A DNA stretch of 56,097 bases from a virus: positions 1 through 56,097 of the IMG/VR virus record IMGVR_UViG_3300042691_028488. The stretch is one strand, 5' to 3'. Positions within the stretch are counted from its first letter, which is position 1; each line of letters starts with the position of its first letter. Of this stretch, positions 1 to 56,097 are shown one piece after another. The position numbers and the translations under genes are program-made. Below the pieces are notes generated by a model that saw only the letters and a list, made by a program, of their open reading frames with translations, made no database searches and had not been told where the DNA came from.

Positions 1-785
1 AGAACTTTCTTGATATTAATCCCGATGGTTACTGTCTCTACTTTGACACTGAGGCTGCTATCACTAAATCTCTTCTAGAAAGTCGTGGTATTGATACATC
101 TCGTTTAGTTGTAGTAAACGTGGTTACCATTGAAGATTTTAGGGGCAAAGCACTCAAAGCGGTTGATCTATATCTTAAGAAACCTGTAGAAGATCGCAAA
201 CCATGCATGTTTGTGCTAGACTCTCTTGGGATGCTTTCCACTGAGAAAGAAATCACTGACGCACTGAACGACAAACAGGTTCGTGATATGACTAAATCGC
301 AACTGGTCAAAGGTGCATTCCGAATGCTCACACTTAAACTAGGTCAAGCAAATGTTCCACTTCTTGTCACAAATCACACATACGATGTCATCGGAGCTTA
401 CGTACCAACTAAAGAAATGGGAGGAGGTTCTGGACTCAAATACGCAGCAAGTACGATCATTTATCTCAGCAAAAAGAAAGAAAAGGATGGAACGGAAGTG
501 GTCGGAAATATTATCAAAGCTAAGACTGCTAAATCGCGTTTAAGTAAGGAGAATAAAGATGTTGAAGTCCGTCTGTATTATGATGAGCGCGGTCTTGATC
601 GTTACTATGGTCTTCTGGAACTTGGTGAGATTGGTGGACTCTGGAAAAATGTAGCAGGACGTTATGAGATGGATGGTAAGAAAATCTATGCTAAACAAAT
701 TCTTGCAAACCCTGAGGAATACTTCACTGAGGAAGTGATGCAAAAACTTGATGAAATTGCAAGAGAGGAATTTATGTATGGTTGA
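1..785 (+). CDS. uvsX: UvsX RecA-like recombinase, C-terminal part (5' end outside window)
   Basis: This reading frame is open from base 3 and has no start inside the window, so the N-terminus with Walker A lies upstream. About 260 residues remain. They include [19 protein letters not shown] near the left edge and a Walker-B-like strand [10 protein letters not shown], as in T4 UvsX. UvsX forms the presynaptic filament for phage recombination-dependent replication. The stop overlaps the next start by 8 bases, and the gp41-like helicase follows one gene later, which is a typical T4-like cyanophage order. The ATG at 120 is internal. Confidence 0.93.
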
Positions 786-1335
786 TTTACTTGACCTTAT
801 ACATGTTTATCCTAATTGTTTAGATGAAAACGTTTGTGAGTTTTTAGTAAATCTTTTTGATAGTAATACTGATTATCATTTAAGAGTTGATAACAATAAA
901 CTTCCAAATTTTACTCAATTAAATTTGACAGAAGTTCATCAAACAGATCAAACTCTAGAAAATATCCATAACTTTATAGTTCAAAAAATTATAGAATACA
1001 GAGATCAATATTATGAATATGTTGATCAAAGGGTATTTCCTACTTCACATGCTTTTGAGCAGTTAGTTCTAAAGAAGTATAATTGTGATGGTATAGATGA
1101 ATTTAATACTCATGTTGATGTTGTTGATCACGAATCATCTAAAAGATATTTGTGTTTTATCTTATACTTGAATGATGTTGATGAGGGTGGAAAAACAATT
1201 TTTAAAGATTATAGCATCACACCAAAAAAAGGATCTCTTGTTGTTTTTCCACCTTTATGGATGTACCCTTATAAAGAGGAACCACCTATTAGTGGTCCAA
1301 AATATTTGTTAACTACTTATTTACATTATACCTAA
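778..1335 (+). CDS. 2OG-Fe(II) oxygenase-like protein (prolyl-4-hydroxylase type)
   Basis: This 185-residue protein has the double-stranded beta-helix signature of 2-oxoglutarate/Fe(II) oxygenases: HVD at residues 112-114, a YLND strand, and a C-terminal [12 protein letters not shown] strand that supplies the oxoglutarate-binding basic residue. The segment where the second iron-binding His is expected reads [12 protein letters not shown], with Tyr where relatives usually have His. Activity is therefore uncertain. ATG 778 is preferred over the upstream candidate because it gives only a short overlap with uvsX. The last base is shared with the helicase start. Confidence 0.75.
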
Positions 1336-2708
1336 TGGACAGTGTTGAACTTACAGTTTTAAAAAATCTTATTTTTAATGAAGAATATGCTAGGAAGGTA
1401 ATTCCTTTTATTCAACCAGAATACTTCTCTGATGAATGCCAAAAAATTATTTTTGAAGAAACTGTAAAGTTTATCTTAAATTATAATTCTCAAATAACAA
1501 CAGAAGCATTATTAATTGAAATTTCAAATAGGAGAGATCTTAATGAAACTCAAAATAATGAATTAAGTCAAATAATCAGTTACTTAGACTATCAACCTTC
1601 AGATCAAAAATGGCTTCTTGATACTACTGAAAAGTGGTGTCGAGATCGTGCCATTTATCTTGCGTTGATGGAATCAATTTATATTGCAGATGGTAACGAT
1701 AAAAAACGAACCAGAGATGCAATACCAAGCATTCTTTCGGAAGCACTGTCAGTAAGTTTTGATAATAATATTGGACATGATTACTTACAAAATTATGAGG
1801 AAAGATATGAATTTTACCACAAGAAAGAAGATAAAATTGAATTCGACCTTGAGTACTTCAACAAAATTACAAAAGGTGGTTTACCTAATAAGACTCTCAA
1901 TGTCGCTCTTGCTGGTACGGGTGTCGGAAAAAGTCTCTTTATGTGCCATGTTGCTGCTTCCGTCTTATTACAAGGCAGGAACGTTCTCTACATCACTCTT
2001 GAAATGGCGGAGGAGAGAATTGCTGAGCGAATTGATGCCAACTTATTCAGCGTCCCAATCCAACAATTAACAGAACTTCCAAAATCAATTTTTGATAGTA
2101 AAGTTAATTCAATTTCAAATAAAACTAAAGGATCTTTAATTATTAAAGAATATCCAACTGCATCTGCTCATTCTGGACATTTTAAAGCACTCCTTAATGA
2201 ACTTGCACTAAAGAAGTCATTTAAACCTGATATTATTTTTATTGATTATCTTAATATCTGTGCCTCATCTAGATACAAAGGTAATAGTACGGTAAATTCT
2301 TACAGTTATATTAAAGCTATTGCTGAGGAACTTCGTGGATTGGCAGTTGAATTTAATGTTCCTATTGTCTCTGCAACTCAAACTACTAGAAGTGGATATG
2401 GAAATTCAGATGTTGAACTAACTGATACTAGTGAATCTTTTGGTTTACCTGCAACTGCAGACCTTATGTTTGCACTGATTAGTACAGAAGAGTTAGAGCA
2501 GTTGGGTCAAATTATGGTGAAGCAATTAAAGAATAGATATAATGATCCTACAATCTATAAGAGGTTTGTTATCGGTATTGATCGTGCCAAAATGAGACTT
2601 TATGACTGTGAACAAAAAGCACAAGATGATATTATCGATAGTGGACATGAAGATGAATATGAAGAAAAAAAATCTCTGAAGGATAAGTTTAATTCATTTA
2701 AATTTTAA
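1335..2708 (+). CDS. 41: Replicative DNA helicase, gp41/DnaB-like
   Basis: This 457-residue protein has a helical N-terminal domain and a RecA-type motor. Walker A is AGTGVGKS at residues 193-200, followed by an H1a-like stretch TLEMAEERIAERID. Walker B is DIIFIDYLN near residue 300. The length matches T4 gp41, the 5'-3' hexameric helicase that unwinds the fork and recruits primase. It starts on the last base of the preceding gene and is followed after 3 bases by an oxygenase gene, which begins the accessory sugar island. Confidence 0.93.
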   Translation: MDSVELTVLKNLIFNEEYARKVIPFIQPEYFSDECQKIIFEETVKFILNYNSQITTEALLIEISNRRDLNETQNNELSQIISYLDYQPSDQKWLLDTTEKWCRDRAIYLALMESIYIADGNDKKRTRDAIPSILSEALSVSFDNNIGHDYLQNYEERYEFYHKKEDKIEFDLEYFNKITKGGLPNKTLNVALAGTGVGKSLFMCHVAASVLLQGRNVLYITLEMAEERIAERIDANLFSVPIQQLTELPKSIFDSKVNSISNKTKGSLIIKEYPTASAHSGHFKALLNELALKKSFKPDIIFIDYLNICASSRYKGNSTVNSYSYIKAIAEELRGLAVEFNVPIVSATQTTRSGYGNSDVELTDTSESFGLPATADLMFALISTEELEQLGQIMVKQLKNRYNDPTIYKRFVIGIDRAKMRLYDCEQKAQDDIIDSGHEDEYEEKKSLKDKFNSFKF

Positions 2709-2711
2709 TTT

Positions 2712-3269
2712 ATGATATACGAAATACCTAATTTTTTATCACATGAATTTTGTGATAATGTAATAGAATACTTTAATGTAAGTGGAAAAAGAAGTCTGTG
2801 GCAGACTGATAAAAAATTTCATGGAAGAACTTTATGTCCTAGTGAAATAGATGATAATCAGTTGCTTAATAAATTTAGAGCGTTTGAACAAAAAATGGTT
2901 CAGACTGCATCTAAATTATTTTATGAAGAGCAATTTATATTCAGTGAATTTATAGATATTGTTTACTGGGCACCTGGAATGAGCATGGATGAACATGTTG
3001 ATAATTATGACCCTGATCGGGGACAAAATCCTGCAACAAAACAATTACCTTTTAGGTATTATAGTTCAGTATGCTATTTAAATGATAATTATAATGGCGG
3101 GTATACATTTTTCCCAACAGAAAATAAAGCATGTGTTCCTGAAAAGGGAAAAATTGTTATGTTTCCTTCACATATTGAACATGGGGTAACTGAGGTTAAA
3201 TTAAATCCTAGATATACTATCGCTATGTGGTTTACTATACATGAAGACCATATATTTAATTTAATTTAA
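2712..3269 (+). CDS. 2OG-Fe(II) oxygenase
   Basis: This 185-residue enzyme has a complete facial triad by eye: H95 and D97 (EHVDNYD), a distal His in PSHIEHGV near residue 157, and an Arg in NPRYTIAMWF about ten residues later. The GKIVMFPS strand is typical of prolyl-4-hydroxylase-type oxygenases. The substrate is unknown. Related small oxygenases are common in T4-like cyanophages, where protein or sugar hydroxylation is only inferred. It lies at the start of the surface-sugar island, 3 bases after the helicase stop. Confidence 0.85.
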   Translation: MIYEIPNFLSHEFCDNVIEYFNVSGKRSLWQTDKKFHGRTLCPSEIDDNQLLNKFRAFEQKMVQTASKLFYEEQFIFSEFIDIVYWAPGMSMDEHVDNYDPDRGQNPATKQLPFRYYSSVCYLNDNYNGGYTFFPTENKACVPEKGKIVMFPSHIEHGVTEVKLNPRYTIAMWFTIHEDHIFNLI

Positions 3270-3288
3270 TTCTAAGAGGATAAACTAT

Positions 3289-4428
3289 ATGTTTAAGTAT
3301 GATGGTAATCTTGGACAAGAAATCAGATGTTCTGGTGCTTATATTCCTAAAGATTTGGGTAAAGATCTAATAGAAGTTTTAAATTCTGGATGGATTAATA
3401 CTGGTAAAAAAGAAAAACTTCTAAGAGAAAAAGTTTGCAATATTTTTAATACAAAATATGCTATTGCTACTACAAGTGGTACTGGATCATTAAAATCTGC
3501 ATATTCTGCTATTGGTATAAAGTCTGGGGATGAAGTTATTACTACTCCCTGGACTTTTATTGCAACTAATACTGCCATTCTTGAAATGGGTGCAGTACCA
3601 ATATTTGCGGACATTCAAAAAAATACTTTAAATATAGATCCTAAAAGTGTTGAAGAAAAAATAACAGATAAAACTAAGGCAATAGTTTGTGTCCATTTTG
3701 CTGGAAATCCTGTGGACTTAGATGAATTAGAATTAATATCTAAAAAATATAATATCCCACTTGTGCAAGATTGTTGCCATGCTATGGGATCTTATTATAA
3801 AGATAGGAAAATTGGGTCAGGTGAACTTTGTACTTTTTCTCTCCAGACAGTTAAGATAGTTACTTGTGGTGATGGTGGATTTGTAACTACTAATAATGAA
3901 GAGTATTATAAAAGATTAAAAAAATCTATTTGGTTTGGTATTGATAGAGAATTAAGAGATGGTAGTTTTAATGTAGATCCATTTTTTGATTATATGCCAG
4001 ATACATTGGGATTTAAACTTAACATGAATGATATTACAGCATCTATGGCAAATGTTGCTTTAGATTATCTTGATGTATGTCTAGAGCGTAGAAGATATAT
4101 TGGTGAAACTTATAGGAAAGCATTTAAGAACTTTGAAAAAGTTAAACTTGTTGAATATCATGAGTTTAATACTCCTAATTACCAAATATTTCCTATATTT
4201 GTTGATAATAGAGAAACGTTTGCAAAATTGATGTTTGAAAATAATATTCATGTTCATATGAATAATAGAAGACTTGATCAATATCCAATATTTGGTGGCA
4301 TTAATGAAGAACTTGTTAATACACAATATGCAGAAGATCATCATATAATGATACCTTGTCATTATGAACTTAGTAATTCGGATATTGAAAGAGTTATTGA
4401 TGTAGTTACTAAATACGAAAAGTTATGA
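3289..4428 (+). CDS. DegT/DnrJ/EryC1/StrS-family PLP sugar aminotransferase
   Basis: This 379-residue, full-length enzyme has the nucleotide-sugar aminotransferase fold. It shows TTSGTGSLKSA near the N-terminus, VQDCCHAMGSYY with the PLP-pyridine Asp at about 161, and the Schiff-base Lys at about 189 in FSLQTVKIVTCGDGG. The family transaminates keto-sugars, giving for example perosamine-type residues. A good Shine-Dalgarno (aagagga) precedes ATG 3289. The stop overlaps the next start (ATGA). It probably supplies an amino-sugar donor for the glycosyltransferases downstream. Confidence 0.9.
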   Translation: MFKYDGNLGQEIRCSGAYIPKDLGKDLIEVLNSGWINTGKKEKLLREKVCNIFNTKYAIATTSGTGSLKSAYSAIGIKSGDEVITTPWTFIATNTAILEMGAVPIFADIQKNTLNIDPKSVEEKITDKTKAIVCVHFAGNPVDLDELELISKKYNIPLVQDCCHAMGSYYKDRKIGSGELCTFSLQTVKIVTCGDGGFVTTNNEEYYKRLKKSIWFGIDRELRDGSFNVDPFFDYMPDTLGFKLNMNDITASMANVALDYLDVCLERRRYIGETYRKAFKNFEKVKLVEYHEFNTPNYQIFPIFVDNRETFAKLMFENNIHVHMNNRRLDQYPIFGGINEELVNTQYAEDHHIMIPCHYELSNSDIERVIDVVTKYEKL

Positions 4429-5186
4429 AAATTGGAATAATCGGATTAGGTGTTGTAGGTAAAACAATACAATATTGCTTTGAAAGATTAGGACATGAAG
4501 TTATCTCTCACGATCTATTATTAAATACAAATATTGTCGATGTTTTAGATACTGAGATTTGTTATGTGTGTGTTCCGACACCAAGCAATGATGGTGGTTG
4601 TGACACTTCTATCGTAGAAAGTGTTGTTGGTGAATTGTCTGAGTTGAAATATTTGGGAATTGTTGCAATAAAATCTACAGTAGAACCTGGGACTACTAAG
4701 AAATTAATTGAAAACTATGATTTAAAGATATGTCATGTTCCAGAATTTCTTAGGGAAAGATGTTCGGTATCAGATTTTATGGATAATCATGATATATGTG
4801 TTATCGGGACTGATGACCAAGAGGTATTTGGGGTTGTTAAAAAATCGCATAGTTTTTATCCAAAAAATTTTATTATGTTAAGTCCTACACAAAGTGAAAT
4901 TTTAAAATACTTTCATAATGTGCATAATGCGACAATGATTACTTTGGCAAATGTTTTCTATGAAATATGTAATAATTGTGATGTAAATTATGATGAGATT
5001 AAGAGTGCTCTTTCAAAAAGAACTTTTATATCAGATTTGTATTTAAATTGTAATAAAAATTTGCGAGGATTTTCTGGATCTTGTTTGCCGAAAGATACTA
5101 TTGCAATAGATAATTATTGTAAAAAGAATAATATAGATATTAAATTTTTTCAAACTATTATAGAAGATAATAATAAATTTTTATGA
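4425..5186 (+). CDS. Short UDP-glucose/GDP-mannose dehydrogenase-family protein
   Basis: The N-terminus has a Rossmann motif (GIIGLGVVG), followed by CVCVPTP-like and KSTVEPGTT elements and the catalytic Cys in FSGSCLPKD. At 253 residues it is much shorter than the roughly 400-residue family norm and lacks the C-terminal UDP-binding domain. It may be a trimmed viral form or may act on an unusual substrate. It is coupled by ATGA overlaps on both sides to the aminotransferase and epimerase, which implies one pathway. A full-length paralog lies at 13938. Confidence 0.82.
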   Translation: MKIGIIGLGVVGKTIQYCFERLGHEVISHDLLLNTNIVDVLDTEICYVCVPTPSNDGGCDTSIVESVVGELSELKYLGIVAIKSTVEPGTTKKLIENYDLKICHVPEFLRERCSVSDFMDNHDICVIGTDDQEVFGVVKKSHSFYPKNFIMLSPTQSEILKYFHNVHNATMITLANVFYEICNNCDVNYDEIKSALSKRTFISDLYLNCNKNLRGFSGSCLPKDTIAIDNYCKKNNIDIKFFQTIIEDNNKFL

Positions 5187-6106
5187 AAATATTAATAACA
5201 GGTGGTACTGGATTTATTGGATCTCATCTTGCAAAATATCTCACACCTAATAACGATGTAACTATTTGTGATAATAATTTTCGTGGGAAATATGATGAAT
5301 TTTTATCCAATGTCAAGTATATTGAATGTGACTTAACTAAAGAAGATGAATATGAAAAACTTGAAACATACGATTTGATATATCATTTTGCTGGTATAAA
5401 TGGTACAAAAAATTTTTATAAAATTCCATATAAGGTATTAGAAACAAATACTCTAATTAACATTAATTTTATTAATTGGTGTAAAAAAACAAGTGTAAAA
5501 AAGGTTTTGTTTACTTCATCATCTGAAGTATATGCATCAACCCCAGATAAAAAAATTCCAACTAATGAAGACGTAATTCTTTCTGTAGAAAATATATTCA
5601 ATCCTAGATGGTCTTATGCTGGTAGTAAAATAATGGGAGAGTTGTTGTTTGCAAATTCTGGAATTAATTATTGTATCGTGAGACCTCATAATATTTACGG
5701 ACCAAGAATGGGGTATGATCATGTTATTCCTGAAGTAATTGCAAGAGTTTTTTCTCGGGAAAGTCCATTTAAAATATATGGATCAGATCAAACCAGATCT
5801 TTTTGTTATATTGATGATGCTGTTGTTATGTTGGAAAATATTATGAATAGTTCTTTAACTGATAAAAAAATCATTAATCTTGGTGTTAATAATGAGATAT
5901 TAATAAAAGAATTGGTTTATAAAATATTTGATATCTTAAAATATGACTGTGAAATATTACCCATAAAATCTAAAGAAGGATCTGTCAGTAGAAGATGTCC
6001 AAATACGGATCTTTTATCAAGTATAACTAATATGGAAAACCTCACATCCATTGAAACGGGGTTAAAGTACACATGTGAATGGTATCAAAAAAATGCACTA
6101 CTTTGA
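5183..6106 (+). CDS. NAD-dependent epimerase/dehydratase (extended SDR)
   Basis: This 307-residue nucleotide-sugar SDR begins with the NAD-binding motif ILITGGTGFIGSHL. It has an SSSEVY active-site strand and the YAGSK (YxxxK) catalytic pair near residue 149. RPHNIYGPRMGYDHVIP is typical of UDP-glucuronate decarboxylase/GalE-like enzymes. It probably works with the adjacent dehydrogenase and aminotransferase to make a modified sugar donor. The start overlaps the preceding stop (ATGA). The exact reaction cannot be fixed from sequence. Confidence 0.88.
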   Translation: MKILITGGTGFIGSHLAKYLTPNNDVTICDNNFRGKYDEFLSNVKYIECDLTKEDEYEKLETYDLIYHFAGINGTKNFYKIPYKVLETNTLININFINWCKKTSVKKVLFTSSSEVYASTPDKKIPTNEDVILSVENIFNPRWSYAGSKIMGELLFANSGINYCIVRPHNIYGPRMGYDHVIPEVIARVFSRESPFKIYGSDQTRSFCYIDDAVVMLENIMNSSLTDKKIINLGVNNEILIKELVYKIFDILKYDCEILPIKSKEGSVSRRCPNTDLLSSITNMENLTSIETGLKYTCEWYQKNALL

Positions 6107-6614
6107 AAAAATTAATCCAGATTTAATTGGAGAATTTAAAAATTTAAATTATTCACCTAGAAGACAATTTCCAGATGACGAAACTGTAAATAAATGGAAA
6201 GAAATTGGTCATCTATATGTTAATTACACTGGATTTTTGATTGAAGAGTATAAAGGACTTCCTGAATGGTGTTATAATGTTTTAAATGGTGTTTCTGAAA
6301 AATTTAAAATATCTAATGCTAAATTGTGTTTATATTGCATGACACCTGGAACTATAATGCCAGAGCACAAAGATACTTATCCAGTTTATAAGAAAATATT
6401 GAATATTGATGATCCAAATAAATTATGCCGTATCTTGGTTTTTCTTGATGACTGGAAATCTGGACATTATTTTGAAGTTGATGATGATCCAATTGTTAAT
6501 TGGAATAAGGGAGATTGTTGTATGTGGATTGGTGAAGCACCTCATATTGCAGCAAATATAGGTAGAGAAAATAGATACACGTTACAAATAACTGCTAAAT
6601 TAGATGAATTATAA
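6093..6614 (+). CDS. Aspartyl/asparaginyl beta-hydroxylase-like oxygenase
   Basis: This is a protein of about 173 residues. MTPGTIMPEHKDTY carries the first metal His-x-Asp-type site. A CRILVFLDDWKSGHYFEVDD strand and GEAPHIAANIGRENRYTLQ supply the second His and an Arg. The arrangement resembles cupin-fold aspartyl/asparaginyl beta-hydroxylases more than prolyl hydroxylases. The start at 6093 (MHYFEK) lies inside the end of the epimerase gene; an in-frame ATG at 6075 is an alternative. The substrate is unknown. Confidence 0.7.
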   Translation: MHYFEKINPDLIGEFKNLNYSPRRQFPDDETVNKWKEIGHLYVNYTGFLIEEYKGLPEWCYNVLNGVSEKFKISNAKLCLYCMTPGTIMPEHKDTYPVYKKILNIDDPNKLCRILVFLDDWKSGHYFEVDDDPIVNWNKGDCCMWIGEAPHIAANIGRENRYTLQITAKLDEL

Positions 6615-7266
6615 AAAATACTATTCTACTTTTACTTTCAAATTAACTGAACATAAAAAGGAAATAGAAAAGAAATATAATACTAATATAATTAATCCAT
6701 TTAAAGGATGCTATATCAATTCTGCTAGTAAATTGATATATATGCATATTGATAAATGTGCAAGTACATCAATTTCAACTGCATTGAGTGAAAAATATTT
6801 TATTGCTTGTGATATTTTTAAAGATAAAGAAGAATTGTTATTACAAAATTTAATTTCAAAAGATTATAAATTTTTTGCTGTTATACGAGATCCTTATTCT
6901 AGATGGATTTCTGGATTATCTGAATTTATCACTAGATTTAAAGCAACTGAAAAATATATTATTTCCCAAGTAAGTAATCACAAATATATTTTTGATGAGC
7001 ATACAATACCTCAACATTGTTCTTTAGAAATTTGTTATAAAAATAATATAGAAATAAATTATTTGCGTTTAGATAATAGACTGGAAGAAAAGATAAATGA
7101 TTTAATAGATGGTCCCGATAAAATAAGTTTAAATAAACTTAGAAAATCAAATCCATTAATAAAACTAAAATGTCAGAATATTTTTGAAAAATATATTAAA
7201 CCAAATCCAGATGAGTTTAATAACCTATATAAAGTTGATTTTGATCTCTACAGTAAATCTATATGA
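6604..7266 (+). CDS. Sulfotransferase-family protein
   Basis: This 220-residue protein carries the two PAPS-binding signatures of the sulfotransferase superfamily. MHIDKCASTSIS (residues about 48-58) matches the 5'-phosphosulfate loop, and FFAVIRDPYSRWISGL (about 88-103) matches the 3'-phosphate motif. Members transfer sulfate from PAPS to carbohydrates or other acceptors. Its place among sugar-modifying genes suggests sulfation of a surface glycan. It overlaps both neighbours by a few bases. The acceptor is not known. Confidence 0.72.
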   Translation: MNYKKYYSTFTFKLTEHKKEIEKKYNTNIINPFKGCYINSASKLIYMHIDKCASTSISTALSEKYFIACDIFKDKEELLLQNLISKDYKFFAVIRDPYSRWISGLSEFITRFKATEKYIISQVSNHKYIFDEHTIPQHCSLEICYKNNIEINYLRLDNRLEEKINDLIDGPDKISLNKLRKSNPLIKLKCQNIFEKYIKPNPDEFNNLYKVDFDLYSKSI

Positions 7267-7862
7267 ATAGTTTTAATTTTATTGATGAATTTGAAAATTT
7301 AATTGCTAATTTTTTCAATGCACCATATGCAGTTGCGACTGATTGTTGTACACATGCAATTGAGTTATGTTTAAGGTATGAAAAATATAACAACATACTA
7401 GTTCCCGAACATACCTATATTTCGGTTCCATTTACTATGGAGAAACTTGGATTAAAATGGAATTGGAAAAAAAATTATCAATGGAGAGATTATTATTATC
7501 TTGGTAATACTAATATAATAGATGCTGCTTTTTTATGGGAACAAAATTCTTATATTCCTAAAACTTATATGTGTTTAAGTTTTCAATTTAGAAAACATCT
7601 TAGTTTAGGTAGAGGTGGTATGATATTACTTGATGATAAAGATTCTTATCAAACTCTTAAAAAAATGGTATATGATGGTAGAACATCGGATAAACCATGG
7701 GGAGAACAAAATATAAACATGATAGGGTATCATTACTATATGACCCCAGAAACTGCTTCAATGGGAATTGAGAAATTTAAAGAAGTTGCTTTTAAAGAAC
7801 CGAAAAGGTATGGATATTTGAATTACCCATATTTGCCTGATATGGAGGTTTTTAAAAAATGA
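7263..7862 (+). CDS. Shortened DegT/DnrJ-like aminotransferase-family protein
   Basis: This 199-residue protein is about half the normal DegT length. Family features remain: a YAVATDCCTHAIELCL substrate/PLP region, VPEHTYISVPFTME, DAAFLW where the PLP Asp is expected, and a possible Schiff-base Lys in SFQFRKHLSLGRGGM. The C-terminal domain is missing. It may still bind PLP, or it may be a pathway accessory. It overlaps the sulfotransferase gene upstream and the first GT25-like gene downstream by ATGA. Confidence 0.72.
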   Translation: MNSFNFIDEFENLIANFFNAPYAVATDCCTHAIELCLRYEKYNNILVPEHTYISVPFTMEKLGLKWNWKKNYQWRDYYYLGNTNIIDAAFLWEQNSYIPKTYMCLSFQFRKHLSLGRGGMILLDDKDSYQTLKKMVYDGRTSDKPWGEQNINMIGYHYYMTPETASMGIEKFKEVAFKEPKRYGYLNYPYLPDMEVFKK

Positions 7863-8734
7863 ATTTAGATAATAAATTAAAAAATTTACCTCCAATATTC
7901 TATCAGAATTTAGATCATAGAACTGATAGAAAAGAAAATATGGAAAATCAATTTAAGAAATGGGGTATAAGTGATTATACCAGAGTTTCTGCTTCTAGAT
8001 TTTCTATTGATAAAATTGATCAATGGAAAGATAAGTTGGACTTGATGTTATTAACTCCATCAGACGCATCAATTGTTATGAACCAATTTACAACCATAAT
8101 TGATTGGTATAACTCTGGAATTTCGGAATATTGTATAATAATGCAAGATGATTTATCTTTAGATTTAATAGAATATTGGATGTTTGATTGGGATTACTTA
8201 ATGAAGCATCTCCCATATAATTGGGATTGTATTTTGTTATATTTTTGCCATTACGCTTACATACCAATGCACCTTAAAAAAAGACTTCATAATTGTTGTT
8301 CTGGTGCATGTTATATGATTAATAGATGGTATGCAGAAAAATTAATAAAAATGCATTTGAGACCTGATGGTGGATTTAAGTTAGATAATAGTTTAAGAGA
8401 TTGTAGAGTTGAAAAACCTTGTTATAGTAGTGATGATTTTTTGATCTATCAAATTGGTGTTAATTATACTCTTCCATTATTCTCTTTAAATCAGCATTTA
8501 TCTCAAAATCCAGATAATAAACCAAGTTTATTTCCTGGACAAGAATATAATCAGACAATACAAATGCATCATAATAAAATGAATGATATCTTTTCTAGTT
8601 ATTATATTAGAAAATGGTGGATGAATGAAAGTCAGAATTTTACTGCAGAAGACTTTTTTACTTATAATAAATCCACAGATTACAAAATGACTATAACTAT
8701 TCCATCATTTAATAATACTTATGTAACATTATGA
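7859..8734 (+). CDS. GT25-like glycosyltransferase, tandem copy 1
   Basis: The first of six consecutive paralogs, 291 residues. The family N-terminus (FYQNLDHRTDRKENMENQF) resembles LPS glycosyltransferases of family 25. The acidic motif reads MQDDLSLDLIEYW, with Gln replacing the Glu of MEDD in most copies. The shared PYNWDCI block follows, and a C-terminal WWMNESQNFTAEDFFTY block recurs in all copies. It probably adds a sugar to a surface or virion glycan. The start overlaps the upstream stop. Confidence 0.78.
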   Translation: MNLDNKLKNLPPIFYQNLDHRTDRKENMENQFKKWGISDYTRVSASRFSIDKIDQWKDKLDLMLLTPSDASIVMNQFTTIIDWYNSGISEYCIIMQDDLSLDLIEYWMFDWDYLMKHLPYNWDCILLYFCHYAYIPMHLKKRLHNCCSGACYMINRWYAEKLIKMHLRPDGGFKLDNSLRDCRVEKPCYSSDDFLIYQIGVNYTLPLFSLNQHLSQNPDNKPSLFPGQEYNQTIQMHHNKMNDIFSSYYIRKWWMNESQNFTAEDFFTYNKSTDYKMTITIPSFNNTYVTL

Positions 8735-9582
8735 ATATACAAAGTACAAATAAATTAACGGGAATACCTAAGATATTATATTTTACTAAAAATAAGAATA
8801 GAACTGATATTGAGTTGGATTTTAATTCTTGGGAAATAACCAATTATGAAAAAATTTTGATACCAAATCCAAACACTAAAACTTGGAAAAAATATATTTT
8901 AGATAATAATTTATCATTATCTGATGATGAGTTGGTTAAGAATTTTTCATATATTAAAACTATTATTGACTGGTATGATTCTTGTGATGATGAATATTGT
9001 ATTTTGATGGAAGACAATACGAATATAAATCTAGCAAATTACTGGACCTTTGATTGGAAATTTTTAATGAATGCACTTCCTTATAATTGGGATTGTATTC
9101 AATTAGGTGTTACTGGGGAAGATACTATCGATATGTATCTCAAACCAAAATCTAGCATTATTTTAAAAACTTTTTGTTTTATGATAACGAGACAATTTGC
9201 AAAAAAAGTTAAAGATTTGCACTATAAAGAAGGCAAATATCATTTATATGTTAATTGTTTTGATTTAAATATCCCAGAATATTTTTATGGGGATATAAAT
9301 TATTTTTTATTTGAACTTGGCATTACATACACATTTCCAGTATTTAATTTATTTGGAGAAACTATTTCTGAAACCGAAAAAATATCTTCAACTCATGTTG
9401 AGCAATGGTGGCAGAATGAATCTAAAAAATTTACAGTTTTTGATAAATTTCATTATTACAAAAATAACGATTCTAAGATGAAAATATATTTGGATAATAA
9501 TGATAATTATAGAAATGCGCTATCTAAAAAAATGATGGGAATAAAGTTAATATCAGATGGTAAATTGATACTATGGATTTAA
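8731..9582 (+). CDS. GT25-like glycosyltransferase, tandem copy 2 (diverged acidic motif)
   Basis: This 283-residue paralog of the flanking genes keeps the PYNWDCIQLG core and the C-terminal WWQNESKKFTVFDKFHYY block. Its metal-site motif reads MEDNTNINL instead of MEDDYDL, and the N-terminal NLDxRxDR signature is eroded to FTKNKNRTDIE. It may have altered donor specificity or no activity. It overlaps copy 1 by ATGA and copy 3 by 10 bases. Confidence 0.68.
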   Translation: MNIQSTNKLTGIPKILYFTKNKNRTDIELDFNSWEITNYEKILIPNPNTKTWKKYILDNNLSLSDDELVKNFSYIKTIIDWYDSCDDEYCILMEDNTNINLANYWTFDWKFLMNALPYNWDCIQLGVTGEDTIDMYLKPKSSIILKTFCFMITRQFAKKVKDLHYKEGKYHLYVNCFDLNIPEYFYGDINYFLFELGITYTFPVFNLFGETISETEKISSTHVEQWWQNESKKFTVFDKFHYYKNNDSKMKIYLDNNDNYRNALSKKMMGIKLISDGKLILWI

Positions 9583-10433
9583 AACATAAACTTAAAAATT
9601 TTCCTCACGTATATTATTTTAATCTTGATAATAGGACTGATAGGCGTAAATATATGGAGGACCAATTTGAAAGATGGAATATAACTGATTATACAAGAGT
9701 ATCGGGAACAAAATACTTGGCATCTAAAAAAGATGAATGGAAACATTTAATAGTTGATTATGAAAATTTTAACTTACTAGTTCCAATAGCAGCAAATGCA
9801 ATAAGTCATCTTAGTTTTCTTAAAGATTGGTATAAAAATACCGATGATGAATACTTGATTTTGATGGAGGATGATTATGATCTTAGTTTAATTGAATATT
9901 GGCATTTCGATTGGGACTACTTGATGAATAAAATACCTTATGATTGGGATTGTATTCAGATGGGATATGAAAATCCATTGGGTCTTAGATTTTATTTGCA
10001 CCCTATTGATGCTGCTCATGATTTTGGACCTTGTATGTTGAATAGAAATTATGTTGAAAAATTATTACGTCTTCATTGTGTAGATGATAGATATAAACTA
10101 ATAAACACTGTTTGTAGTGCTGCTTGGAATAGGCAAGAAGATGTTGCTGGATCTGGGACAGTTGATTACTTTATGTGTCATCCTGGTAAAACTTATACAA
10201 TACCATTGATAACAACAAATCCAGACTTTGGCAGTTTTGAAAATCATAGTAGAGTTCAACATAACATTTATCGGCAAGGTGGGGATGTTATGGCAAGAAA
10301 TACTTATTATTACTGGTGGAAAAACGAAAGAGATAAATTTACTTTAGATGAATTTTTTACTTACGGAAAACCTAATGATTATTTGATGGTATATAATCCA
10401 ACAAAGTATAGAAATTATGACTATAAAAAATAA
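9573..10433 (+). CDS. GT25-like glycosyltransferase, tandem copy 3
   Basis: This 286-residue copy has intact family features: YYFNLDNRTDRRKYMEDQF, LMEDDYDLSLIEYWHFDW near residue 100, and PYDWDCIQMG. An 86-bp stretch (9822-9907) is identical base for base to 10663-10748 in copy 4, which points to recent duplication or gene conversion. It overlaps copy 4 by 17 bases. A role as a surface-glycan transferase is inferred from family resemblance. Confidence 0.78.
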   Translation: MDLKHKLKNFPHVYYFNLDNRTDRRKYMEDQFERWNITDYTRVSGTKYLASKKDEWKHLIVDYENFNLLVPIAANAISHLSFLKDWYKNTDDEYLILMEDDYDLSLIEYWHFDWDYLMNKIPYDWDCIQMGYENPLGLRFYLHPIDAAHDFGPCMLNRNYVEKLLRLHCVDDRYKLINTVCSAAWNRQEDVAGSGTVDYFMCHPGKTYTIPLITTNPDFGSFENHSRVQHNIYRQGGDVMARNTYYYWWKNERDKFTLDEFFTYGKPNDYLMVYNPTKYRNYDYKK

Positions 10434-11289
10434 GTTAAAAAATTTACCTCATATTTACTATGTAAATCTTGATGAAAGGGATGACCGTAAAAAATATATG
10501 GAAACTCAATTTGATAAGTGGGGTATAAAAAAGTATACAAGAATATCTGCATCAAAATTTTTAGTTTCAGAAAAAGAAACCTGGAAAGATCTTATACTTG
10601 GTGATACTACCAATTCATATTCTTATGCAGTTGCTCATGCACTTACTCATTTCGACTTTTTAAAAGATTGGTATAAAAATACCGATGATGAATACTTGAT
10701 TTTGATGGAGGATGATTATGATCTTAGTTTAATTGAATATTGGCATTTTGATTGGAATTACTTGATGTCCAGATTGCCTTATGATTGGGATTGTATAATG
10801 TTAGGTTTTGAATCACCAGATATTATTCCATTTTACTTACATCCTTTAAATTATGAATATTCTTTGGGTCCTTGTATGTTTAATCGAGGATATGTTGAGA
10901 AGTTATTAAGACTTCATTGTGTTGGTGATAAGTATAGATTAGATAATAATATTGGTAATGCTGTATGGAAAAATCATAAAGGATATTCAACAGTCTCTGG
11001 AACTGGGGATTATTTTTTATGTCAAAATGGAAAAACTTACGCATTACCTTTGATACCACTTAATCCATGTTTTGGTAGTTTTGAAGATAATGTTTGGTTA
11101 CCAAGACCACATATGCAAATTTGTCTTGATACTTATTATGACTGGTGGAAATATGATAGGGATAAATTTTCACTAGATGAATTTTTTACTTATGGAAAAC
11201 CCAGTGATGAAAAAATGAAAAGGGACGTTTCATACTGTGACCCTAAATACTTTTTTAATAAAATGCTCAAAATAAGAGAAAATATGTAA
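10417..11289 (+). CDS. GT25-like glycosyltransferase, tandem copy 4
   Basis: This 290-residue copy is closest to copy 3, sharing an exact 86-bp segment over the acidic motif (10663-10748). The N-terminal YYVNLDERDDRKKYMETQF, MEDDYDLSLIEYW and PYDWDCIMLG blocks are intact. The central segments between the shared blocks differ most from its neighbours, as expected if acceptor or donor binding has diversified. Copy 5 follows after 10 bases without overlap. Confidence 0.78.
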   Translation: MTIKNKLKNLPHIYYVNLDERDDRKKYMETQFDKWGIKKYTRISASKFLVSEKETWKDLILGDTTNSYSYAVAHALTHFDFLKDWYKNTDDEYLILMEDDYDLSLIEYWHFDWNYLMSRLPYDWDCIMLGFESPDIIPFYLHPLNYEYSLGPCMFNRGYVEKLLRLHCVGDKYRLDNNIGNAVWKNHKGYSTVSGTGDYFLCQNGKTYALPLIPLNPCFGSFEDNVWLPRPHMQICLDTYYDWWKYDRDKFSLDEFFTYGKPSDEKMKRDVSYCDPKYFFNKMLKIRENM

Positions 11290-11299
11290 TTAATGTGCT

Positions 11300-12118
11300 A
11301 TGGAACTTCATAATAAATTAGTCGGAATACCAAAAATATATTACTTAAATTATGATCAACATGTAAGTAGAAAGGAATATATTGAAGATCAATTTTCTAA
11401 GATGGGGATATTGAGTTATCAAAGAATATCCACTTCAAAATATCTTGAAAGTAATGTTGATCAGTGGGGTAAAAATGTCTATGATTTAAATTCATATAAG
11501 TTAAATTATGGAGTTGCTGGATATGCTATTTCAGTACTTGAATTTATTAAAACTTGGTTGAATGAAACTGATGAGCAAACATTTATTTTAATAAAAGATA
11601 TAACAGATTTTGAAATAGTTGATAAGTGGAGATATGATTGGAATACTATAATAAAAAACATTCCATATGATTGGGATTGCATTCAATTAGGATTTGAAAA
11701 TGTATCAATAATTCCTTTTTATCTACACCCCATACTTCCAAGTCATACTTTTGGACCATCGTTAATAAATCGTAATTATGCCAAAAAGATAGTTAAGTTA
11801 CACTGTCATGGTGATGGGTATAAACTATCAAATTATATTGCTAATATGAATATGGGTGGTCATTCTGGAACCATTGATTACTTTATTGGACACAATGGTA
11901 AAACATATTCAATGCCACTTTTACCATTAACCGCAAAATTTTTAGATAAAAATAGTAGGAAATTTAAGTTAATATCTGCATGTAGGAATGCTTATTATGA
12001 TTGGTGGGAAAATATGGGTGATAAAATAACTGAAGATGAATTTTTTACGTATGGTAAACCTAATGATATTTCTATGATTAGGAAAGTTAAAAATTATAGT
12101 TGGTGGTCTTTTGAGTGA
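11300..12118 (+). CDS. GT25-like glycosyltransferase, tandem copy 5 (acidic motif lost)
   Basis: This 272-residue paralog reads ILIKDITDFEIVDKW where active copies have ILMEDDYDLxLI. The Glu-Asp-Asp cluster is therefore gone, although PYDWDCIQLGFEN and the C-terminal EDEFFTYGKPND blocks are kept. It is likely catalytically altered or a non-enzymatic relative, yet the frame is fully open. It starts at ATG 11300 and its stop overlaps copy 6 (TGATG). Confidence 0.68.
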   Translation: MELHNKLVGIPKIYYLNYDQHVSRKEYIEDQFSKMGILSYQRISTSKYLESNVDQWGKNVYDLNSYKLNYGVAGYAISVLEFIKTWLNETDEQTFILIKDITDFEIVDKWRYDWNTIIKNIPYDWDCIQLGFENVSIIPFYLHPILPSHTFGPSLINRNYAKKIVKLHCHGDGYKLSNYIANMNMGGHSGTIDYFIGHNGKTYSMPLLPLTAKFLDKNSRKFKLISACRNAYYDWWENMGDKITEDEFFTYGKPNDISMIRKVKNYSWWSFE

Positions 12119-12921
12119 TGGATTTAAAAAATAAATTAAATAATATACCTCATGTCTATTATCTCAATTTAGATAATAGAGAAGATAGAAAAAGGTATAT
12201 GGAAAGACAGTTTTTATATTGGGGTATAAAAAACTATACTAGAGTTTCTACTTCTAATTTTTTAGCATCTAAATCAAAAGAATGGAGCCATTTGATTTAT
12301 GGTGAGGTTAAAAATATACCAGCATATGTTGTTGGTACTGCAATAAGTCACTTTGAGGTGTTAAAGAATTGGTTGAATACAACTAATGATGAATATGTGA
12401 TATTGATGGAAGATGATTATGATTTAAATTTGATTAGATACTGGCATTTTGATTGGGACTACTTGATGTCAAGATTGCCTTATGATTGGGATTGTATTCA
12501 ACTTGGATTTGAAACCAAGACTTATATTCCATTTTTTCTTCATCCAAAAACTAGAGGAAGTTTTTTTGGTCCAGTGTTAATCAAACGAGATTATGCACAA
12601 AAAATATTAGACTTACATACAGTAGGAGAAAAATATTGTTTAGATAGAGTTGTTGGTGATCTTACTTTCAATGGTTGTTCTATTACGGTTGATTATTTTA
12701 TTGGGCATACTGGAAGAACCTATTGTATTCCTTTAATAACAACTAATACCGAGTTGGGTAGTACTGAGTATGATGTTAAAATAGATAGAACTCATCATGA
12801 ATTGTGTAAAAAATACTATTACTGGTGGTGGATAAACAAAAGAAATGATTTTACTTTGGACGAATTTTTTACCTACGGTAAAGTGAATGATGATAAGATG
12901 ACCATATTAGTTGATTGTTGA
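12118..12921 (+). CDS. GT25-like glycosyltransferase, tandem copy 6
   Basis: The last member of the tandem array, 267 residues, with intact YYLNLDNREDRKRYMERQF, LMEDDYDLNLIRYW and PYDWDCIQLGFE motifs. ATG 12118 overlaps the preceding TGA, which suggests translational coupling. A GTG three bases upstream is a less likely start. The -35 box of a host-type promoter for the next gene overlaps its stop codon. Confidence 0.78.
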   Translation: MDLKNKLNNIPHVYYLNLDNREDRKRYMERQFLYWGIKNYTRVSTSNFLASKSKEWSHLIYGEVKNIPAYVVGTAISHFEVLKNWLNTTNDEYVILMEDDYDLNLIRYWHFDWDYLMSRLPYDWDCIQLGFETKTYIPFFLHPKTRGSFFGPVLIKRDYAQKILDLHTVGEKYCLDRVVGDLTFNGCSITVDYFIGHTGRTYCIPLITTNTELGSTEYDVKIDRTHHELCKKYYYWWWINKRNDFTLDEFFTYGKVNDDKMTILVDC

Positions 12922-12946
12922 CATAATAAGATATCTACACTAAAAT
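12918..12946 (+). promoter_or_regulatory. Host-type early promoter
   Basis: TTGACA at 12918-12923, a 17-nt spacer, and TAAAAT at 12941-12946. It overlaps the stop of the last GT25-like gene and lies just upstream of the amidinotransferase start at 12964. Confidence 0.72.
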
Positions 12947-12963
12947 ATATAAATTTGGTATAA

Positions 12964-13941
12964 ATGTATAGTACAAATGAATGGGGAAAATTAAAAAAGG
13001 TTATCGTTGGTGTTGCTGATTATGCAACGATACCTCCTTTAGATAAAAGTCTCCGTACAATTAATTATGCGGATGTTCGTGATGAAAATCTAATTAAAAG
13101 TGGTCCTTATCCCAAGCAAGTTATAGATGAAGCAAATGAAGATTTAGAAATATTTGTTAGTTTTTTAAAGGGACAAGATGTTGAAGTATTAAGACCAAAA
13201 AGAGAAAAAACAGATTATTATAATTTTTGTCCTAGAGATTGTATTTTTGTTCATGGTGAAAAGGCAATTGCTACCCCAATGCCATTAAGAGCAAGAAGGG
13301 ACAACTGGAGATCCATGGAACATCATTTTGATGATGATATTGTAGAATTAAAATGTAACTATATGGATGACTTATATAATGAAAATTGTATTGGTAATCC
13401 TGATATTTTGGCGCTTAATGAAAATATTGTTGCTTTTGATGCTGCTAATGCAATTAGAGCAAACGATCATATTCTATATTTGGTTTCAAATAGTGGTAAT
13501 CGTGCTGGTGGAAAAAGAATTTCTGATGTTTTAAATATTGGATCATCTACTCAATATAAAGTTCATTATTTAGAAAATGTGTATAGTTATGTTCATATTG
13601 ATACTACTGTAGCATTTTTGAGGGAGGGATTGTTATTGGCAAATCCGAGTAGGATTAAAAATAGAGATGTTCTTCCCGAACCATTTAGTAGTTGGGATAT
13701 AATTTGGTGTCCAGAACCTGTGGACATTGGTTATTATCCAGGTTATAATAATGCTTCAGAATGGGTTAATATGAACTTGTTTAGTGTAAATCCAAAATTA
13801 GTTGCTCTTGAAGAGCATCAACATCCAACAAGAAAGGTATTGGAAAAAGCAGGTATTGAATGTGCTATGCTTCCTATGAGGCATCAGCGTACTTTAAGTG
13901 GTGGATTTCATTGTGTTACTTTAGATCTTGAGAGAGAATGA
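12964..13941 (+). CDS. Amidinotransferase-family protein (glycine amidinotransferase-like)
   Basis: This 325-residue guanidino-group-modifying enzyme begins with STNEWGKLKKVIVG, a family hallmark. A catalytic His-Asp region lies in YVHIDTTVAFL (about residue 210), and the nucleophilic Cys is at about 317 in GGFHCVTLDL. Relatives include arginine:glycine and inosamine-phosphate amidinotransferases, which move an amidino group from arginine to an amine. It may guanidinylate an amino sugar made by the adjacent aminotransferases, or make guanidinoacetate. It has its own early promoter and overlaps the dehydrogenase downstream (ATGA). Confidence 0.82.
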   Translation: MYSTNEWGKLKKVIVGVADYATIPPLDKSLRTINYADVRDENLIKSGPYPKQVIDEANEDLEIFVSFLKGQDVEVLRPKREKTDYYNFCPRDCIFVHGEKAIATPMPLRARRDNWRSMEHHFDDDIVELKCNYMDDLYNENCIGNPDILALNENIVAFDAANAIRANDHILYLVSNSGNRAGGKRISDVLNIGSSTQYKVHYLENVYSYVHIDTTVAFLREGLLLANPSRIKNRDVLPEPFSSWDIIWCPEPVDIGYYPGYNNASEWVNMNLFSVNPKLVALEEHQHPTRKVLEKAGIECAMLPMRHQRTLSGGFHCVTLDLERE

Positions 13942-15164
13942 GTATGGAAATAGGTTTTATTGGACTTGGTAAACTTGGAATGCCTTGTGCTGAAGAGATA
14001 GTTCTTCATGGGCATAAAGTTAGTGGATATGATGTCTGTGATCGCACAAGTAATTTAGTTACTGTAGTTGAAACTATTGAAGATGTTGTTAAGAATAAAG
14101 ACATTGTTTTTATTGCCGTACCAACACCACATGATCCAGAATATGATGGATCCAAACCATGTATGGATTTGGATCCAAAAGATTTCAGTTATGATATTGT
14201 TAAACAATGTTTAGTTGAATCTAACAAATACATGAATAAAAACCAACTTTTGGTTCTTATTTCTACTGTTCTTCCTGGTACAACTAGAAATCAATTTTCA
14301 CAATTAGTTCAAAATACAAGTTTTGTTTATAATCCTTATCTTATTGCAATGGGTTCTGTTGCTTGGGATATGGTTAATCCTGAAATGGTTATGATTGGTA
14401 CTGAAGATGGTACTGAAACTGGTGATGCTAAACAATTGATTGAATTTTATAGAACTATTATGGAGAATGATCCTCCGTATGTTGTTGGGACCTGGGATGA
14501 ATGTGAATGTATTAAGGTTTTTTACAACACCTTTATTAGTAGCAAAATTAGTTTTGTGAATATGATACAAGATGTTGCTGAAAAATCTAAAAATATTAAT
14601 GTGGATGTAGTTACTAATGCTTTATGTCTTGGAGCATCTAGGATTATCAGTCCTCATTACATGAAGGCAGGAATGGGTGATGGTGGTGCATGTCATCCGA
14701 GAGATAATATTGCTCTTCGTTATCTTGCTGATAAGTTAGACCTTGGGTATGATTTTTTTGAAGGAATTATGAGATCTCGTGAAATGCAAGCAAAAAAACT
14801 TGCTGAACGTTTGGTTGAACTTTCTAGTAATAATGATATGCCTATTGTTATTCATGGTAAAGCATATAAACCAAAAGTTCCTTATATTGATGGTAGTTAT
14901 AGTATTTTAGTTGGTCATTATTGCACTGAACTAGGAAACCCCCCAATTTACGTTGACAAATATACAGGAGACGAATATACTTCTAATGGTCCAGCAGTTG
15001 TTCTTCTTGCTCATAGTGCATCTACAACATATTGGCATAATAATACTTTAGACGAATTGTATTTTGAAATTCCAGAAAAAAGTATTGTTGTTGATCCATG
15101 GAGAACTTTTAAATCTGATAATGTTACAGTAATACATTATGGTAACACCAGATTTAATCCTTGA
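13938..15164 (+). CDS. UDP-glucose/GDP-mannose dehydrogenase-family enzyme
   Basis: This 408-residue protein begins with a Rossmann motif (IGFIGLGKLGMP), has VFIAVPTPHDPE and LISTVLPGTTR segments, and a catalytic Cys in GDGGACHPRDN near residue 250. A C-terminal domain is also present, unlike in the shorter paralog at 4425. The family oxidises nucleotide sugars to uronic acids in two NAD-dependent steps. It overlaps the amidinotransferase gene. The promoter of mazG overlaps its stop codon. Confidence 0.85.
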   Translation: MSMEIGFIGLGKLGMPCAEEIVLHGHKVSGYDVCDRTSNLVTVVETIEDVVKNKDIVFIAVPTPHDPEYDGSKPCMDLDPKDFSYDIVKQCLVESNKYMNKNQLLVLISTVLPGTTRNQFSQLVQNTSFVYNPYLIAMGSVAWDMVNPEMVMIGTEDGTETGDAKQLIEFYRTIMENDPPYVVGTWDECECIKVFYNTFISSKISFVNMIQDVAEKSKNINVDVVTNALCLGASRIISPHYMKAGMGDGGACHPRDNIALRYLADKLDLGYDFFEGIMRSREMQAKKLAERLVELSSNNDMPIVIHGKAYKPKVPYIDGSYSILVGHYCTELGNPPIYVDKYTGDEYTSNGPAVVLLAHSASTTYWHNNTLDELYFEIPEKSIVVDPWRTFKSDNVTVIHYGNTRFNP

Positions 15165-15189
15165 CTAAATCTAAGTTTATTGGTATTAT
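15161..15189 (+). promoter_or_regulatory. Host-type early promoter of mazG
   Basis: TTGACT at 15161-15166, a 17-nt spacer, and TATTAT at 15184-15189, 24 bases upstream of the mazG start. The -35 element contains the stop codon of the preceding gene. Confidence 0.75.
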
Positions 15190-15212
15190 AACACTGAAGG
15201 TATTGAAAATTT

Positions 15213-15620
15213 ATGGCAACTATTGACACCCAAAAATATATTGAATTTGTACGTCAAACTACTAGTGCTGCTAGTACTGATTATGCAGCATTCTTGTCTC
15301 GTCTGACTGAATTAGAAACTCTTGATTGTGATGTTCCTCGTCTTCTGACTGCTGCAATTGGTATGGGTGCAGAAGCGGGAGAGTTTACTGAAATTGTTAA
15401 GAAAATTATCTTTCAAGGTAAACCTTATAATCAAGATAATATTGAACACCTTAAAATTGAGTTAGGTGATATTCTCTGGTATGCTGCTCAGGCATGTATG
15501 GCACTAGATGTTACTTTTGAAGAAGTTATGGAACGTAATTATAAGAAACTTAGTGCTCGATATCCAGAAGGATCATTTGATGTGTATCGTTCCGAAAATA
15601 GAGTAGAAGGGGATCTTTGA
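15213..15620 (+). CDS. mazG: MazG-type nucleoside triphosphate pyrophosphohydrolase
   Basis: This 135-residue protein has the all-alpha NTP pyrophosphatase signature. GAEAGEFTEIVKK provides ExxE-type metal ligands and HLKIELGDILWYAA provides the second acidic helix. mazG is a well-known cyanophage auxiliary gene, proposed to alter nucleotide pools or alarmone levels. It is transcribed alone from its own early promoter and ends at a strong terminator. Confidence 0.92.
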   Translation: MATIDTQKYIEFVRQTTSAASTDYAAFLSRLTELETLDCDVPRLLTAAIGMGAEAGEFTEIVKKIIFQGKPYNQDNIEHLKIELGDILWYAAQACMALDVTFEEVMERNYKKLSARYPEGSFDVYRSENRVEGDL

Positions 15621-15627
15621 TAATATT

Positions 15628-15651
15628 CCTCCCAATTTGGGAGGTTTTTTT
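15628..15651 (+). terminator. Intrinsic terminator after mazG
   Basis: The inverted repeat CCTCCC-AATTT-GGGAGG (15628-15644) is followed by seven T. The last T is also the first base of a late promoter box. Confidence 0.9.
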
Positions 15652-15658
15652 ATAAATA
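15651..15658 (+). promoter_or_regulatory. T4-type late promoter TATAAATA
   Basis: An exact TATAAATA directly after the mazG terminator U-tract, 23 bases before the start of the 15682 gene. It fits the gp55-dependent late promoter consensus of T4-like phages. Confidence 0.82.
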
Positions 15659-15681
15659 TTTTTATAAAAAGAATTAGGAAA

Positions 15682-16320
15682 ATGGATTTTTGCAACCCAG
15701 ACGGAATGAAAGATTTATACAAATCGATATACCTAACTGAAGAAGTTGATATTGATGAAAATAGAAAAATGGCACGGGATCCAGAAGGTCGCAATTCTGG
15801 ACATTCCAAACAACCAGATCCTTCTAAACCTGGATTTACTGGTACTGGGAATATGACTATTGATCAAATTAGAAAAATGAGTGCTCGCATTAAAAAGGAA
15901 AAAGAGCAAAATGAGGGAATTGATCTTTATGATCAAATGCTTGAATTCTTATGTGTAGAAGGATATGCAGAAGACCTAGATGATGCTGAATGGATTATGG
16001 CAAATTGCTTAATAGGTGAAGATATTGTAGAAATTCTTGAAGGTAGAAAAGAACCTAATTTTGATAAAATGAAAAGGCAAGAAGATCGACATAGAACAAA
16101 AGCAGTTAAGCAAAAAGGTGGTAGTAGAGGTTCTTCTAAAAATCGTGCAATGAAGATGAGTTCAATTCGCGGTGCTTTAGAGCGTGGTGAAGATCCAAGA
16201 GCAGATGGTTATGGTGGCAAACGTGCTGAGCGCGGAAATCCACCTGAAGATCATCGTGCAGCATTTTCAAAAAATCCATTGAATAATCCACCTAGAAGAG
16301 TTAAGAAACCAGGTGTTTGA
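15682..16320 (+). CDS. Lys-rich late protein, putative internal or virion protein
   Basis: This 212-residue hydrophilic protein is not recognised as an enzyme. Residues 18-20 read LTE after MKDLYKSIY, which resembles the T4 capsid-targeting sequence cut by the prohead protease. A segment FLCVEGYAEDLDDAEWIMANCL matches a motif at the C-terminus of the 27442 protein (EYLVSEGYAD and IMANMSEEW). The C-terminal half is strongly basic (KQKGGSRGSSKNRAMKMSS). The start at 15682 is chosen because the late promoter and a purine-rich leader precede it. Packaging in the capsid is an inference. Confidence 0.72.
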   Translation: MDFCNPDGMKDLYKSIYLTEEVDIDENRKMARDPEGRNSGHSKQPDPSKPGFTGTGNMTIDQIRKMSARIKKEKEQNEGIDLYDQMLEFLCVEGYAEDLDDAEWIMANCLIGEDIVEILEGRKEPNFDKMKRQEDRHRTKAVKQKGGSRGSSKNRAMKMSSIRGALERGEDPRADGYGGKRAERGNPPEDHRAAFSKNPLNNPPRRVKKPGV

Positions 16321-16345
16321 TAAATAACACGGAAGGTTGCCACCA

Positions 16346-16372
16346 CCCCTTGACTTTTTAGTTGGGGGGTTT
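16346..16372 (+). terminator. Weak terminator-like hairpin overlapping a promoter
   Basis: CCCC...GAC can pair with GTT...GGGG around a TTTTTA loop and is followed by TTTT. The stem has a bulge and a G-U pair. The -35 box of the tRNA promoter lies inside it. Confidence 0.45.
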
Positions 16373-16378
16373 TATAAT
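16350..16378 (+). promoter_or_regulatory. Host-type promoter for tRNA-Ala/tRNA-Leu
   Basis: TTGACT at 16350-16355, a 17-nt spacer, and a perfect TATAAT at 16373-16378, 65 bases upstream of tRNA-Ala. It likely also serves the 16634 gene. Confidence 0.8.
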
Positions 16379-16442
16379 ATATAATTGATAGAGGGTAAGT
16401 CACTGTTACATCCTTATGAGGTGTATCACACTTACTCCATCT

Positions 16443-16515
16443 GGGGAATTAGCTCAGTTGGTAGAGCAGCGCCTTTGCAAGGCGAAGGTCAGGAGTTCAA
16501 GTCTCCTATTCTCCA
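16443..16515 (+). tRNA. tRNA-Ala(TGC)
   Basis: A complete cloverleaf of 73 nt. The acceptor GGGGAAT pairs with ATTCTCC (one G-U). The anticodon loop TTTGCAA gives TGC, and the T-loop is TTCAAGT. No CCA is encoded. Confidence 0.95.
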
Positions 16516-16518
16516 CTT

Positions 16519-16600
16519 GCCCAAATGGCGGAATTGGTAGACGCGCTGGGTTTAGGTTCCAGTGAAGTAATTCGTGGAGGTTCAAGTCCTCTTTTGGGTA
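16519..16600 (+). tRNA. tRNA-Leu(TAG)
   Basis: An 82-nt class II tRNA with acceptor GCCCAAA/TTTGGGT, anticodon loop TTTAGGT (TAG) and a long variable arm, as expected for leucine. It starts 3 bases after tRNA-Ala, so the two are co-transcribed. Confidence 0.95.
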
Positions 16601-16633
16601 CTCTAAATAGTTGAAAAATCATTATAATGTGTA

Positions 16634-17782
16634 ATGGTAAAAAAAACAAAAAATGTGGACAAACTTCTTTCCAGGATGTCTGCAGCATTTCAAAAAAATA
16701 TTAAAAATATACCCAGCAGATCTTTAATACAAGATGCTATTCCCAATATTGGTAACATATCTGAGGGTATTTTTGCAGCAGCAATTTGTGCAAGATTTTT
16801 TACCAGAAAGAAAAGACTTGCAGTATCTGATGTTATTAATATAATTAATCAATTAAGCAATCCAAAAATTATACCTGGTAAAAAAAGTGTCTTTTCGGAA
16901 TTAAATTTAAAGGCACCAAATAAGAATTCAAAAATAAAAAAAGATGATTTGAAATTGAGAATTGAATTATCATCAGTTAATATGGAGTATTTGAAAGATT
17001 ATAAAAATAATTCAAAAGAATTATTGCCCTATGTAAATTCTTCCATTCAATATGCTAATAGTAAAATTGTTATGGAATGGGCAAAAATGGTCTATGAAAA
17101 TAATAGGTACGATAAAATTGAAGTTTTGGCAAAAGGAACTACATCTGGAAGAACAACAAAAGTTGATGTAGAAACAAAGATAACGAATGATGAGAATGAA
17201 CTAGTAGTTGTAGATCTAGTTTCATTAAAAGCAGGAGATGTAAAACAGTTTGGACAAAAGGGAGGAGTTGAATTTAAAAATCAAAAAGAATTTTTTGAAA
17301 ATCTTTTTGATATAAGTATAGATTCTCTACAAACTTCTTATAATACTTTGATACAAAATAAACAGTATGTAACCGCTATTTCTGAAGTTTATGATAAAAT
17401 AAGTACAGAATTATCTCAAAATCTATCTAATCAAAGAACATCTAAAATTGTTTTTGATAAACTTGGTGATGGAATTAAATATTATGCTACTATGAAAGAT
17501 GAAAACGTTAAGATGGTTCATTTAAATTTAAATGAAGCAAGACTATATGATCTTGGAAAATTAGATGAACTTTTTTCTACTTTTCAATATAGAGTTAGAT
17601 ATGTAACATATGGAAAAGATGGTGATAACTTACCTATGTTACAACTTGTAGAAAAAATAACAAATAAAACATTAATTACTATTAGATGTAAAAAAGAAAC
17701 TTCTTCAAAGGGTAAAGTATATTATAGAAATTATTTGGAAAAAGAAGAACTATTTACTGAGTTTTTATCTAGGGTCATTTAA
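16634..17782 (+). CDS. Unknown protein with nuclease-like (PD-(D/E)xK?) motif
   Basis: This 382-residue soluble protein has a basic N-terminus (MVKKTKNVDKLLSRM) and no signal peptide. The middle contains TTKVDVETKI followed by VVVDLVSLKAGDVKQFGQKGG. The D...SLKxG...KQFGQ pattern is reminiscent of restriction-type PD-(D/E)xK nucleases, which often carry a Lys in a short strand followed by Gln. This is a visual resemblance only. It follows the tRNA pair with no promoter of its own except a weak TCTAAATA at 16602. Confidence 0.6.
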   Translation: MVKKTKNVDKLLSRMSAAFQKNIKNIPSRSLIQDAIPNIGNISEGIFAAAICARFFTRKKRLAVSDVINIINQLSNPKIIPGKKSVFSELNLKAPNKNSKIKKDDLKLRIELSSVNMEYLKDYKNNSKELLPYVNSSIQYANSKIVMEWAKMVYENNRYDKIEVLAKGTTSGRTTKVDVETKITNDENELVVVDLVSLKAGDVKQFGQKGGVEFKNQKEFFENLFDISIDSLQTSYNTLIQNKQYVTAISEVYDKISTELSQNLSNQRTSKIVFDKLGDGIKYYATMKDENVKMVHLNLNEARLYDLGKLDELFSTFQYRVRYVTYGKDGDNLPMLQLVEKITNKTLITIRCKKETSSKGKVYYRNYLEKEELFTEFLSRVI

Positions 17783-17787
17783 AAAAG

Positions 17788-17795
17788 AATAAATA
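17788..17795 (+). promoter_or_regulatory. Late promoter box AATAAATA
   Basis: AATAAATA (one mismatch to TATAAATA) lies in the gap between two genes, 20 bases before ATG 17815. Confidence 0.6.
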
Positions 17796-17814
17796 TTTGT
17801 ATATTAAAAAACAT

Positions 17815-18459
17815 ATGAAAAACTTCTCTCAGTTTATAACAGAAACTAGATCTCTTGCTACTTTTCAAGCTAAGAGATTGGGACTTGTTCCTGATGGTCA
17901 TGGTAGTTACCATGATAAAAAGACTGGTGAATTTATTGCAAAGAATGAAGGTGGACGTTTAAAGTTTTATAATCAAAATCAAATTTTGGGGCAACCAGAT
18001 CCCCCTCAAATAAGATCTCAAAAAAATCAACAAATTGCTGCTACTCAACAAGTAGCAAAAAAAAGAGTTAAAGAAGATATTCAGTATGCAAAAGAAATGC
18101 GAGAAAGATATATTTTAGGTGATATATTTAAAGATGGTGAGATTGTTGAAAATATTAATACTGGTATGATTGGAAAGATTATTAGAAGAGGTACAAATTA
18201 TTTAATTTGTGTTACTGAAGATGATCAAATGTTTAAATCATGGATTACTGATGTTGTGGAATATACTGAAGTTAAATCTGATGAGGAGGAAAGAGTACCT
18301 GGAAAACCAAATACTTTAGTTGGTACTAGTGGATACTTTAAATATGCAGCAAAAATGACGCCAGGTGCTTTGGGTACTAATAAAGAATATTTGGCGCATG
18401 GACAAAAACCATATGGTATAAATTTCATAAATAAGTATAAAGTAAAAAGTAGAAATTAG
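17815..18459 (+). CDS. Putative internal (capsid-targeted) protein with MKNFSQFITE leader
   Basis: This 214-residue protein begins MKNFSQFITE|TRSLA. T4 internal protein III begins MKTYQEFIAE, a capsid-targeting sequence cleaved after the Glu by prohead protease gp21. The match in length, spacing and residues is close. The body has a segment GMIGKIIRRGTNYLICVTED with small-barrel character and a basic middle (KKRVKEDIQYAKEMRERY). ATG 17815 is chosen because of this leader and the late promoter. The function after packaging is unknown. Confidence 0.72.
   Translation: MKNFSQFITETRSLATFQAKRLGLVPDGHGSYHDKKTGEFIAKNEGGRLKFYNQNQILGQPDPPQIRSQKNQQIAATQQVAKKRVKEDIQYAKEMRERYILGDIFKDGEIVENINTGMIGKIIRRGTNYLICVTEDDQMFKSWITDVVEYTEVKSDEEERVPGKPNTLVGTSGYFKYAAKMTPGALGTNKEYLAHGQKPYGINFINKYKVKSRN
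18426..18433 (+). promoter_or_regulatory. Late promoter box CATAAATA
   Basis: CATAAATA lies inside the 3' end of the preceding gene, 31 bases before ATG 18464. A clear Shine-Dalgarno (agagga) follows. Confidence 0.55.
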
Positions 18460-18463
18460 AGGA

Positions 18464-20812
18464 ATGTCTAAATTACACCACGTTGTTACTGATCTCCATC
18501 AGGTTTATTTGACTGAGATGGAAGTAAAAATTAAACCACAAATGGGTAAAAAGGAAGGTTCATCTTCTAGTACTGCTGCTGATGCTGGCGGTGGCGGAAG
18601 CGATGAGCAAATTAAAAAACAGGCAAGGCAACTTGCATATGACACTAGATATAAAGCAAGAAGAGAAGATATTCCTTTAGAAAGAGCGTGGTCTCAAGTT
18701 CTACAAAATTCATCCGCTTCTGCGCCTGTTAAAGAATTGGCAAAATCTATGGTGTTCAAAGAAGAGCATAATCTGGGTGAGGAAGATAAGAAGAAAGAAA
18801 TGGTTTTAGTTACACCAGTTAAAGGTTTTGGTAAACCATATCGTCGTTATGCTTCTCTTAAAAAGAAGCATGAATTGAGAAGTAATCCACAAATTCAATC
18901 TGTAGTTGGTACTTCTTATGGTAAACCATATGAAGGTGAAAGAACTAAGGGTGAAACAACTGCTAAAGTAACTTCAGGTAAAAAAGATCAAGACGGTGAT
19001 GGGGATAATGATTTTGCTGATGTGATGTCTGCAAGAATGCAGGCATCAGGAGTTTCAAAAAAAGCGGCAAATAAAAAAGTTGAAAAGAAACCTTATAACA
19101 AAAAACCAGTTAAAGAAGGTTATTCTTCATGGAGAGATGATCTTCGTGAAGTAATGGATATACTAGATAAAGAAAAAAATGATAAGAAAATTTCAGAGAA
19201 AAAAGTAAACAATAAGATTGTAATTAATCCTCCTTTAAAAGAGGCAATGTCATCTTTTGGTGCAGAAATTGTACAGATTGAAGAAATCAGCGAAGATTAT
19301 TTAGTTGAAACTGTTGATATTGCAACTGAATACTTCTTTAATAATGGATTGAATGAGTATGGTGTTGATATTGTTATTGAAGAACTTGGTTTAGAGAAGT
19401 TTACTGATTTTGTATTTTATGTTGCTGAAGATTATGAATTAACTGAAGCAAGAAGAAGTGGTCGTATCGAACCAGTAACTAAAGGTGGTAAATCTGTTGC
19501 TTCTCTCAAAGGTGGAGCAAAAACTGCTGCTATTAATCGTCTTCGCAAAGAAAAGCAGGCAGCAAGATCTGGTGAAGGATCTGGATCTGGTTCATCTAAA
19601 ATGACTGCTGCTCTTAAAAGTCAGTCATCTGTTGCTAAGAAAGTTACTACAGATAAAGGTAAAAAGGCAGTAGAGAAGGCAAAAGAAACCCAAGGTTCTA
19701 AAAAACCACTTAAGGATAGAATTGCTAAGGGTGTTCTTGGTGCTGTTAAGGCATATCAGCAGGGAATGGAACGTCATAAAGCGGCAACTGCAACTGCTGG
19801 AAAAGCATTAAAAGTTGCTGCAAAGGGTGCTTCTGAGTTTGGTAAGGGTGTTGCTTCTGGAGTTAAAGCAACTGGTAAAGCAGCAAAAGACGTTCATAAG
19901 GTTCTAAAGAATTCTTATGAAATGGGTGAAGCGGTTTATGGTGGTGAACTCAAAAAACCAGCGGCACCAGCAGACACTAGAATGACCGTAACTGCTGCGG
20001 ATAAAAAGGCAAATACAAAAGCATGGCAGAAGTATAAGGCAGGGCATCCTTCGTATAAAGCTGCAGATCACCTACAAAATGAAGCAAAGAAAATGAAAGG
20101 TGAAGATCCTTGTTGGAAAGGATATGAAATGGTAGGAACAAAAAAGAAAGGTGGTAAAGAAGTTCCAAACTGTGTTCCTAAAGAAGCAGTAAATCCTTAT
20201 GCTGTTGGTATGGCAGCAGCAATGAAAGCAACTGGCGATAACCCACCTCTCAAAAAGTCTACTATTAATAAAGCGCATAAGATTGCTAAAAAGGTAGAAG
20301 CAAAAGAAGAATTTGAAATTGATGAGGCAATTTCTACTGTAACTGGTCAACAAGGAAATCAAGTTCCAGGAAAACAGCAGGATACTGAGCAAAAGCAAAC
20401 TAAAAATGCTCAAGCAAAGTTAAATAAGATTTTATCTGCTAGAAAAAATCTTCAGATGGCACAGCAGCAAGCAGTAAGATCTGGAGTTACTAATATTGCA
20501 TCTTCTTTTGAACCTGATGGTGAAATAGTTGATGAAAGAACTAGATATGCAAAAGAAACAGGAATGTCTGCTACTCGTAAAGGTAGGAAGTCTGAAAAAG
20601 GTGGTGCTCAAGATGATAAAGCATATACAATGGTAAAGAGATCCATTCGCAAAATGGAAGGAACACCTGCTGGTCAGCGTAAAAAAGAACCTGGTAAAAA
20701 ACCACCTACTGCTGGTCAATATGGTGGACCAGCATCTCCTGCACAAAAAGTAGCAAAGCGTCGTGCTGATGCTCAGAGAGCAAGAGATAATATGTCATCT
20801 AGATTTGATTAA
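18464..20812 (+). CDS. Large Lys/Ala-rich late protein, putative internal or virion protein
   Basis: This 782-residue, highly basic, low-complexity protein starts MSKLHHVVTDLHQVYLTE; LTE at residues 16-18 fits a prohead-protease cleavage site. It contains an EF-hand-like DQDGDGDNDFADVMSARM near residue 180, an acidic helical middle (about 265-330), long Lys/Ala repeats resembling histone H1 tails (about 345-495), and a CWKGYEMVGTKKKGG...PNC module near 550. The composition fits a DNA-associated packaged protein. No enzyme motif is visible. Confidence 0.75.
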   Translation: MSKLHHVVTDLHQVYLTEMEVKIKPQMGKKEGSSSSTAADAGGGGSDEQIKKQARQLAYDTRYKARREDIPLERAWSQVLQNSSASAPVKELAKSMVFKEEHNLGEEDKKKEMVLVTPVKGFGKPYRRYASLKKKHELRSNPQIQSVVGTSYGKPYEGERTKGETTAKVTSGKKDQDGDGDNDFADVMSARMQASGVSKKAANKKVEKKPYNKKPVKEGYSSWRDDLREVMDILDKEKNDKKISEKKVNNKIVINPPLKEAMSSFGAEIVQIEEISEDYLVETVDIATEYFFNNGLNEYGVDIVIEELGLEKFTDFVFYVAEDYELTEARRSGRIEPVTKGGKSVASLKGGAKTAAINRLRKEKQAARSGEGSGSGSSKMTAALKSQSSVAKKVTTDKGKKAVEKAKETQGSKKPLKDRIAKGVLGAVKAYQQGMERHKAATATAGKALKVAAKGASEFGKGVASGVKATGKAAKDVHKVLKNSYEMGEAVYGGELKKPAAPADTRMTVTAADKKANTKAWQKYKAGHPSYKAADHLQNEAKKMKGEDPCWKGYEMVGTKKKGGKEVPNCVPKEAVNPYAVGMAAAMKATGDNPPLKKSTINKAHKIAKKVEAKEEFEIDEAISTVTGQQGNQVPGKQQDTEQKQTKNAQAKLNKILSARKNLQMAQQQAVRSGVTNIASSFEPDGEIVDERTRYAKETGMSATRKGRKSEKGGAQDDKAYTMVKRSIRKMEGTPAGQRKKEPGKKPPTAGQYGGPASPAQKVAKRRADAQRARDNMSSRFD

Positions 20813-20851
20813 TTCTAAATATAATAGGAAACTCTTTACGGAGGTATTATT

Positions 20852-21025
20852 ATGGGCGCATTAGTAGAAATTGTAAAACCAATTATTTTTGCAGCATTAA
20901 ATTCCTGCCATACAAAGCGTCTTGTAGTTGAACTACTTGAGCGTTATGTAAACACCACTGATAATGATATTGATAATGTGATTGCAGGTACAGTTAGAAC
21001 TGCACTACTAAAAAACTGCAAATAA
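20852..21025 (+). CDS. Small conserved-looking protein
   Basis: A 57-residue protein starting MGALVEIVKPIIFAALNSC with a good ribosome site (acggaggt) 9 bases upstream. It has one hydrophobic helix and an amphipathic tail and is not recognised. TCTAAATA at 20814-20821 may be a variant late promoter. A strong terminator follows. Confidence 0.7.
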   Translation: MGALVEIVKPIIFAALNSCHTKRLVVELLERYVNTTDNDIDNVIAGTVRTALLKNCK

Positions 21026-21045
21026 TAGTAGTTTAAAATCCTTAT

Positions 21046-21076
21046 AAGAGACCTAGAACAAAGGTCTCTTTTTTTT
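21046..21076 (+). terminator. Intrinsic terminator
   Basis: A perfect 9-bp stem AAGAGACCT/AGGTCTCTT (21046-21054 and 21062-21070) with a 7-nt loop and a T-run. Confidence 0.93.
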
Positions 21077-21083
21077 ATAAATA
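21076..21083 (+). promoter_or_regulatory. T4-type late promoter TATAAATA
   Basis: An exact TATAAATA whose first T is the last T of the preceding terminator, 31 bases before ATG 21115. Confidence 0.82.
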
Positions 21084-21114
21084 ATTTATAGCAAAATTTT
21101 TACGGAAAAAAGAC

Positions 21115-21657
21115 ATGGCACTCTGGGGAAACAACGATGCTAAAGGTGCTGGAGGTACTGTAACTCTTAATTATGCTACCCTTACTGTAACTGGCACTGG
21201 AACTACTTTTGGACAAGTTGGTGCTGCTGCAACTGGTGATGTAATTAAGTTTGGTGTGTATACTGGTATTGCTGGTGTAGGTACATATTTTGGTGAAGCG
21301 GTTATTGTTGGTATTGCAAGTACAACACAATTATCAATTGCTTCAACCGCTGGTTTAAGTGGTGTTGCTATTGCAGGAACTTCTTTCCAAATTACTGAAG
21401 CACCAAAATATACAGTTTTAGATCCACATTACAATTCTGCAAATACTAGTGGTGACACTTTTGTTTATGGTGTTGCTGAAGGAGGTACTACTGCAGCACA
21501 GACTACTTCTTATGAATTAACTCATGAAGGATGGGTTGGTATTATTACTTATGTTGATAGTTCTGGATCATTGAGAGTTAAGAAAGAAACTCTTGTTGCA
21601 ATGTCTGGAATTACTACTGGCAACACTCCAATTTACGACGGCAATCCATTAGCATGA
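21115..21657 (+). CDS. Virion structural protein (beta-rich)
   Basis: This 180-residue protein is rich in Gly, Thr, Ala and Val with repeated short beta-strand patterns. It starts MALWGNNDAKGAGGTVTLNY. The composition and late promoter fit a capsid decoration, fibre or tail component. The MALWGN start is familiar from cyanophage structural proteins, but the exact virion position is not evident. A clear leader with acgg precedes the ATG. Confidence 0.75.
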   Translation: MALWGNNDAKGAGGTVTLNYATLTVTGTGTTFGQVGAAATGDVIKFGVYTGIAGVGTYFGEAVIVGIASTTQLSIASTAGLSGVAIAGTSFQITEAPKYTVLDPHYNSANTSGDTFVYGVAEGGTTAAQTTSYELTHEGWVGIITYVDSSGSLRVKKETLVAMSGITTGNTPIYDGNPLA

Positions 21658-21663
21658 TAATAT

Positions 21664-22053
21664 ATGTTATTTAATGAACTGAATGAAGATAATTTTTTAT
21701 TATTTGCTATTAAGCATTATGAAAATCCTCAAGCGGTAACTAAAGAGGATTTTGATAAAGATTTGAACCATTTTAAATATATTAAAAGATTATTGAAACG
21801 ATATAAAAATACTGGTCAATTAAAAACACACCTTTTAATTAATCATTTCATTATTCTTTATAATATATTTGGTGATGCAACTACACCAATGTTATTTTAT
21901 AAAATAGATCGTGAATTATGGTCTGTTATGAAAACCTTTATACTATTTTTAAATAGACTACCAGAATATCCAAAATGTTATATTCATGATGTTCCCGTTG
22001 ACGTAGATTGTTTAGTAGAATTACAAAAGGTTTACCGAGATGAAAAGCGTTGA
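21664..22053 (+). CDS. Conserved T4-like cyanophage protein of unknown function
   Basis: A 129-residue alpha-helical protein with FKYIKRLLKRYKNTGQLKT followed by LLINHFIILYNIFGDATTPMLFY. It resembles a conserved small protein found near structural and replication genes of marine T4-like phages, but no function can be given. It follows the structural gene after 6 bases and overlaps the next start by 14 bases, so the three genes are likely one late operon. Confidence 0.75.
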   Translation: MLFNELNEDNFLLFAIKHYENPQAVTKEDFDKDLNHFKYIKRLLKRYKNTGQLKTHLLINHFIILYNIFGDATTPMLFYKIDRELWSVMKTFILFLNRLPEYPKCYIHDVPVDVDCLVELQKVYRDEKR

Positions 22054-22258
22054 CAAGGTAATTGAAATACTTCGAGAAATGATGGTCGCAAATGCACCAG
22101 GGACTGGTGGTGGATTTAGTACTGAATCTGATCCATCTGGACCAGTTGCTGGGAAAACGCCTAAACTTTTTGGAAACAAAGTTCAAAAAAGATATATCTA
22201 TGGGGGCAAAAAATCCAGAAAAAACTGGATAGACTATTTAAATACTATAAAGAGGTAA
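22040..22258 (+). CDS. Small basic protein
   Basis: A 72-residue protein: a helical N-terminus (MKSVDKVIEILREMMV), a Gly/Ser/Pro-rich flexible middle, and a basic aromatic tail (KRYIYGGKKSRKNWIDYL). Not recognised; possibly virion-associated given the late operon. The start overlaps the upstream gene by 14 bases, and the next gene begins after 1 base. Confidence 0.65.
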   Translation: MKSVDKVIEILREMMVANAPGTGGGFSTESDPSGPVAGKTPKLFGNKVQKRYIYGGKKSRKNWIDYLNTIKR

Positions 22259-22259
22259 T

Positions 22260-22673
22260 ATGTTTTCACAAGAATCTAAAATAGCGGTTCTTGAATCTAA
22301 ACTCAACATATATGAAGACCTATCCCGCGAAATGCTAGCAAAATTAGAAGCAGCGGTAGACAAAATTTCCGAAGGAAATGCTAGTATCGCAACAATCTTA
22401 GCAAAACACGATGAAAGAATTGATCAAAGTATGAAAAACGACGCATTGTTGATCAAGATGATAGATGAGATGAAAGGAGAGAATGAAAAAGAGCATCAAA
22501 AAATAGCAGAGCGATTTGAGAAAATGGAATTAAAAATAGAGGGACTTGTAAAATTTAGATGGCAAATTGGTGGAGTTCTTGCAGTTGCTGTCATAGTTAT
22601 TGGTATTTTAAATTCAATTGTTCCTTCTATAATGGAATCTAAACCACCTATAGTTCAAGAATTTATAAAATAA
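22260..22673 (+). CDS. Coiled-coil protein with C-terminal membrane anchor (holin-like?)
   Basis: This 137-residue protein has a coiled coil over about residues 5-95 and a single transmembrane helix (WQIGGVLAVAVIVIGILNSIV, about 100-120) near the C-terminus. The layout resembles XhlA-type hemolysin/holin partners and some tail-anchored spanin-like proteins. No lysis gene is adjacent, so the assignment is tentative. Confidence 0.62.
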   Translation: MFSQESKIAVLESKLNIYEDLSREMLAKLEAAVDKISEGNASIATILAKHDERIDQSMKNDALLIKMIDEMKGENEKEHQKIAERFEKMELKIEGLVKFRWQIGGVLAVAVIVIGILNSIVPSIMESKPPIVQEFIK

Positions 22674-22676
22674 ATA
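22669..22676 (+). promoter_or_regulatory. Possible late promoter box AATAAATA
   Basis: AATAAATA overlaps the stop of the coiled-coil gene, 23 bases before the small ORF at 22700. One mismatch from consensus. Confidence 0.4.
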
Positions 22677-22699
22677 ATGGTAATTAGGCGTTATTCGCC

Positions 22700-22822
22700 A
22701 TGACCAAAATAAAGAAAAAAATGCAAACTTTATATTATTTGCAGAAGATAACTAATGCTGTGATCAAATGGACAAGCATAATAGACTTAAAAAATATTGA
22801 TCTTGACAAGACCAAGATTTGA
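22700..22822 (+). CDS. Small ORF, 40 residues
   Basis: Starts MTKIKKKMQTLYYLQK; basic and helical, not recognised. A small hairpin GGCG-TTATT-CGCC (22687-22699) ends on the base before the ATG and could block initiation. The stop lies inside the primase promoter. It may be a short regulatory peptide or not expressed. Confidence 0.4.
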   Translation: MTKIKKKMQTLYYLQKITNAVIKWTSIIDLKNIDLDKTKI

Positions 22823-22831
22823 TGTTATGGT
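22803..22831 (+). promoter_or_regulatory. Host-type early promoter of primase
   Basis: TTGACA at 22803-22808, a 17-nt spacer, and TATGGT at 22826-22831, 22 bases before ATG 22854. Confidence 0.65.
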
Positions 22832-22853
22832 AGGTCCATGAAACTTATTTGTT

Positions 22854-23837
22854 ATGGACTTCGTTGACGTAAAGTTTATAAATCTTATTTCCCCAAGACT
22901 TCAGAAATTCAAAAGGGTTAAAGCAGACCTCTACAATTTTCGCTGCCCTATTTGTGGTGATTCTAAGAATAATAAAAACAAAACTAGGGGATACTTGTAT
23001 TCTTTAAAAAATAATACTAATTATAAGTGCCATAATTGTGGGTGTAGTGTATCGTTTAATAATTTTTTGAAGACTATAGATCCAGAAATACATAAACAGT
23101 ACACATTAGAAAAGTTTAAAGAAGGTCATACTGGTAAAAATTTTGTGGTGGAAACACCAAAATTTGAAAAACCAATTTTCACTAAAAATGAAAAAAAGGA
23201 AATTCTGAAAATTCCTAAAGCATCATCTAACACTACGGCAAAAATTTATCTGGAACGTAGAAAATTAAATCCAGATAAATTTTATTATGTGGATAAATTT
23301 AAAGAATGGACAAATAGTTTGATTAAAACTTTTGATTCTAAAAGTTTACAGTATGATGAACCAAGAATAATCATTCCATTATATTATCAAAATAAATTTA
23401 TTGGGTTTCAAGGAAGATCACTTGGTTTAAACAAGGTTAAATATATTACCATCATGTTGGATGATGAAGCACCAAAAATCTATGGATTAGATGATATTGA
23501 TAAAAATAAAACTGTCTATATTACAGAAGGTCCATTTGATTCTACATTTATTAATAATTCAATTGCTCTTTGTGGTGCTGATGGTGATGTTGGAAAATGG
23601 GGTATAACAGACCCTGTATGGATTTATGATAATGAACCAAGAAATATTGAAATTACTAAAAGAATTTCTAAACACATAGAAAAAAATGATCAAGTAGTTA
23701 TTTGGCCATCAACAATCAAACAAAAAGATATTAATGACATGGTGTTATCTGGACACAATGTTTCAAGGATGGTAGAATTAAATACCTATCGTGGTTTAGA
23801 AGCAACACTTAAATTTACTAACTGGAAAAAAGTATGA
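22854..23837 (+). CDS. 61: DNA primase, gp61-like
   Basis: This 327-residue protein has an N-terminal zinc ribbon (CPICGDS near residue 31 and CHNCGCS near 59) and a TOPRIM-like segment with TVYITEGPFDS (about 223) and WIYDNEPRN (about 256). It synthesises RNA primers on the lagging strand with the gp41-type helicase. The stop overlaps the nrdA start (ATGA), so replication and nucleotide synthesis are coupled. An early promoter precedes it. Confidence 0.92.
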   Translation: MDFVDVKFINLISPRLQKFKRVKADLYNFRCPICGDSKNNKNKTRGYLYSLKNNTNYKCHNCGCSVSFNNFLKTIDPEIHKQYTLEKFKEGHTGKNFVVETPKFEKPIFTKNEKKEILKIPKASSNTTAKIYLERRKLNPDKFYYVDKFKEWTNSLIKTFDSKSLQYDEPRIIIPLYYQNKFIGFQGRSLGLNKVKYITIMLDDEAPKIYGLDDIDKNKTVYITEGPFDSTFINNSIALCGADGDVGKWGITDPVWIYDNEPRNIEITKRISKHIEKNDQVVIWPSTIKQKDINDMVLSGHNVSRMVELNTYRGLEATLKFTNWKKV

Positions 23838-26128
23838 GCAACGGTTTAAAAGTTAAAAAGAGAGATGGATCTATCGAGAACATCGATCTCGATAAAATGC
23901 ATGTGATGGTTGAAGAAGCGTGTAAAGATCTGGCAGGCGTTTCGGCAAGTCAGGTTGAAATGCAATCTGGAATTCAATTTTACGATGGAATTACCACTGC
24001 TGAAATTCAAGAAATTCTTATTAGATCTGCAAGCGATTTAATTGATCTTGACCATTCAAACTATCAATTTGTTGCTGCAAGATTACTTTTATTCTCTATC
24101 CGCAAAGGTATCTATGGTAGAATGAGGGAATTTCCTTCATTACTGGATCATATTAAAGTATGTGTTGAAAAAACGGTATATGATCAAGAAATTTTAGTTA
24201 AGTATAGTGAAGATGAACTTAACAAAGCTGGTAATTATATTGATCATCACCGCGATTTCTTATTCACTTATGCAGGTTTACGTCAAGTCGTTGATAAGTA
24301 CCTTGTGCAAGATAGAAGTAGTGGAAAGGTTTATGAGACCCCACAGTTTATGTACATGATGATTGCTCTGACTATCTTTGCAGAGTATCCAAAAGAAACC
24401 AGAATGTCATATGTCAAGAGGTATTATGACGCAATCTCAAAGCACAAAATCAACATTCCAACCCCCATCATGGCAGGAGTGCGAACGCCACTTAGACAAT
24501 TCGCTAGCTGTGTGCTTGTTGATGTTGATGACACCCTCGATAGTATCTTTACTAGTGATATGGCAATTGGCCGTTATGTTGCACAAAGGGCGGGCATCGG
24601 TATCAACGCAGGTCGTATCAGGGGCATCAACAGTAAAATCAGGGGTGGAGAAGTTCAGCACACAGGTGTTATCCCTTTCCTCAAAAAGTTTGAAGCAACT
24701 GTCCGATGCTGCACTCAGAATGGCATCAGAGGTGGATCAGCGACTGTCCACTTCCCAATTTGGCACCAAGAAATAGAAGATATTATTGTATTAAAAAATA
24801 ATAAAGGGACTGAAGATAACCGAGTTCGTAAGTTAGACTACAGTATTCAAATTAGCAAACTCTTCTATGAACGATTTATTCAAGACGGAGAAATCTCACT
24901 CTTCTCTCCACACGACGTTCCTGGTCTGTATGATGCTTTTGGGACTGATAGATTTGACGATATGTATGTGGATTATGAACGAGATCAGTCTATTCCAAGA
25001 AAAACTATCGCAGCTCAAAAACTCATTCTTGATCTTTTAAAAGAGCGAGCAGAAACAGGTCGCATCTATATCATGAATATTGATCACTGTAACGCTCACT
25101 CATCTTTTAAAGACAAAGTAAACATGAGTAATCTTTGTCAAGAAATTACTTTACCTACAGATCCTCTTCAGCATATTGATGGTGCTGGTGAAATTGCTTT
25201 GTGTATTCTTTCTGCTATCAATGTGGGTAAAGTCAAGTCTGATGAGGAACTTGAGGAACTTTGCGATCTTTCTGTGCGTGGTTTAGATGAATTGATTGAT
25301 TATCAAAAATACCCTGTAGTTGCCGCAGAAATCGCCACTAAGGCACGTCGTTCGCTTGGCATAGGGTTTATTGGTCTTGCTCACTATTTGGCAAAACTTG
25401 GGTATAAGTATGATTCACAGGAAGCATGGGATGCTGTTCATGGATTAACAGAATCTTTCCAATATTATCTTTTAAGAGCATCTAATCAACTTGCTATTGA
25501 AAAAGGTGCATGTGGATATTTCAGTCGTACTAAGTATGCTGATGGTATTCTTCCTATTGATACATATAAAAAAGACGTAGACGAAATTTCATCTATTCCA
25601 TACCAGCATGATTGGGAGACACTTAGATCATCCATCCTGGCTCACGGTCTCAGGCACTCAACACTGTCCGCACAGATGCCATCGGAGAGCAGTTCCGTTG
25701 TGTCAAACGCAACAAATGGAATTGAACCACCTAGAGATTACTTGTCCATTAAAAAATCAAAGAAGGGACCTCTTAAGCAGATTGTACCCCAGTATCAAAC
25801 TCTTAAGAATAATTATACGCTTCTTTGGGATATGCCTAGTAATACTGGTTATATCAATATTGTTGCTGTTATGCAAAAATTCTTTGATCAGGCAATCTCG
25901 GGTAACTGGTCGTATAATCCAGAGCATTATCCCGATAATGAAGTTCCTGTGTCGGTGATGGCAAATGATTTCTTGAATACTTACAAATATGGGTGGAAGA
26001 CTTCTTATTATCAAAATACTTATGATGTTAAAACTGATGAAATAGTTGATACTGATAATAAGTTGAATAATTTGCTTAGTGATATTTTATCTTCTGATGA
26101 TGAGGATTGTGAAAGTTGTAAAATTTGA
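23834..26128 (+). CDS. nrdA: Class I ribonucleotide reductase, large subunit
   Basis: This 764-residue protein has an N-terminal ATP-cone (LKVKKRDGSIENIDLDKM) and active-site regions QNGIRGGSATVHFP and NMSNLCQEITLPT. The C-terminus ends in a redox CESC motif (residues about 759-762), as in class Ia enzymes. It reduces ribonucleoside diphosphates for phage DNA synthesis. The stretch around 24440-24780 is more GC-rich than the rest, a sign of mosaic origin. nrdB follows after 68 bases. Confidence 0.96.
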   Translation: MSNGLKVKKRDGSIENIDLDKMHVMVEEACKDLAGVSASQVEMQSGIQFYDGITTAEIQEILIRSASDLIDLDHSNYQFVAARLLLFSIRKGIYGRMREFPSLLDHIKVCVEKTVYDQEILVKYSEDELNKAGNYIDHHRDFLFTYAGLRQVVDKYLVQDRSSGKVYETPQFMYMMIALTIFAEYPKETRMSYVKRYYDAISKHKINIPTPIMAGVRTPLRQFASCVLVDVDDTLDSIFTSDMAIGRYVAQRAGIGINAGRIRGINSKIRGGEVQHTGVIPFLKKFEATVRCCTQNGIRGGSATVHFPIWHQEIEDIIVLKNNKGTEDNRVRKLDYSIQISKLFYERFIQDGEISLFSPHDVPGLYDAFGTDRFDDMYVDYERDQSIPRKTIAAQKLILDLLKERAETGRIYIMNIDHCNAHSSFKDKVNMSNLCQEITLPTDPLQHIDGAGEIALCILSAINVGKVKSDEELEELCDLSVRGLDELIDYQKYPVVAAEIATKARRSLGIGFIGLAHYLAKLGYKYDSQEAWDAVHGLTESFQYYLLRASNQLAIEKGACGYFSRTKYADGILPIDTYKKDVDEISSIPYQHDWETLRSSILAHGLRHSTLSAQMPSESSSVVSNATNGIEPPRDYLSIKKSKKGPLKQIVPQYQTLKNNYTLLWDMPSNTGYINIVAVMQKFFDQAISGNWSYNPEHYPDNEVPVSVMANDFLNTYKYGWKTSYYQNTYDVKTDEIVDTDNKLNNLLSDILSSDDEDCESCKI

Positions 26129-26196
26129 AGATCATAACACTTCTAAAGTTTAAATATTAAATGTGATAGTTAATTTTATTTTTAAAGGGGAAAAAA

Positions 26197-27378
26197 ATGC
26201 AAGTTAAATTTCTGGATAATATGGAAGATCAGTCTACTATCAAAGGTATGACAGTTTTTAATACCGAACCAGTAGATACAAAAAAACAACCAATGTTTTT
26301 TGGAAAACCCTTAGGAATTCAGAGATATGATTCTTACAAATATCCAGTTTTTGATAAATTAACTACTCAACAACTCGGATACTTCTGGAGACCTGAAGAG
26401 GTATCTCTCCAGAAGGATCGTGGAGATTATCAAACTCTTCGCCCAGAACAAAAACATATCTATACTTCAAATCTAAAGTATCAGATTATGCTTGATTCTG
26501 TTCAGGGTCGTGGACCTGGGATGGCATTTATTCCATATTGTTCGCTTCCTGAACTGGAAGCGTGTATGGAAGTTTGGGGTTTTATGGAAATGATCCATAG
26601 TCGTTCATATACTTATATCATTAAGAATGTTTATTCCGATCCTTCTGAAGTTTTTGATTCTATCGTAACTGATGATAGGATTTTGGAACGTGCTTCTAGT
26701 GTAACTGAAGCATATGACGACTTTATTAATTCTGCACAAAGTTATGGAACATCTAATGAATGGATGTTTAGACTTGAAGGTGTACAGAACGCAAAGGAAA
26801 CTCTTACAAATGTTAAACGAAAACTTTACAGAGCAATCGCAAACGTCAATATTCTTGAAGGTATTCGGTTTTACGTTAGTTTTGCTTGTTCTTTCGCTTT
26901 TGGTGAACTCAAACTCATGGAGGGATCTGCAAAAATAATATCTCTTATTGCAAGAGATGAAAATCAACATTTAGCAATCACTCAAAATATTTTGAATAAG
27001 TGGAAAGAAAGTGATGATCCAGAAATGAAGCAGATTGCAAAGGAAGAAGAGGAGTGGGTTTACGCTATGTTTGATCGTGCTGTAAATGAAGAAAAGCGTT
27101 GGGCAGATTATCTGTTTAAAAATGGAAGTATGATTGGATTAAATGATAAACTTCTTCAACAGTATGTTGAATGGATTGCTAATCGTAGAATGAAAGCAAT
27201 TGGTCTAAAACCAATTTACGATATCTCTGCAAGTAATAATCCACTTCCATGGACTGAACATTGGATTACCTCAAAAGGACTTCAAGTTGCTCCTCAAGAA
27301 ACTGAAGTTGAATCGTATATTGTTGGTGGAATTAAACAAGATGTTAAAAAGGATACTTTTAGTGGATTTAAACTTTAA
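26197..27378 (+). CDS. nrdB: Class I ribonucleotide reductase, small subunit
   Basis: This 393-residue protein has the ferritin-like diiron fold. Metal ligands lie in LEACMEVWGFMEMIHSRSY and ARDENQHLAITQN. It generates the radical used by NrdA. A strong purine-rich ribosome site (aaaggggaaaaaa) precedes ATG 26197. The gene ends before a strong terminator. No separate promoter is evident, so it is likely co-transcribed with nrdA. Confidence 0.96.
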   Translation: MQVKFLDNMEDQSTIKGMTVFNTEPVDTKKQPMFFGKPLGIQRYDSYKYPVFDKLTTQQLGYFWRPEEVSLQKDRGDYQTLRPEQKHIYTSNLKYQIMLDSVQGRGPGMAFIPYCSLPELEACMEVWGFMEMIHSRSYTYIIKNVYSDPSEVFDSIVTDDRILERASSVTEAYDDFINSAQSYGTSNEWMFRLEGVQNAKETLTNVKRKLYRAIANVNILEGIRFYVSFACSFAFGELKLMEGSAKIISLIARDENQHLAITQNILNKWKESDDPEMKQIAKEEEEWVYAMFDRAVNEEKRWADYLFKNGSMIGLNDKLLQQYVEWIANRRMKAIGLKPIYDISASNNPLPWTEHWITSKGLQVAPQETEVESYIVGGIKQDVKKDTFSGFKL

Positions 27379-27384
27379 GTATTT

Positions 27385-27410
27385 GGGGAGGGTAACACCT
27401 CCCCTTTTTT
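27385..27410 (+). terminator. Intrinsic terminator after nrdB
   Basis: A 7-bp stem GGGGAGG/CCTCCCC (27385-27391 and 27398-27404) with a 6-nt loop and six T. Confidence 0.93.
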
Positions 27411-27417
27411 ATAAATA
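27410..27417 (+). promoter_or_regulatory. T4-type late promoter TATAAATA
   Basis: An exact TATAAATA begins on the last T of the nrdB terminator, 24 bases before ATG 27442. Confidence 0.83.
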
Positions 27418-27441
27418 TAATTAAACACAAAAATTAGAAAA

Positions 27442-28428
27442 ATGAGCGTTTTTAAACTTACCGAGGCATATAATGCCATTTATGATGAAGATTTGAGATC
27501 TGAAGTCGAAGATATGAATGAAGAGTTTGTTGGTGTAGAAGAACTCTCAGAAGAAGAACTAGATGCTATTGTTGAAGAAGCAATTTACGATATTATAAAT
27601 GAAGGATTTGATATTGAAGAACTAGATGTTATTTTTGAGGAAGTTATTCTTGAAGCAAAAGTAACCATGGGTCGTGGTGGTGAAGCAGGTTCTGGTGCTA
27701 AAGTAACTTCTGGTTCTGGTAGCAGAATAGCAGCAGCATCAAGATTATCTGCTGCTAAAGCGAAAAAAAGAGAAGAAAGAATTGCTAAAGTAAAGGGTGC
27801 AATTAAAAAGGGTGTTGAAAAAGTAAAGTCCGCTCCTGGTGAAGCAAAGAAGGCAGCAGAGAAGAAAGTAAAGGATGTTAAGCAACAGTCGCACGTTGCT
27901 GCTGCTAAGTATGCAAATAAGCGTAATTTAGTTAAAGGTGCTGGTCTGAAAACTCAATCCAGCAAAGGAAGATCAGAACTTCGTTCTGCTGTAGCAAAAG
28001 ATATTAAATCTAGAGTTGGTGCTAAGATTAAAGCAGCCGCAGATAAAGTAAAGCAAAAAGCAGCATCTGCAGCAGTTTCTGGATATGCTGCAGCACGTTC
28101 TGCTAAGCAAGCAGCATCTGATGTTAAAAATAAAGCAGTTCAGTCTGCTAAGAACAAAGCAGCAGTTGCAAAGCGTAATGTAAAGAGTGCCGCAAGTTCT
28201 GCTAAGGCAGGTGCTAAGAGTGCAGTAGGTAAGGCAGCAAGAGCGGTCTCTACGGGTGCAGGTAAGGTTGCTTCAAGACTTGGTGAAGAAATTGAAAGAG
28301 ATGATTTATTTGATGTTGTTCTTGAGTATCTTGTTTCTGAAGGATACGCAGATACAAATGAGAATGCAATCGTAATAATGGCAAACATGAGTGAGGAGTG
28401 GTTAGATAATATTCTTGAAACTATCTGA
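27442..28428 (+). CDS. Lys/Ala-rich late protein, putative internal protein
   Basis: This 328-residue protein starts MSVFKLTE|AYNAIYDED; LTE at residues 6-8 fits a prohead-protease cleavage site. Residues about 20-75 are acidic. The middle (75-285) is a Lys/Ala/Ser-rich tract with histone H1-like composition. The C-terminal EYLVSEGYAD and IMANMSEEWLDNIL blocks are shared with the 15682 protein. It is transcribed from a late promoter. DNA binding and packaging are inferred; it lies between nucleotide-metabolism genes. Confidence 0.74.
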   Translation: MSVFKLTEAYNAIYDEDLRSEVEDMNEEFVGVEELSEEELDAIVEEAIYDIINEGFDIEELDVIFEEVILEAKVTMGRGGEAGSGAKVTSGSGSRIAAASRLSAAKAKKREERIAKVKGAIKKGVEKVKSAPGEAKKAAEKKVKDVKQQSHVAAAKYANKRNLVKGAGLKTQSSKGRSELRSAVAKDIKSRVGAKIKAAADKVKQKAASAAVSGYAAARSAKQAASDVKNKAVQSAKNKAAVAKRNVKSAASSAKAGAKSAVGKAARAVSTGAGKVASRLGEEIERDDLFDVVLEYLVSEGYADTNENAIVIMANMSEEWLDNILETI

Positions 28429-28450
28429 ATTTATTTTTAAATACTAACAA

Positions 28451-28476
28451 AGGGACCTTTATAGGTCCCTTTTTTT
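28451..28476 (+). terminator. Intrinsic terminator
   Basis: A perfect 7-bp stem AGGGACC/GGTCCCT with loop TTTATA and a T-run. Confidence 0.93.
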
Positions 28477-28483
28477 ATAAGTA
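28476..28483 (+). promoter_or_regulatory. Late-promoter variant TATAAGTA
   Basis: One mismatch to TATAAATA, starting on the last T of the terminator, 20 bases before ATG 28504. Same layout as the other terminator/late-promoter junctions here. Confidence 0.6.
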
Positions 28484-28503
28484 TTGTAGGTGTAAAACTA
28501 ATT

Positions 28504-28665
28504 ATGTCAAAAAATCAATTAACCAAAGAAGAACTTAAGGTTAGAGTTTTAAAATTGAAAGATAATTTATATAAAGAACATATTAGATATGATACTGACA
28601 TTAAAGGACTTGCACATAAATATCTTAACGAAGTTCTTGATATAATTGATGAGTATAGATATTGA
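28504..28665 (+). CDS. Small helical protein
   Basis: A 53-residue charged, helical protein starting MSKNQLTKEELKVRVLKLKDN, of unknown function. It overlaps the GIY-YIG-like gene by 17 bases and is the first gene after a terminator and late-type box. Confidence 0.65.
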   Translation: MSKNQLTKEELKVRVLKLKDNLYKEHIRYDTDIKGLAHKYLNEVLDIIDEYRY

Positions 28666-29092
28666 CTATGAAAACCCTTGGACCTACAATGGAAAAATAT
28701 TTGGTTCAAGTGATATTCAAGATTATTTTGGTTTTGTATATCATATACATTGCAGTAAAACTGGTAGGGATTATATTGGTAGAAAGTATTTCTGGAGTTT
28801 CCGCACACCAAGAGGAAAATCTAGAAAGGTTAAAGCAGAATCTGACTGGAAGTGCTATTATGGATCGTGCCCAGAACTCAAGGAGGATGTAAAAAAGTAT
28901 GGTAGGGAAAATTTTACGCGCACTATTATCTCATTACATAAAACAAAGGGCAAGACTAATTTTGAAGAAACAAGGCAACTCTTCGCAAACAATGTCCTCA
29001 CAGAATCACTTGACGACGGAACCCCAAGGTACTACAATTCCAACATCCTCAACAGGTACTTCCGAAAAGATTACTATGGAAATGACAACTGA
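28649..29092 (+). CDS. GIY-YIG endonuclease-like protein (SegE type)
   Basis: This 147-residue protein has the N-terminal GIY-YIG module: FVYHIHC (GIY strand), then DYIGRKYFW (YIG strand), followed by SDWKCYYGSCPEL and KYGRENFTRTI helices. This resembles T4 Seg-type homing or mobile endonucleases. A conserved C-terminal DNA-binding part seems short. It is embedded between two small genes with overlaps on both sides and lies at a late-transcribed locus. It may be a free-standing homing nuclease or a domesticated one. Confidence 0.72.
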   Translation: MSIDIDYENPWTYNGKIFGSSDIQDYFGFVYHIHCSKTGRDYIGRKYFWSFRTPRGKSRKVKAESDWKCYYGSCPELKEDVKKYGRENFTRTIISLHKTKGKTNFEETRQLFANNVLTESLDDGTPRYYNSNILNRYFRKDYYGNDN

Positions 29093-29285
29093 AGAGATTG
29101 TTGCTGATATTCGTCAGTGGTCAATCGATAGAATTCATCATTTATCTGAGACTGAATCTCCATCTAAATCTCCAATTGAATGCTATTTAAATGCAGTGTC
29201 AATTGCTGAAGAATTTGATGAGTGGATTAAAGACTATGAAGATCCTAATCAAGAGTTGGATATTATGTACTTAGAAAAGATGTAG
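29082..29285 (+). CDS. Small acidic protein
   Basis: A 67-residue acidic helical protein starting MTTEEIVADIRQWSIDRIHH. It overlaps the GIY-YIG-like gene by 11 bases; an ATG six bases upstream is an alternative start. Not recognised. Confidence 0.65.
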   Translation: MTTEEIVADIRQWSIDRIHHLSETESPSKSPIECYLNAVSIAEEFDEWIKDYEDPNQELDIMYLEKM

Positions 29286-29292
29286 TTTCCAG

Positions 29293-29321
29293 TTGACAAA
29301 TCCTAAATAATAACTTATTAT
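29293..29321 (+). promoter_or_regulatory. Host-type promoter upstream of lysozyme-like gene
   Basis: TTGACA at 29293-29298, a 17-nt spacer, and TATTAT at 29316-29321. The predicted start site (about 29328) falls at the first base of the next terminator-like hairpin. Confidence 0.75.
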
Positions 29322-29328
29322 GCAAAGG

Positions 29329-29350
29329 ACCCACCAAATGGTGGGTTTTT
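29329..29350 (+). terminator. Intrinsic terminator / 5' stem-loop
   Basis: A 7-bp stem ACCCACC/GGTGGGT with loop AAAT and five T. It ends transcription from upstream, and it would form the extreme 5' end of mRNA begun at the 29293 promoter. Confidence 0.85.
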
Positions 29351-29392
29351 CGTTATTAGTCCTTGAAGTGACATTTAGAGCCGTGGGCACTG

Positions 29393-29414
29393 CCCCTGAG
29401 AAGGGGAACTTCTC
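29393..29414 (+). promoter_or_regulatory. Leader with two mutually exclusive hairpins
   Basis: CCCCT-GAGA-AGGGG (29393-29406, GNRA-type loop) and GAGAAG-GGGAA-CTTCTC (29398-29414) share bases and cannot form together. They lie in the leader of the lysozyme-like gene. A regulatory switch is possible but unproven. Confidence 0.35.
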
Positions 29415-29450
29415 CTTTGCCTATACGGATGTAGAGTTCAATTAAAATTA

Positions 29451-30119
29451 ATGCAAAATTTCTTTACAGTAGCCCTGCCTCTCGTGGCAACGGTTACAAC
29501 CAGTACGGCATCACTGCCATTCGTCAACTACAAGATGCAAGGTCCTCCACCTCCAGTGGAACCAACAACCAAACCATTTGCTATAATCAAAGAGTTTGAT
29601 CTTGTAGATGAAAAGAAGACAGCAATCCGCGAGGTTGCTCCCGCAAAGCCAAAAGAGAAAAGGCTAATTTGTAAAGGGTGTAATGAACATGAGAATGCTG
29701 CCCTGGCATTTTTCCAGGATCGTGGTATTAAAGACAGAAACGCCCTTGCTACCATTATGGGCAATATTCGTCAGGAATCAACTTTTATTCCTAATATTTG
29801 CGAAGGTGGTAGTAGGACCAGTTGGGGTAACTGTGGACGCGGTTACGGACTGATCCAATGGACATCTGCCGATCGTTATTATGGATTGGGTGATTTTGCT
29901 AGGAAGTACGGTGGTTCACCATCAACACTTCCAACGCAACTTCGTTATCTAACAACTGAAGTTCAATGGAAACGAATTGAAGATAAGATGAAAACCCCTG
30001 GTAAATCTATCAATCGTTACATGGACTATGCGTATAGTTGGATTGGTTGGGGGCATCATGGTGCCCGCACTTCGTATGCTCATGATTATGCGTCCCGACT
30101 GATCACGGTAGAAGTTTGA
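29451..30119 (+). CDS. Phage tail-type lysozyme / peptidoglycan hydrolase
   Basis: This 222-residue protein has a signal-like N-terminus (MQNFFTVALPLVATVTTSTA), a Pro-rich linker to about residue 75, and a C-terminal domain. The domain reads NALATIMGNIRQESTFIPNICEGG, then GYGLIQWTSADRY, as in the phage tail-lysozyme family; the catalytic Glu is likely the one in RQES. It would cut host murein at lysis or entry. ATG 29451 follows a long structured leader. The lipoprotein gene downstream may be a lysis partner. Confidence 0.8.
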   Translation: MQNFFTVALPLVATVTTSTASLPFVNYKMQGPPPPVEPTTKPFAIIKEFDLVDEKKTAIREVAPAKPKEKRLICKGCNEHENAALAFFQDRGIKDRNALATIMGNIRQESTFIPNICEGGSRTSWGNCGRGYGLIQWTSADRYYGLGDFARKYGGSPSTLPTQLRYLTTEVQWKRIEDKMKTPGKSINRYMDYAYSWIGWGHHGARTSYAHDYASRLITVEV

Positions 30120-30127
30120 TACAATAG

Positions 30128-30135
30128 AATAAATA
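30128..30135 (+). promoter_or_regulatory. Late promoter box AATAAATA
   Basis: AATAAATA lies 9 bases after the lysozyme-like stop and 28 bases before ATG 30164. Confidence 0.55.
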
Positions 30136-30163
30136 GCGGGGAGTGCTGCAGAACTCCCCTTCT

Positions 30164-30577
30164 ATGAAATTTAATATTAATTTTGGTAAGAAAAAGACCT
30201 CGATTGCAACTATTGCAGTTTTATCTTTTATAGTAGCATCACTTTCTTCATGTTTAAAAATAGAAGAAAAAACAGTTTGGGATATTGTTTATGAATATCT
30301 ACAAACATATCAACCAGATTCTCCATTGATACTAGAACTACAAAAAGATCCTGGTATAGTGGATCGAGATGTTAAGCGATCAGTAGACAAGGCAATCAGA
30401 GACTACAAACGCTTGACAGGAGACGATGGTACTGTTAGAATACCATCACCGCGATACTCAGTAAAACCAGTGGACACCTCTGTGTGCTATACTGATGAGT
30501 GTCGTTCTCTGGGTGGAGAAATGAGATTGTGTTCTCCTTGGACACTTGACTGTTCTCCAGACAGTATGGTAAAATAA
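30164..30577 (+). CDS. Putative lipoprotein (possible spanin-like)
   Basis: This 137-residue protein has a lipoprotein signal: a basic start (MKFNINFGKKK), a hydrophobic stretch, and lipobox LSSC at about residues 27-30. The mature part is acidic then basic and holds four Cys near the C-terminus, likely disulfide-bonded in the periplasm. Following a peptidoglycan hydrolase gene, it could be an outer-membrane lysis protein, but no spanin homology is evident. The late box 28 bases upstream supports ATG 30164 over an in-frame codon at 30143. Confidence 0.65.
   Translation: MKFNINFGKKKTSIATIAVLSFIVASLSSCLKIEEKTVWDIVYEYLQTYQPDSPLILELQKDPGIVDRDVKRSVDKAIRDYKRLTGDDGTVRIPSPRYSVKPVDTSVCYTDECRSLGGEMRLCSPWTLDCSPDSMVK
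30546..30575 (+). promoter_or_regulatory. Candidate host-type promoter for the tRNA-Ile cluster
   Basis: TTGACT at 30546-30551, an 18-nt spacer, and TAAAAT at 30570-30575. It lies inside the end of the lipoprotein gene, 10 bases upstream of tRNA-Ile. Confidence 0.5.
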
Positions 30578-30585
30578 ACCCATAA

Positions 30586-30657
30586 GGGACTGTCGCCTAT
30601 TGGTTAAGGCCCACTGCTTATAACGGTGTGAACAGAGTTCAATTCTCTGCAGTCCTA
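30586..30657 (+). tRNA. tRNA-Ile(TAT)
   Basis: 72 nt; acceptor GGGACTG/CAGTCCT, anticodon stem CACTG/CGGTG with loop CTTATAA (TAT), T-arm CAGAG-TTCAATT-CTCTG. It decodes ATA, a codon common in AT-rich phage genes and rarer in the host. Confidence 0.9.
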
Positions 30658-30830
30658 CTTGAAAGAATACTTTCTTTCAACGTCTTCCTGGAGGTTGCCA
30701 GTGTGTAAAGGAATGACGTAGAGATAACTGGAATTGGAGAGGGATTTTTGCCCCAGCCACAAGTTGATTTGAGATAGGTCTACAACTTGTGTGCGCTTAC
30801 TATCTCATTGCGAGATACCCCTCTCATCAT
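30658..30830 (+). ncRNA. Structured inter-tRNA spacer RNA 1 (double pseudoknot candidate)
   Basis: 173 nt with no ORF. A 9-bp hairpin TTGAAAGAA/TTCTTTCAA (30659-30680) follows the tRNA directly. A second stem pairs 30680-30688 with 30710-30719 (one bulge), and its loop CCAGT (30698-30702) matches ACTGG at 30727-30731. A 7-bp outer helix GAGAGGG/CCCTCTC (30737-30743 and 30819-30825) encloses two interleaved stems, CACAAGTTG/CAACTTGTG (30758-30766 and 30783-30791) and TGAGATAG/CTATCTCA (30770-30777 and 30800-30807). Interleaving means a pseudoknot. The last strand can instead pair with GAGATA at 30812. T4 also makes stable non-tRNA RNAs (C and D) beside its tRNAs. Confidence 0.6.
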
Positions 30831-30904
30831 GTTTCAGTAGCTCAGTTGGATAGAGCATCTGCCTTCTAAGCAGTTGGTCGGGGGTTCAAGTCCCTCCTGA
30901 AACG
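30831..30904 (+). tRNA. tRNA-Arg(TCT)
   Basis: 74 nt; acceptor GTTTCAG/CTGAAAC, anticodon loop CTTCTAA (TCT), T-arm GGGGG-TTCAAGT-CCCTC. It decodes AGA, heavily used in the AT-rich genes here. Confidence 0.94.
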
Positions 30905-31114
30905 TTGGAGAATGACGGTTCTCCAAAGGGTGTGACAGAAAAATCCTTGTGGTTACTCACGGGATAATGTAATAGGTTAGGGGTGGTGCCCGCTGTATCG
31001 TTGAGAAATCAAAGGTATAGAACTTCTTACCAAGAAGAACCTAAGTGTTGGGAAATACGTTGTCAGTGTAACCTTCCCGATTGTGAGTATGACAGATTCT
31101 CACCACCCACACAT
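30905..31114 (+). ncRNA. Structured inter-tRNA spacer RNA 2
   Basis: 210 nt with no ORF. A perfect 8-bp hairpin TTGGAGAA/TTCTCCAA (30905-30926) starts on the first base after tRNA-Arg. GGGTGGTG (30981-30988) pairs with CACCACCC (31101-31108), enclosing smaller stems: TTGA-GAAA-TCAA (31001-31012, GNRA loop), CTTCTT-ACC-AAGAAG (31023-31037), and TTGGGAA/TTCCCGA (31048-31054 and 31074-31080). The function is unknown; it may be a processed stable RNA. Confidence 0.5.
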
Positions 31115-31186
31115 TCCCTCTTGGCGCAGCGGTAGCGCAGATGACTGTTAATCATTTGGTCCCTGGTTCGAATCCAGGAGGGGGAG
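31115..31186 (+). tRNA. tRNA-Asn(GTT)
   Basis: 72 nt; acceptor TCCCTCT/AGGGGGA, anticodon loop CTGTTAA (GTT), T-arm CCTGG-TTCGAAT-CCAGG. Confidence 0.95.
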
Positions 31187-31396
31187 TTGAAAAGATTGGA
31201 AATTTCCGATTTTTTCAAATTGAAAATGCTGGACAAACTTTGGAGGTACAAACCCTTGCAAGGTCTCCCACCCCATTTGGGTGCCTTCCTGAGAACAGGA
31301 AAAATAAGGTTTGGTGTTTTCTCTTATTCGCCGTCCTCTAACACGGTGAAATTTCATCAAGTATCTGATGTTGGTGGTGGATACTCATCACCTTTC
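31187..31396 (+). ncRNA. Structured inter-tRNA spacer RNA 3
   Basis: 210 nt, the same length as spacer 2, with no gene seen. A hairpin TTGAAAA/TTTTCAA (31187-31193 and 31212-31218) starts on the first base after tRNA-Asn. Others are CACCC-CATTT-GGGTG, TTCCTG-AGAA-CAGGAA and AATAAG/CTTATT. Near the 3' end, the loop AGTATC of a hairpin CATCA/TGATG (31355-31370) is complementary to GATACT at 31380-31385, an H-type pseudoknot candidate just before tRNA-Val. Confidence 0.48.
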
Positions 31397-31468
31397 GGGA
31401 GGTTAACTCAGCGGTAGAGTGGCTGCCTTACAAGCAGTAAGTCATTGGTTCGAATCCGATACTTCCCA
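31397..31468 (+). tRNA. tRNA-Val(TAC)
   Basis: 72 nt; acceptor GGGAGGT/ACTTCCC, anticodon loop CTTACAA (TAC), T-arm ATTGG-TTCGAAT-CCGAT. Confidence 0.95.
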
Positions 31469-31478
31469 TATTATAAAA

Positions 31479-31486
31479 AATAAATA
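31479..31486 (+). promoter_or_regulatory. Late promoter box AATAAATA
   Basis: AATAAATA lies between tRNA-Val and the radical-SAM gene, 28 bases before ATG 31515. Confidence 0.55.
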
Positions 31487-31514
31487 ACTACTACATGTTT
31501 ATAGTAATAGTTAT

Positions 31515-32762
31515 ATGGCAAATAGAATACCTAAATGTATTGCGCCATGGGTTTATCTGGATATTTTACCTGATGGGGTTGTTGTTCCTTGTTGTAGTAA
31601 TTCAACTGAACTTGGAGATTTGAAGAAACAATCTCTTGAGGATATTTGGAATGGGGACCCCATGAAGAAGATCAGGTTAGAAATGCTTAATGATATATTA
31701 CCTGAAAGTTGTGCATTATGCATTCAACAAGATGAAACAACCACATTGAAATATTTTTATAATCAGAAATTTTCTAGTTCTATACCTGAAGTTTATGATA
31801 TGACTAATCCTGATGGATCTGTTAAAGAAGTCAAAATTAAAGGATTTGATTTTAGGATAAGTAATAAGTGCAATTTTAAGTGTAGAACATGTTGGTCTAA
31901 ACTTAGTAGTTCTATTAATTTTGAAACTAGAACAAATAATCTAGGTGAATATTATGAAGAACCAATATTGAATATTGGTAATTATTTTGATTTTAAAAAA
32001 ATGTATCAAGATAATATTGACAATTTAGAGTTAATTGAATTTTCTGGTGGTGAAGTATTGTTGATGGATGAGCATTATGAAATGCTTCAATATTTTATTG
32101 ATAATAAAAAGCAGTCGCAAATAGAATTGAGATATAATACAAATTTCTCTACACTTGAGTATAAGAACTATAAAGTATTTGATATGTGGAGAAAATGGGA
32201 TATTAGAAAACTAGAAGTTAATGTTAGTATTGACGAAATAGGGGTTAGATCGGAGTATGTTAGGTATGGAACTGTATGGAATAATATTTCTAGTAATATA
32301 AAGAAACTTTTAAATGAATTTAAAACTTCTTATCATTATCTAGAAAATGGTAGATTTATTTTTTCTGCTAATATAGTTGTGAGTATTTTTAACGTTTATA
32401 GAATACCTGAAATTATAACCAATTTAAATCAAATTGGATTAATAACTGATGCTAATGAATTTAGCAATTTTACTCTATCTTTAGAGGGAGGTATGGATGG
32501 CGGTATATATGATCTTGAATTATATCCTATAAGTGAAAGGAAAAAAATAAAAGAAAAATTACTTCAATTTTCTTCAACATACCCAGTAGATATCTCACAA
32601 AAATTGGAACAAGTTATTGAAAAATTAGATAATCCAGAAGAGACTAATAAAGATAAGATAAATAAGTTTTTGGAAAAAACAAATAAGTTAGATACGATAA
32701 GAAATCAAAACTTACTTAAAGTTATTCCAGAATTGCAGTGTTTAGTTGATTACGTAAGTTAA
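31515..32762 (+). CDS. Radical SAM protein with N-terminal twitch/SPASM-like domain (1)
   Basis: This 415-residue protein carries an N-terminal Cys-rich auxiliary cluster domain (CIAPWVYLDILPDG, VVPCCSN, SLEDIWNGD, CALC at about 6-75) before the radical-SAM core. The core has CNFKCRTC near residue 119 and an EFSGGEVLLM (GGE-like) strand near 177. The reversed order (auxiliary domain first) is the twitch-domain radical-SAM type seen in marine phages. The substrate is unknown. A paralog lies at 34648. Confidence 0.86.
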   Translation: MANRIPKCIAPWVYLDILPDGVVVPCCSNSTELGDLKKQSLEDIWNGDPMKKIRLEMLNDILPESCALCIQQDETTTLKYFYNQKFSSSIPEVYDMTNPDGSVKEVKIKGFDFRISNKCNFKCRTCWSKLSSSINFETRTNNLGEYYEEPILNIGNYFDFKKMYQDNIDNLELIEFSGGEVLLMDEHYEMLQYFIDNKKQSQIELRYNTNFSTLEYKNYKVFDMWRKWDIRKLEVNVSIDEIGVRSEYVRYGTVWNNISSNIKKLLNEFKTSYHYLENGRFIFSANIVVSIFNVYRIPEIITNLNQIGLITDANEFSNFTLSLEGGMDGGIYDLELYPISERKKIKEKLLQFSSTYPVDISQKLEQVIEKLDNPEETNKDKINKFLEKTNKLDTIRNQNLLKVIPELQCLVDYVS

Positions 32763-32764
32763 AA

Positions 32765-33025
32765 ATGGATAACATAAAAATAAGGTGCAAAATTTGTAAT
32801 AATGAAATTGAAGGGCATCCAAGTAAAACTGTTATATGTGGATGTTCAAATATTGCCACTATAAAAAACAATAGGACAATAACTGCTATAGATTTGGCAA
32901 GCATAATTATGCTGAATACTATAAAAAATAAGAATAAAGATTCTTTATTTTCTATGGAAGATATTGCTTGGCAAGAAGCAAGAAGACAGAGGAAAGTTAA
33001 GAAGTTAAATTTTGAAGTTAGATAG
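32765..33025 (+). CDS. Small zinc-ribbon-like protein
   Basis: This 86-residue protein has CKIC near residue 8 and CGC near residue 25, a compact two-knuckle metal site, followed by an Ile/Asn-rich helix and a basic C-terminus. Function unknown. It starts 3 bases after the radical-SAM stop. Its 3' end overlaps the convergent minus-strand gene by 8 bases. Confidence 0.65.
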   Translation: MDNIKIRCKICNNEIEGHPSKTVICGCSNIATIKNNRTITAIDLASIIMLNTIKNKNKDSLFSMEDIAWQEARRQRKVKKLNFEVR

Positions 33026-33611
33026 GGATTAAATTCATATCTTTATCATACATTGCATATTGCATACCATCCGACTTTAATTCTCCAAAGGAAAATATTT
33101 TTTTGGAAAGAATACTTCTTTGTAAAGTTCCTTCTTTTTCAGATTCTTCTGTATATCCTTTATCAATTTTAAGTCCTAATGGTCGTGACCCAATAATATC
33201 TCCTGGTTTAGGTTCATATTTTCCCACAACACCATTTAAATATTTTCTTGATGTCTTGAATGAATCTATTGCAATTTTCGTTCGTTCTTTTTTTGTGAAT
33301 AATTTAGGATCTATTATATAAGTTGCTTCCCATCCAACATCATATATTTTTCCAGGTTCTGGGAATTTTATGGTTGAAATTAATTCAAGTATATTGTTCT
33401 TAACTATTTCTTCTGAATAATAATATGATGAGTATTCATATTCGGAATTTAAATAACTCTTTTTATTTTTATATTCTATTACGTATTGTCTGATTATTAT
33501 TTTCTTTCCGTTTAAATCATATAGTTTTTCCTCTGTTATTTTATCTGATGGGTTAAATAGTTCTGAATTATCATCATACCCAAGTGATAATAATAAATCA
33601 TTTAATGACAT
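33018..33611 (-). CDS. Unknown protein on the minus strand
   Basis: This 197-residue protein opposes its surroundings; the only other minus-strand genes found are the pair at 52290. The N-terminus MSLNDLLLSLGYDDNSELF and the C-terminus ELKSDGMQYAMYDKDMNL look like ordinary protein, and no competing plus-strand gene is visible. It includes KPGDIIGSRPLGLKIDKGY. Function not recognised. Its start lies about 50 bases from tRNA-Ser, in an AT-rich region that could fire both ways. It may be a later insertion. Confidence 0.68.
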   Translation of the reverse strand: MSLNDLLLSLGYDDNSELFNPSDKITEEKLYDLNGKKIIIRQYVIEYKNKKSYLNSEYEYSSYYYSEEIVKNNILELISTIKFPEPGKIYDVGWEATYIIDPKLFTKKERTKIAIDSFKTSRKYLNGVVGKYEPKPGDIIGSRPLGLKIDKGYTEESEKEGTLQRSILSKKIFSFGELKSDGMQYAMYDKDMNLIPI

Positions 33612-33614
33612 GTG

Positions 33615-33643
33615 TTGACAGATATTAATTATTATATTATAAT
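33615..33643 (+). promoter_or_regulatory. Host-type promoter of tRNA-Ser (perfect consensus)
   Basis: TTGACA at 33615-33620, a 17-nt spacer, and TATAAT at 33638-33643, 17 bases before the tRNA. The AT-rich palindromic -10 region could also serve the divergent gene. Confidence 0.88.
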
Positions 33644-33659
33644 ATATTTCATCACCATT

Positions 33660-33743
33660 GGAAAGGTGACCGAGTGGTTTAAGGTAGCAGTCTTGAAAAC
33701 TGCCGTGTGATGAGCACCGTGGGTTCGAATCCCACCCTTTCCG
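33660..33743 (+). tRNA. tRNA-Ser(TGA)
   Basis: 84-nt class II tRNA; acceptor GGAAAGG/CCTTTCC, anticodon loop CTTGAAA (TGA), long variable arm, T-loop TTCGAAT. Confidence 0.95.
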
Positions 33744-33792
33744 TTTTAAAACTTTATATTTTTTTAATGAGTGTTACGATATGAACACAAAC

Positions 33793-33820
33793 TTGACAAA
33801 GTAAAAGTACTCACTAGACT
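33793..33820 (+). promoter_or_regulatory. Host-type promoter of microprotein operon
   Basis: TTGACA at 33793-33798, a 16-nt spacer, and TAGACT at 33815-33820, 29 bases before ATG 33849. Confidence 0.55.
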
Positions 33821-33848
33821 AACTAGTAGTAATTAATTAAAATGCCCT

Positions 33849-33998
33849 ATGGATCAGCATACCTATAACAATTGGGTGAAGATCAAGGAGACTTTTGAAA
33901 AGTCTGGTAATATGGATAATATGTTTTATAAAAGGGCATGTGAAATAGTTAAAACTAAAAAAGACCCATTAGCAAAATTTCTTGGCGACGAAAAATGA
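33849..33998 (+). CDS. Small cytosolic protein
   Basis: A 49-residue protein starting MDQHTYNNWVKIKETFEKSG with a DPLAKFLGDEK tail. Charged and helical, function unknown. First gene of the microprotein operon. The stop overlaps the next start (ATGA). Confidence 0.65.
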   Translation: MDQHTYNNWVKIKETFEKSGNMDNMFYKRACEIVKTKKDPLAKFLGDEK

Positions 33999-34201
33999 TG
34001 GAACCTTTTGATGATGATTATATAACTCGTTCTGAAGTTCAGGAGATGATTGATGATGCCATACGAAGACATAATCGTAATGCTTCGATTATTTCAATGT
34101 GTGTTGGTTGGGTTGTTCTTGCACTTTTTGCTGAAGGTCTTCTTCGACTTATTGGAGTAATACCACCAATATTTCCATGGTTAAATGTTCAATTAAGTTA
34201 A
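33995..34201 (+). CDS. Small membrane protein
   Basis: A 68-residue protein: an acidic N-terminus (MMEPFDDDYITRSEVQEMIDDAIRR), then one or two membrane helices (SIISMCVGWVVLALFAEGLL). Not recognised. Coupled by ATGA to the upstream gene. Confidence 0.68.
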   Translation: MMEPFDDDYITRSEVQEMIDDAIRRHNRNASIISMCVGWVVLALFAEGLLRLIGVIPPIFPWLNVQLS

Positions 34202-34204
34202 AAA

Positions 34205-34318
34205 ATGATTATCACAGAAGAAGATTTAAAAGAATTGCAAGAATTAGTTTTTCAGCAAAAAATGGAAGAGTTATTTGAAGAACCTTGTAGATATGAGGAT
34301 GAAACTAATGACAACTAA
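34205..34318 (+). CDS. Acidic microprotein
   Basis: A 37-residue, strongly acidic helix starting MIITEEDLKELQELVFQQK. Its 3' end overlaps the next start by 11 bases. Part of the microprotein operon; function unknown. Confidence 0.55.
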   Translation: MIITEEDLKELQELVFQQKMEELFEEPCRYEDETNDN

Positions 34319-34433
34319 TGAATGGTTAATTCTTATTGAGTTTACTTCTCATATTCTTTATATGTTTATTGCATTTATGTGTGGAATAATTATTGGGTAT
34401 ATTGTAGGGTTTAGAAATGGAGGAGGATTTTAA
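34308..34433 (+). CDS. Membrane microprotein
   Basis: A 41-residue protein with one transmembrane segment (FIAFMCGIIIGYIVGF) and a Gly-rich tail. The stop TAA shares its last base with the next ATG (TAATG). Confidence 0.55.
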   Translation: MTTNEWLILIEFTSHILYMFIAFMCGIIIGYIVGFRNGGGF

Positions 34434-34522
34434 TGTTAAATGTTTTTTTCAATGCTATTTTTATTTTTGTTCTTATTGGATGGTTTATTTACTGGGGACT
34501 TAACAACGCATATCCACAATAA
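34433..34522 (+). CDS. Membrane microprotein (29 residues)
   Basis: An almost wholly hydrophobic peptide (MLNVFFNAIFIFVLIGWFIYWG) with a short polar tail. Coupled by TAATG to the previous gene. Function unknown; it could be a holin-like or complex-stabilising subunit. Confidence 0.5.
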   Translation: MLNVFFNAIFIFVLIGWFIYWGLNNAYPQ

Positions 34523-34527
34523 TTAGT

Positions 34528-34644
34528 ATGATTAAATTTGTACAATTTATTCTAAATACACCAGCATGTCTTTTTATAATTGGGTGTGCATTAACTTTAG
34601 TTCCTGCTATGGGAATTATGATCGTACATAAAATCGAAAAATAA
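34528..34644 (+). CDS. Membrane microprotein (38 residues)
   Basis: A 38-residue peptide with one transmembrane segment (ACLFIIGCALTLVPAMGIMIV) and a basic end (HKIEK). It starts 5 bases after the previous stop and ends 3 bases before the radical-SAM start, so it is likely in the same transcript. Confidence 0.5.
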   Translation: MIKFVQFILNTPACLFIIGCALTLVPAMGIMIVHKIEK

Positions 34645-34647
34645 TAT

Positions 34648-35844
34648 ATGAATGATGGGAACAAATATTTTTGTATAATGCCTTGGGTGGGATTACATGT
34701 AAGGCAAGATGGTCATGTTCATCCATGTTGTGTTTCTAATTATGAATATGATTTTGGTAATATAAAGTATAATTCTTTGGAACAAATTTGGAATAATTAT
34801 GCTGTTAGAAAATTTAGAGTTGATTTATTGAATGGAAAGGAATTAGACATATGTAAAGATTGTAATTTTAATGAAAAACTTGGTAATGATAGTTTAAGAA
34901 AAAAAATTAATAAAAAATTTAGTCACCATTATGATGTTGTTAAATCAACTAAAAAAAATGGTACAGTTGATAAATTCAATTTTGTTTATTGGGATTTTAG
35001 GTTTAGTAATATTTGTAATTTTAAATGTAGAATGTGCTGCCCAGAATTCAGTAGTTCTTGGGGATATGAAATAAAAAAAGTTTTAAAGAATAAAGATGCT
35101 AATCCAATACAACAAATAGATGTTTGGGAACAATTAGAACCTTTATTTGATACTGTTGAAGAGATATATTTTGTTGGTGGTGAACCTTTAATTATGGAAG
35201 ATCACTATAAGATTATCTATAAATTAATTGAACTTAAAAGATTTGATGTTAGATTAATTTATAATACCAATTTTAGTATTATAAATTACAGAGGCAATGA
35301 TATTGTAGAACTTTGGAAAAAGTTTGATAGTGTTGGATTGACTATCAGTTTAGATGGGTATGGTAAATGTGGTGAATTAATTAGAAATGGATTGAATTGG
35401 GATACGTTAGTTGACAATATAAATCATCTAAGAAATGTTTATGATAAAAAATATACAATAGATTGTGTTTATCAAGCAATTAATGCTTTTCATGTTTTTG
35501 ATATGCATAAAAAATTGTATGAAAATAAATTAATACAAACCGTTGATAGTTTTAATGTCTATTTTTTAACTGGACCTGAATACTTATCCATTGATATTTT
35601 TCCATTGGAAGTGAAAAATAAAATAATAGAAAAAATAGATGATCATATTAATAATTTTTTAATTCCAAATAATTCGGAAATATCTAGAGAACAATTTGAA
35701 GTTATGAAAAATATTTTAAAACTAAACAATGATAAGACAAACTTGATACCTAAATTTAAAAAATTTATTAATGCAATGGATACCATAAGAAATGAAAATA
35801 CTCTGGATTTATTTCCAGAACTATCTGAAGTTTTAAATGCTTGA
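34648..35844 (+). CDS. Radical SAM protein with N-terminal twitch/SPASM-like domain (2)
   Basis: This 398-residue paralog of the 31515 protein has an auxiliary Fe-S domain at the N-terminus (CIMPWVGLHVRQDG, VHPCCVS, SLEQIWNN, CKDC) and a radical-SAM core with CNFKCRMC near residue 127 and FVGGEPLIM near 176. The substrate is unknown. It ends just before the tRNA-Pro promoter and begins after the microprotein operon. Confidence 0.86.
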   Translation: MNDGNKYFCIMPWVGLHVRQDGHVHPCCVSNYEYDFGNIKYNSLEQIWNNYAVRKFRVDLLNGKELDICKDCNFNEKLGNDSLRKKINKKFSHHYDVVKSTKKNGTVDKFNFVYWDFRFSNICNFKCRMCCPEFSSSWGYEIKKVLKNKDANPIQQIDVWEQLEPLFDTVEEIYFVGGEPLIMEDHYKIIYKLIELKRFDVRLIYNTNFSIINYRGNDIVELWKKFDSVGLTISLDGYGKCGELIRNGLNWDTLVDNINHLRNVYDKKYTIDCVYQAINAFHVFDMHKKLYENKLIQTVDSFNVYFLTGPEYLSIDIFPLEVKNKIIEKIDDHINNFLIPNNSEISREQFEVMKNILKLNNDKTNLIPKFKKFINAMDTIRNENTLDLFPELSEVLNA

Positions 35845-35874
35845 CATCAGGATCTTCTCGTGTTATGATAAATA
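35841..35874 (+). promoter_or_regulatory. Overlapping early (TTGACA/TATGAT) and late (GATAAATA) promoter
   Basis: TTGACA at 35841-35846, a 17-nt spacer, and TATGAT at 35864-35869. GATAAATA at 35867-35874 shares three bases with the -10 box. This arrangement recurs before psbA. It lies 10 bases upstream of tRNA-Pro. Confidence 0.75.
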
Positions 35875-35884
35875 AATCAACTAA

Positions 35885-35958
35885 CGGGGTGTAGCTCAGT
35901 TTGGTAGAGCACTCGCTTTGGGAGCGAGACGCCGCAGGTTCAAATCCTGTCACCCCGA
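35885..35958 (+). tRNA. tRNA-Pro(TGG)
   Basis: 74 nt; acceptor CGGGGTG/CACCCCG, anticodon stem CTCGC/GCGAG with loop TTTGGGA (TGG), T-loop TTCAAAT. Confidence 0.95.
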
Positions 35959-35985
35959 TTGTTTATACTATTTTATTACATCATT

Positions 35986-36561
35986 ATGTTTGCCCATAAA
36001 GTAGCAGAAGCAGTAGATTTTCATATACAAGTGGTTCCAGAAAAATTAGTGGATTTAATGGTTGAAGAAATTAAAACATTAAATCAACAAATTTTTCAAG
36101 ATGCTCAAGTTGGTGGTGATATTCTTGGTAGGAAGGATGAAAAAATAAGAAACTCTAAAATTAATTGGTGGTATGAAGATCATTGGGTTTGTAGTATTTT
36201 TTCCCACTATATTGGGTTAAGTAATAAAAAAATATGGGAGTATGATTTAAATAGATTAGAGAGTATACAAATAACTACATATAATACGCAAGGGCACTAT
36301 AATTGGCATAGTGATTATGGAACATCAACTAATCCTTTTTTTACTAGAAAATTGAGTGCTAGTTTACTTGTTACTGATCCTTCTGAATATGAAGGTGGTG
36401 ATCTGTATTTTATAGATTATCATGGTAGAAGTGTTAAGGCACCAAAAGAAAAAGGTACTATGATAATATTTGATTCTAGAATACCTCATAAAGTTTCTCG
36501 CGTAACAAAAGGACAAAGAATATCTCTAGTTACTTGGATGTACGGACCTAAATTAAAATGA
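35986..36561 (+). CDS. 2OG-Fe(II) oxygenase (PKHD type)
   Basis: This 191-residue protein has the prolyl-4-hydroxylase signature. WHSD gives the first His and Asp near residue 107, SRIPHKVSRV the distal His near 170, and RISLVTW the oxoglutarate Arg. YEGGDLYF marks the PKHD-like core. ATG 35986 (MFAHKVAEAV) is chosen; an upstream ATG would start inside the tRNA-Pro transcript leader. The substrate is unknown. It overlaps the antitoxin-like gene (ATGA). Confidence 0.86.
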   Translation: MFAHKVAEAVDFHIQVVPEKLVDLMVEEIKTLNQQIFQDAQVGGDILGRKDEKIRNSKINWWYEDHWVCSIFSHYIGLSNKKIWEYDLNRLESIQITTYNTQGHYNWHSDYGTSTNPFFTRKLSASLLVTDPSEYEGGDLYFIDYHGRSVKAPKEKGTMIIFDSRIPHKVSRVTKGQRISLVTWMYGPKLK

Positions 36562-36743
36562 TTAGCACAATTACAATTCAACAATTTCAAGAAAATTTTA
36601 ATTATTATATTGCTAGAGTTGAACAAGGTGATCAATATAAAATAATGGGAAATAAATGTTCCGCATTATTAGTATTATCTGATTGTGGAGTTCAACTTGA
36701 AAATGATCATAATTATTTGTGTGATCATAATGATGCTTGTTAA
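36558..36743 (+). CDS. Phd/YefM-like antitoxin (orphan)
   Basis: This 61-residue protein matches the DNA-binding half of Phd/YefM antitoxins: ITIQQFQENFNYYIARVEQG, then YKIMGNKCSALLVL, corresponding to the usual TIxxFxxNxxxYxxRVExG...I...ALLV pattern. These proteins dimerise on DNA and their tails neutralise toxins of the Doc or YoeB type. No toxin gene is adjacent, and the tail here (HNYLCDHNDAC) is short. It is coupled to the oxygenase by ATGA. It could blunt a host toxin-antitoxin system. Confidence 0.62.
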   Translation: MISTITIQQFQENFNYYIARVEQGDQYKIMGNKCSALLVLSDCGVQLENDHNYLCDHNDAC

Positions 36744-36754
36744 TTAATTTTTCC

Positions 36755-36827
36755 GCTCCTTTAGCAATCTGGTGAATGCAGCGAACTCATAATTCGCCTG
36801 AGGCGTGTTCGATCCACGCAAGGAGCA
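36755..36827 (+). tRNA. tRNA-Met(CAT), elongator type or Ile2
   Basis: 73 nt; acceptor GCTCCTT/AAGGAGC, anticodon stem GCGAA/TTCGC with loop CTCATAA (CAT), T-arm GCGTG-TTCGATC-CACGC. A paired G1-C72 argues against initiator Met. A CAT anticodon could be lysidine-modified to read ATA. Confidence 0.88.
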
Positions 36828-36850
36828 TGGACAGTTTAGTTTCTGTCCTA

Positions 36851-36879
36851 TTGACAAACAACCACACGTCTTTTATAAT
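36851..36879 (+). promoter_or_regulatory. Host-type promoter (perfect consensus)
   Basis: TTGACA at 36851-36856, a 17-nt spacer, and TATAAT at 36874-36879, 22 bases before ATG 36902. It likely transcribes the two small genes and the repeated structured RNA downstream. Confidence 0.87.
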
Positions 36880-36901
36880 AACAAAGTCAACATTCAAAGC
36901 A

Positions 36902-37120
36902 ATGACAATTACTTCTAAATTCAAGAAAGACATTCAAACACTTCGTGGTGCAGCAAATGGTGAATTTTACCTTGATGTAAAGAATCCGAAACTTTATAAA
37001 AAGGTAAAGCGATATTATGAAAATGCTGGAGTTGTATTTTCTGGCGATCCTCTTGATGACTATGAAATTCTTATGGAATATATCTATAGTGATCTTGATG
37101 AAGTTAAAGTCAGTGTATAG
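36902..37120 (+). CDS. Small conserved-looking protein
   Basis: A 72-residue protein starting MTITSKFKKDIQTLRGAANG, with YKKVKRYYENAGVVFSG and an acidic tail. Not recognised. ATG 36902 is chosen because the promoter lies just upstream. An 8-bp hairpin TATAGTCT/AGACTATA (37116-37136) overlaps the stop, with no T-run; it may separate the two reading frames. Confidence 0.65.
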   Translation: MTITSKFKKDIQTLRGAANGEFYLDVKNPKLYKKVKRYYENAGVVFSGDPLDDYEILMEYIYSDLDEVKVSV

Positions 37121-37164
37121 TCTCGGAAAGACTATAAACCTGCCCTGGTCGGGAGCAACCCCTT

Positions 37165-37398
37165 ATGTCAAGATCTAATGTTTTAAGATACATTGGTAAT
37201 CTTCTTCTCTTATCTGGATATTTTGTCCTTTTATGGGGAGATCCTAAAGTTGGATTACTTGTAAAATGTGTTGGAAATGCTTTTGTAGTTCCTTTCGCAA
37301 TCAAGTATAAGTTTTGGGATATATTAATTCTATGTGGTTTTTATGCTGCAATAGAAATTCCAAAATTAATTCAATTAACCTTTCCTAATTTGTTGTAA
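37165..37398 (+). CDS. Small multi-pass membrane protein
   Basis: A 77-residue protein with a basic start (MSRSNVLRYIG) and two or three hydrophobic segments (NLLLLSGYFVLLWG, VGLLVKCVGNAFVVPFAI, ILILCGFYAAIEI). Function unknown. The leader has GGGAG about 12 bases before the ATG. It is followed directly by the repeated structured RNA. Confidence 0.65.
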   Translation: MSRSNVLRYIGNLLLLSGYFVLLWGDPKVGLLVKCVGNAFVVPFAIKYKFWDILILCGFYAAIEIPKLIQLTFPNLL

Positions 37399-37566
37399 AT
37401 TAGGTGGTGGAGTCAATTGACCCTCATTTGGTTTCTTGCTTTCTCCATAAAAAAGCAAGTGGTGCGGATGGGGAATTCTTTCTCCGCCTGGTTTCCAATT
37501 TCCAGTTAAAGAATTGGTGGCGAGCCTGAGTTATTGAGAGTGGGAAACTATTCCCGCTCTTTTTTT
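37399..37566 (+). ncRNA. Tandem structured RNA with 55-nt period ending in a terminator
   Basis: No ORF. TGGTGGAGT, TGGTGCGGA and TGGTGGCGA start at 37405, 37460 and 37515, exactly 55 nt apart. Each of the first two units holds a hairpin, then TGGTTTC (37429 and 37489), then a second hairpin: CTTGCTTT/AAAGCAAG in unit 1 and CCAATT/AATTGG in unit 2. Stems differ in sequence but keep pairing. A terminator closes the third unit. It could be the 3' part of the 36886 transcript, a separate RNA, or a tandem sensor. Confidence 0.5.
37537..37566 (+). terminator. Intrinsic terminator
   Basis: A 10-bp stem AGAGTGGGAA/TTCCCGCTCT (one G-U pair), loop ACTA, then T-run. TATAACTA (37566-37573), a late-promoter-like variant, begins on its last T. 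Confidence 0.9.
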
Positions 37567-37593
37567 ATAACTATATTATCTCTTGATAGTAAT

Positions 37594-38424
37594 ATGATAG
37601 ATATTCCAGTATTAGATTTTCATGTAATACATAAGTGTAATTTTACTTGTGATAGTTGTTCTGATTTTACTAACCATGACTTACCAGGAAAAGTTGAATT
37701 AAATGTTGCCAAAGAATGGTTTTCTTATTGGAATAAAAGAATAAAACCAACAACTTTTAATATTCTTGGTGGTGAACCATTAATGCGTAGAGATATAATC
37801 GATTTTTTATATCTAACAAAAGAAATGTGGGATGGATGTGAAATAGGTTTAATTACTAATGGCATTCTATTAGACAAACATCCAGGTTTACCGAAAGTTT
37901 TATCTGAACTTGATATTAATTTATGGATATCTCTTCATAGTGATGATCCAACTTACAAAAAAGTTATCCGAAAAAAACTAAAAATATTAGAGAATTGGAC
38001 TAGAGAATATAAATTTTCTTGGGGTTGTAATTCTGATCACAAACATTGGTCGTTAATATACAAAGGGTATGGTAATACTATAGAACCTTTTGAGGATAAT
38101 GATCAAGAAGGGAGTTGGAATAATTGTTTTATGGAAGGTAAATGTTTTCAATTGCACGAAGGAAAAATATGGAAATGTCCACCTATTGCATATTTACCAC
38201 TGATGGCAAAAAAATATAATATATCGGAAAAATGGGATCCTTATTTAAAATATGAACCATTAACTAAAGATGCAACCGATGTCGAAGTAGAAAACTTTTT
38301 TAAAAGAACTTCTGAAAGTGTTTGTAAAATGTGTCCAGCAAATAAAACACAGGGTTTTAAAATAATTAATAGTCCTATGATGTCTACAAAAAGAAAAGAA
38401 AAATTGCATAATAGTCAACTATAA
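37594..38424 (+). CDS. Radical SAM protein (3)
   Basis: This 276-residue protein starts the radical-SAM core at once: CNFTCDSC near residue 14, FNILGGEPLM near 59, and LWISLH at about 112. Cys residues near the C-terminus (CFQLH, CPP, CKMC) may hold an auxiliary cluster. It differs from the two twitch-type proteins, which carry the Cys-rich domain first. ATG 37594 is chosen because the terminator and a late-like box lie just upstream. The substrate is unknown. Confidence 0.83.
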   Translation: MIDIPVLDFHVIHKCNFTCDSCSDFTNHDLPGKVELNVAKEWFSYWNKRIKPTTFNILGGEPLMRRDIIDFLYLTKEMWDGCEIGLITNGILLDKHPGLPKVLSELDINLWISLHSDDPTYKKVIRKKLKILENWTREYKFSWGCNSDHKHWSLIYKGYGNTIEPFEDNDQEGSWNNCFMEGKCFQLHEGKIWKCPPIAYLPLMAKKYNISEKWDPYLKYEPLTKDATDVEVENFFKRTSESVCKMCPANKTQGFKIINSPMMSTKRKEKLHNSQL

Positions 38425-38433
38425 TGTTATAAT
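38404..38433 (+). promoter_or_regulatory. Possible host-type promoter of the fucose operon
   Basis: TATAAT at 38428-38433 with a poor -35 (TTGCAT at 38404-38409, 18-nt spacer), 18 bases before the gmd start. Confidence 0.4.
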
Positions 38434-38450
38434 ATAAAAAAAATATTCTT

Positions 38451-39452
38451 ATGAAAATAGCATTAATTACAGGTATTACTGGACAAGATGGTTCTTATCT
38501 TGCAGAACTTCTCTTAGAAAAAGGGTATGAAGTTCATGGTATTATTCGTCGTGCTTCCCAAATTAATACTCAACGTATTGATCATATTTACGATCAACTT
38601 AATCTCCATTATGGTGATTTGACAGATTCTACTAATATTGTACGTGTAATTCAAAAAGTTAAACCCGATGAAATTTATAATCTTGGTGCTCAAAGTCATG
38701 TCAAAGTATCCTTTGAGATGCCTGAATACACTGCTGATGTGGATGGTATGGGAACTCTTCGTGTTCTTGAAGCAGTGCGTCTCTTGGGTATGGAAGATCG
38801 TGTTCGTATTTACCAAGCATCTACAAGTGAACTTTATGGTCTTGTTCAAGAAACTCCTCAAAAAGAAACAACTCCATTCTATCCTCGTTCCCCTTATGGT
38901 TGTGCCAAACTTTATGGATATTGGATAACCAAAAATTATCGTGAAGCATATGGAATGTATGCTTGCACTGGTATTCTTTTTAATCATGAATCTCCTCGCC
39001 GTGGTGAGACTTTTGTTACTCGTAAAATAACCAGAGGACTTTCAAGAATTTCTACTGGCGAACAACAGTTCATTGAACTTGGAAATTTGAATGCTAAACG
39101 TGACTGGGGACACGCTAAGGATTTTGTTGAGGCAATGTGGTTAATGCTTCAACAAGATAAACCAGAAGATTATGTTATTGCAACTGGAGTTCAGTACTCT
39201 GTTCGTGAGTTTGTTGAAGAAACCGCACCTTATTTTGGTATGAATATTGTTTGGGAAGGTGAAGGTCTTGATGAGGTTGGTATTGATAAACTTACTGGAA
39301 GAACAGTTATTAAAGTCAATCCTAAATATTTTCGACCTGCAGAGGTGGAAACTTTACTTGGAGATCCATCAAAAGCAAAACAAAATTTAGGTTGGGAACC
39401 TAAAATATCATTTACACAATTAGTTGAGGATATGTGTTTATATGGACAGTGA
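38451..39452 (+). CDS. gmd: GDP-mannose 4,6-dehydratase
   Basis: This 333-residue enzyme of the extended SDR family has [19 protein letters not shown] at the N-terminus, [11 protein letters not shown], and the catalytic QASTSELYG plus YxxxK (YGCAK) pair near residue 149. [16 protein letters not shown] is diagnostic for Gmd. It makes GDP-4-keto-6-deoxymannose from GDP-mannose. The last 11 bases overlap the next gene. It starts the fucose/glycosyltransferase operon. Confidence 0.95.
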
Positions 39453-40371
39453 TTCTAAAATTTATGTCTCTGGTCATAGGGGATTAGTCGGATCTGCGAT
39501 TGTAGAAAATTTAAAAATCAAAGGTTATTCTAATATTATTACTGCAAATAGAGATGAATTAGATTTAACAAACCAATCGCAAGTAGAAGAATTTTTTGGT
39601 AAATATAAACCAGAATATGTTTTTCTTGCTGCTGCAAAAGTTGGTGGAATTGTATGTAATAGAGATAATCCTGCAGATTTTATTAGAGATAATTTATTAA
39701 TCCAAACAAACGTTATAGATGCTGCCTATAGATATGGAGTTAAAAAGTTAGTATTTTTAGGGTCATCTTGCATCTATCCAAAATTTCCTAAAATTCCTAT
39801 TACTGAAGATCAACTTCTTTCTGGATATTTGGAACCAACAAATGATGCATATGCTATTGCAAAAATTGCTGGTCTTAGGATGTGTAGGGCATATCAACAG
39901 CAGTATGGATTTAATGCTATTTCTCTAATGCCCACAAACTTATATGGACCAAGAGATAATTTTAAACCAGAATCAAGTCACGTAATTCCAAGTATTATGC
40001 GTAGAGTTCATTACGCAAAAATTAATAATGATCCGTTTATTGAATGTTGGGGGGATGGGTCACCATTAAGAGAGTTTTTATATATTGATGATTTTTTTGA
40101 AGCATGTTATACTTGTATGCTTGAATATGACGATGAGCAATTTATCAATATTGGTAGTAGCACAGACATTAGTATTAAAGAACTTACAGAAATGATTGTT
40201 AAAGTGGTTGGGTATGAGGGTGAAATTAGATGGGATACTACTAAACCAAATGGTACTCCTAGAAAACTTATGGACTCGAGTAGAATTAATTCTCTTGGAT
40301 GGTCACCAAAAGTAAATATTTCTGACGGGTTAGAAAAAACATATACTTGGTTTAAGGAAAATATAAAATGA
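39442..40371 (+). CDS. fcl: GDP-L-fucose synthase
   Basis: This 309-residue SDR epimerase/reductase has [32 protein letters not shown], the catalytic SSCIYP and YAIAKIAG (YxxxK) near residues 102 and 134, and NLYGPRDNF. These are hallmarks of WcaG. It converts the Gmd product to GDP-L-fucose with NADPH. ATG 39442 is preferred over upstream codons. It overlaps both neighbours, indicating translational coupling. Confidence 0.94.
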
Positions 40372-41156
40372 TAGGATTTAATGCTTTAGGTAAGTTGGGT
40401 AGATTGGGAAATCAAATGTTCCAATATGCTTCATTAAAAGGTATTGCTAGAAATAATGGGTATAATTATTGTGTACCCCCATCTAATAATAGAGATGAAT
40501 GGTCTGATCATCAATTATTCAATCCATTTAAATTGACTAATATAAATTTGTTGAATGTACAATACATTGATGGTGAAAGACCAACTATAGTAGAAAAAGA
40601 TTTTACTTTTGATGAAGATCTATTTAATAATTGCCCTAAGTGGGTGAATTTGCAAGGATTTTTTCAAACAGAAAAATACTTTAAAAATATTGAAACTGAA
40701 ATCAGAGAAGATTTTGAGTTTCATGATCATATTTTTGAACCGTCAAAAGAAATGATTGATAGTCTTTCTGATCCAATTGCACTTCATATTAGAAGAAGTG
40801 ATTATTTGACAAATGATAATCATAAATCTTTGGATCTTGAATACTATAATCAGGCACTAACTCATTTCGATGATACTAGAGAAGTCGTAATTTTCTCAGA
40901 TGATCCTGAATGGTGTAAAAAACAAGTAATTTTTTCTGATGATAGATTTTTAGTTTCTGAAAACAATGATAATTACACAGATCTTTGTTTAATGAGTTTG
41001 TGTAAATCACATATTATTGCAAATAGTTCTTTTAGTTGGTGGGGTGCTTGGTTAGCAAAAAGTGAAAAGGTAGTAGCACCATCTAAATGGTTTGGACCTG
41101 GTAATGCACATTTAAATACCAAAGACTTGTATTGTTCTGATTGGATTGTAATTTGA
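40368..41156 (+). CDS. GT11 alpha-1,2-fucosyltransferase
   Basis: This 262-residue protein has GRLGNQMFQYASLKGIA at the N-terminus, the GDP-fucose-binding LHIRRSDYL near residue 140, and the C-terminal ANSSFSWWGAWLA block. All three are diagnostic of family 11 fucosyltransferases. It would use the GDP-fucose made by the two preceding enzymes to cap a galactose. It overlaps fcl (ATGA) and the GT6 gene (TGATG). Confidence 0.93.
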   Translation: MIGFNALGKLGRLGNQMFQYASLKGIARNNGYNYCVPPSNNRDEWSDHQLFNPFKLTNINLLNVQYIDGERPTIVEKDFTFDEDLFNNCPKWVNLQGFFQTEKYFKNIETEIREDFEFHDHIFEPSKEMIDSLSDPIALHIRRSDYLTNDNHKSLDLEYYNQALTHFDDTREVVIFSDDPEWCKKQVIFSDDRFLVSENNDNYTDLCLMSLCKSHIIANSSFSWWGAWLAKSEKVVAPSKWFGPGNAHLNTKDLYCSDWIVI

Positions 41157-41875
41157 TGAAAGTAGCAGTTATTTTTATTGGCACTGGGAAATATTTAAAC
41201 TTCTTACCATCTTGGTATGAGAGGTGTGAAGAAAAATTTCTTCCAGATATTGAAAAAAGATATTTTGTTTTTACTGATGGTGAAATTCCAGAAAGTCCAG
41301 AAAATGTCAGTGTTTATCAAACTGAACATTTAGATTGGCCTTATATTACTTTGTATAGATTTGATATTATTGGAAAGTCTAGGGGAGAACTTCTTCAGTA
41401 TGATTGGTTAGTTTTTCTTGATGCTGATATGGCAGTAGTGGATACTGTAACTAAAGAAGAATTTTTCGATGATACTAAAAAATATATTGGTGTTCATCAC
41501 CCATGTCATTATCTTAAAATGCCACCTCATGATAGATTTCCAGGATCTTTTGAAACAAGTCCATTATCAACAGCAAAGGTATCTGATGAGTATGATTTTT
41601 CAATCTATTGGCAAGGATGCCTTTGGGGTGGTAAAATTCCAGATGTAATTGAAATGATGGATGAACTTCATGAACGTATCATGAAAGATGAGGAGAATAA
41701 TATTATTGCCCAGTGGCACGATGAAAGTCATTTAAATGCATTTTATTCTGAAAGGGTTAGTGAAGTAAATACTCTCAATCCTTCGTTTGCATTCCCAGAG
41801 GTATTTTCAGAGAGTTGTACATTTAATCCAAAAATTGTTCATTTAGCGAAAGATAATAGTAAGTATCATGTCTAA
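41156..41875 (+). CDS. GT6-family glycosyltransferase (ABO-transferase-like)
   Basis: This 239-residue protein has the family 6 signatures: FIGTGKYLNFLPSW, the donor/metal site VFLDADMAVVD (a DxD, where many bacterial GT6 enzymes have NxN), YWQGCLWGG, and IIAQWHDESHLNAFY. GT6 enzymes add Gal or GalNAc in alpha-1,3 linkage, often next to an alpha-1,2-fucose. Its position right after the fucosyltransferase fits that order of reactions. A GT6 gene has been noted before in cyanophage P-SSM2. Confidence 0.9.
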   Translation: MKVAVIFIGTGKYLNFLPSWYERCEEKFLPDIEKRYFVFTDGEIPESPENVSVYQTEHLDWPYITLYRFDIIGKSRGELLQYDWLVFLDADMAVVDTVTKEEFFDDTKKYIGVHHPCHYLKMPPHDRFPGSFETSPLSTAKVSDEYDFSIYWQGCLWGGKIPDVIEMMDELHERIMKDEENNIIAQWHDESHLNAFYSERVSEVNTLNPSFAFPEVFSESCTFNPKIVHLAKDNSKYHV

Positions 41876-42572
41876 AATTGCTATGATTTACTCGGGTCAA
41901 CCGAGACATCTAAAAGAATGTTATGAAAATCATCGTAAAACATTCTGGGATGCGAACCCAGATTGTCAGATTGATGTTTTTGCACATATTTGGTATGATG
42001 ATGCCTGGGTCGGATCTTATTTCTGGGATCAATATAAAGAACGTGGAAAATGGGAAGCAGATTTAAAAGATTATATGCATGAAAAATGGCAACCAAAATC
42101 TTTGGTTTTTGAAGAACCAAAAGAATTTGAAGCAGAAGATATTCATCCAGATCCTAGATTTCCTCATCCCGTTAATAATATTATTTCTATGTTTTATAGT
42201 TTGAGTGAGGCAAATAATCTTAAGAAAAAATATGAGGATGATAATGGATTTAAATATGATTGTGTCATTCGATTAAGAACTGATGAGTATTTTAATACTC
42301 CCATTGGTTCTATTTCAGATTATGATTTAAATACCGTCAATGTTCTTAATGAATGGGCACATGTTGAACATGGAATTAATGATCATTTCGCATTTGGATC
42401 CTCAGAATTGATGGATAAATATCTTGACGTATTTGATAACTTTGTTGAAATATGTGAAATGGGTGCAGAAATCAATCCAGAATGTTTGATTGGTTTTAAT
42501 GCACAGAAGAGACATAATCTTCCTATTACTAAAAACAACTGGCACTATGTACTTTGGAGAGACAAAAAATAA
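41868..42572 (+). CDS. Glycosyltransferase-like protein (GQPR family)
   Basis: This 234-residue protein starts with IAMIYSGQPRHLKECYENH and has DVFAHIW, CVIRLRTDEYF and FGSSELMDKYLDVF blocks. A paralog with the same blocks lies at 43948. The layout (SGQPR, then an RxRTD donor site) resembles viral and bacterial glycan-synthesis proteins. The reaction is unknown. It overlaps the GT6 gene and shares a base with the next start (TAATG). Confidence 0.65.
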   Translation: MSKIAMIYSGQPRHLKECYENHRKTFWDANPDCQIDVFAHIWYDDAWVGSYFWDQYKERGKWEADLKDYMHEKWQPKSLVFEEPKEFEAEDIHPDPRFPHPVNNIISMFYSLSEANNLKKKYEDDNGFKYDCVIRLRTDEYFNTPIGSISDYDLNTVNVLNEWAHVEHGINDHFAFGSSELMDKYLDVFDNFVEICEMGAEINPECLIGFNAQKRHNLPITKNNWHYVLWRDKK

Positions 42573-43948
42573 TGACCACTAAACTTGTTATTTTTGATTT
42601 GGATGGAGTCCTTATCGATAGTAAAGATTATCATTATGAAGCATTAAATCAGGCACTTGGTGAAGAATATGCTATTAGTAGAGAAGAGCATGTCAGCATC
42701 TATGATGGTCTTCCTACTAAAGCAAAACTAGAACTTTTAACTAAAAATAAAGGTCTCCCTGTAGATCTTTATGATCAGATTTGGCGAGACAAGCAAGAAG
42801 CAACACTCAAGATCTTTAACGAGTGTGTAGCAAAGGATTATGAGTTGATGGGATATTTCCAACAACTTGTAGATGCTGGATATAAGATTGCTGTTGCATC
42901 TAACAGTATTCGTAATACTGTAAAGATCATTCTCTTGCGTCTTGGTCTTCTGGAATTTGTGGATATGTACGTCTCTAATGAAGACGTTGTTCGCAACAAA
43001 CCATTCCCAGCAATGTATTGGAAGTGTATGACTGCTCTTGGAGCACTTCCTGCAGATACTGTAATTGTTGAGGATAGTCATATTGGTCGTCAAGGTGCTC
43101 TTGATAGTAAGGCACATCTGGTTCCTGTAGAGGATCGTAAAGATCTCAACCAAACAAAAATTGATCGTATTAAAAAAATTCTGAATGGTACTAAACAAAA
43201 AGTGGCATGGGAGAGCAAAACAATGAACGTTCTTATTCCTATGGCAGGTGCTGGTAGCAGATTTGCTAGTCAGGGTTACACCTTCCCCAAACCTTTGATT
43301 GAAGTTAAAGGTAAACCAATGATCCAAGTGGTTGTTGAGAACCTGAATATCAAAGCAAATTATACTTTTATTGTTCAGAAAGAACACTATGAAAAGTATA
43401 ATTTGAATTATCTACTTCCATTGATTGCTCCTGGATGTAATATTGTTCAGGTTGATGGTCTAACCGAAGGTGCCTGTTGTACAACTCTTCTTGCCAAGGA
43501 ATTCATTAATAATGATGAACCTCTTGTCATGGCAAATTCGGACCAGTTTGTGGAATGGGATAGTAACGAAACCCTTTATGCATTCCAGAATGGTGAAGTT
43601 GATGGTGGTATTGTAACCTTCCCCGCAACTCATCCCAAATGGTCTTATGCTAAACTTGGTGAAGATGGTTATGTGGAAGAAGTAGCAGAGAAAAAACCAA
43701 TCTCTGAACATGCTACTGTTGGTATTTACTATTGGAAGAAAGGTTCTGATTATGTTAAGTATGCTGAACAGATGATTGAAAAGAACATTCGTGTTAATAA
43801 CGAGTTTTATGTTTGTCCAGTATTTAATGAAGCAATTGGTGATAACAAAAAAATTCGTATCAAAGAAATTGATAGGGATGGAATGTGGGGAATTGGTACT
43901 CCAGAAGATTTAAATTATTTCCTTGAGCATTATAAAGGAGAAGTGTGA
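42572..43948 (+). CDS. HAD phosphatase-nucleotidyltransferase fusion
   Basis: This 458-residue two-domain protein starts with a HAD hydrolase: VIFDLDGVLIDS at the N-terminus, VASNSIRNT, and VIVEDSHIG near residue 168. A sugar-phosphate nucleotidyltransferase follows from about 220: MNVLIPMAGAGSRFASQGY, FPKPLIEVKGKPM and VMANSDQFVEWD. One chain could therefore dephosphorylate one intermediate and activate another. Its DNA is more GC-rich than its neighbours over the HAD part. It overlaps both neighbouring genes. Confidence 0.86.
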   Translation: MTTKLVIFDLDGVLIDSKDYHYEALNQALGEEYAISREEHVSIYDGLPTKAKLELLTKNKGLPVDLYDQIWRDKQEATLKIFNECVAKDYELMGYFQQLVDAGYKIAVASNSIRNTVKIILLRLGLLEFVDMYVSNEDVVRNKPFPAMYWKCMTALGALPADTVIVEDSHIGRQGALDSKAHLVPVEDRKDLNQTKIDRIKKILNGTKQKVAWESKTMNVLIPMAGAGSRFASQGYTFPKPLIEVKGKPMIQVVVENLNIKANYTFIVQKEHYEKYNLNYLLPLIAPGCNIVQVDGLTEGACCTTLLAKEFINNDEPLVMANSDQFVEWDSNETLYAFQNGEVDGGIVTFPATHPKWSYAKLGEDGYVEEVAEKKPISEHATVGIYYWKKGSDYVKYAEQMIEKNIRVNNEFYVCPVFNEAIGDNKKIRIKEIDRDGMWGIGTPEDLNYFLEHYKGEV

Positions 43949-44682
43949 TGAAAGTAGCATTGTTATTTTTTGGACAACCTAGATTTGTAGATAATCCTCA
44001 AATCGAAGAAGTATACAAATCATCTATTATAGACGAATATGACACTGACGTATTTTGTCACGCTTGGTGGGAAGAAGGAAGTAATAAGGAATATGATTAT
44101 TCTTCTTGGTCAAAAATTAATAAATGTCCAATTCCAGAAAATGCACTGGAATTAATTTGTGAAAAATATAGTCCTCTTATTTTGGTTCATGATGAACCTA
44201 GGCAATTTGAACTTCCCCCAAACGCTAAAGAGTTTGTAGATAAAAAATTTACAGGAAAACATCCTGACGGTGATCATTGGAACCATAAAAATTATAGTAA
44301 TGTTTTATCTCAACTTTGGTCTATAAAAACAGTATCTAATATTTTTGATACTTATAGAAAAAGTCCAGAAGTTACTGAAAAGTATGATTGGGTTGTTCTT
44401 GCTAGGTATGATACTGTATTGTTAAACTTTCCAAATCTTGAAGATTGTGACCCAAATAAATTTTACCTTCCAGGACATCATCCAAGATTTCCAGATACTA
44501 TTCAATTTTTTGGTACAAAGTTTCTTAATTGGTCGAAAAATGCTTATGATGATGTTGAAAGTGTTTATGAATCTATTTGGGAACCTTCTCCAGAAGCATT
44601 TAAATTTGGATCTTTTCTTAGAAGATTTTCTGCAAACGATTTAGCACCATGCTCTATGGATGCTGCATGTATTAGAGGTTAA
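43948..44682 (+). CDS. Glycosyltransferase-like protein (GQPR family, second copy)
   Basis: This 244-residue paralog of the 41868 protein has VALLFFGQPRFVDNPQ at the N-terminus, DVFCHAWW, VVLARYDTVLL and HHPRFPDTIQFFGTKFL. It has diverged strongly from its sister, so the two probably use different substrates. ATG 43948 overlaps the upstream TGA. Function inferred only from context. Confidence 0.63.
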   Translation: MKVALLFFGQPRFVDNPQIEEVYKSSIIDEYDTDVFCHAWWEEGSNKEYDYSSWSKINKCPIPENALELICEKYSPLILVHDEPRQFELPPNAKEFVDKKFTGKHPDGDHWNHKNYSNVLSQLWSIKTVSNIFDTYRKSPEVTEKYDWVVLARYDTVLLNFPNLEDCDPNKFYLPGHHPRFPDTIQFFGTKFLNWSKNAYDDVESVYESIWEPSPEAFKFGSFLRRFSANDLAPCSMDAACIRG

Positions 44683-44684
44683 TT

Positions 44685-45152
44685 ATGAAAATTATTGCAC
44701 ATAGAGGAAATCTTGATGGACCAAATCCATTAACAGAAAATCAACCAGAAATAATTGATAAAGCAATTGAATATGGATTTGATGTAGAAATTGACATTAG
44801 ATATGATCCGTTTGATGAACAACTCTACTTGGGGCATGATGATCCTCAGTATGTTGTTACTCCTTATTGGTTGGCGCAGCGTATGGATAACCTATGGATA
44901 CACTGTAAAAATATTGATGCCCTTCATTATTTTGTTTCAAGAACTGGTGGATATAATTATTTCTGGCACCAAACTGATGACTTTACTTTAACCAGTAAAA
45001 ATTATATTTGGACATATCCAGGAAAACCATATACTTCCTCTAGTATTATTGTTATGCCTGAATTGTCAATAAAGAAAACTGAATTTGATGATTTAATTGC
45101 ATATAATTGTTATGGTATTTGTACAGATTATCCTCAAAGGTTAGTAAAATGA
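44685..45152 (+). CDS. Glycerophosphodiester phosphodiesterase-like protein
   Basis: This 155-residue protein has the GDPD N-terminal signature: IIAHRGNLDGPNPLTENQPE, then GFDVEIDIRYD, then LYLGHDDP. These give the HR, E/D and H residues of the active site. It lacks about half of the usual 240-300 residues, so it may be a compact form acting on sugar-phosphate diesters. It overlaps the next gene (ATGA). Confidence 0.75.
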   Translation: MKIIAHRGNLDGPNPLTENQPEIIDKAIEYGFDVEIDIRYDPFDEQLYLGHDDPQYVVTPYWLAQRMDNLWIHCKNIDALHYFVSRTGGYNYFWHQTDDFTLTSKNYIWTYPGKPYTSSSIIVMPELSIKKTEFDDLIAYNCYGICTDYPQRLVK

Positions 45153-46099
45153 AAATTACATTAATTGGTCCTGGCATTATGCCCATTCCCCCAACTGGAT
45201 GGGGTGCAGTTGAAATACTTATTTGGGATACTAAACTTGCTCTTGAAGAACTTGGGCACGAAGTTCAGATAATTAATACCAAAGATTATCGACAAATCAT
45301 TAATGGTATTAATGCTTTTGTTCCAGATTTTGTCCACGTTCATTACGACGAATTTATTGATATTTGTCCTTTCATTCAATACCCTTCTGCTATTACAAGT
45401 CATTTTGGGTATCTTGAGCGCCCTCAAATGTTTGGTGGGTATGCAAATGTTGCAAATGAATTTTCAAAGATTAAACCAAATGTATTTTGTTTATCTGAAG
45501 GGATATCTAAAGTCTATCAGGTAATGTTTAGCATTCCCGAAGATAAACTTTTTATTACTCCTAACGGTGTAAACACTTCAAAATTTAATTTTAAAGAAAC
45601 GCCAGAGTATCCTGATAGATCAATTTATCTGGCAAAGATTGATTATAGAAAGCGTCAGCATTTATTCCAATCTATTGATAGTCTTTGGTTCGCAGGAAAT
45701 CTTGCCGATAGCAGATTTAACACGAATAAAAATTATCTAGGTGAATGGTCTAAGGAAACTCTTTACAATGAATTAACTGATTATGGAAATCTTGTATTGT
45801 TATCTGATGGTGAGGCGCATCCCCTTGTTTGTATGGAAGCATTGTCTGCTGGATTGGGTGTAGTTGTGTGTGAGTGGGGTAAGGCAAATCTTGATCAATC
45901 TAAAGAATTTATTACCGTAATTCCTGAGGATAAAATTAATGATTTAGAATTTGTTGAATCTGAAATTATTAAAAATAGAGAATATTCTATTTCTCATAGG
46001 AAAGAAATTTTAGAGTATTCTAAGCAATTTGATTGGAAAGAAATTTTACAAACACATTATATTCCTAGTATAATGAAAGTAATAGAACAACATGGATAA
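45149..46099 (+). CDS. GT4-like (GT-B) glycosyltransferase
   Basis: This 316-residue protein has a GT-B layout: an N-terminal acceptor domain (LIGPGIMPIPPTGWGAVE), FITPNGVNTSKF at the hinge, IYLAKIDYRKRQ, and a C-terminal donor site LSDGEAHPLVCMEALSAGLGVVV, which matches the EX7E motif of GT4. It probably extends the same glycan as its operon neighbours. It overlaps the GDPD-like and GT25-like genes. Confidence 0.86.
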   Translation: MKITLIGPGIMPIPPTGWGAVEILIWDTKLALEELGHEVQIINTKDYRQIINGINAFVPDFVHVHYDEFIDICPFIQYPSAITSHFGYLERPQMFGGYANVANEFSKIKPNVFCLSEGISKVYQVMFSIPEDKLFITPNGVNTSKFNFKETPEYPDRSIYLAKIDYRKRQHLFQSIDSLWFAGNLADSRFNTNKNYLGEWSKETLYNELTDYGNLVLLSDGEAHPLVCMEALSAGLGVVVCEWGKANLDQSKEFITVIPEDKINDLEFVESEIIKNREYSISHRKEILEYSKQFDWKEILQTHYIPSIMKVIEQHG

Positions 46100-46886
46100 A
46101 AATAAATCAATGGATAAACTGAAAAATTTCGGTCCCGTTTATTATTTAAATCTCGACGGGCAACCAGATAGAAAAGAATATATGGAATCTCAATTTCAAT
46201 ATTGGGGTATAGAAAATTATGAGCGTGTATCTGCTTATGATGGTCGTGATGATGATTTAAGTGATATTATTAAAGGTAGATATCCAGAAAGTATGACTTC
46301 TGGTGAAATTGGTTGTATTACTTCTCATTTAAAAGCAATTAAACATTGGATGGAAACATCTGATAGTCCATATGCAATTATCATGGAAGATGATTGTAAA
46401 TTGGATTTAGTTAGATTTTGGAATTTTAATTGGGATGATTTTGTTGCAAGACTTCCTTATGATTGGGATGTTGTTCAACTTGCAATTATTTGTACTGGAG
46501 ATATTCATGTAAAACTTCATCGAAGATTTGTGAATAATTTTTCTACTGCATGTTATATGATTACCAGACACCATGCAGAAAAATTACTTCGTCATCATGT
46601 TAGGGGTGAAAAATATAAACTTGATAATGGAATTAAACCTCGCCCAGTAGCGGATGATTTAATCTATAATTCAGGTAATACATTTTCTATTCCTTTACTT
46701 CTGTATAAAATTGAATTGGGATCTTCTATTCATCCAGATCATGTGGATGCTTTCCATAGATCTAGTCATGACGGAATTTTAAATTTCTGGATGCAAGCTG
46801 GTGCTCAATTGGATATTAATGATTTAATGGATTATGATCCATATCTTGGTAGGATTACAAATCCTTCAGGTGGGCAACCAGGATAA
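46092..46886 (+). CDS. GT25-like glycosyltransferase, distant seventh copy
   Basis: This 264-residue relative of the tandem array at 7859-12921 has YYLNLDGQPDRKEYMESQF, an intact MEDDCKLDLVRFW motif near residue 98, and LPYDWDVVQLA. Its DNA is less AT-rich than the array. The N-terminal YDGRDDDLSDIIKGRY segment fits classic LPS family 25 enzymes better than the array copies do, so it may represent the ancestral form. Last gene of the operon. Confidence 0.82.
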   Translation: MDKNKSMDKLKNFGPVYYLNLDGQPDRKEYMESQFQYWGIENYERVSAYDGRDDDLSDIIKGRYPESMTSGEIGCITSHLKAIKHWMETSDSPYAIIMEDDCKLDLVRFWNFNWDDFVARLPYDWDVVQLAIICTGDIHVKLHRRFVNNFSTACYMITRHHAEKLLRHHVRGEKYKLDNGIKPRPVADDLIYNSGNTFSIPLLLYKIELGSSIHPDHVDAFHRSSHDGILNFWMQAGAQLDINDLMDYDPYLGRITNPSGGQPG

Positions 46887-46889
46887 TGC

Positions 46890-46924
46890 TTGACATATCC
46901 CAAAAGGTAATGATAGTATAAATA
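46890..46924 (+). promoter_or_regulatory. Early -35/-10 and exact late TATAAATA upstream of porin
   Basis: TTGACA at 46890-46895 with a weak -10 (GATAGT at 46912-46917, 16-nt spacer) and an exact late box TATAAATA at 46917-46924. Confidence 0.62.
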
Positions 46925-46931
46925 CCGTGAC

Positions 46932-46962
46932 GTAATCACACCGCAACTATTTGTGTGATTAC
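46932..46962 (+). promoter_or_regulatory. 10-bp leader stem-loop before the porin
   Basis: A perfect GTAATCACAC/GTGTGATTAC stem (46932-46941 and 46953-46962) with an 11-nt loop and no T-run. It ends 5 bases before the first possible ATG (46968) and may stabilise the mRNA or hide that start. Confidence 0.5.
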
Positions 46963-46994
46963 TCAATATGTCCTATAGAACAAAAACAAATTTT

Positions 46995-48461
46995 ATGAAA
47001 CTCAAACAACTGATGCTTGCACCTGTTGCTCTGGGAATGGTTGCTCCTGTTGCTGCGAATGCCGCAGATCTCAATATGGCAGCAGTCAATCAATATTCCT
47101 CTGAACAGGTTACAAGCGTCACTCAATTTTCTGATGTGCAACCAACCGATTGGGCATATCAAGCACTGTCGCAACTGGTAGAGCGTTATGGTTGCGTTGC
47201 TGGTTATCCTAATGGCACTTATGGTGGTGGTAAGGCAATGACCCGCTATGAGGCAGCAGCACTGCTGAATGCTTGCCTTGACCGTGTAACTGAGGTTACC
47301 GATGAACTTAAGCGCCTTCAGGCAGAATTTGCACAAGAACTTACTGTTCTTCGTGGTCGTGTAGACAAACTGGAAGCACAAGTTGGTCAACTTGAAGCAA
47401 CTCAGTTCTCTACCACTACCAAACTGCGTGGTGAAGCATCCTTCGTTCTTGGTGGTGTTGATGACTACCAAACCAAAGGTGGTGATGTAACTCACACTGC
47501 ATTCAACTACGATCTGCGTCTGAACCTGGATACTTCGTTTACTGGTAAGGATCTTCTCCGTACTCGTCTGCGTTCTGCTAACTTCAGCAGTGATCCTTTT
47601 GGTTCCAGTTCCTCACTGTTCAAACTGGACAAAGCAGACAACACTTCCAGCGAAGTTGGTAACAACGTAGTTATTGACCGTCTGTATTATCAGTTCCCTG
47701 TGTTCAACGGTAGCACTACTCTGACTGCTGGTGCTGCTGTTCGTAACACTGAGATTGCTTGGGTTCCTTCCGCATATAAGTCAGGTATTCTTGACTTCTT
47801 TGCTGTTGCTGGTACTCCTGGTGTTTATAACAAGGCAACTGGTGCTGGTTTCGGCGTTCAGTATGGTAAGAAGGGTCTTGTTGCTGGCGTAAACTATGTT
47901 GCCCAAGCAGGTCAAGATAGTTCCAAGGGTGAGTTTGATGAGACTGGTGCTCTGAATACTCTGGCACAGATCGGTTATCGTGGTCAAAACTGGGGTGCTG
48001 CTTTCGGTTATCGTTATGGTACTGAAGGAACCCGTGTTCGTACCTACAACGGTCTGAATGGTGCTTCTGGCACTCTGGTTCCTGGTCAAACCTCTAATGG
48101 TTATGCCATCAACGCTTACTGGCAACCAACTCAATCTGGTTGGGTTCCCTCTATCTCTGGTGGTTATGGTTGGAACACTGTAAGTGGTGCTCCTAGTGAT
48201 GCTACCGATAGTCAGTCCTGGTTTGCTGGTCTCCAGTGGGAAGACGTGTTTGTTGATGGTAACTCTGCTGGTGTTGCTATCGGTCAGGCACCTACTGGAG
48301 AAAACCTTGAGAAAGCAACGATGCTTGAAATCTTCTACAAGTATCAAGTGTCTGATAATATCAGCGTCACTCCCGCTATCTTCTATGCTAGCGACAACCA
48401 GCGTCTTGCTGATAACTCCTCTAACTGGGGTGGCGTAATCCAGACAACCTTCAAGTTCTGA
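46995..48461 (+). CDS. Cyanobacterial-type outer-membrane porin with SLH domain
   Basis: A 488-residue protein from ATG 46995. It has a Sec signal (MKLKQLMLAPVALG...ANAA, cleavage near 23-24) and an SLH domain near 50-95 (FSDVQPTDWAYQALSQLVER, GYPNGTYGG, MTRYEAAALLNACLD). A coiled segment (about 100-135) and a beta-barrel ending in TTFKF, the usual porin C-terminus, follow. This matches cyanobacterial SomA/OprB-type porins that anchor to peptidoglycan. The DNA is GC-richer than the preceding genes, a sign of recent host origin. An in-frame ATG at 46968 would spoil the signal. Confidence 0.88.
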   Translation: MKLKQLMLAPVALGMVAPVAANAADLNMAAVNQYSSEQVTSVTQFSDVQPTDWAYQALSQLVERYGCVAGYPNGTYGGGKAMTRYEAAALLNACLDRVTEVTDELKRLQAEFAQELTVLRGRVDKLEAQVGQLEATQFSTTTKLRGEASFVLGGVDDYQTKGGDVTHTAFNYDLRLNLDTSFTGKDLLRTRLRSANFSSDPFGSSSSLFKLDKADNTSSEVGNNVVIDRLYYQFPVFNGSTTLTAGAAVRNTEIAWVPSAYKSGILDFFAVAGTPGVYNKATGAGFGVQYGKKGLVAGVNYVAQAGQDSSKGEFDETGALNTLAQIGYRGQNWGAAFGYRYGTEGTRVRTYNGLNGASGTLVPGQTSNGYAINAYWQPTQSGWVPSISGGYGWNTVSGAPSDATDSQSWFAGLQWEDVFVDGNSAGVAIGQAPTGENLEKATMLEIFYKYQVSDNISVTPAIFYASDNQRLADNSSNWGGVIQTTFKF

Positions 48462-48483
48462 TAAACTACTCATAAGTTGAGTG

Positions 48484-48508
48484 AAACCACCCAAAAGGGT
48501 GGTTTTTT
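48484..48508 (+). terminator. Intrinsic terminator after porin
   Basis: A perfect 9-bp stem AAACCACCC/GGGTGGTTT with loop AAAA and T-run. Confidence 0.92.
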
Positions 48509-48524
48509 ATTAGGTAATCAAAAC

Positions 48525-48569
48525 CTTAACCAAATCTTAGTGGACTTTAAGGTTCTCTTCCAGTATTAT
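48525..48569 (+). promoter_or_regulatory. Pho-box-like operator and -10 of pstS
   Basis: CTTAACCA (48525) and CTTAGTGG (48536) are 11 bp apart, followed by a weaker TTTAAGGT (48546). They resemble the tandem CTTAACCT repeats bound by host PhoB. TATTAT (48564-48569) follows about 10 bases later, and no TTGACA-type -35 is seen. Confidence 0.6.
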
Positions 48570-48604
48570 TACTTACGAAGTCAATTCACTTCCAAAAACT
48601 TTTT

Positions 48605-49567
48605 ATGAAACTCAAAAATTTTATTGCTGTTGGTCTAGTTGCTGCTCCTGCCGCTGCTCTTGCTGGACCTACTATTAATGGTGCGGGTGCTACTTTCCCT
48701 GCTCCAATTTATCAACGATGGTTCCAAGATTATGCACGAACTACTGGGAATAGGATTAATTATCAGTCCGTTGGTTCTGGTGCTGGTGTTCGTCAATTCA
48801 TTGCGGGCACAGTTAACTTCGGAGCAAGTGATGAAGCAATCACTTCCACAGAAGCCGCTAAAGTAAAGCGTGGTGTTGTCCAAATTCCTATGGTTGGTGG
48901 CACTATTGCGATTGCCTATAATAAACCTGGATGTACTCTGAAACTGACCCAGAAACAGGCAGTTGACATCTTTGCTGGTCGTATCAAGGATTGGAAACAA
49001 GTTGGATGTTCTGCAGGACCTATGATGGTTGTTCATCGTTCTGATGGTTCTGGAACTACTTATGCTTTCACTAACTCTCTGGAAGCATTTGGTGGTTGGA
49101 CTGCTGGTGCTGCCAAGTCTGTTAAATGGCCTACTGGCGTTGGTGCAAAGGGTAATGAAGGTGTTGCTGGTCGCATTCGTCAGAGTGTAGGTGCGATTGG
49201 TTATGTGAATACTGGATTTGTAAAAGCAAACAAACTCCAGGCAGCAGCACTTCAAAATAAGACAGGTAAGTTTATTCTCCCTACCGCTGCTTCTGGTTCT
49301 GCTGCATTAAATGGCATTAAACTGGATGCAAATCTTGCAGGTGAAAATCCAAATCCTTCTGGGGCAACAGCGTACCCAATTTCAACTTTGACTTGGGTTC
49401 TTGCTTATAAGACTGGTAATGGTGCTAATGCTTCCGCAATTCGTGAAGCACTAAATTATGCTCTGAGTTCAAAGGCACAATCAATTGCTGATGATCTTGG
49501 ATACGTTCCTCTGAGTGGTTCTATTCTTAACCGAGCACGGATTGCCGTAAACCGAATTGGTCAGTAA
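48605..49567 (+). CDS. pstS: Periplasmic phosphate-binding protein
   Basis: This 320-residue protein has a Sec signal (MKLKNFIAVGLVAAPAAALAG) and PstS motifs: INGAGATFPAPIYQRW, VGSGAGVRQFIAGTVNFGASD and HRSDGSGTTYAF. It feeds phosphate to the host PstABC transporter, and the Pho-box-like site upstream suggests control by the host PhoB regulator under phosphate stress. pstS is a known cyanophage auxiliary gene. It ends at a terminator whose loop holds the next -35 box. Confidence 0.95.
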   Translation: MKLKNFIAVGLVAAPAAALAGPTINGAGATFPAPIYQRWFQDYARTTGNRINYQSVGSGAGVRQFIAGTVNFGASDEAITSTEAAKVKRGVVQIPMVGGTIAIAYNKPGCTLKLTQKQAVDIFAGRIKDWKQVGCSAGPMMVVHRSDGSGTTYAFTNSLEAFGGWTAGAAKSVKWPTGVGAKGNEGVAGRIRQSVGAIGYVNTGFVKANKLQAAALQNKTGKFILPTAASGSAALNGIKLDANLAGENPNPSGATAYPISTLTWVLAYKTGNGANASAIREALNYALSSKAQSIADDLGYVPLSGSILNRARIAVNRIGQ

Positions 49568-49588
49568 ATCTAAACAAAACCTTAAGGG

Positions 49589-49612
49589 GGGTCTTGACAG
49601 ACCCTTTTTTTT
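49589..49612 (+). terminator. Intrinsic terminator of pstS
   Basis: GGGTC (49589-49593) and GACCC (49600-49604) flank a 6-nt loop that reads TTGACA; eight T follow. Confidence 0.88.
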
Positions 49613-49622
49613 CATATATACT
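49594..49622 (+). promoter_or_regulatory. Early promoter of the hli operon, -35 in terminator loop
   Basis: TTGACA at 49594-49599, a 17-nt spacer, and TATACT at 49617-49622, 27 bases before ATG 49649. The -35 is exactly the loop of the pstS terminator. Confidence 0.82.
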
Positions 49623-49648
49623 ATTGTTGTAAATCTTTACACAAGATA

Positions 49649-49858
49649 ATGACTGTTACAAAAAATGAGTTCGGGCAAATGAATATGTTTGCCAAAGAAC
49701 CAACAATGTGGATGTCTAAAGAAGACATCGAACGTTATGGTTTTGAACCTTATGCTGAGAAAGCGGAGAAAATGAATGGACGCTGGGCTATGGTCGGTAT
49801 TATTGCTGGGGCTATTTCTTATGCTATCACAGGTAAACTTTTCTTCGGTGTCTTCTGA
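49649..49858 (+). CDS. hli: High-light-inducible protein (first)
   Basis: A 69-residue protein with an N-terminal extension (MTVTKNEFGQMNMFAKEPTMW) and the Hlip core YAEKAEKMNGRWAMVGIIAGAISY, which carries the ExxNxR chlorophyll-binding motif in one membrane helix. Hlips protect photosystem II and pigment synthesis under high light; they are common in cyanophages. Starts the five-gene coupled operon. Confidence 0.93.
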   Translation: MTVTKNEFGQMNMFAKEPTMWMSKEDIERYGFEPYAEKAEKMNGRWAMVGIIAGAISYAITGKLFFGVF

Positions 49859-49944
49859 TGACTGAAGTTATTTGGACCCTTACTGCAGTTGCATTTTTTG
49901 TGACTTTGGGTTATGCTGTGGAGAAACTTGCTGAGACCTATTGA
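49858..49944 (+). CDS. Membrane microprotein in hli operon
   Basis: A 28-residue peptide with one transmembrane segment (VIWTLTAVAFFVTLGYAVEKL). It overlaps both neighbours by TGATG. The size and context recall small photosystem or cytochrome b6f subunits, but no homology can be claimed. Confidence 0.6.
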   Translation: MTEVIWTLTAVAFFVTLGYAVEKLAETY

Positions 49945-50219
49945 TGACTGCTGGAATGCTCGGGCAATTTGCAATTGCTCTTGAAACTCTTGGATGGGAT
50001 CGTGACGATGAACTCTCTGTAGAGATTGGTGGGGTAGCAGTAACAGGAACTGCAACTCATCCAGATGCAAATCCAAAATGGGCAAAACCATTTGGAACGG
50101 TGACTTACCAAAATGATGCTTTCATCGTAATTAAAAACAAATCAAGGAACCCTGTAGTTCCTTCTCAACCAAATCCTGATTTAAAACAAAAACATTCTTA
50201 TCAAGGAGAACAAAAATGA
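49944..50219 (+). CDS. Small protein in hli operon
   Basis: A 91-residue protein starting MTAGMLGQFAIALETLGWDRDDEL, followed by beta-strand-like GGVAVTGTATHPDANPKW and a Pro/Gln/Lys-rich tail. Function unknown. It is translationally coupled to the genes before (TGATG) and after (ATGA). Confidence 0.62.
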   Translation: MTAGMLGQFAIALETLGWDRDDELSVEIGGVAVTGTATHPDANPKWAKPFGTVTYQNDAFIVIKNKSRNPVVPSQPNPDLKQKHSYQGEQK

Positions 50220-50335
50220 AATTCGGATTCACCCCTGAGGCAGAGATCCTCAACGCTCGTCTGGCAATGCTCGGTTTCGTCATTGCTGTTGGTACATATG
50301 CTACCACTGGTCAAATCATTCCTGGTATTTGGTGA
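50216..50335 (+). CDS. hli: High-light-inducible protein (short)
   Basis: A 39-residue compact Hlip: FTPEAEILNARLAMLGFVIAVGTYATTG, with the ExxNxR motif and a single membrane helix, and no N-terminal extension. Coupled by ATGA and TGATG overlaps to its neighbours. Confidence 0.92.
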   Translation: MKFGFTPEAEILNARLAMLGFVIAVGTYATTGQIIPGIW

Positions 50336-50478
50336 TGCGGTGCAAAGTGCAGTTGTATGTGGCAGGTAAAGTCTTTCACGAAATCGTAGAGGCAAAAGAT
50401 TATAAAGATGCAAGAGAAACTGCACTTGCCCGAAATCCAAATGCAAAAGTTGTTGGAGTTACTGCTGTTTTTGATTAA
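50335..50478 (+). CDS. Small protein in hli operon
   Basis: A 47-residue protein starting MRCKVQLYVAGKVFHEIVEAKDYKDA, with a beta-alpha-beta look. Unknown function. It begins inside the hli stop (TGATG), and the peroxiredoxin gene follows after 5 bases. Confidence 0.62.
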   Translation: MRCKVQLYVAGKVFHEIVEAKDYKDARETALARNPNAKVVGVTAVFD

Positions 50479-50483
50479 TACTT

Positions 50484-51056
50484 ATGTTTAATATTTTTAA
50501 AAAGAAGGAAACTACTATGGAGGTGCCTATGCGTAAAGAAGGTTACACCATTCCCGAAGTTCAATTCCAATTTCGTGAGAATGGTGAGTTTGTAAATCGT
50601 ACAACATCAGAACTCTTTAATGGAAAGCGTGTGGTCATTTTTAGCCTGCCTGGTGCTTTCACTCCTACTTGCAGTGCCTATCAGTTACCTGGATTCGAAG
50701 AGAAATATGACGACTTTATTGGTCTTGGCATCGACAATATTTACTGCATCTCTGTTAATGATGGGTTTGTGATGAATGCCTGGGCACAAGACCAGAACAT
50801 TGAGAAAGTAAAACTCATTCCAGACGGCAATGCATATTTTACACGTTCTATGGGTATGCTCGTCAATAAGTCTAACCTTGGTTTCGGTGATCGCTCTTGG
50901 CGTTATGCTGCAGTCGTGGATAACGGAATCATCGAAAAACTATTCATTGAAGATGGGCAACGGGACAATGCAGAAACCGACCCTTACGAAGCGACTACTC
51001 CAGAAGTTGTTTTCAATTATGTAAAATCTACAGTTCGTGAAGTAGCAACAGTTTGA
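50484..51056 (+). CDS. Peroxiredoxin (Prx5 type)
   Basis: This 190-residue protein has the Prx5 active site VVIFSLPGAFTPTCSAYQLPGF, with the peroxidatic Cys in TPTC near residue 63, and an AWAQDQNIEKVKLIPDGN strand. No resolving CxxC is seen nearby. It reduces peroxides, a plausible partner for D1 and Hlips under light stress. The short basic leader MFNIFKKKETTMEVPM offers later ATGs as alternative starts. Ends at a terminator. Confidence 0.9.
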   Translation: MFNIFKKKETTMEVPMRKEGYTIPEVQFQFRENGEFVNRTTSELFNGKRVVIFSLPGAFTPTCSAYQLPGFEEKYDDFIGLGIDNIYCISVNDGFVMNAWAQDQNIEKVKLIPDGNAYFTRSMGMLVNKSNLGFGDRSWRYAAVVDNGIIEKLFIEDGQRDNAETDPYEATTPEVVFNYVKSTVREVATV

Positions 51057-51059
51057 ATG

Positions 51060-51084
51060 AAGGAGGGTTTATCCCTCCTTTTTT
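51060..51084 (+). terminator. Intrinsic terminator after peroxiredoxin
   Basis: An 8-bp stem AAGGAGGG/CCCTCCTT with loop TTTAT and T-run. Confidence 0.92.
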
Positions 51085-51092
51085 AATAAATA
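51085..51092 (+). promoter_or_regulatory. Late promoter box AATAAATA
   Basis: AATAAATA directly after the terminator U-tract. The expected start site is about 51098, which favours ATG 51116 over 51095 for the next gene. Confidence 0.65.
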
Positions 51093-51115
51093 TAATGCAG
51101 GGTTTGGATACTATA

Positions 51116-51814
51116 ATGCTCATCGATCTTCATAACTTTTTTAAATTTTACGACGAAAAAAATCCAAAGCATGTTGCTGCGGTAGAACAATTTGAAAAAG
51201 ACTTGCAGTTAAAGGCACAAGAATTAGTGCAAGATGATGCAAATTGGGTGAGAATTTTTAGAACTAAGGAAGACAAACCTCAAGCAACTATTTTACCTGT
51301 TCCTTTCTATCCACAAACAGATAATTATAGAGATGCAAATAGAACTTGTAACTCTTCTGCTTGTGCAATGTGTCTTGAGTATTTCAAACCTGGCACACTA
51401 AAAGGACCTAAGGGCGACGACGCCTATGTACAAAAAGTTTTTTCAATCGGGGACACAACTGATCACTTGGTTCAAACCAAGGTTCTTGCGTCATACGGTA
51501 TTAAATCCAGTTTTTCCTACAGCCTTTCTTTTGTTGATCTTGATAGAGAGCTTGCCGCTGGTAGACCTGTTGTTATTGGTATTCTTCATAGGGGCACTCT
51601 ATCTGCTCCCACGGGAGGACACATGGTAGTTGTTATTGGTAAGACACCTGCTGGTGATTACGTTGTTAATGATCCATATGGAAGTCTTAATGATGGTTAT
51701 ACTGGATCTGTAAATAATGGTAAGGGTGCTGTATATAAGCGTAGTGAATTAGCACGTAGATGGTGTCCAGCAGGTAATGATGGTTGGGGTAGAATTTTTG
51801 ATGTAAAAAAGTAG
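51116..51814 (+). CDS. C39-like cysteine peptidase, zero-frame product
   Basis: This 232-residue protein has a papain-like C39 fold. The nucleophile is probably Cys78 in NRTCNSSACAMCLEYF. His169 lies in GGHMVVVIG and an Asn/Asp in VVNDPYG near 185. It likely cuts murein peptides or acts as a lysis amidase. It ends KK-stop on A_AAA_AAG followed by TAG and a 13-bp stem, a classic -1 frameshift layout. ATG 51095 is an alternative start but would precede the late start site. Confidence 0.82.
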   Translation: MLIDLHNFFKFYDEKNPKHVAAVEQFEKDLQLKAQELVQDDANWVRIFRTKEDKPQATILPVPFYPQTDNYRDANRTCNSSACAMCLEYFKPGTLKGPKGDDAYVQKVFSIGDTTDHLVQTKVLASYGIKSSFSYSLSFVDLDRELAAGRPVVIGILHRGTLSAPTGGHMVVVIGKTPAGDYVVNDPYGSLNDGYTGSVNNGKGAVYKRSELARRWCPAGNDGWGRIFDVKK

Positions 51815-52293
51815 AATTAACATCACAACAAAAAGTCCCTCAGTGTGGTGTTAATTTAGTTAAGGAATTTGAGGGATGTCATTTACATGCTTATCCCGAT
51901 CCATTAACTGGAGGACTTCCGATCACTATTGGTTGGGGAAGTACTAAGGATTTTAATGGACAACCATTCAAACTTGGAAGAAAAATAACTCAGGACTATG
52001 CTGATAAATTATTAATATTTGATCTTGAACAGAGGTTCTTTCCTATCCTACAAAAAATACCTTATTGGAGTGAAATGAATGACAACCAACGCGGAGCACT
52101 TTTATCCTTTGCTTATAATCTTGGCGCTGGGTTTTACAATTCAAGCAATTTCAATACTATCTCTCGTAATTTACGTGAGAAAAATTGGAAAGCAATTCCT
52201 GAAACACTAAAGTTGTATCGTAATCCTGGATCTAATGTTGAAGCGGGATTGTTTAGAAGACGTGTTGCTGAAGGTAAACTTTGGAGTTCTTAA
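51116..52293 (+). CDS. Candidate frameshift fusion: C39-like peptidase + T4-type lysozyme
   Basis: A slip from 51811 back one base joins the peptidase to a 160-codon frame (51811-52293), giving about 392 residues. The second domain is a GH24 lysozyme. Relative to the junction, E21 (EFEG), D30 (YPD) and T39 (ITIGWG) align with Glu11, Asp20 and Thr26 of T4 lysozyme, and Glu-to-Asp spacing matches exactly. No ATG, GTG or TTG precedes these residues in frame; the first in-frame ATG (52075) is too late. The slip site is A_AAA_AAG at 51805-51811, then TAG and a 13-bp stem (51815-51827 with 51844-51856). A one-base assembly error in the A-run would mimic this. Confidence 0.7.
51805..51856 (+). promoter_or_regulatory. 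Candidate -1 programmed frameshift signal
   Basis: Slippery heptamer A_AAA_AAG (51805-51811) in the peptidase frame, stop TAG at 51812, then a 13-bp stem with one G-U pair (51815-51827 with 51844-51856) and a 16-nt loop. The spacer is 3 nt, rising to 5 or 6 if the terminal A-T pairs open. Confidence 0.72.
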
Positions 52294-52529
52294 TCTTCCA
52301 CTTTAGTTCTTAATGCAATTACTGTAGTAAGAATAGTCAGTAAAGTTTCATACCCTCTTCTTTCAGATTCTTTGCAATCTAAAGGAGGAGGGTTTTCTAA
52401 TTCTCCTTTTGCATTTGCTTCATTCATAGAACCTGGTAACATAAAATTGCACGAGACAAAATTAAATCCTACAAATACAATTATAGCACCACAAATAATA
52501 AAGATGAGTTTAGTTAAATTGAGTTTCAT
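52290..52529 (-). CDS. Membrane-anchored small protein, minus strand
   Basis: A 79-residue protein with a basic start (MKLNLTKLIF), one hydrophobic helix (IFIICGAIIVFVGFNFVSC) that ends at a possible lipobox Cys, and a helical tail SERRGYETLLTILTTVIAL. Function unknown; the place beside a lysozyme allows a lysis role. The stop overlaps the convergent lysozyme stop over TTAA. Coupled by ATGA to the upstream minus-strand gene. Confidence 0.65.
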   Translation of the reverse strand: MKLNLTKLIFIICGAIIVFVGFNFVSCNFMLPGSMNEANAKGELENPPPLDCKESERRGYETLLTILTTVIALRTKVED

Positions 52530-52717
52530 CTTCCTTCTTGTTTATGGATCCAGGTTTTTAATTCTGCTACGTATTCTCTAAGTATCTGTGCTTTTTCTAA
52601 ATGCCATTTATCACCACTCTTAAAATATTCATATGTGTGGTTATCTATTGCTTTTAGTGTTTGATGTATTGGTGCGTTCCAAGGTTCCCTAATAGGTGTA
52701 TTCCATTCCCGAGGCAT
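52526..52717 (-). CDS. Small protein, minus strand
   Basis: A 63-residue protein starting MPREWNTPIREPWNAPIHQTL, then WHLEKAQILREYVAELKTWIHK. Soluble and helical, not recognised. Coupled to the 52290 gene by an ATGA overlap and preceded by an exact late promoter on the minus strand. Confidence 0.65.
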   Translation of the reverse strand: MPREWNTPIREPWNAPIHQTLKAIDNHTYEYFKSGDKWHLEKAQILREYVAELKTWIHKQEGR

Positions 52718-52757
52718 ATTGGGGAAAGCAGTTTTAACTATTTAGTTTTTAAGGTCT

Positions 52758-52765
52758 TATTTATA
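52758..52765 (-). promoter_or_regulatory. T4-type late promoter TATAAATA, minus strand
   Basis: The plus strand reads TATTTATA. The box lies about 40 bases upstream of the 52717 start, back to back with the psbA promoter. Confidence 0.68.
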
Positions 52766-52791
52766 GGTAGACAGTTTTGAAATTGGATCTG

Positions 52792-52825
52792 TTGACAGCA
52801 TTTGCTAACAGTGTTATGATAAATA
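52792..52825 (+). promoter_or_regulatory. Overlapping early and late promoter of psbA
   Basis: TTGACA at 52792-52797, a 17-nt spacer, and TATGAT at 52815-52820, with GATAAATA at 52818-52825. Same early/late overlap as before tRNA-Pro. Confidence 0.8.
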
Positions 52826-52832
52826 CATCAAC

Positions 52833-52988
52833 AGGTTAAGGAATGTAACAGTTCTTTAATCTTTGTAACTCCCATTAACCGAGACCTACGGGGAGTATAA
52901 AAACGTCTCTCATACCCAGTCTGAGGGTGACTGGGGAATAGTAACTCCACCATTTCCCTGATGGTCTTACTACTTTCTAAGAAAAAAA
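52833..52988 (+). promoter_or_regulatory. Structured psbA leader
   Basis: About 155 nt with several stems: GGTTAA/TTAACC, GAGAC/GTCTC, CCCAGTC-TGAGGGT-GACTGGG, and ACTCCC with GGGAGT. Structured RNA motifs (PhotoRC-I and -II) are known upstream of psbA in cyanobacteria and cyanophages; identity with one of them is suggested by position only. Confidence 0.5.
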
Positions 52989-54068
52989 ATGACTGCTACA
53001 ATTTCACGTCAACAACAATCGAATACATGGGAACAGTTTTGTAACTGGATTACTTCAACTGATAACCGCCTCTATGTGGGTTGGTTCGGCGTTCTGATGA
53101 TCCCTTGCTTGCTTGCCGCAACAACGTGTTTCATCATCGCATTTATCGGTGCTCCCCCAGTGGACATCGACGGTATCCGTGAACCCGTTGCTGGTTCACT
53201 CATGTACGGAAACAACATCATCTCTGGTGCTGTGATTCCTTCGTCCAATGCTATTGGACTGCACTTTTATCCTATCTGGGAAGCTGCTTCCCTAGATGAG
53301 TGGCTTTACAACGGTGGACCTTTCCAACTGGTTGTGTTCCACTTCCTGATTGGTATCTACGCCTATATGGGTCGTGAGTGGGAACTTTCTTACCGTCTTG
53401 GTATGCGTCCTTGGATCTGTGTTGCATACTCTGCACCTGTTGCTGCTGCATCCGCAGTATTCCTGGTCTATCCTTTCGGTCAAGGTTCTTTCTCTGATGC
53501 GATGCCTTTGGGTATCAGCGGCACCTTCAACTACATGCTGGTGTTCCAGGCAGAGCACAACATCCTGATGCACCCCTTCCACATGCTTGGTGTGGCTGGT
53601 GTGTTCGGTGGTTCACTGTTCAGTGCTATGCACGGTTCTCTGGTTACTTCCTCTCTGGTTCGTGAAACCACTGAGAACGAATCTCAGAACTATGGTTACA
53701 AGTTCGGTCAAGAAGAAGAGACTTACAACATTGTTGCTGCACACGGTTACTTTGGTCGTCTGATCTTCCAATACGCTTCGTTCAACAACTCTCGTTCACT
53801 TCACTTCTTCCTTGCTGCCTGGCCTGTTGTAGGCATCTGGTTCACTGCTCTTGGTGTTAGCACAATGGCGTTTAACCTCAACGGTTTCAACTTTAACCAG
53901 TCTATCGTTGATAGTCAGGGTCGTGTGCTGAACACCTGGGCAGACGTTCTGAACCGCGCTGGTCTGGGCATGGAAGTGATGCACGAGCGCAATGCTCACA
54001 ACTTCCCTCTTGACCTTGCTGCTGTTGAGAACACCCCTGTTGCTCTTACTGCACCTGCAATCGGTTGA
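52989..54068 (+). CDS. psbA: Photosystem II D1 protein
   Basis: Full-length, intron-free D1 of 359 residues. Landmarks: [67 protein letters not shown] (His of the non-haem iron site region), [19 protein letters not shown], and C-terminal HNFPLDLA followed by a processed tail. Residue 130 is Glu, as in high-light D1 forms. Replaces damaged host D1 during infection. Codon use is host-like and GC-richer than most of the window. Confidence 0.98.
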
Positions 54069-54093
54069 TAAAAATTGAATAACTGATATAATT

Positions 54094-54120
54094 AAGAGGG
54101 TATAATAACCCTCTTTTTTT
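54094..54120 (+). terminator. Intrinsic terminator of psbA
   Basis: A 7-bp stem AGAGGGT/ACCCTCT with loop ATAATA and T-run. The next small ORF begins directly after the U-tract. Confidence 0.9.
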
Positions 54121-54240
54121 ATGTCTCACAATCACAATTACGAACCTATGCCTAATTGGATTATTTGGGCAGGAATAGGGATTATGATATTCACAGTTCT
54201 CATATTTGTTTTATTCACTCTTGGAGTAATTTATGGGTAA
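54121..54240 (+). CDS. Membrane microprotein after psbA
   Basis: A 39-residue protein starting MSHNHNYEPMPNWIIWAGIG with one transmembrane helix (IIWAGIGIMIFTVLIFVLFTLG). The ATG lies directly after the psbA terminator U-tract with no ribosome site; the internal ATG at 54148 is an alternative. It would need terminator read-through or a leaderless message. Confidence 0.5.
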   Translation: MSHNHNYEPMPNWIIWAGIGIMIFTVLIFVLFTLGVIYG

Positions 54241-54269
54241 TTCATTATGTCTTTAATCCATAACAAAAT

Positions 54270-54298
54270 CTAACATATTAGTGAGAACTCATTATAAT
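54270..54298 (+). promoter_or_regulatory. Host-type promoter of talC
   Basis: TATAAT at 54293-54298 with a partial -35 CTAACA at 54270-54275 and a 17-nt spacer, 24 bases before ATG 54322. Confidence 0.5.
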
Positions 54299-54321
54299 TA
54301 GTGATGAGTTTTTACTTGTAT

Positions 54322-54981
54322 ATGAAGATCTTTTTAGATACAGCAGATGTCACAATGATTAATCCAGCATATGAAACTGGATTATTGGATGGAGTTACTA
54401 CAAATCCTACTTTAATTCTTAAAAGTGGTAGACAACTTCATGAAGTCATTAAAGAAATATCAAAATCTTTTTTAAATTTACAAAGTATTTCCGCAGAAGT
54501 TGTTGCTGATACTTCAGAAGAAATGCTTTCACAAGCACAAAAGTATTATTCAATTGCACCTTCTGTTACAATCAAAGTTCCTTGTACTGTGGAAGGACTT
54601 AAAGCATGTAAGTTTCTTTCTGATAAAGGAATTCAAACTAATGTAACTCTTGTGTTCTCAGTAGCACAGGCAATCCTTGCATCAAAAGCAGGAGCAACAT
54701 TTATCTCACCATTCGTTGGTCGTTGGATGGACAATTCTATTGATGGAATTGAACTTATCAAAAACATTCGTAAGGCATTTGATTACTCAGGAACATCTAC
54801 ACAAATTCTTGCAGCATCTCTTCGTGATGTAAGACAGGTAGAACAATCTGCTCTTAGTGGTGCAGATGTGGTTACAATCCCTCCTGTTGTATTCTGGGCA
54901 ATGTATAAAAATATTATGACTGATAAAGGTTTAGAACTTTTTCAGAAAGATTGGGAAACTGTTTTAGATAAGAAAAAATGA
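54322..54981 (+). CDS. talC: Transaldolase (TalC type)
   Basis: This 219-residue compact transaldolase begins MKIFLDTADVTMI, has GVTTNPTLI, the Schiff-base Lys in VTIKVPCTVEG near residue 85, and FISPFVGRWMD. TalC is the short form typical of cyanophages and shifts carbon to the pentose phosphate pathway. ATG 54322 is chosen because other TalC proteins start MKIFLDTA; in-frame codons upstream are less likely. Coupled by ATGA to the next gene. Confidence 0.95.
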   Translation: MKIFLDTADVTMINPAYETGLLDGVTTNPTLILKSGRQLHEVIKEISKSFLNLQSISAEVVADTSEEMLSQAQKYYSIAPSVTIKVPCTVEGLKACKFLSDKGIQTNVTLVFSVAQAILASKAGATFISPFVGRWMDNSIDGIELIKNIRKAFDYSGTSTQILAASLRDVRQVEQSALSGADVVTIPPVVFWAMYKNIMTDKGLELFQKDWETVLDKKK

Positions 54982-55184
54982 AATCAGAACATCAATGTTG
55001 GCATTTTATAATGTCATCTTTCGCAAGAATTTATGGTGTTAATAAAATAAAAAGTGAAGAGGGATTTCATGCCTTTGCATTAGAATGGTGCGATGAGCAC
55101 AATTATCGTTGTGATATACATCTTGATGATTTAAATAAAGTTGATTTTTATTTCAGACAACAGTACGAATCTTGGGAGAAATAA
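54978..55184 (+). CDS. Small protein between talC and gnd
   Basis: A 68-residue acidic protein starting MKSEHQCWHFIMSSFARIYG, not recognised. It overlaps the talC stop (ATGA) and ends right before the gnd start, so all three are likely in one transcript. Confidence 0.65.
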   Translation: MKSEHQCWHFIMSSFARIYGVNKIKSEEGFHAFALEWCDEHNYRCDIHLDDLNKVDFYFRQQYESWEK

Positions 55185-56097
55185 ATGAAAGTAGGATTAA
55201 TTGGTTTAGGAAGAATGGGTGAGGGTATGTCTCGCCGTATGATGAAAGTAGGAATAGAAGTATGGGGTTACAGGAGAAATTATGAAAAAGCACAAGAAGC
55301 ATATGAAAACGGATATGTTAATGGTGTTACAACTTCTATACAAGGCCTTGTTCAAGTAGTTAAAGGTCAAAATAAACCAGGGATTTTTCAAATGGTTGTC
55401 CCTGCCGAAACAGTAGAGGAGACAATCAATGAGTTACTACGATATTGTGGTGAAGGAGATATTATTATTGATCATGGCAATAGCAATTTTAAAGACAGTC
55501 GGAAGAGAGCAGAACGCCTGGCAAAACTTGGTATCCAATATATTGATTGTGGCACTAGCGGTGGTGTTTATGGTTTGGATCGTGGATACTGTCTTATGGT
55601 TGGAGGTGGAGATACTGCAGTCGCCACTTGTAAAAGCATTTTTAATGCACTCTCCCCAGGAATTGACGCTGCCCCCAGGACTGAATTTAACTCAGACATA
55701 ACATCCGCAGAATACGGGTGGTTGCATTGTGGTGGTCCAGGTGCAGGACATTTTGTGAAGATGGTTCATAATGGGATTGAGTACGGTATTATGCAAGCAT
55801 ATGCCGAAGGATTTAATATTCTAAAGAATGCTAATGCTGGTTCCAAATATGTTAGAGAAGGAGACGCAGAAGTTGCACCAATGGCAGATCCCGAAAGTTA
55901 CTGCTATGATATTGACGTTGCTGAGGTTGCTGAGTTATGGCGTCGTGGTAGTGTGGTTGGCAGTTGGTTACTTGATCTTACTGCTGATGTGCTACGCAGG
56001 GATGGTATCCTTAAACAGTTCTCTGGAGGCGTATCCGACAGCGGTGAGGGTCGTTGGACTGTTTCTGCCGCTGTGGATTTGGGGGTTCCCGCTCCTG
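55185..56097 (+). CDS. gnd: 6-phosphogluconate dehydrogenase (3' end outside window)
   Basis: The frame is open from ATG 55185 to the window end, 304 codons. It has the NADP motif KVGLIGLGRMGEGMSRRM, IDHGNSNFKDS, GTSGGVYGLDRG, and the catalytic Lys with GGPGAGHFVKMVHNGIEYG near residue 193. Gnd makes NADPH and ribulose 5-phosphate; with talC it supports nucleotide synthesis during infection. It starts immediately after the previous stop. Confidence 0.95.
   Translation, partial: MKVGLIGLGRMGEGMSRRMMKVGIEVWGYRRNYEKAQEAYENGYVNGVTTSIQGLVQVVKGQNKPGIFQMVVPAETVEETINELLRYCGEGDIIIDHGNSNFKDSRKRAERLAKLGIQYIDCGTSGGVYGLDRGYCLMVGGGDTAVATCKSIFNALSPGIDAAPRTEFNSDITSAEYGWLHCGGPGAGHFVKMVHNGIEYGIMQAYAEGFNILKNANAGSKYVREGDAEVAPMADPESYCYDIDVAEVAELWRRGSVVGSWLLDLTADVLRRDGILKQFSGGVSDSGEGRWTVSAAVDLGVPAP

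Follow-up and report, generated by a model that had tools for sequence, protein, structure and literature searches.

A conserved −1 frameshift signal between a C39-like peptidase and a T4-type lysozyme in T4-like cyanophages

In T4-like cyanophages, a C39-like cysteine peptidase and a T4-type lysozyme are encoded across a conserved junction of slippery heptamer, stop codon, and downstream stem. Programmed −1 ribosomal frameshifting very likely accounts for this gene pair, from which the peptidase alone and a peptidase–lysozyme fusion would be made; direct evidence from ribosome profiling, mass spectrometry, or reporters is lacking. Confidence is high that the frameshift signal is real and conserved and moderate as to its biological purpose.

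Organization of the junction

The window—meaning the whole stretch of DNA analyzed, 56,097 nucleotides of IMG/VR record IMGVR_UViG_3300042691_028488—is a fragment of a T4-like cyanophage with psbA, a transaldolase-like gene, a peroxiredoxin, and phage tRNAs aboard. All features of the junction lie on its plus strand. The C39-like cysteine peptidase, which carries an N-terminal module termed HNFFKFYD, occupies positions 51116–51814 and has a zero-frame product of 232 amino acids. Its last codons read GAT GTA AAA AAG TAG (51800–51814) and contain the slippery heptamer A_AAA_AAG in the peptidase frame (51805–51811), directly abutted by the zero-frame stop TAG (51812–51814). The GH24 (T4-type) lysozyme follows in the −1 frame (51805–52293), and peptidase and lysozyme together would form a fusion of 392 amino acids. 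This frame is open from 51802 to 52293, and its first ATG, GTG, or TTG is found at 52075, past the active-site motif. The putative stimulatory stem 1 (51814–51857) is formed by pairing of 51814–51827 with 51844–51857, leaving a loop at 51828–51843. Among the 128 ORFs of the window with at least 60 amino acids, the peptidase is the only one that ends on a heptamer followed by 100 or more open codons in the −1 frame. The first-pass annotation, made from the sequence alone, had described the heptamer, the TAG, the stem, and a lysozyme without ATG, GTG, or TTG before its active site; this description held in every particular that could be checked.

Elsewhere in the window, six adjacent ORFs alike in length and sequence (7859–12921) appear to be a tandem expansion of a glycosyltransferase-like family, of which a further copy lies at 46092–46886 (both judged by eye only). 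Three radical SAM proteins are encoded at 31515–32762, 34648–35844, and 37534–38424, two of them with a SPASM domain.

The two enzymes

The upstream frame matches the Pfam family Peptidase_C39_2 (PF13529; E-value 6.5e-13, 49.9 bits, cut-off 24). Residues C81, H172, and D189, numbered along the 235-residue translation P0001 that begins three codons before the ATG, are invariant in 51–54 homologues. Hence, the window product satisfies both criteria for a C39-like peptidase, namely the sequence match and the Cys-His-Asp residues. The fold of an AF2 model (pLDDT 88) matches C39/papain-like peptidases and, more weakly, the pseudomurein endoisopeptidase PeiR, a wall-cleaving enzyme; the best matches among viral models are cyanophage lysozymes and endolysins containing a C39-like domain. 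A sequence search of the PDB gave no match to the peptidase.

The HNFFKFYD module has no Pfam name and is possibly a wall-binding or export module. In DSL-LC02 and DSL-LC03 (loci L006 and L007), the two enzymes are separate genes, and an N-terminal 'IDLHNFFKFYDEKNP' module of its own is also present on the lysozyme. Frameshifting would let a single copy serve both the peptidase and the fused lysozyme. Together, this suggests that the module is useful to each enzyme. In an Oscillatoriales MAG (L276, 2989–3858), the HNFFKFYD module occurs twice in tandem ahead of the C39 domain. In filamentous cyanobacteria (L280, 2194–3531; L279; L278), the C39 domain is located behind a second domain that resembles a GH19-type hydrolase by eye; Pfam names the C39-like part alone.

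The −1 frame matches Phage_lysozyme (PF00959; E-value 6.6e-23, 81.8 bits, cut-off 22.3). Across the 84 junctions introduced below, the catalytic E and D are matched in 81 and the T in all 84. The criteria for a GH24 phage lysozyme—a match above the curated cut-off and the catalytic E, D, and T—are thus satisfied. The positions E21, D30, and T39 given in the first-pass annotation are correct when counting starts at the first residue after KK. In the databases, the lysozyme of S-PM2 and S-CAM7 is a truncated "lysin" that starts from an internal ATG and misses the catalytic Glu (L001, 2457–2675, and L005, 2259–2531, respectively). These entries need re-annotation as trans-frame fusions, by which the annotation of the reference phages would be corrected. 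Peptidoglycan cleavage by both products at lysis is inferred from homology, and the lysis function is untested; the basis for assigning the pair to lysis is homology, the PHROG category "lysis," and the fusion to a lysozyme. Two further lysozyme-related observations were made. A protein with a phage tail lysozyme domain (PF18013; 29451–30119) is a second wall hydrolase of the window, and in S-CRM01 (L284, 1821–3130) lysozyme homology lies in two pieces near ribonucleotide reductase, possibly with a frame change inside the domain.

Conservation of heptamer and stop

Relatives were gathered by tblastn and blastn against GenBank phages and by four IMG/VR scans (265 loci, some of them one-contig repeats). 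The loci were classified by script, and dereplication of the junctions left 84 with the lysozyme frame at −1 relative to the peptidase. The same enzyme pair is found in S-PM2, S-SRM01, S-CAM7, ACG-2014f, and other GenBank phages. The 84 junctions are related by descent, and their counts do not represent independent events; the junction states are spread across the peptidase tree with many changes.

An X_XXY_YYZ heptamer is present in 78 of the 84 junctions, being A_AAA_AAG in 75, T_TTT_TTT in two, and A_AAA_AAA in one. In all six junctions without a heptamer, an ATG or GTG overlaps the peptidase stop. Such an overlapping start occurs in 14 of the 84, eight with and six without a heptamer. The stop follows the heptamer at a distance of 0 nt (62 of 78), 3 nt (14 of 78), or 6 nt (2 of 78), and the −1 frame opens just 3 nt 5′ of the heptamer in 65 of the 78. 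Peptidases without a lysozyme directly downstream lack the heptamer altogether (0 of 23, dereplicated).

Five junctions (L160, L002, L147, L253, and L073) combine the heptamer with an overlapping ATG at the stop but lack a stem; they are possibly intermediates between frameshifting and coupled reinitiation. An upstream SD-like stimulator (GGGGTAGA) was considered as well. It consists of conserved WGR codons that are equally common in loci without a downstream lysozyme, and there is no evidence for such a role.

The downstream stem

The stem of the window comprises 13 bp and begins at a distance of 3 nt from the heptamer; an outer G·U pair extends it to 14 bp. It closes a 16-nt loop with a folding energy of −13.8 kcal/mol. 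Taken alone, it only modestly exceeds shuffled sequences (z −1.8 over 86 nt), and the case therefore rests on comparative data. Folding of the same 86 nt prefers an alternative hairpin, whose pairing is the one read below as pseudoknot stem 2. A search of Rfam at the junction returned nothing above threshold.

Over the 55 nt after the heptamer, the 70 junctions without an overlapping start have a mean fold of −15.2 kcal/mol versus −8.1 kcal/mol elsewhere in the same genes. The corresponding means are −7.8 (control −8.6) for the eight junctions with heptamer and overlapping start and −6.5 (control −8.5) for the six heptamer-less ones. The first-pass annotation had named comparison with related cyanophages as a check on its reading; besides the heptamer counts given above, a dedicated stem search herein found a significant stem in 68 of the 70 junctions without an overlapping start versus none of the 14 with one (Fisher 3.8e-14).

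At this position, different junctions have stems unrelated in sequence, namely AATCAACACCACA/TGTGGTGTTGATT, GCCAACTAAC/GTTAGTTGGC, CTCTACTCC/GGAGTAGAG, CCCCACTAT/ATAGTGGGG, and the stem of S-CAM7. In an arm-swap test, stems folded with their own arms reached −16.0 kcal/mol and with swapped arms −7.5 kcal/mol, the own mean being reached in 0 of 2000 permutations. Within the stem family of the window (21 relatives), 98.6% of cells are paired with compensatory changes at four pairs, and sliding the stem by 1–3 nt lowers the pairing to 32–52%. When the lysozyme frame is recoded synonymously, the fold is on average less stable (−10.9 kcal/mol versus −17.3 kcal/mol in the natural sequences), with 48 of 70 junctions at p ≤ 0.05. 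A chance stem is ruled out by the class contrast, the arm swap, and the synonymous recoding.

The spacer between heptamer and stem measures 2–8 nt across relatives and 2–3 nt in the window family. The usual spacing between heptamer and stimulator is 5–8 nt (PMC4066793). Since the helix of the window family begins closer than this, its outer pairs must open.

These data also bear on an alternative, in which the lysozyme is made separately by termination–reinitiation at a nonstandard start in the linker or from an unseen internal start. In its favor are the ATG or GTG codons overlapping the stop in 14 of 84 relatives and the presence of some GTG, TTG, or ATG in the linker of 34 of the 70 other junctions. 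However, the remaining 36 of these 70 lack any such codon, and an SD-like sequence precedes an in-linker start in only 2 of 70. In addition, separate translation accounts neither for the restriction of the stem to junctions that lack an overlapping start nor for the finding that only junctions with such a start can do without the heptamer. It is regarded as very unlikely. Relatives with an ATG before the lysozyme had been put forward in the first-pass annotation as a refutation of frameshifting; they exist but are stem-less, which makes them support instead.

A candidate pseudoknot in the window family

For the stem family of the window, an H-type pseudoknot is a possible candidate. The loop ATCCCTCAA (GTCCCTCAG in the window, 51835–51843) is complementary to the stretch TTGAGGGAT located 11 nt past the stem (51869–51877), and the resulting stem 2 would span 51835–51877. 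It is paired in 97.9% of cells in the 21 relatives; the changes are one-sided, without a compensatory pair. The Glu codon of the catalytic region is GAG in 19 of 19 members of the window stem family versus 14 of 57 elsewhere, a contrast inflated by shared ancestry. No complementarity between loop and downstream sequence was seen in the other stem families. A pseudoknot common to all stem families was thus rejected, and the candidate is confined to the window family.

Natural variants of the junction

S-PM2 has the same heptamer, a TAA stop, and a different stem, and its junction does not differ between the original genome and a deletion mutant sequenced later; the predicted trans-frame junction peptide is ...LFDAKKVTSSTSR.... 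The junction of S-CAM7 reads GTT TTT TTT CCA CAG TAG, with the heptamer T_TTT_TTT and a bulged 13-bp stem of unrelated sequence, and is identical in three isolates. Some relatives have the two domains fused in frame. In the peptidase tree, for which only a midpoint root is available, S-CAM7 is placed inside a clade of such fusions (the ACG-2014f group, support 99/95). Nested in this manner, its T-type shift may have arisen separately.

In S-SRM01 and its relatives, A_AAA_AAG is retained, yet an ATG overlaps the stop and the stem is missing. In loci L061/L192 and L074/L171, a single additional A (GTA AAA AAA GTA) places the two domains in one frame; a true variant and a homopolymer error cannot be distinguished here. 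The shift is not needed in these loci, and a start codon can replace it in the S-SRM01 group, which matches the prediction of the mechanism. In S-CREM1 (L003, 1494–2675), the same two enzymes are fused in frame in reversed order, lysozyme first, and in L077 the lysozyme likewise lies upstream.

A sequencing or assembly error, with the lysozyme truly in frame, or a decayed, dead gene would be another explanation. Speaking for it, some relatives have an additional A or are fused in frame. Against it, the same junction type recurs in 70 dereplicated loci from many metagenomes, S-PM2 was sequenced twice, three S-CAM7 isolates agree, and the catalytic residues are conserved. Error or decay is thus all but excluded. 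One extra A had been the other refutation foreseen by the first-pass annotation; most lineages, including the twice-sequenced S-PM2, do not have it.

Transcriptional slippage would likewise yield the fusion: an extra base inserted by RNA polymerase within the A6 or T8 run would bring the two frames together in some of the mRNAs. Homopolymer runs are indeed present, and the genomic variants with one extra A imply that a +1 A product would be functional. However, almost all loci have a run of only A6, with no lengthening; A6 is below the run length usually needed for transcriptional slippage. Furthermore, the final G of the heptamer, which favors ribosomal re-pairing, is kept in 75 of 78, and a stem at a fixed short distance that is lost with a start codon fits ribosomal shifting. 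Slippage is therefore considered very unlikely.

Proposed mechanism and implications

Programmed −1 frameshifting is favored because no other explanation found accommodates the slippery heptamer together with the stop directly behind it, a stem that co-varies and disappears when an overlapping start is present, and the recurrence of the design in other sequences. The sequence-based criteria for −1 frameshifting are also satisfied: an X_XXY_YYZ heptamer, a downstream stem at short spacing, and a conserved start-less −1 extension. In this model, one gene would be read in two ways. The majority of ribosomes would probably terminate at TAG and release the peptidase alone. A fraction would pause at the downstream stem (possibly a pseudoknot in the window family) with lysine tRNAs on AAA AAG; the tRNAs would re-pair one base back, on AAA AAA, and the stop would then be passed out of frame, giving the fusion. 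The shift in infected cells and the importance of the product ratio are inferred. The frameshift interpretation of the first-pass annotation is hence supported by comparative data. Its further claim of two lysis products from one late mRNA remains an inference as regards expression timing, shift efficiency, and lysis function.

Host decoding was surveyed in one Synechococcus-like genome by an Rfam tRNA search and ARAGORN. This 2.27-Mb cyanobacterial genome, whose psbA is 94% identical to that of the window, has a single tRNA-Lys gene, with anticodon UUU, among the tRNAs examined—the condition that makes A_AAA_AAG highly shift-prone in Escherichia coli (PMC5009743). Because some filamentous cyanobacteria possess tRNA-Lys CUU, the argument is limited to the genome checked. 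None of the nine tRNAs encoded in the window is a Lys tRNA.

If the mechanism holds true, a presumed lysis gene is subject to conserved frameshifting in a widespread group of viruses that infect cyanobacteria of oceans and lakes. The system is a natural experiment, in which one gene pair moves between frameshift, overlapping start, and in-frame fusion, and the stem is there in precisely those cases that require the shift. It would offer a route to study −1 frameshifting in cyanobacteria and raises the question of whether lysis depends on the proportion of the two wall enzymes. In a bolder reading, toward which the balance tips only slightly, T4-like cyanophages of a large group use a programmed −1 frameshift to set how much peptidase is made relative to fusion. 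Herein, T_TTT_TTT of S-CAM7 perhaps re-evolved from an in-frame fusion, so that dual products would be under selection, e.g., for timing or tuning of lysis.

Comparison with known systems

The closest likeness in signal is the −1 shift of E. coli dnaX, which combines A_AAA_AAG with a downstream stem-loop and one tRNA-Lys(UUU) for both codons (PMC5009743; PMC4066793). The shifted product of dnaX is the shorter one. In the cyanophages, by contrast, zero-frame translation ends immediately and a complete enzyme would be gained by shifting, and no upstream SD stimulator is specific to the frameshifting loci. In this respect, the system resembles the transposases of the IS3 family (IS911, IS3), in which an A_AAA_AAG-type shift extends the shorter zero-frame protein by a second domain and the stimulator is likewise a stem-loop or pseudoknot (PMC4066793; PMC5009743). 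Those are genes of mobile elements, whereas the cyanophage domains are two predicted cell-wall hydrolases.

The frameshifts of tail assembly chaperones are also conserved −1 shifts of phages that yield a short and a long form. However, they serve morphogenesis and not lysis, and the shift sites differ, those of tailed-phage tail assembly chaperones being of the G/GT type. PRFect lists lysins among genes known for frameshifting, citing a Lactococcus phage, whose lysin is similarly encoded across two overlapping genes. Phage and host are unrelated in that case, and the passages bearing on it do not mention a fusion of C39 peptidase and lysozyme. The in-frame C39 peptidase–lysozyme fusion of ACG-2014f (phrog_3617) has the same two domains in the same order and is homologous throughout, but it is encoded in a single frame without a heptamer, and the fusion alone is made.

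No report of this frameshift was found in the open-access literature searched, subscription papers being outside the search, and the available text of the main recoding review (PMC5009743) does not mention endolysin, lysozyme, or cyanophage. Hence, the kind of mechanism is known and recoding in a lysin is not without precedent, whereas the gene pair, the breadth of its occurrence, and the evolutionary switching are apparently new.
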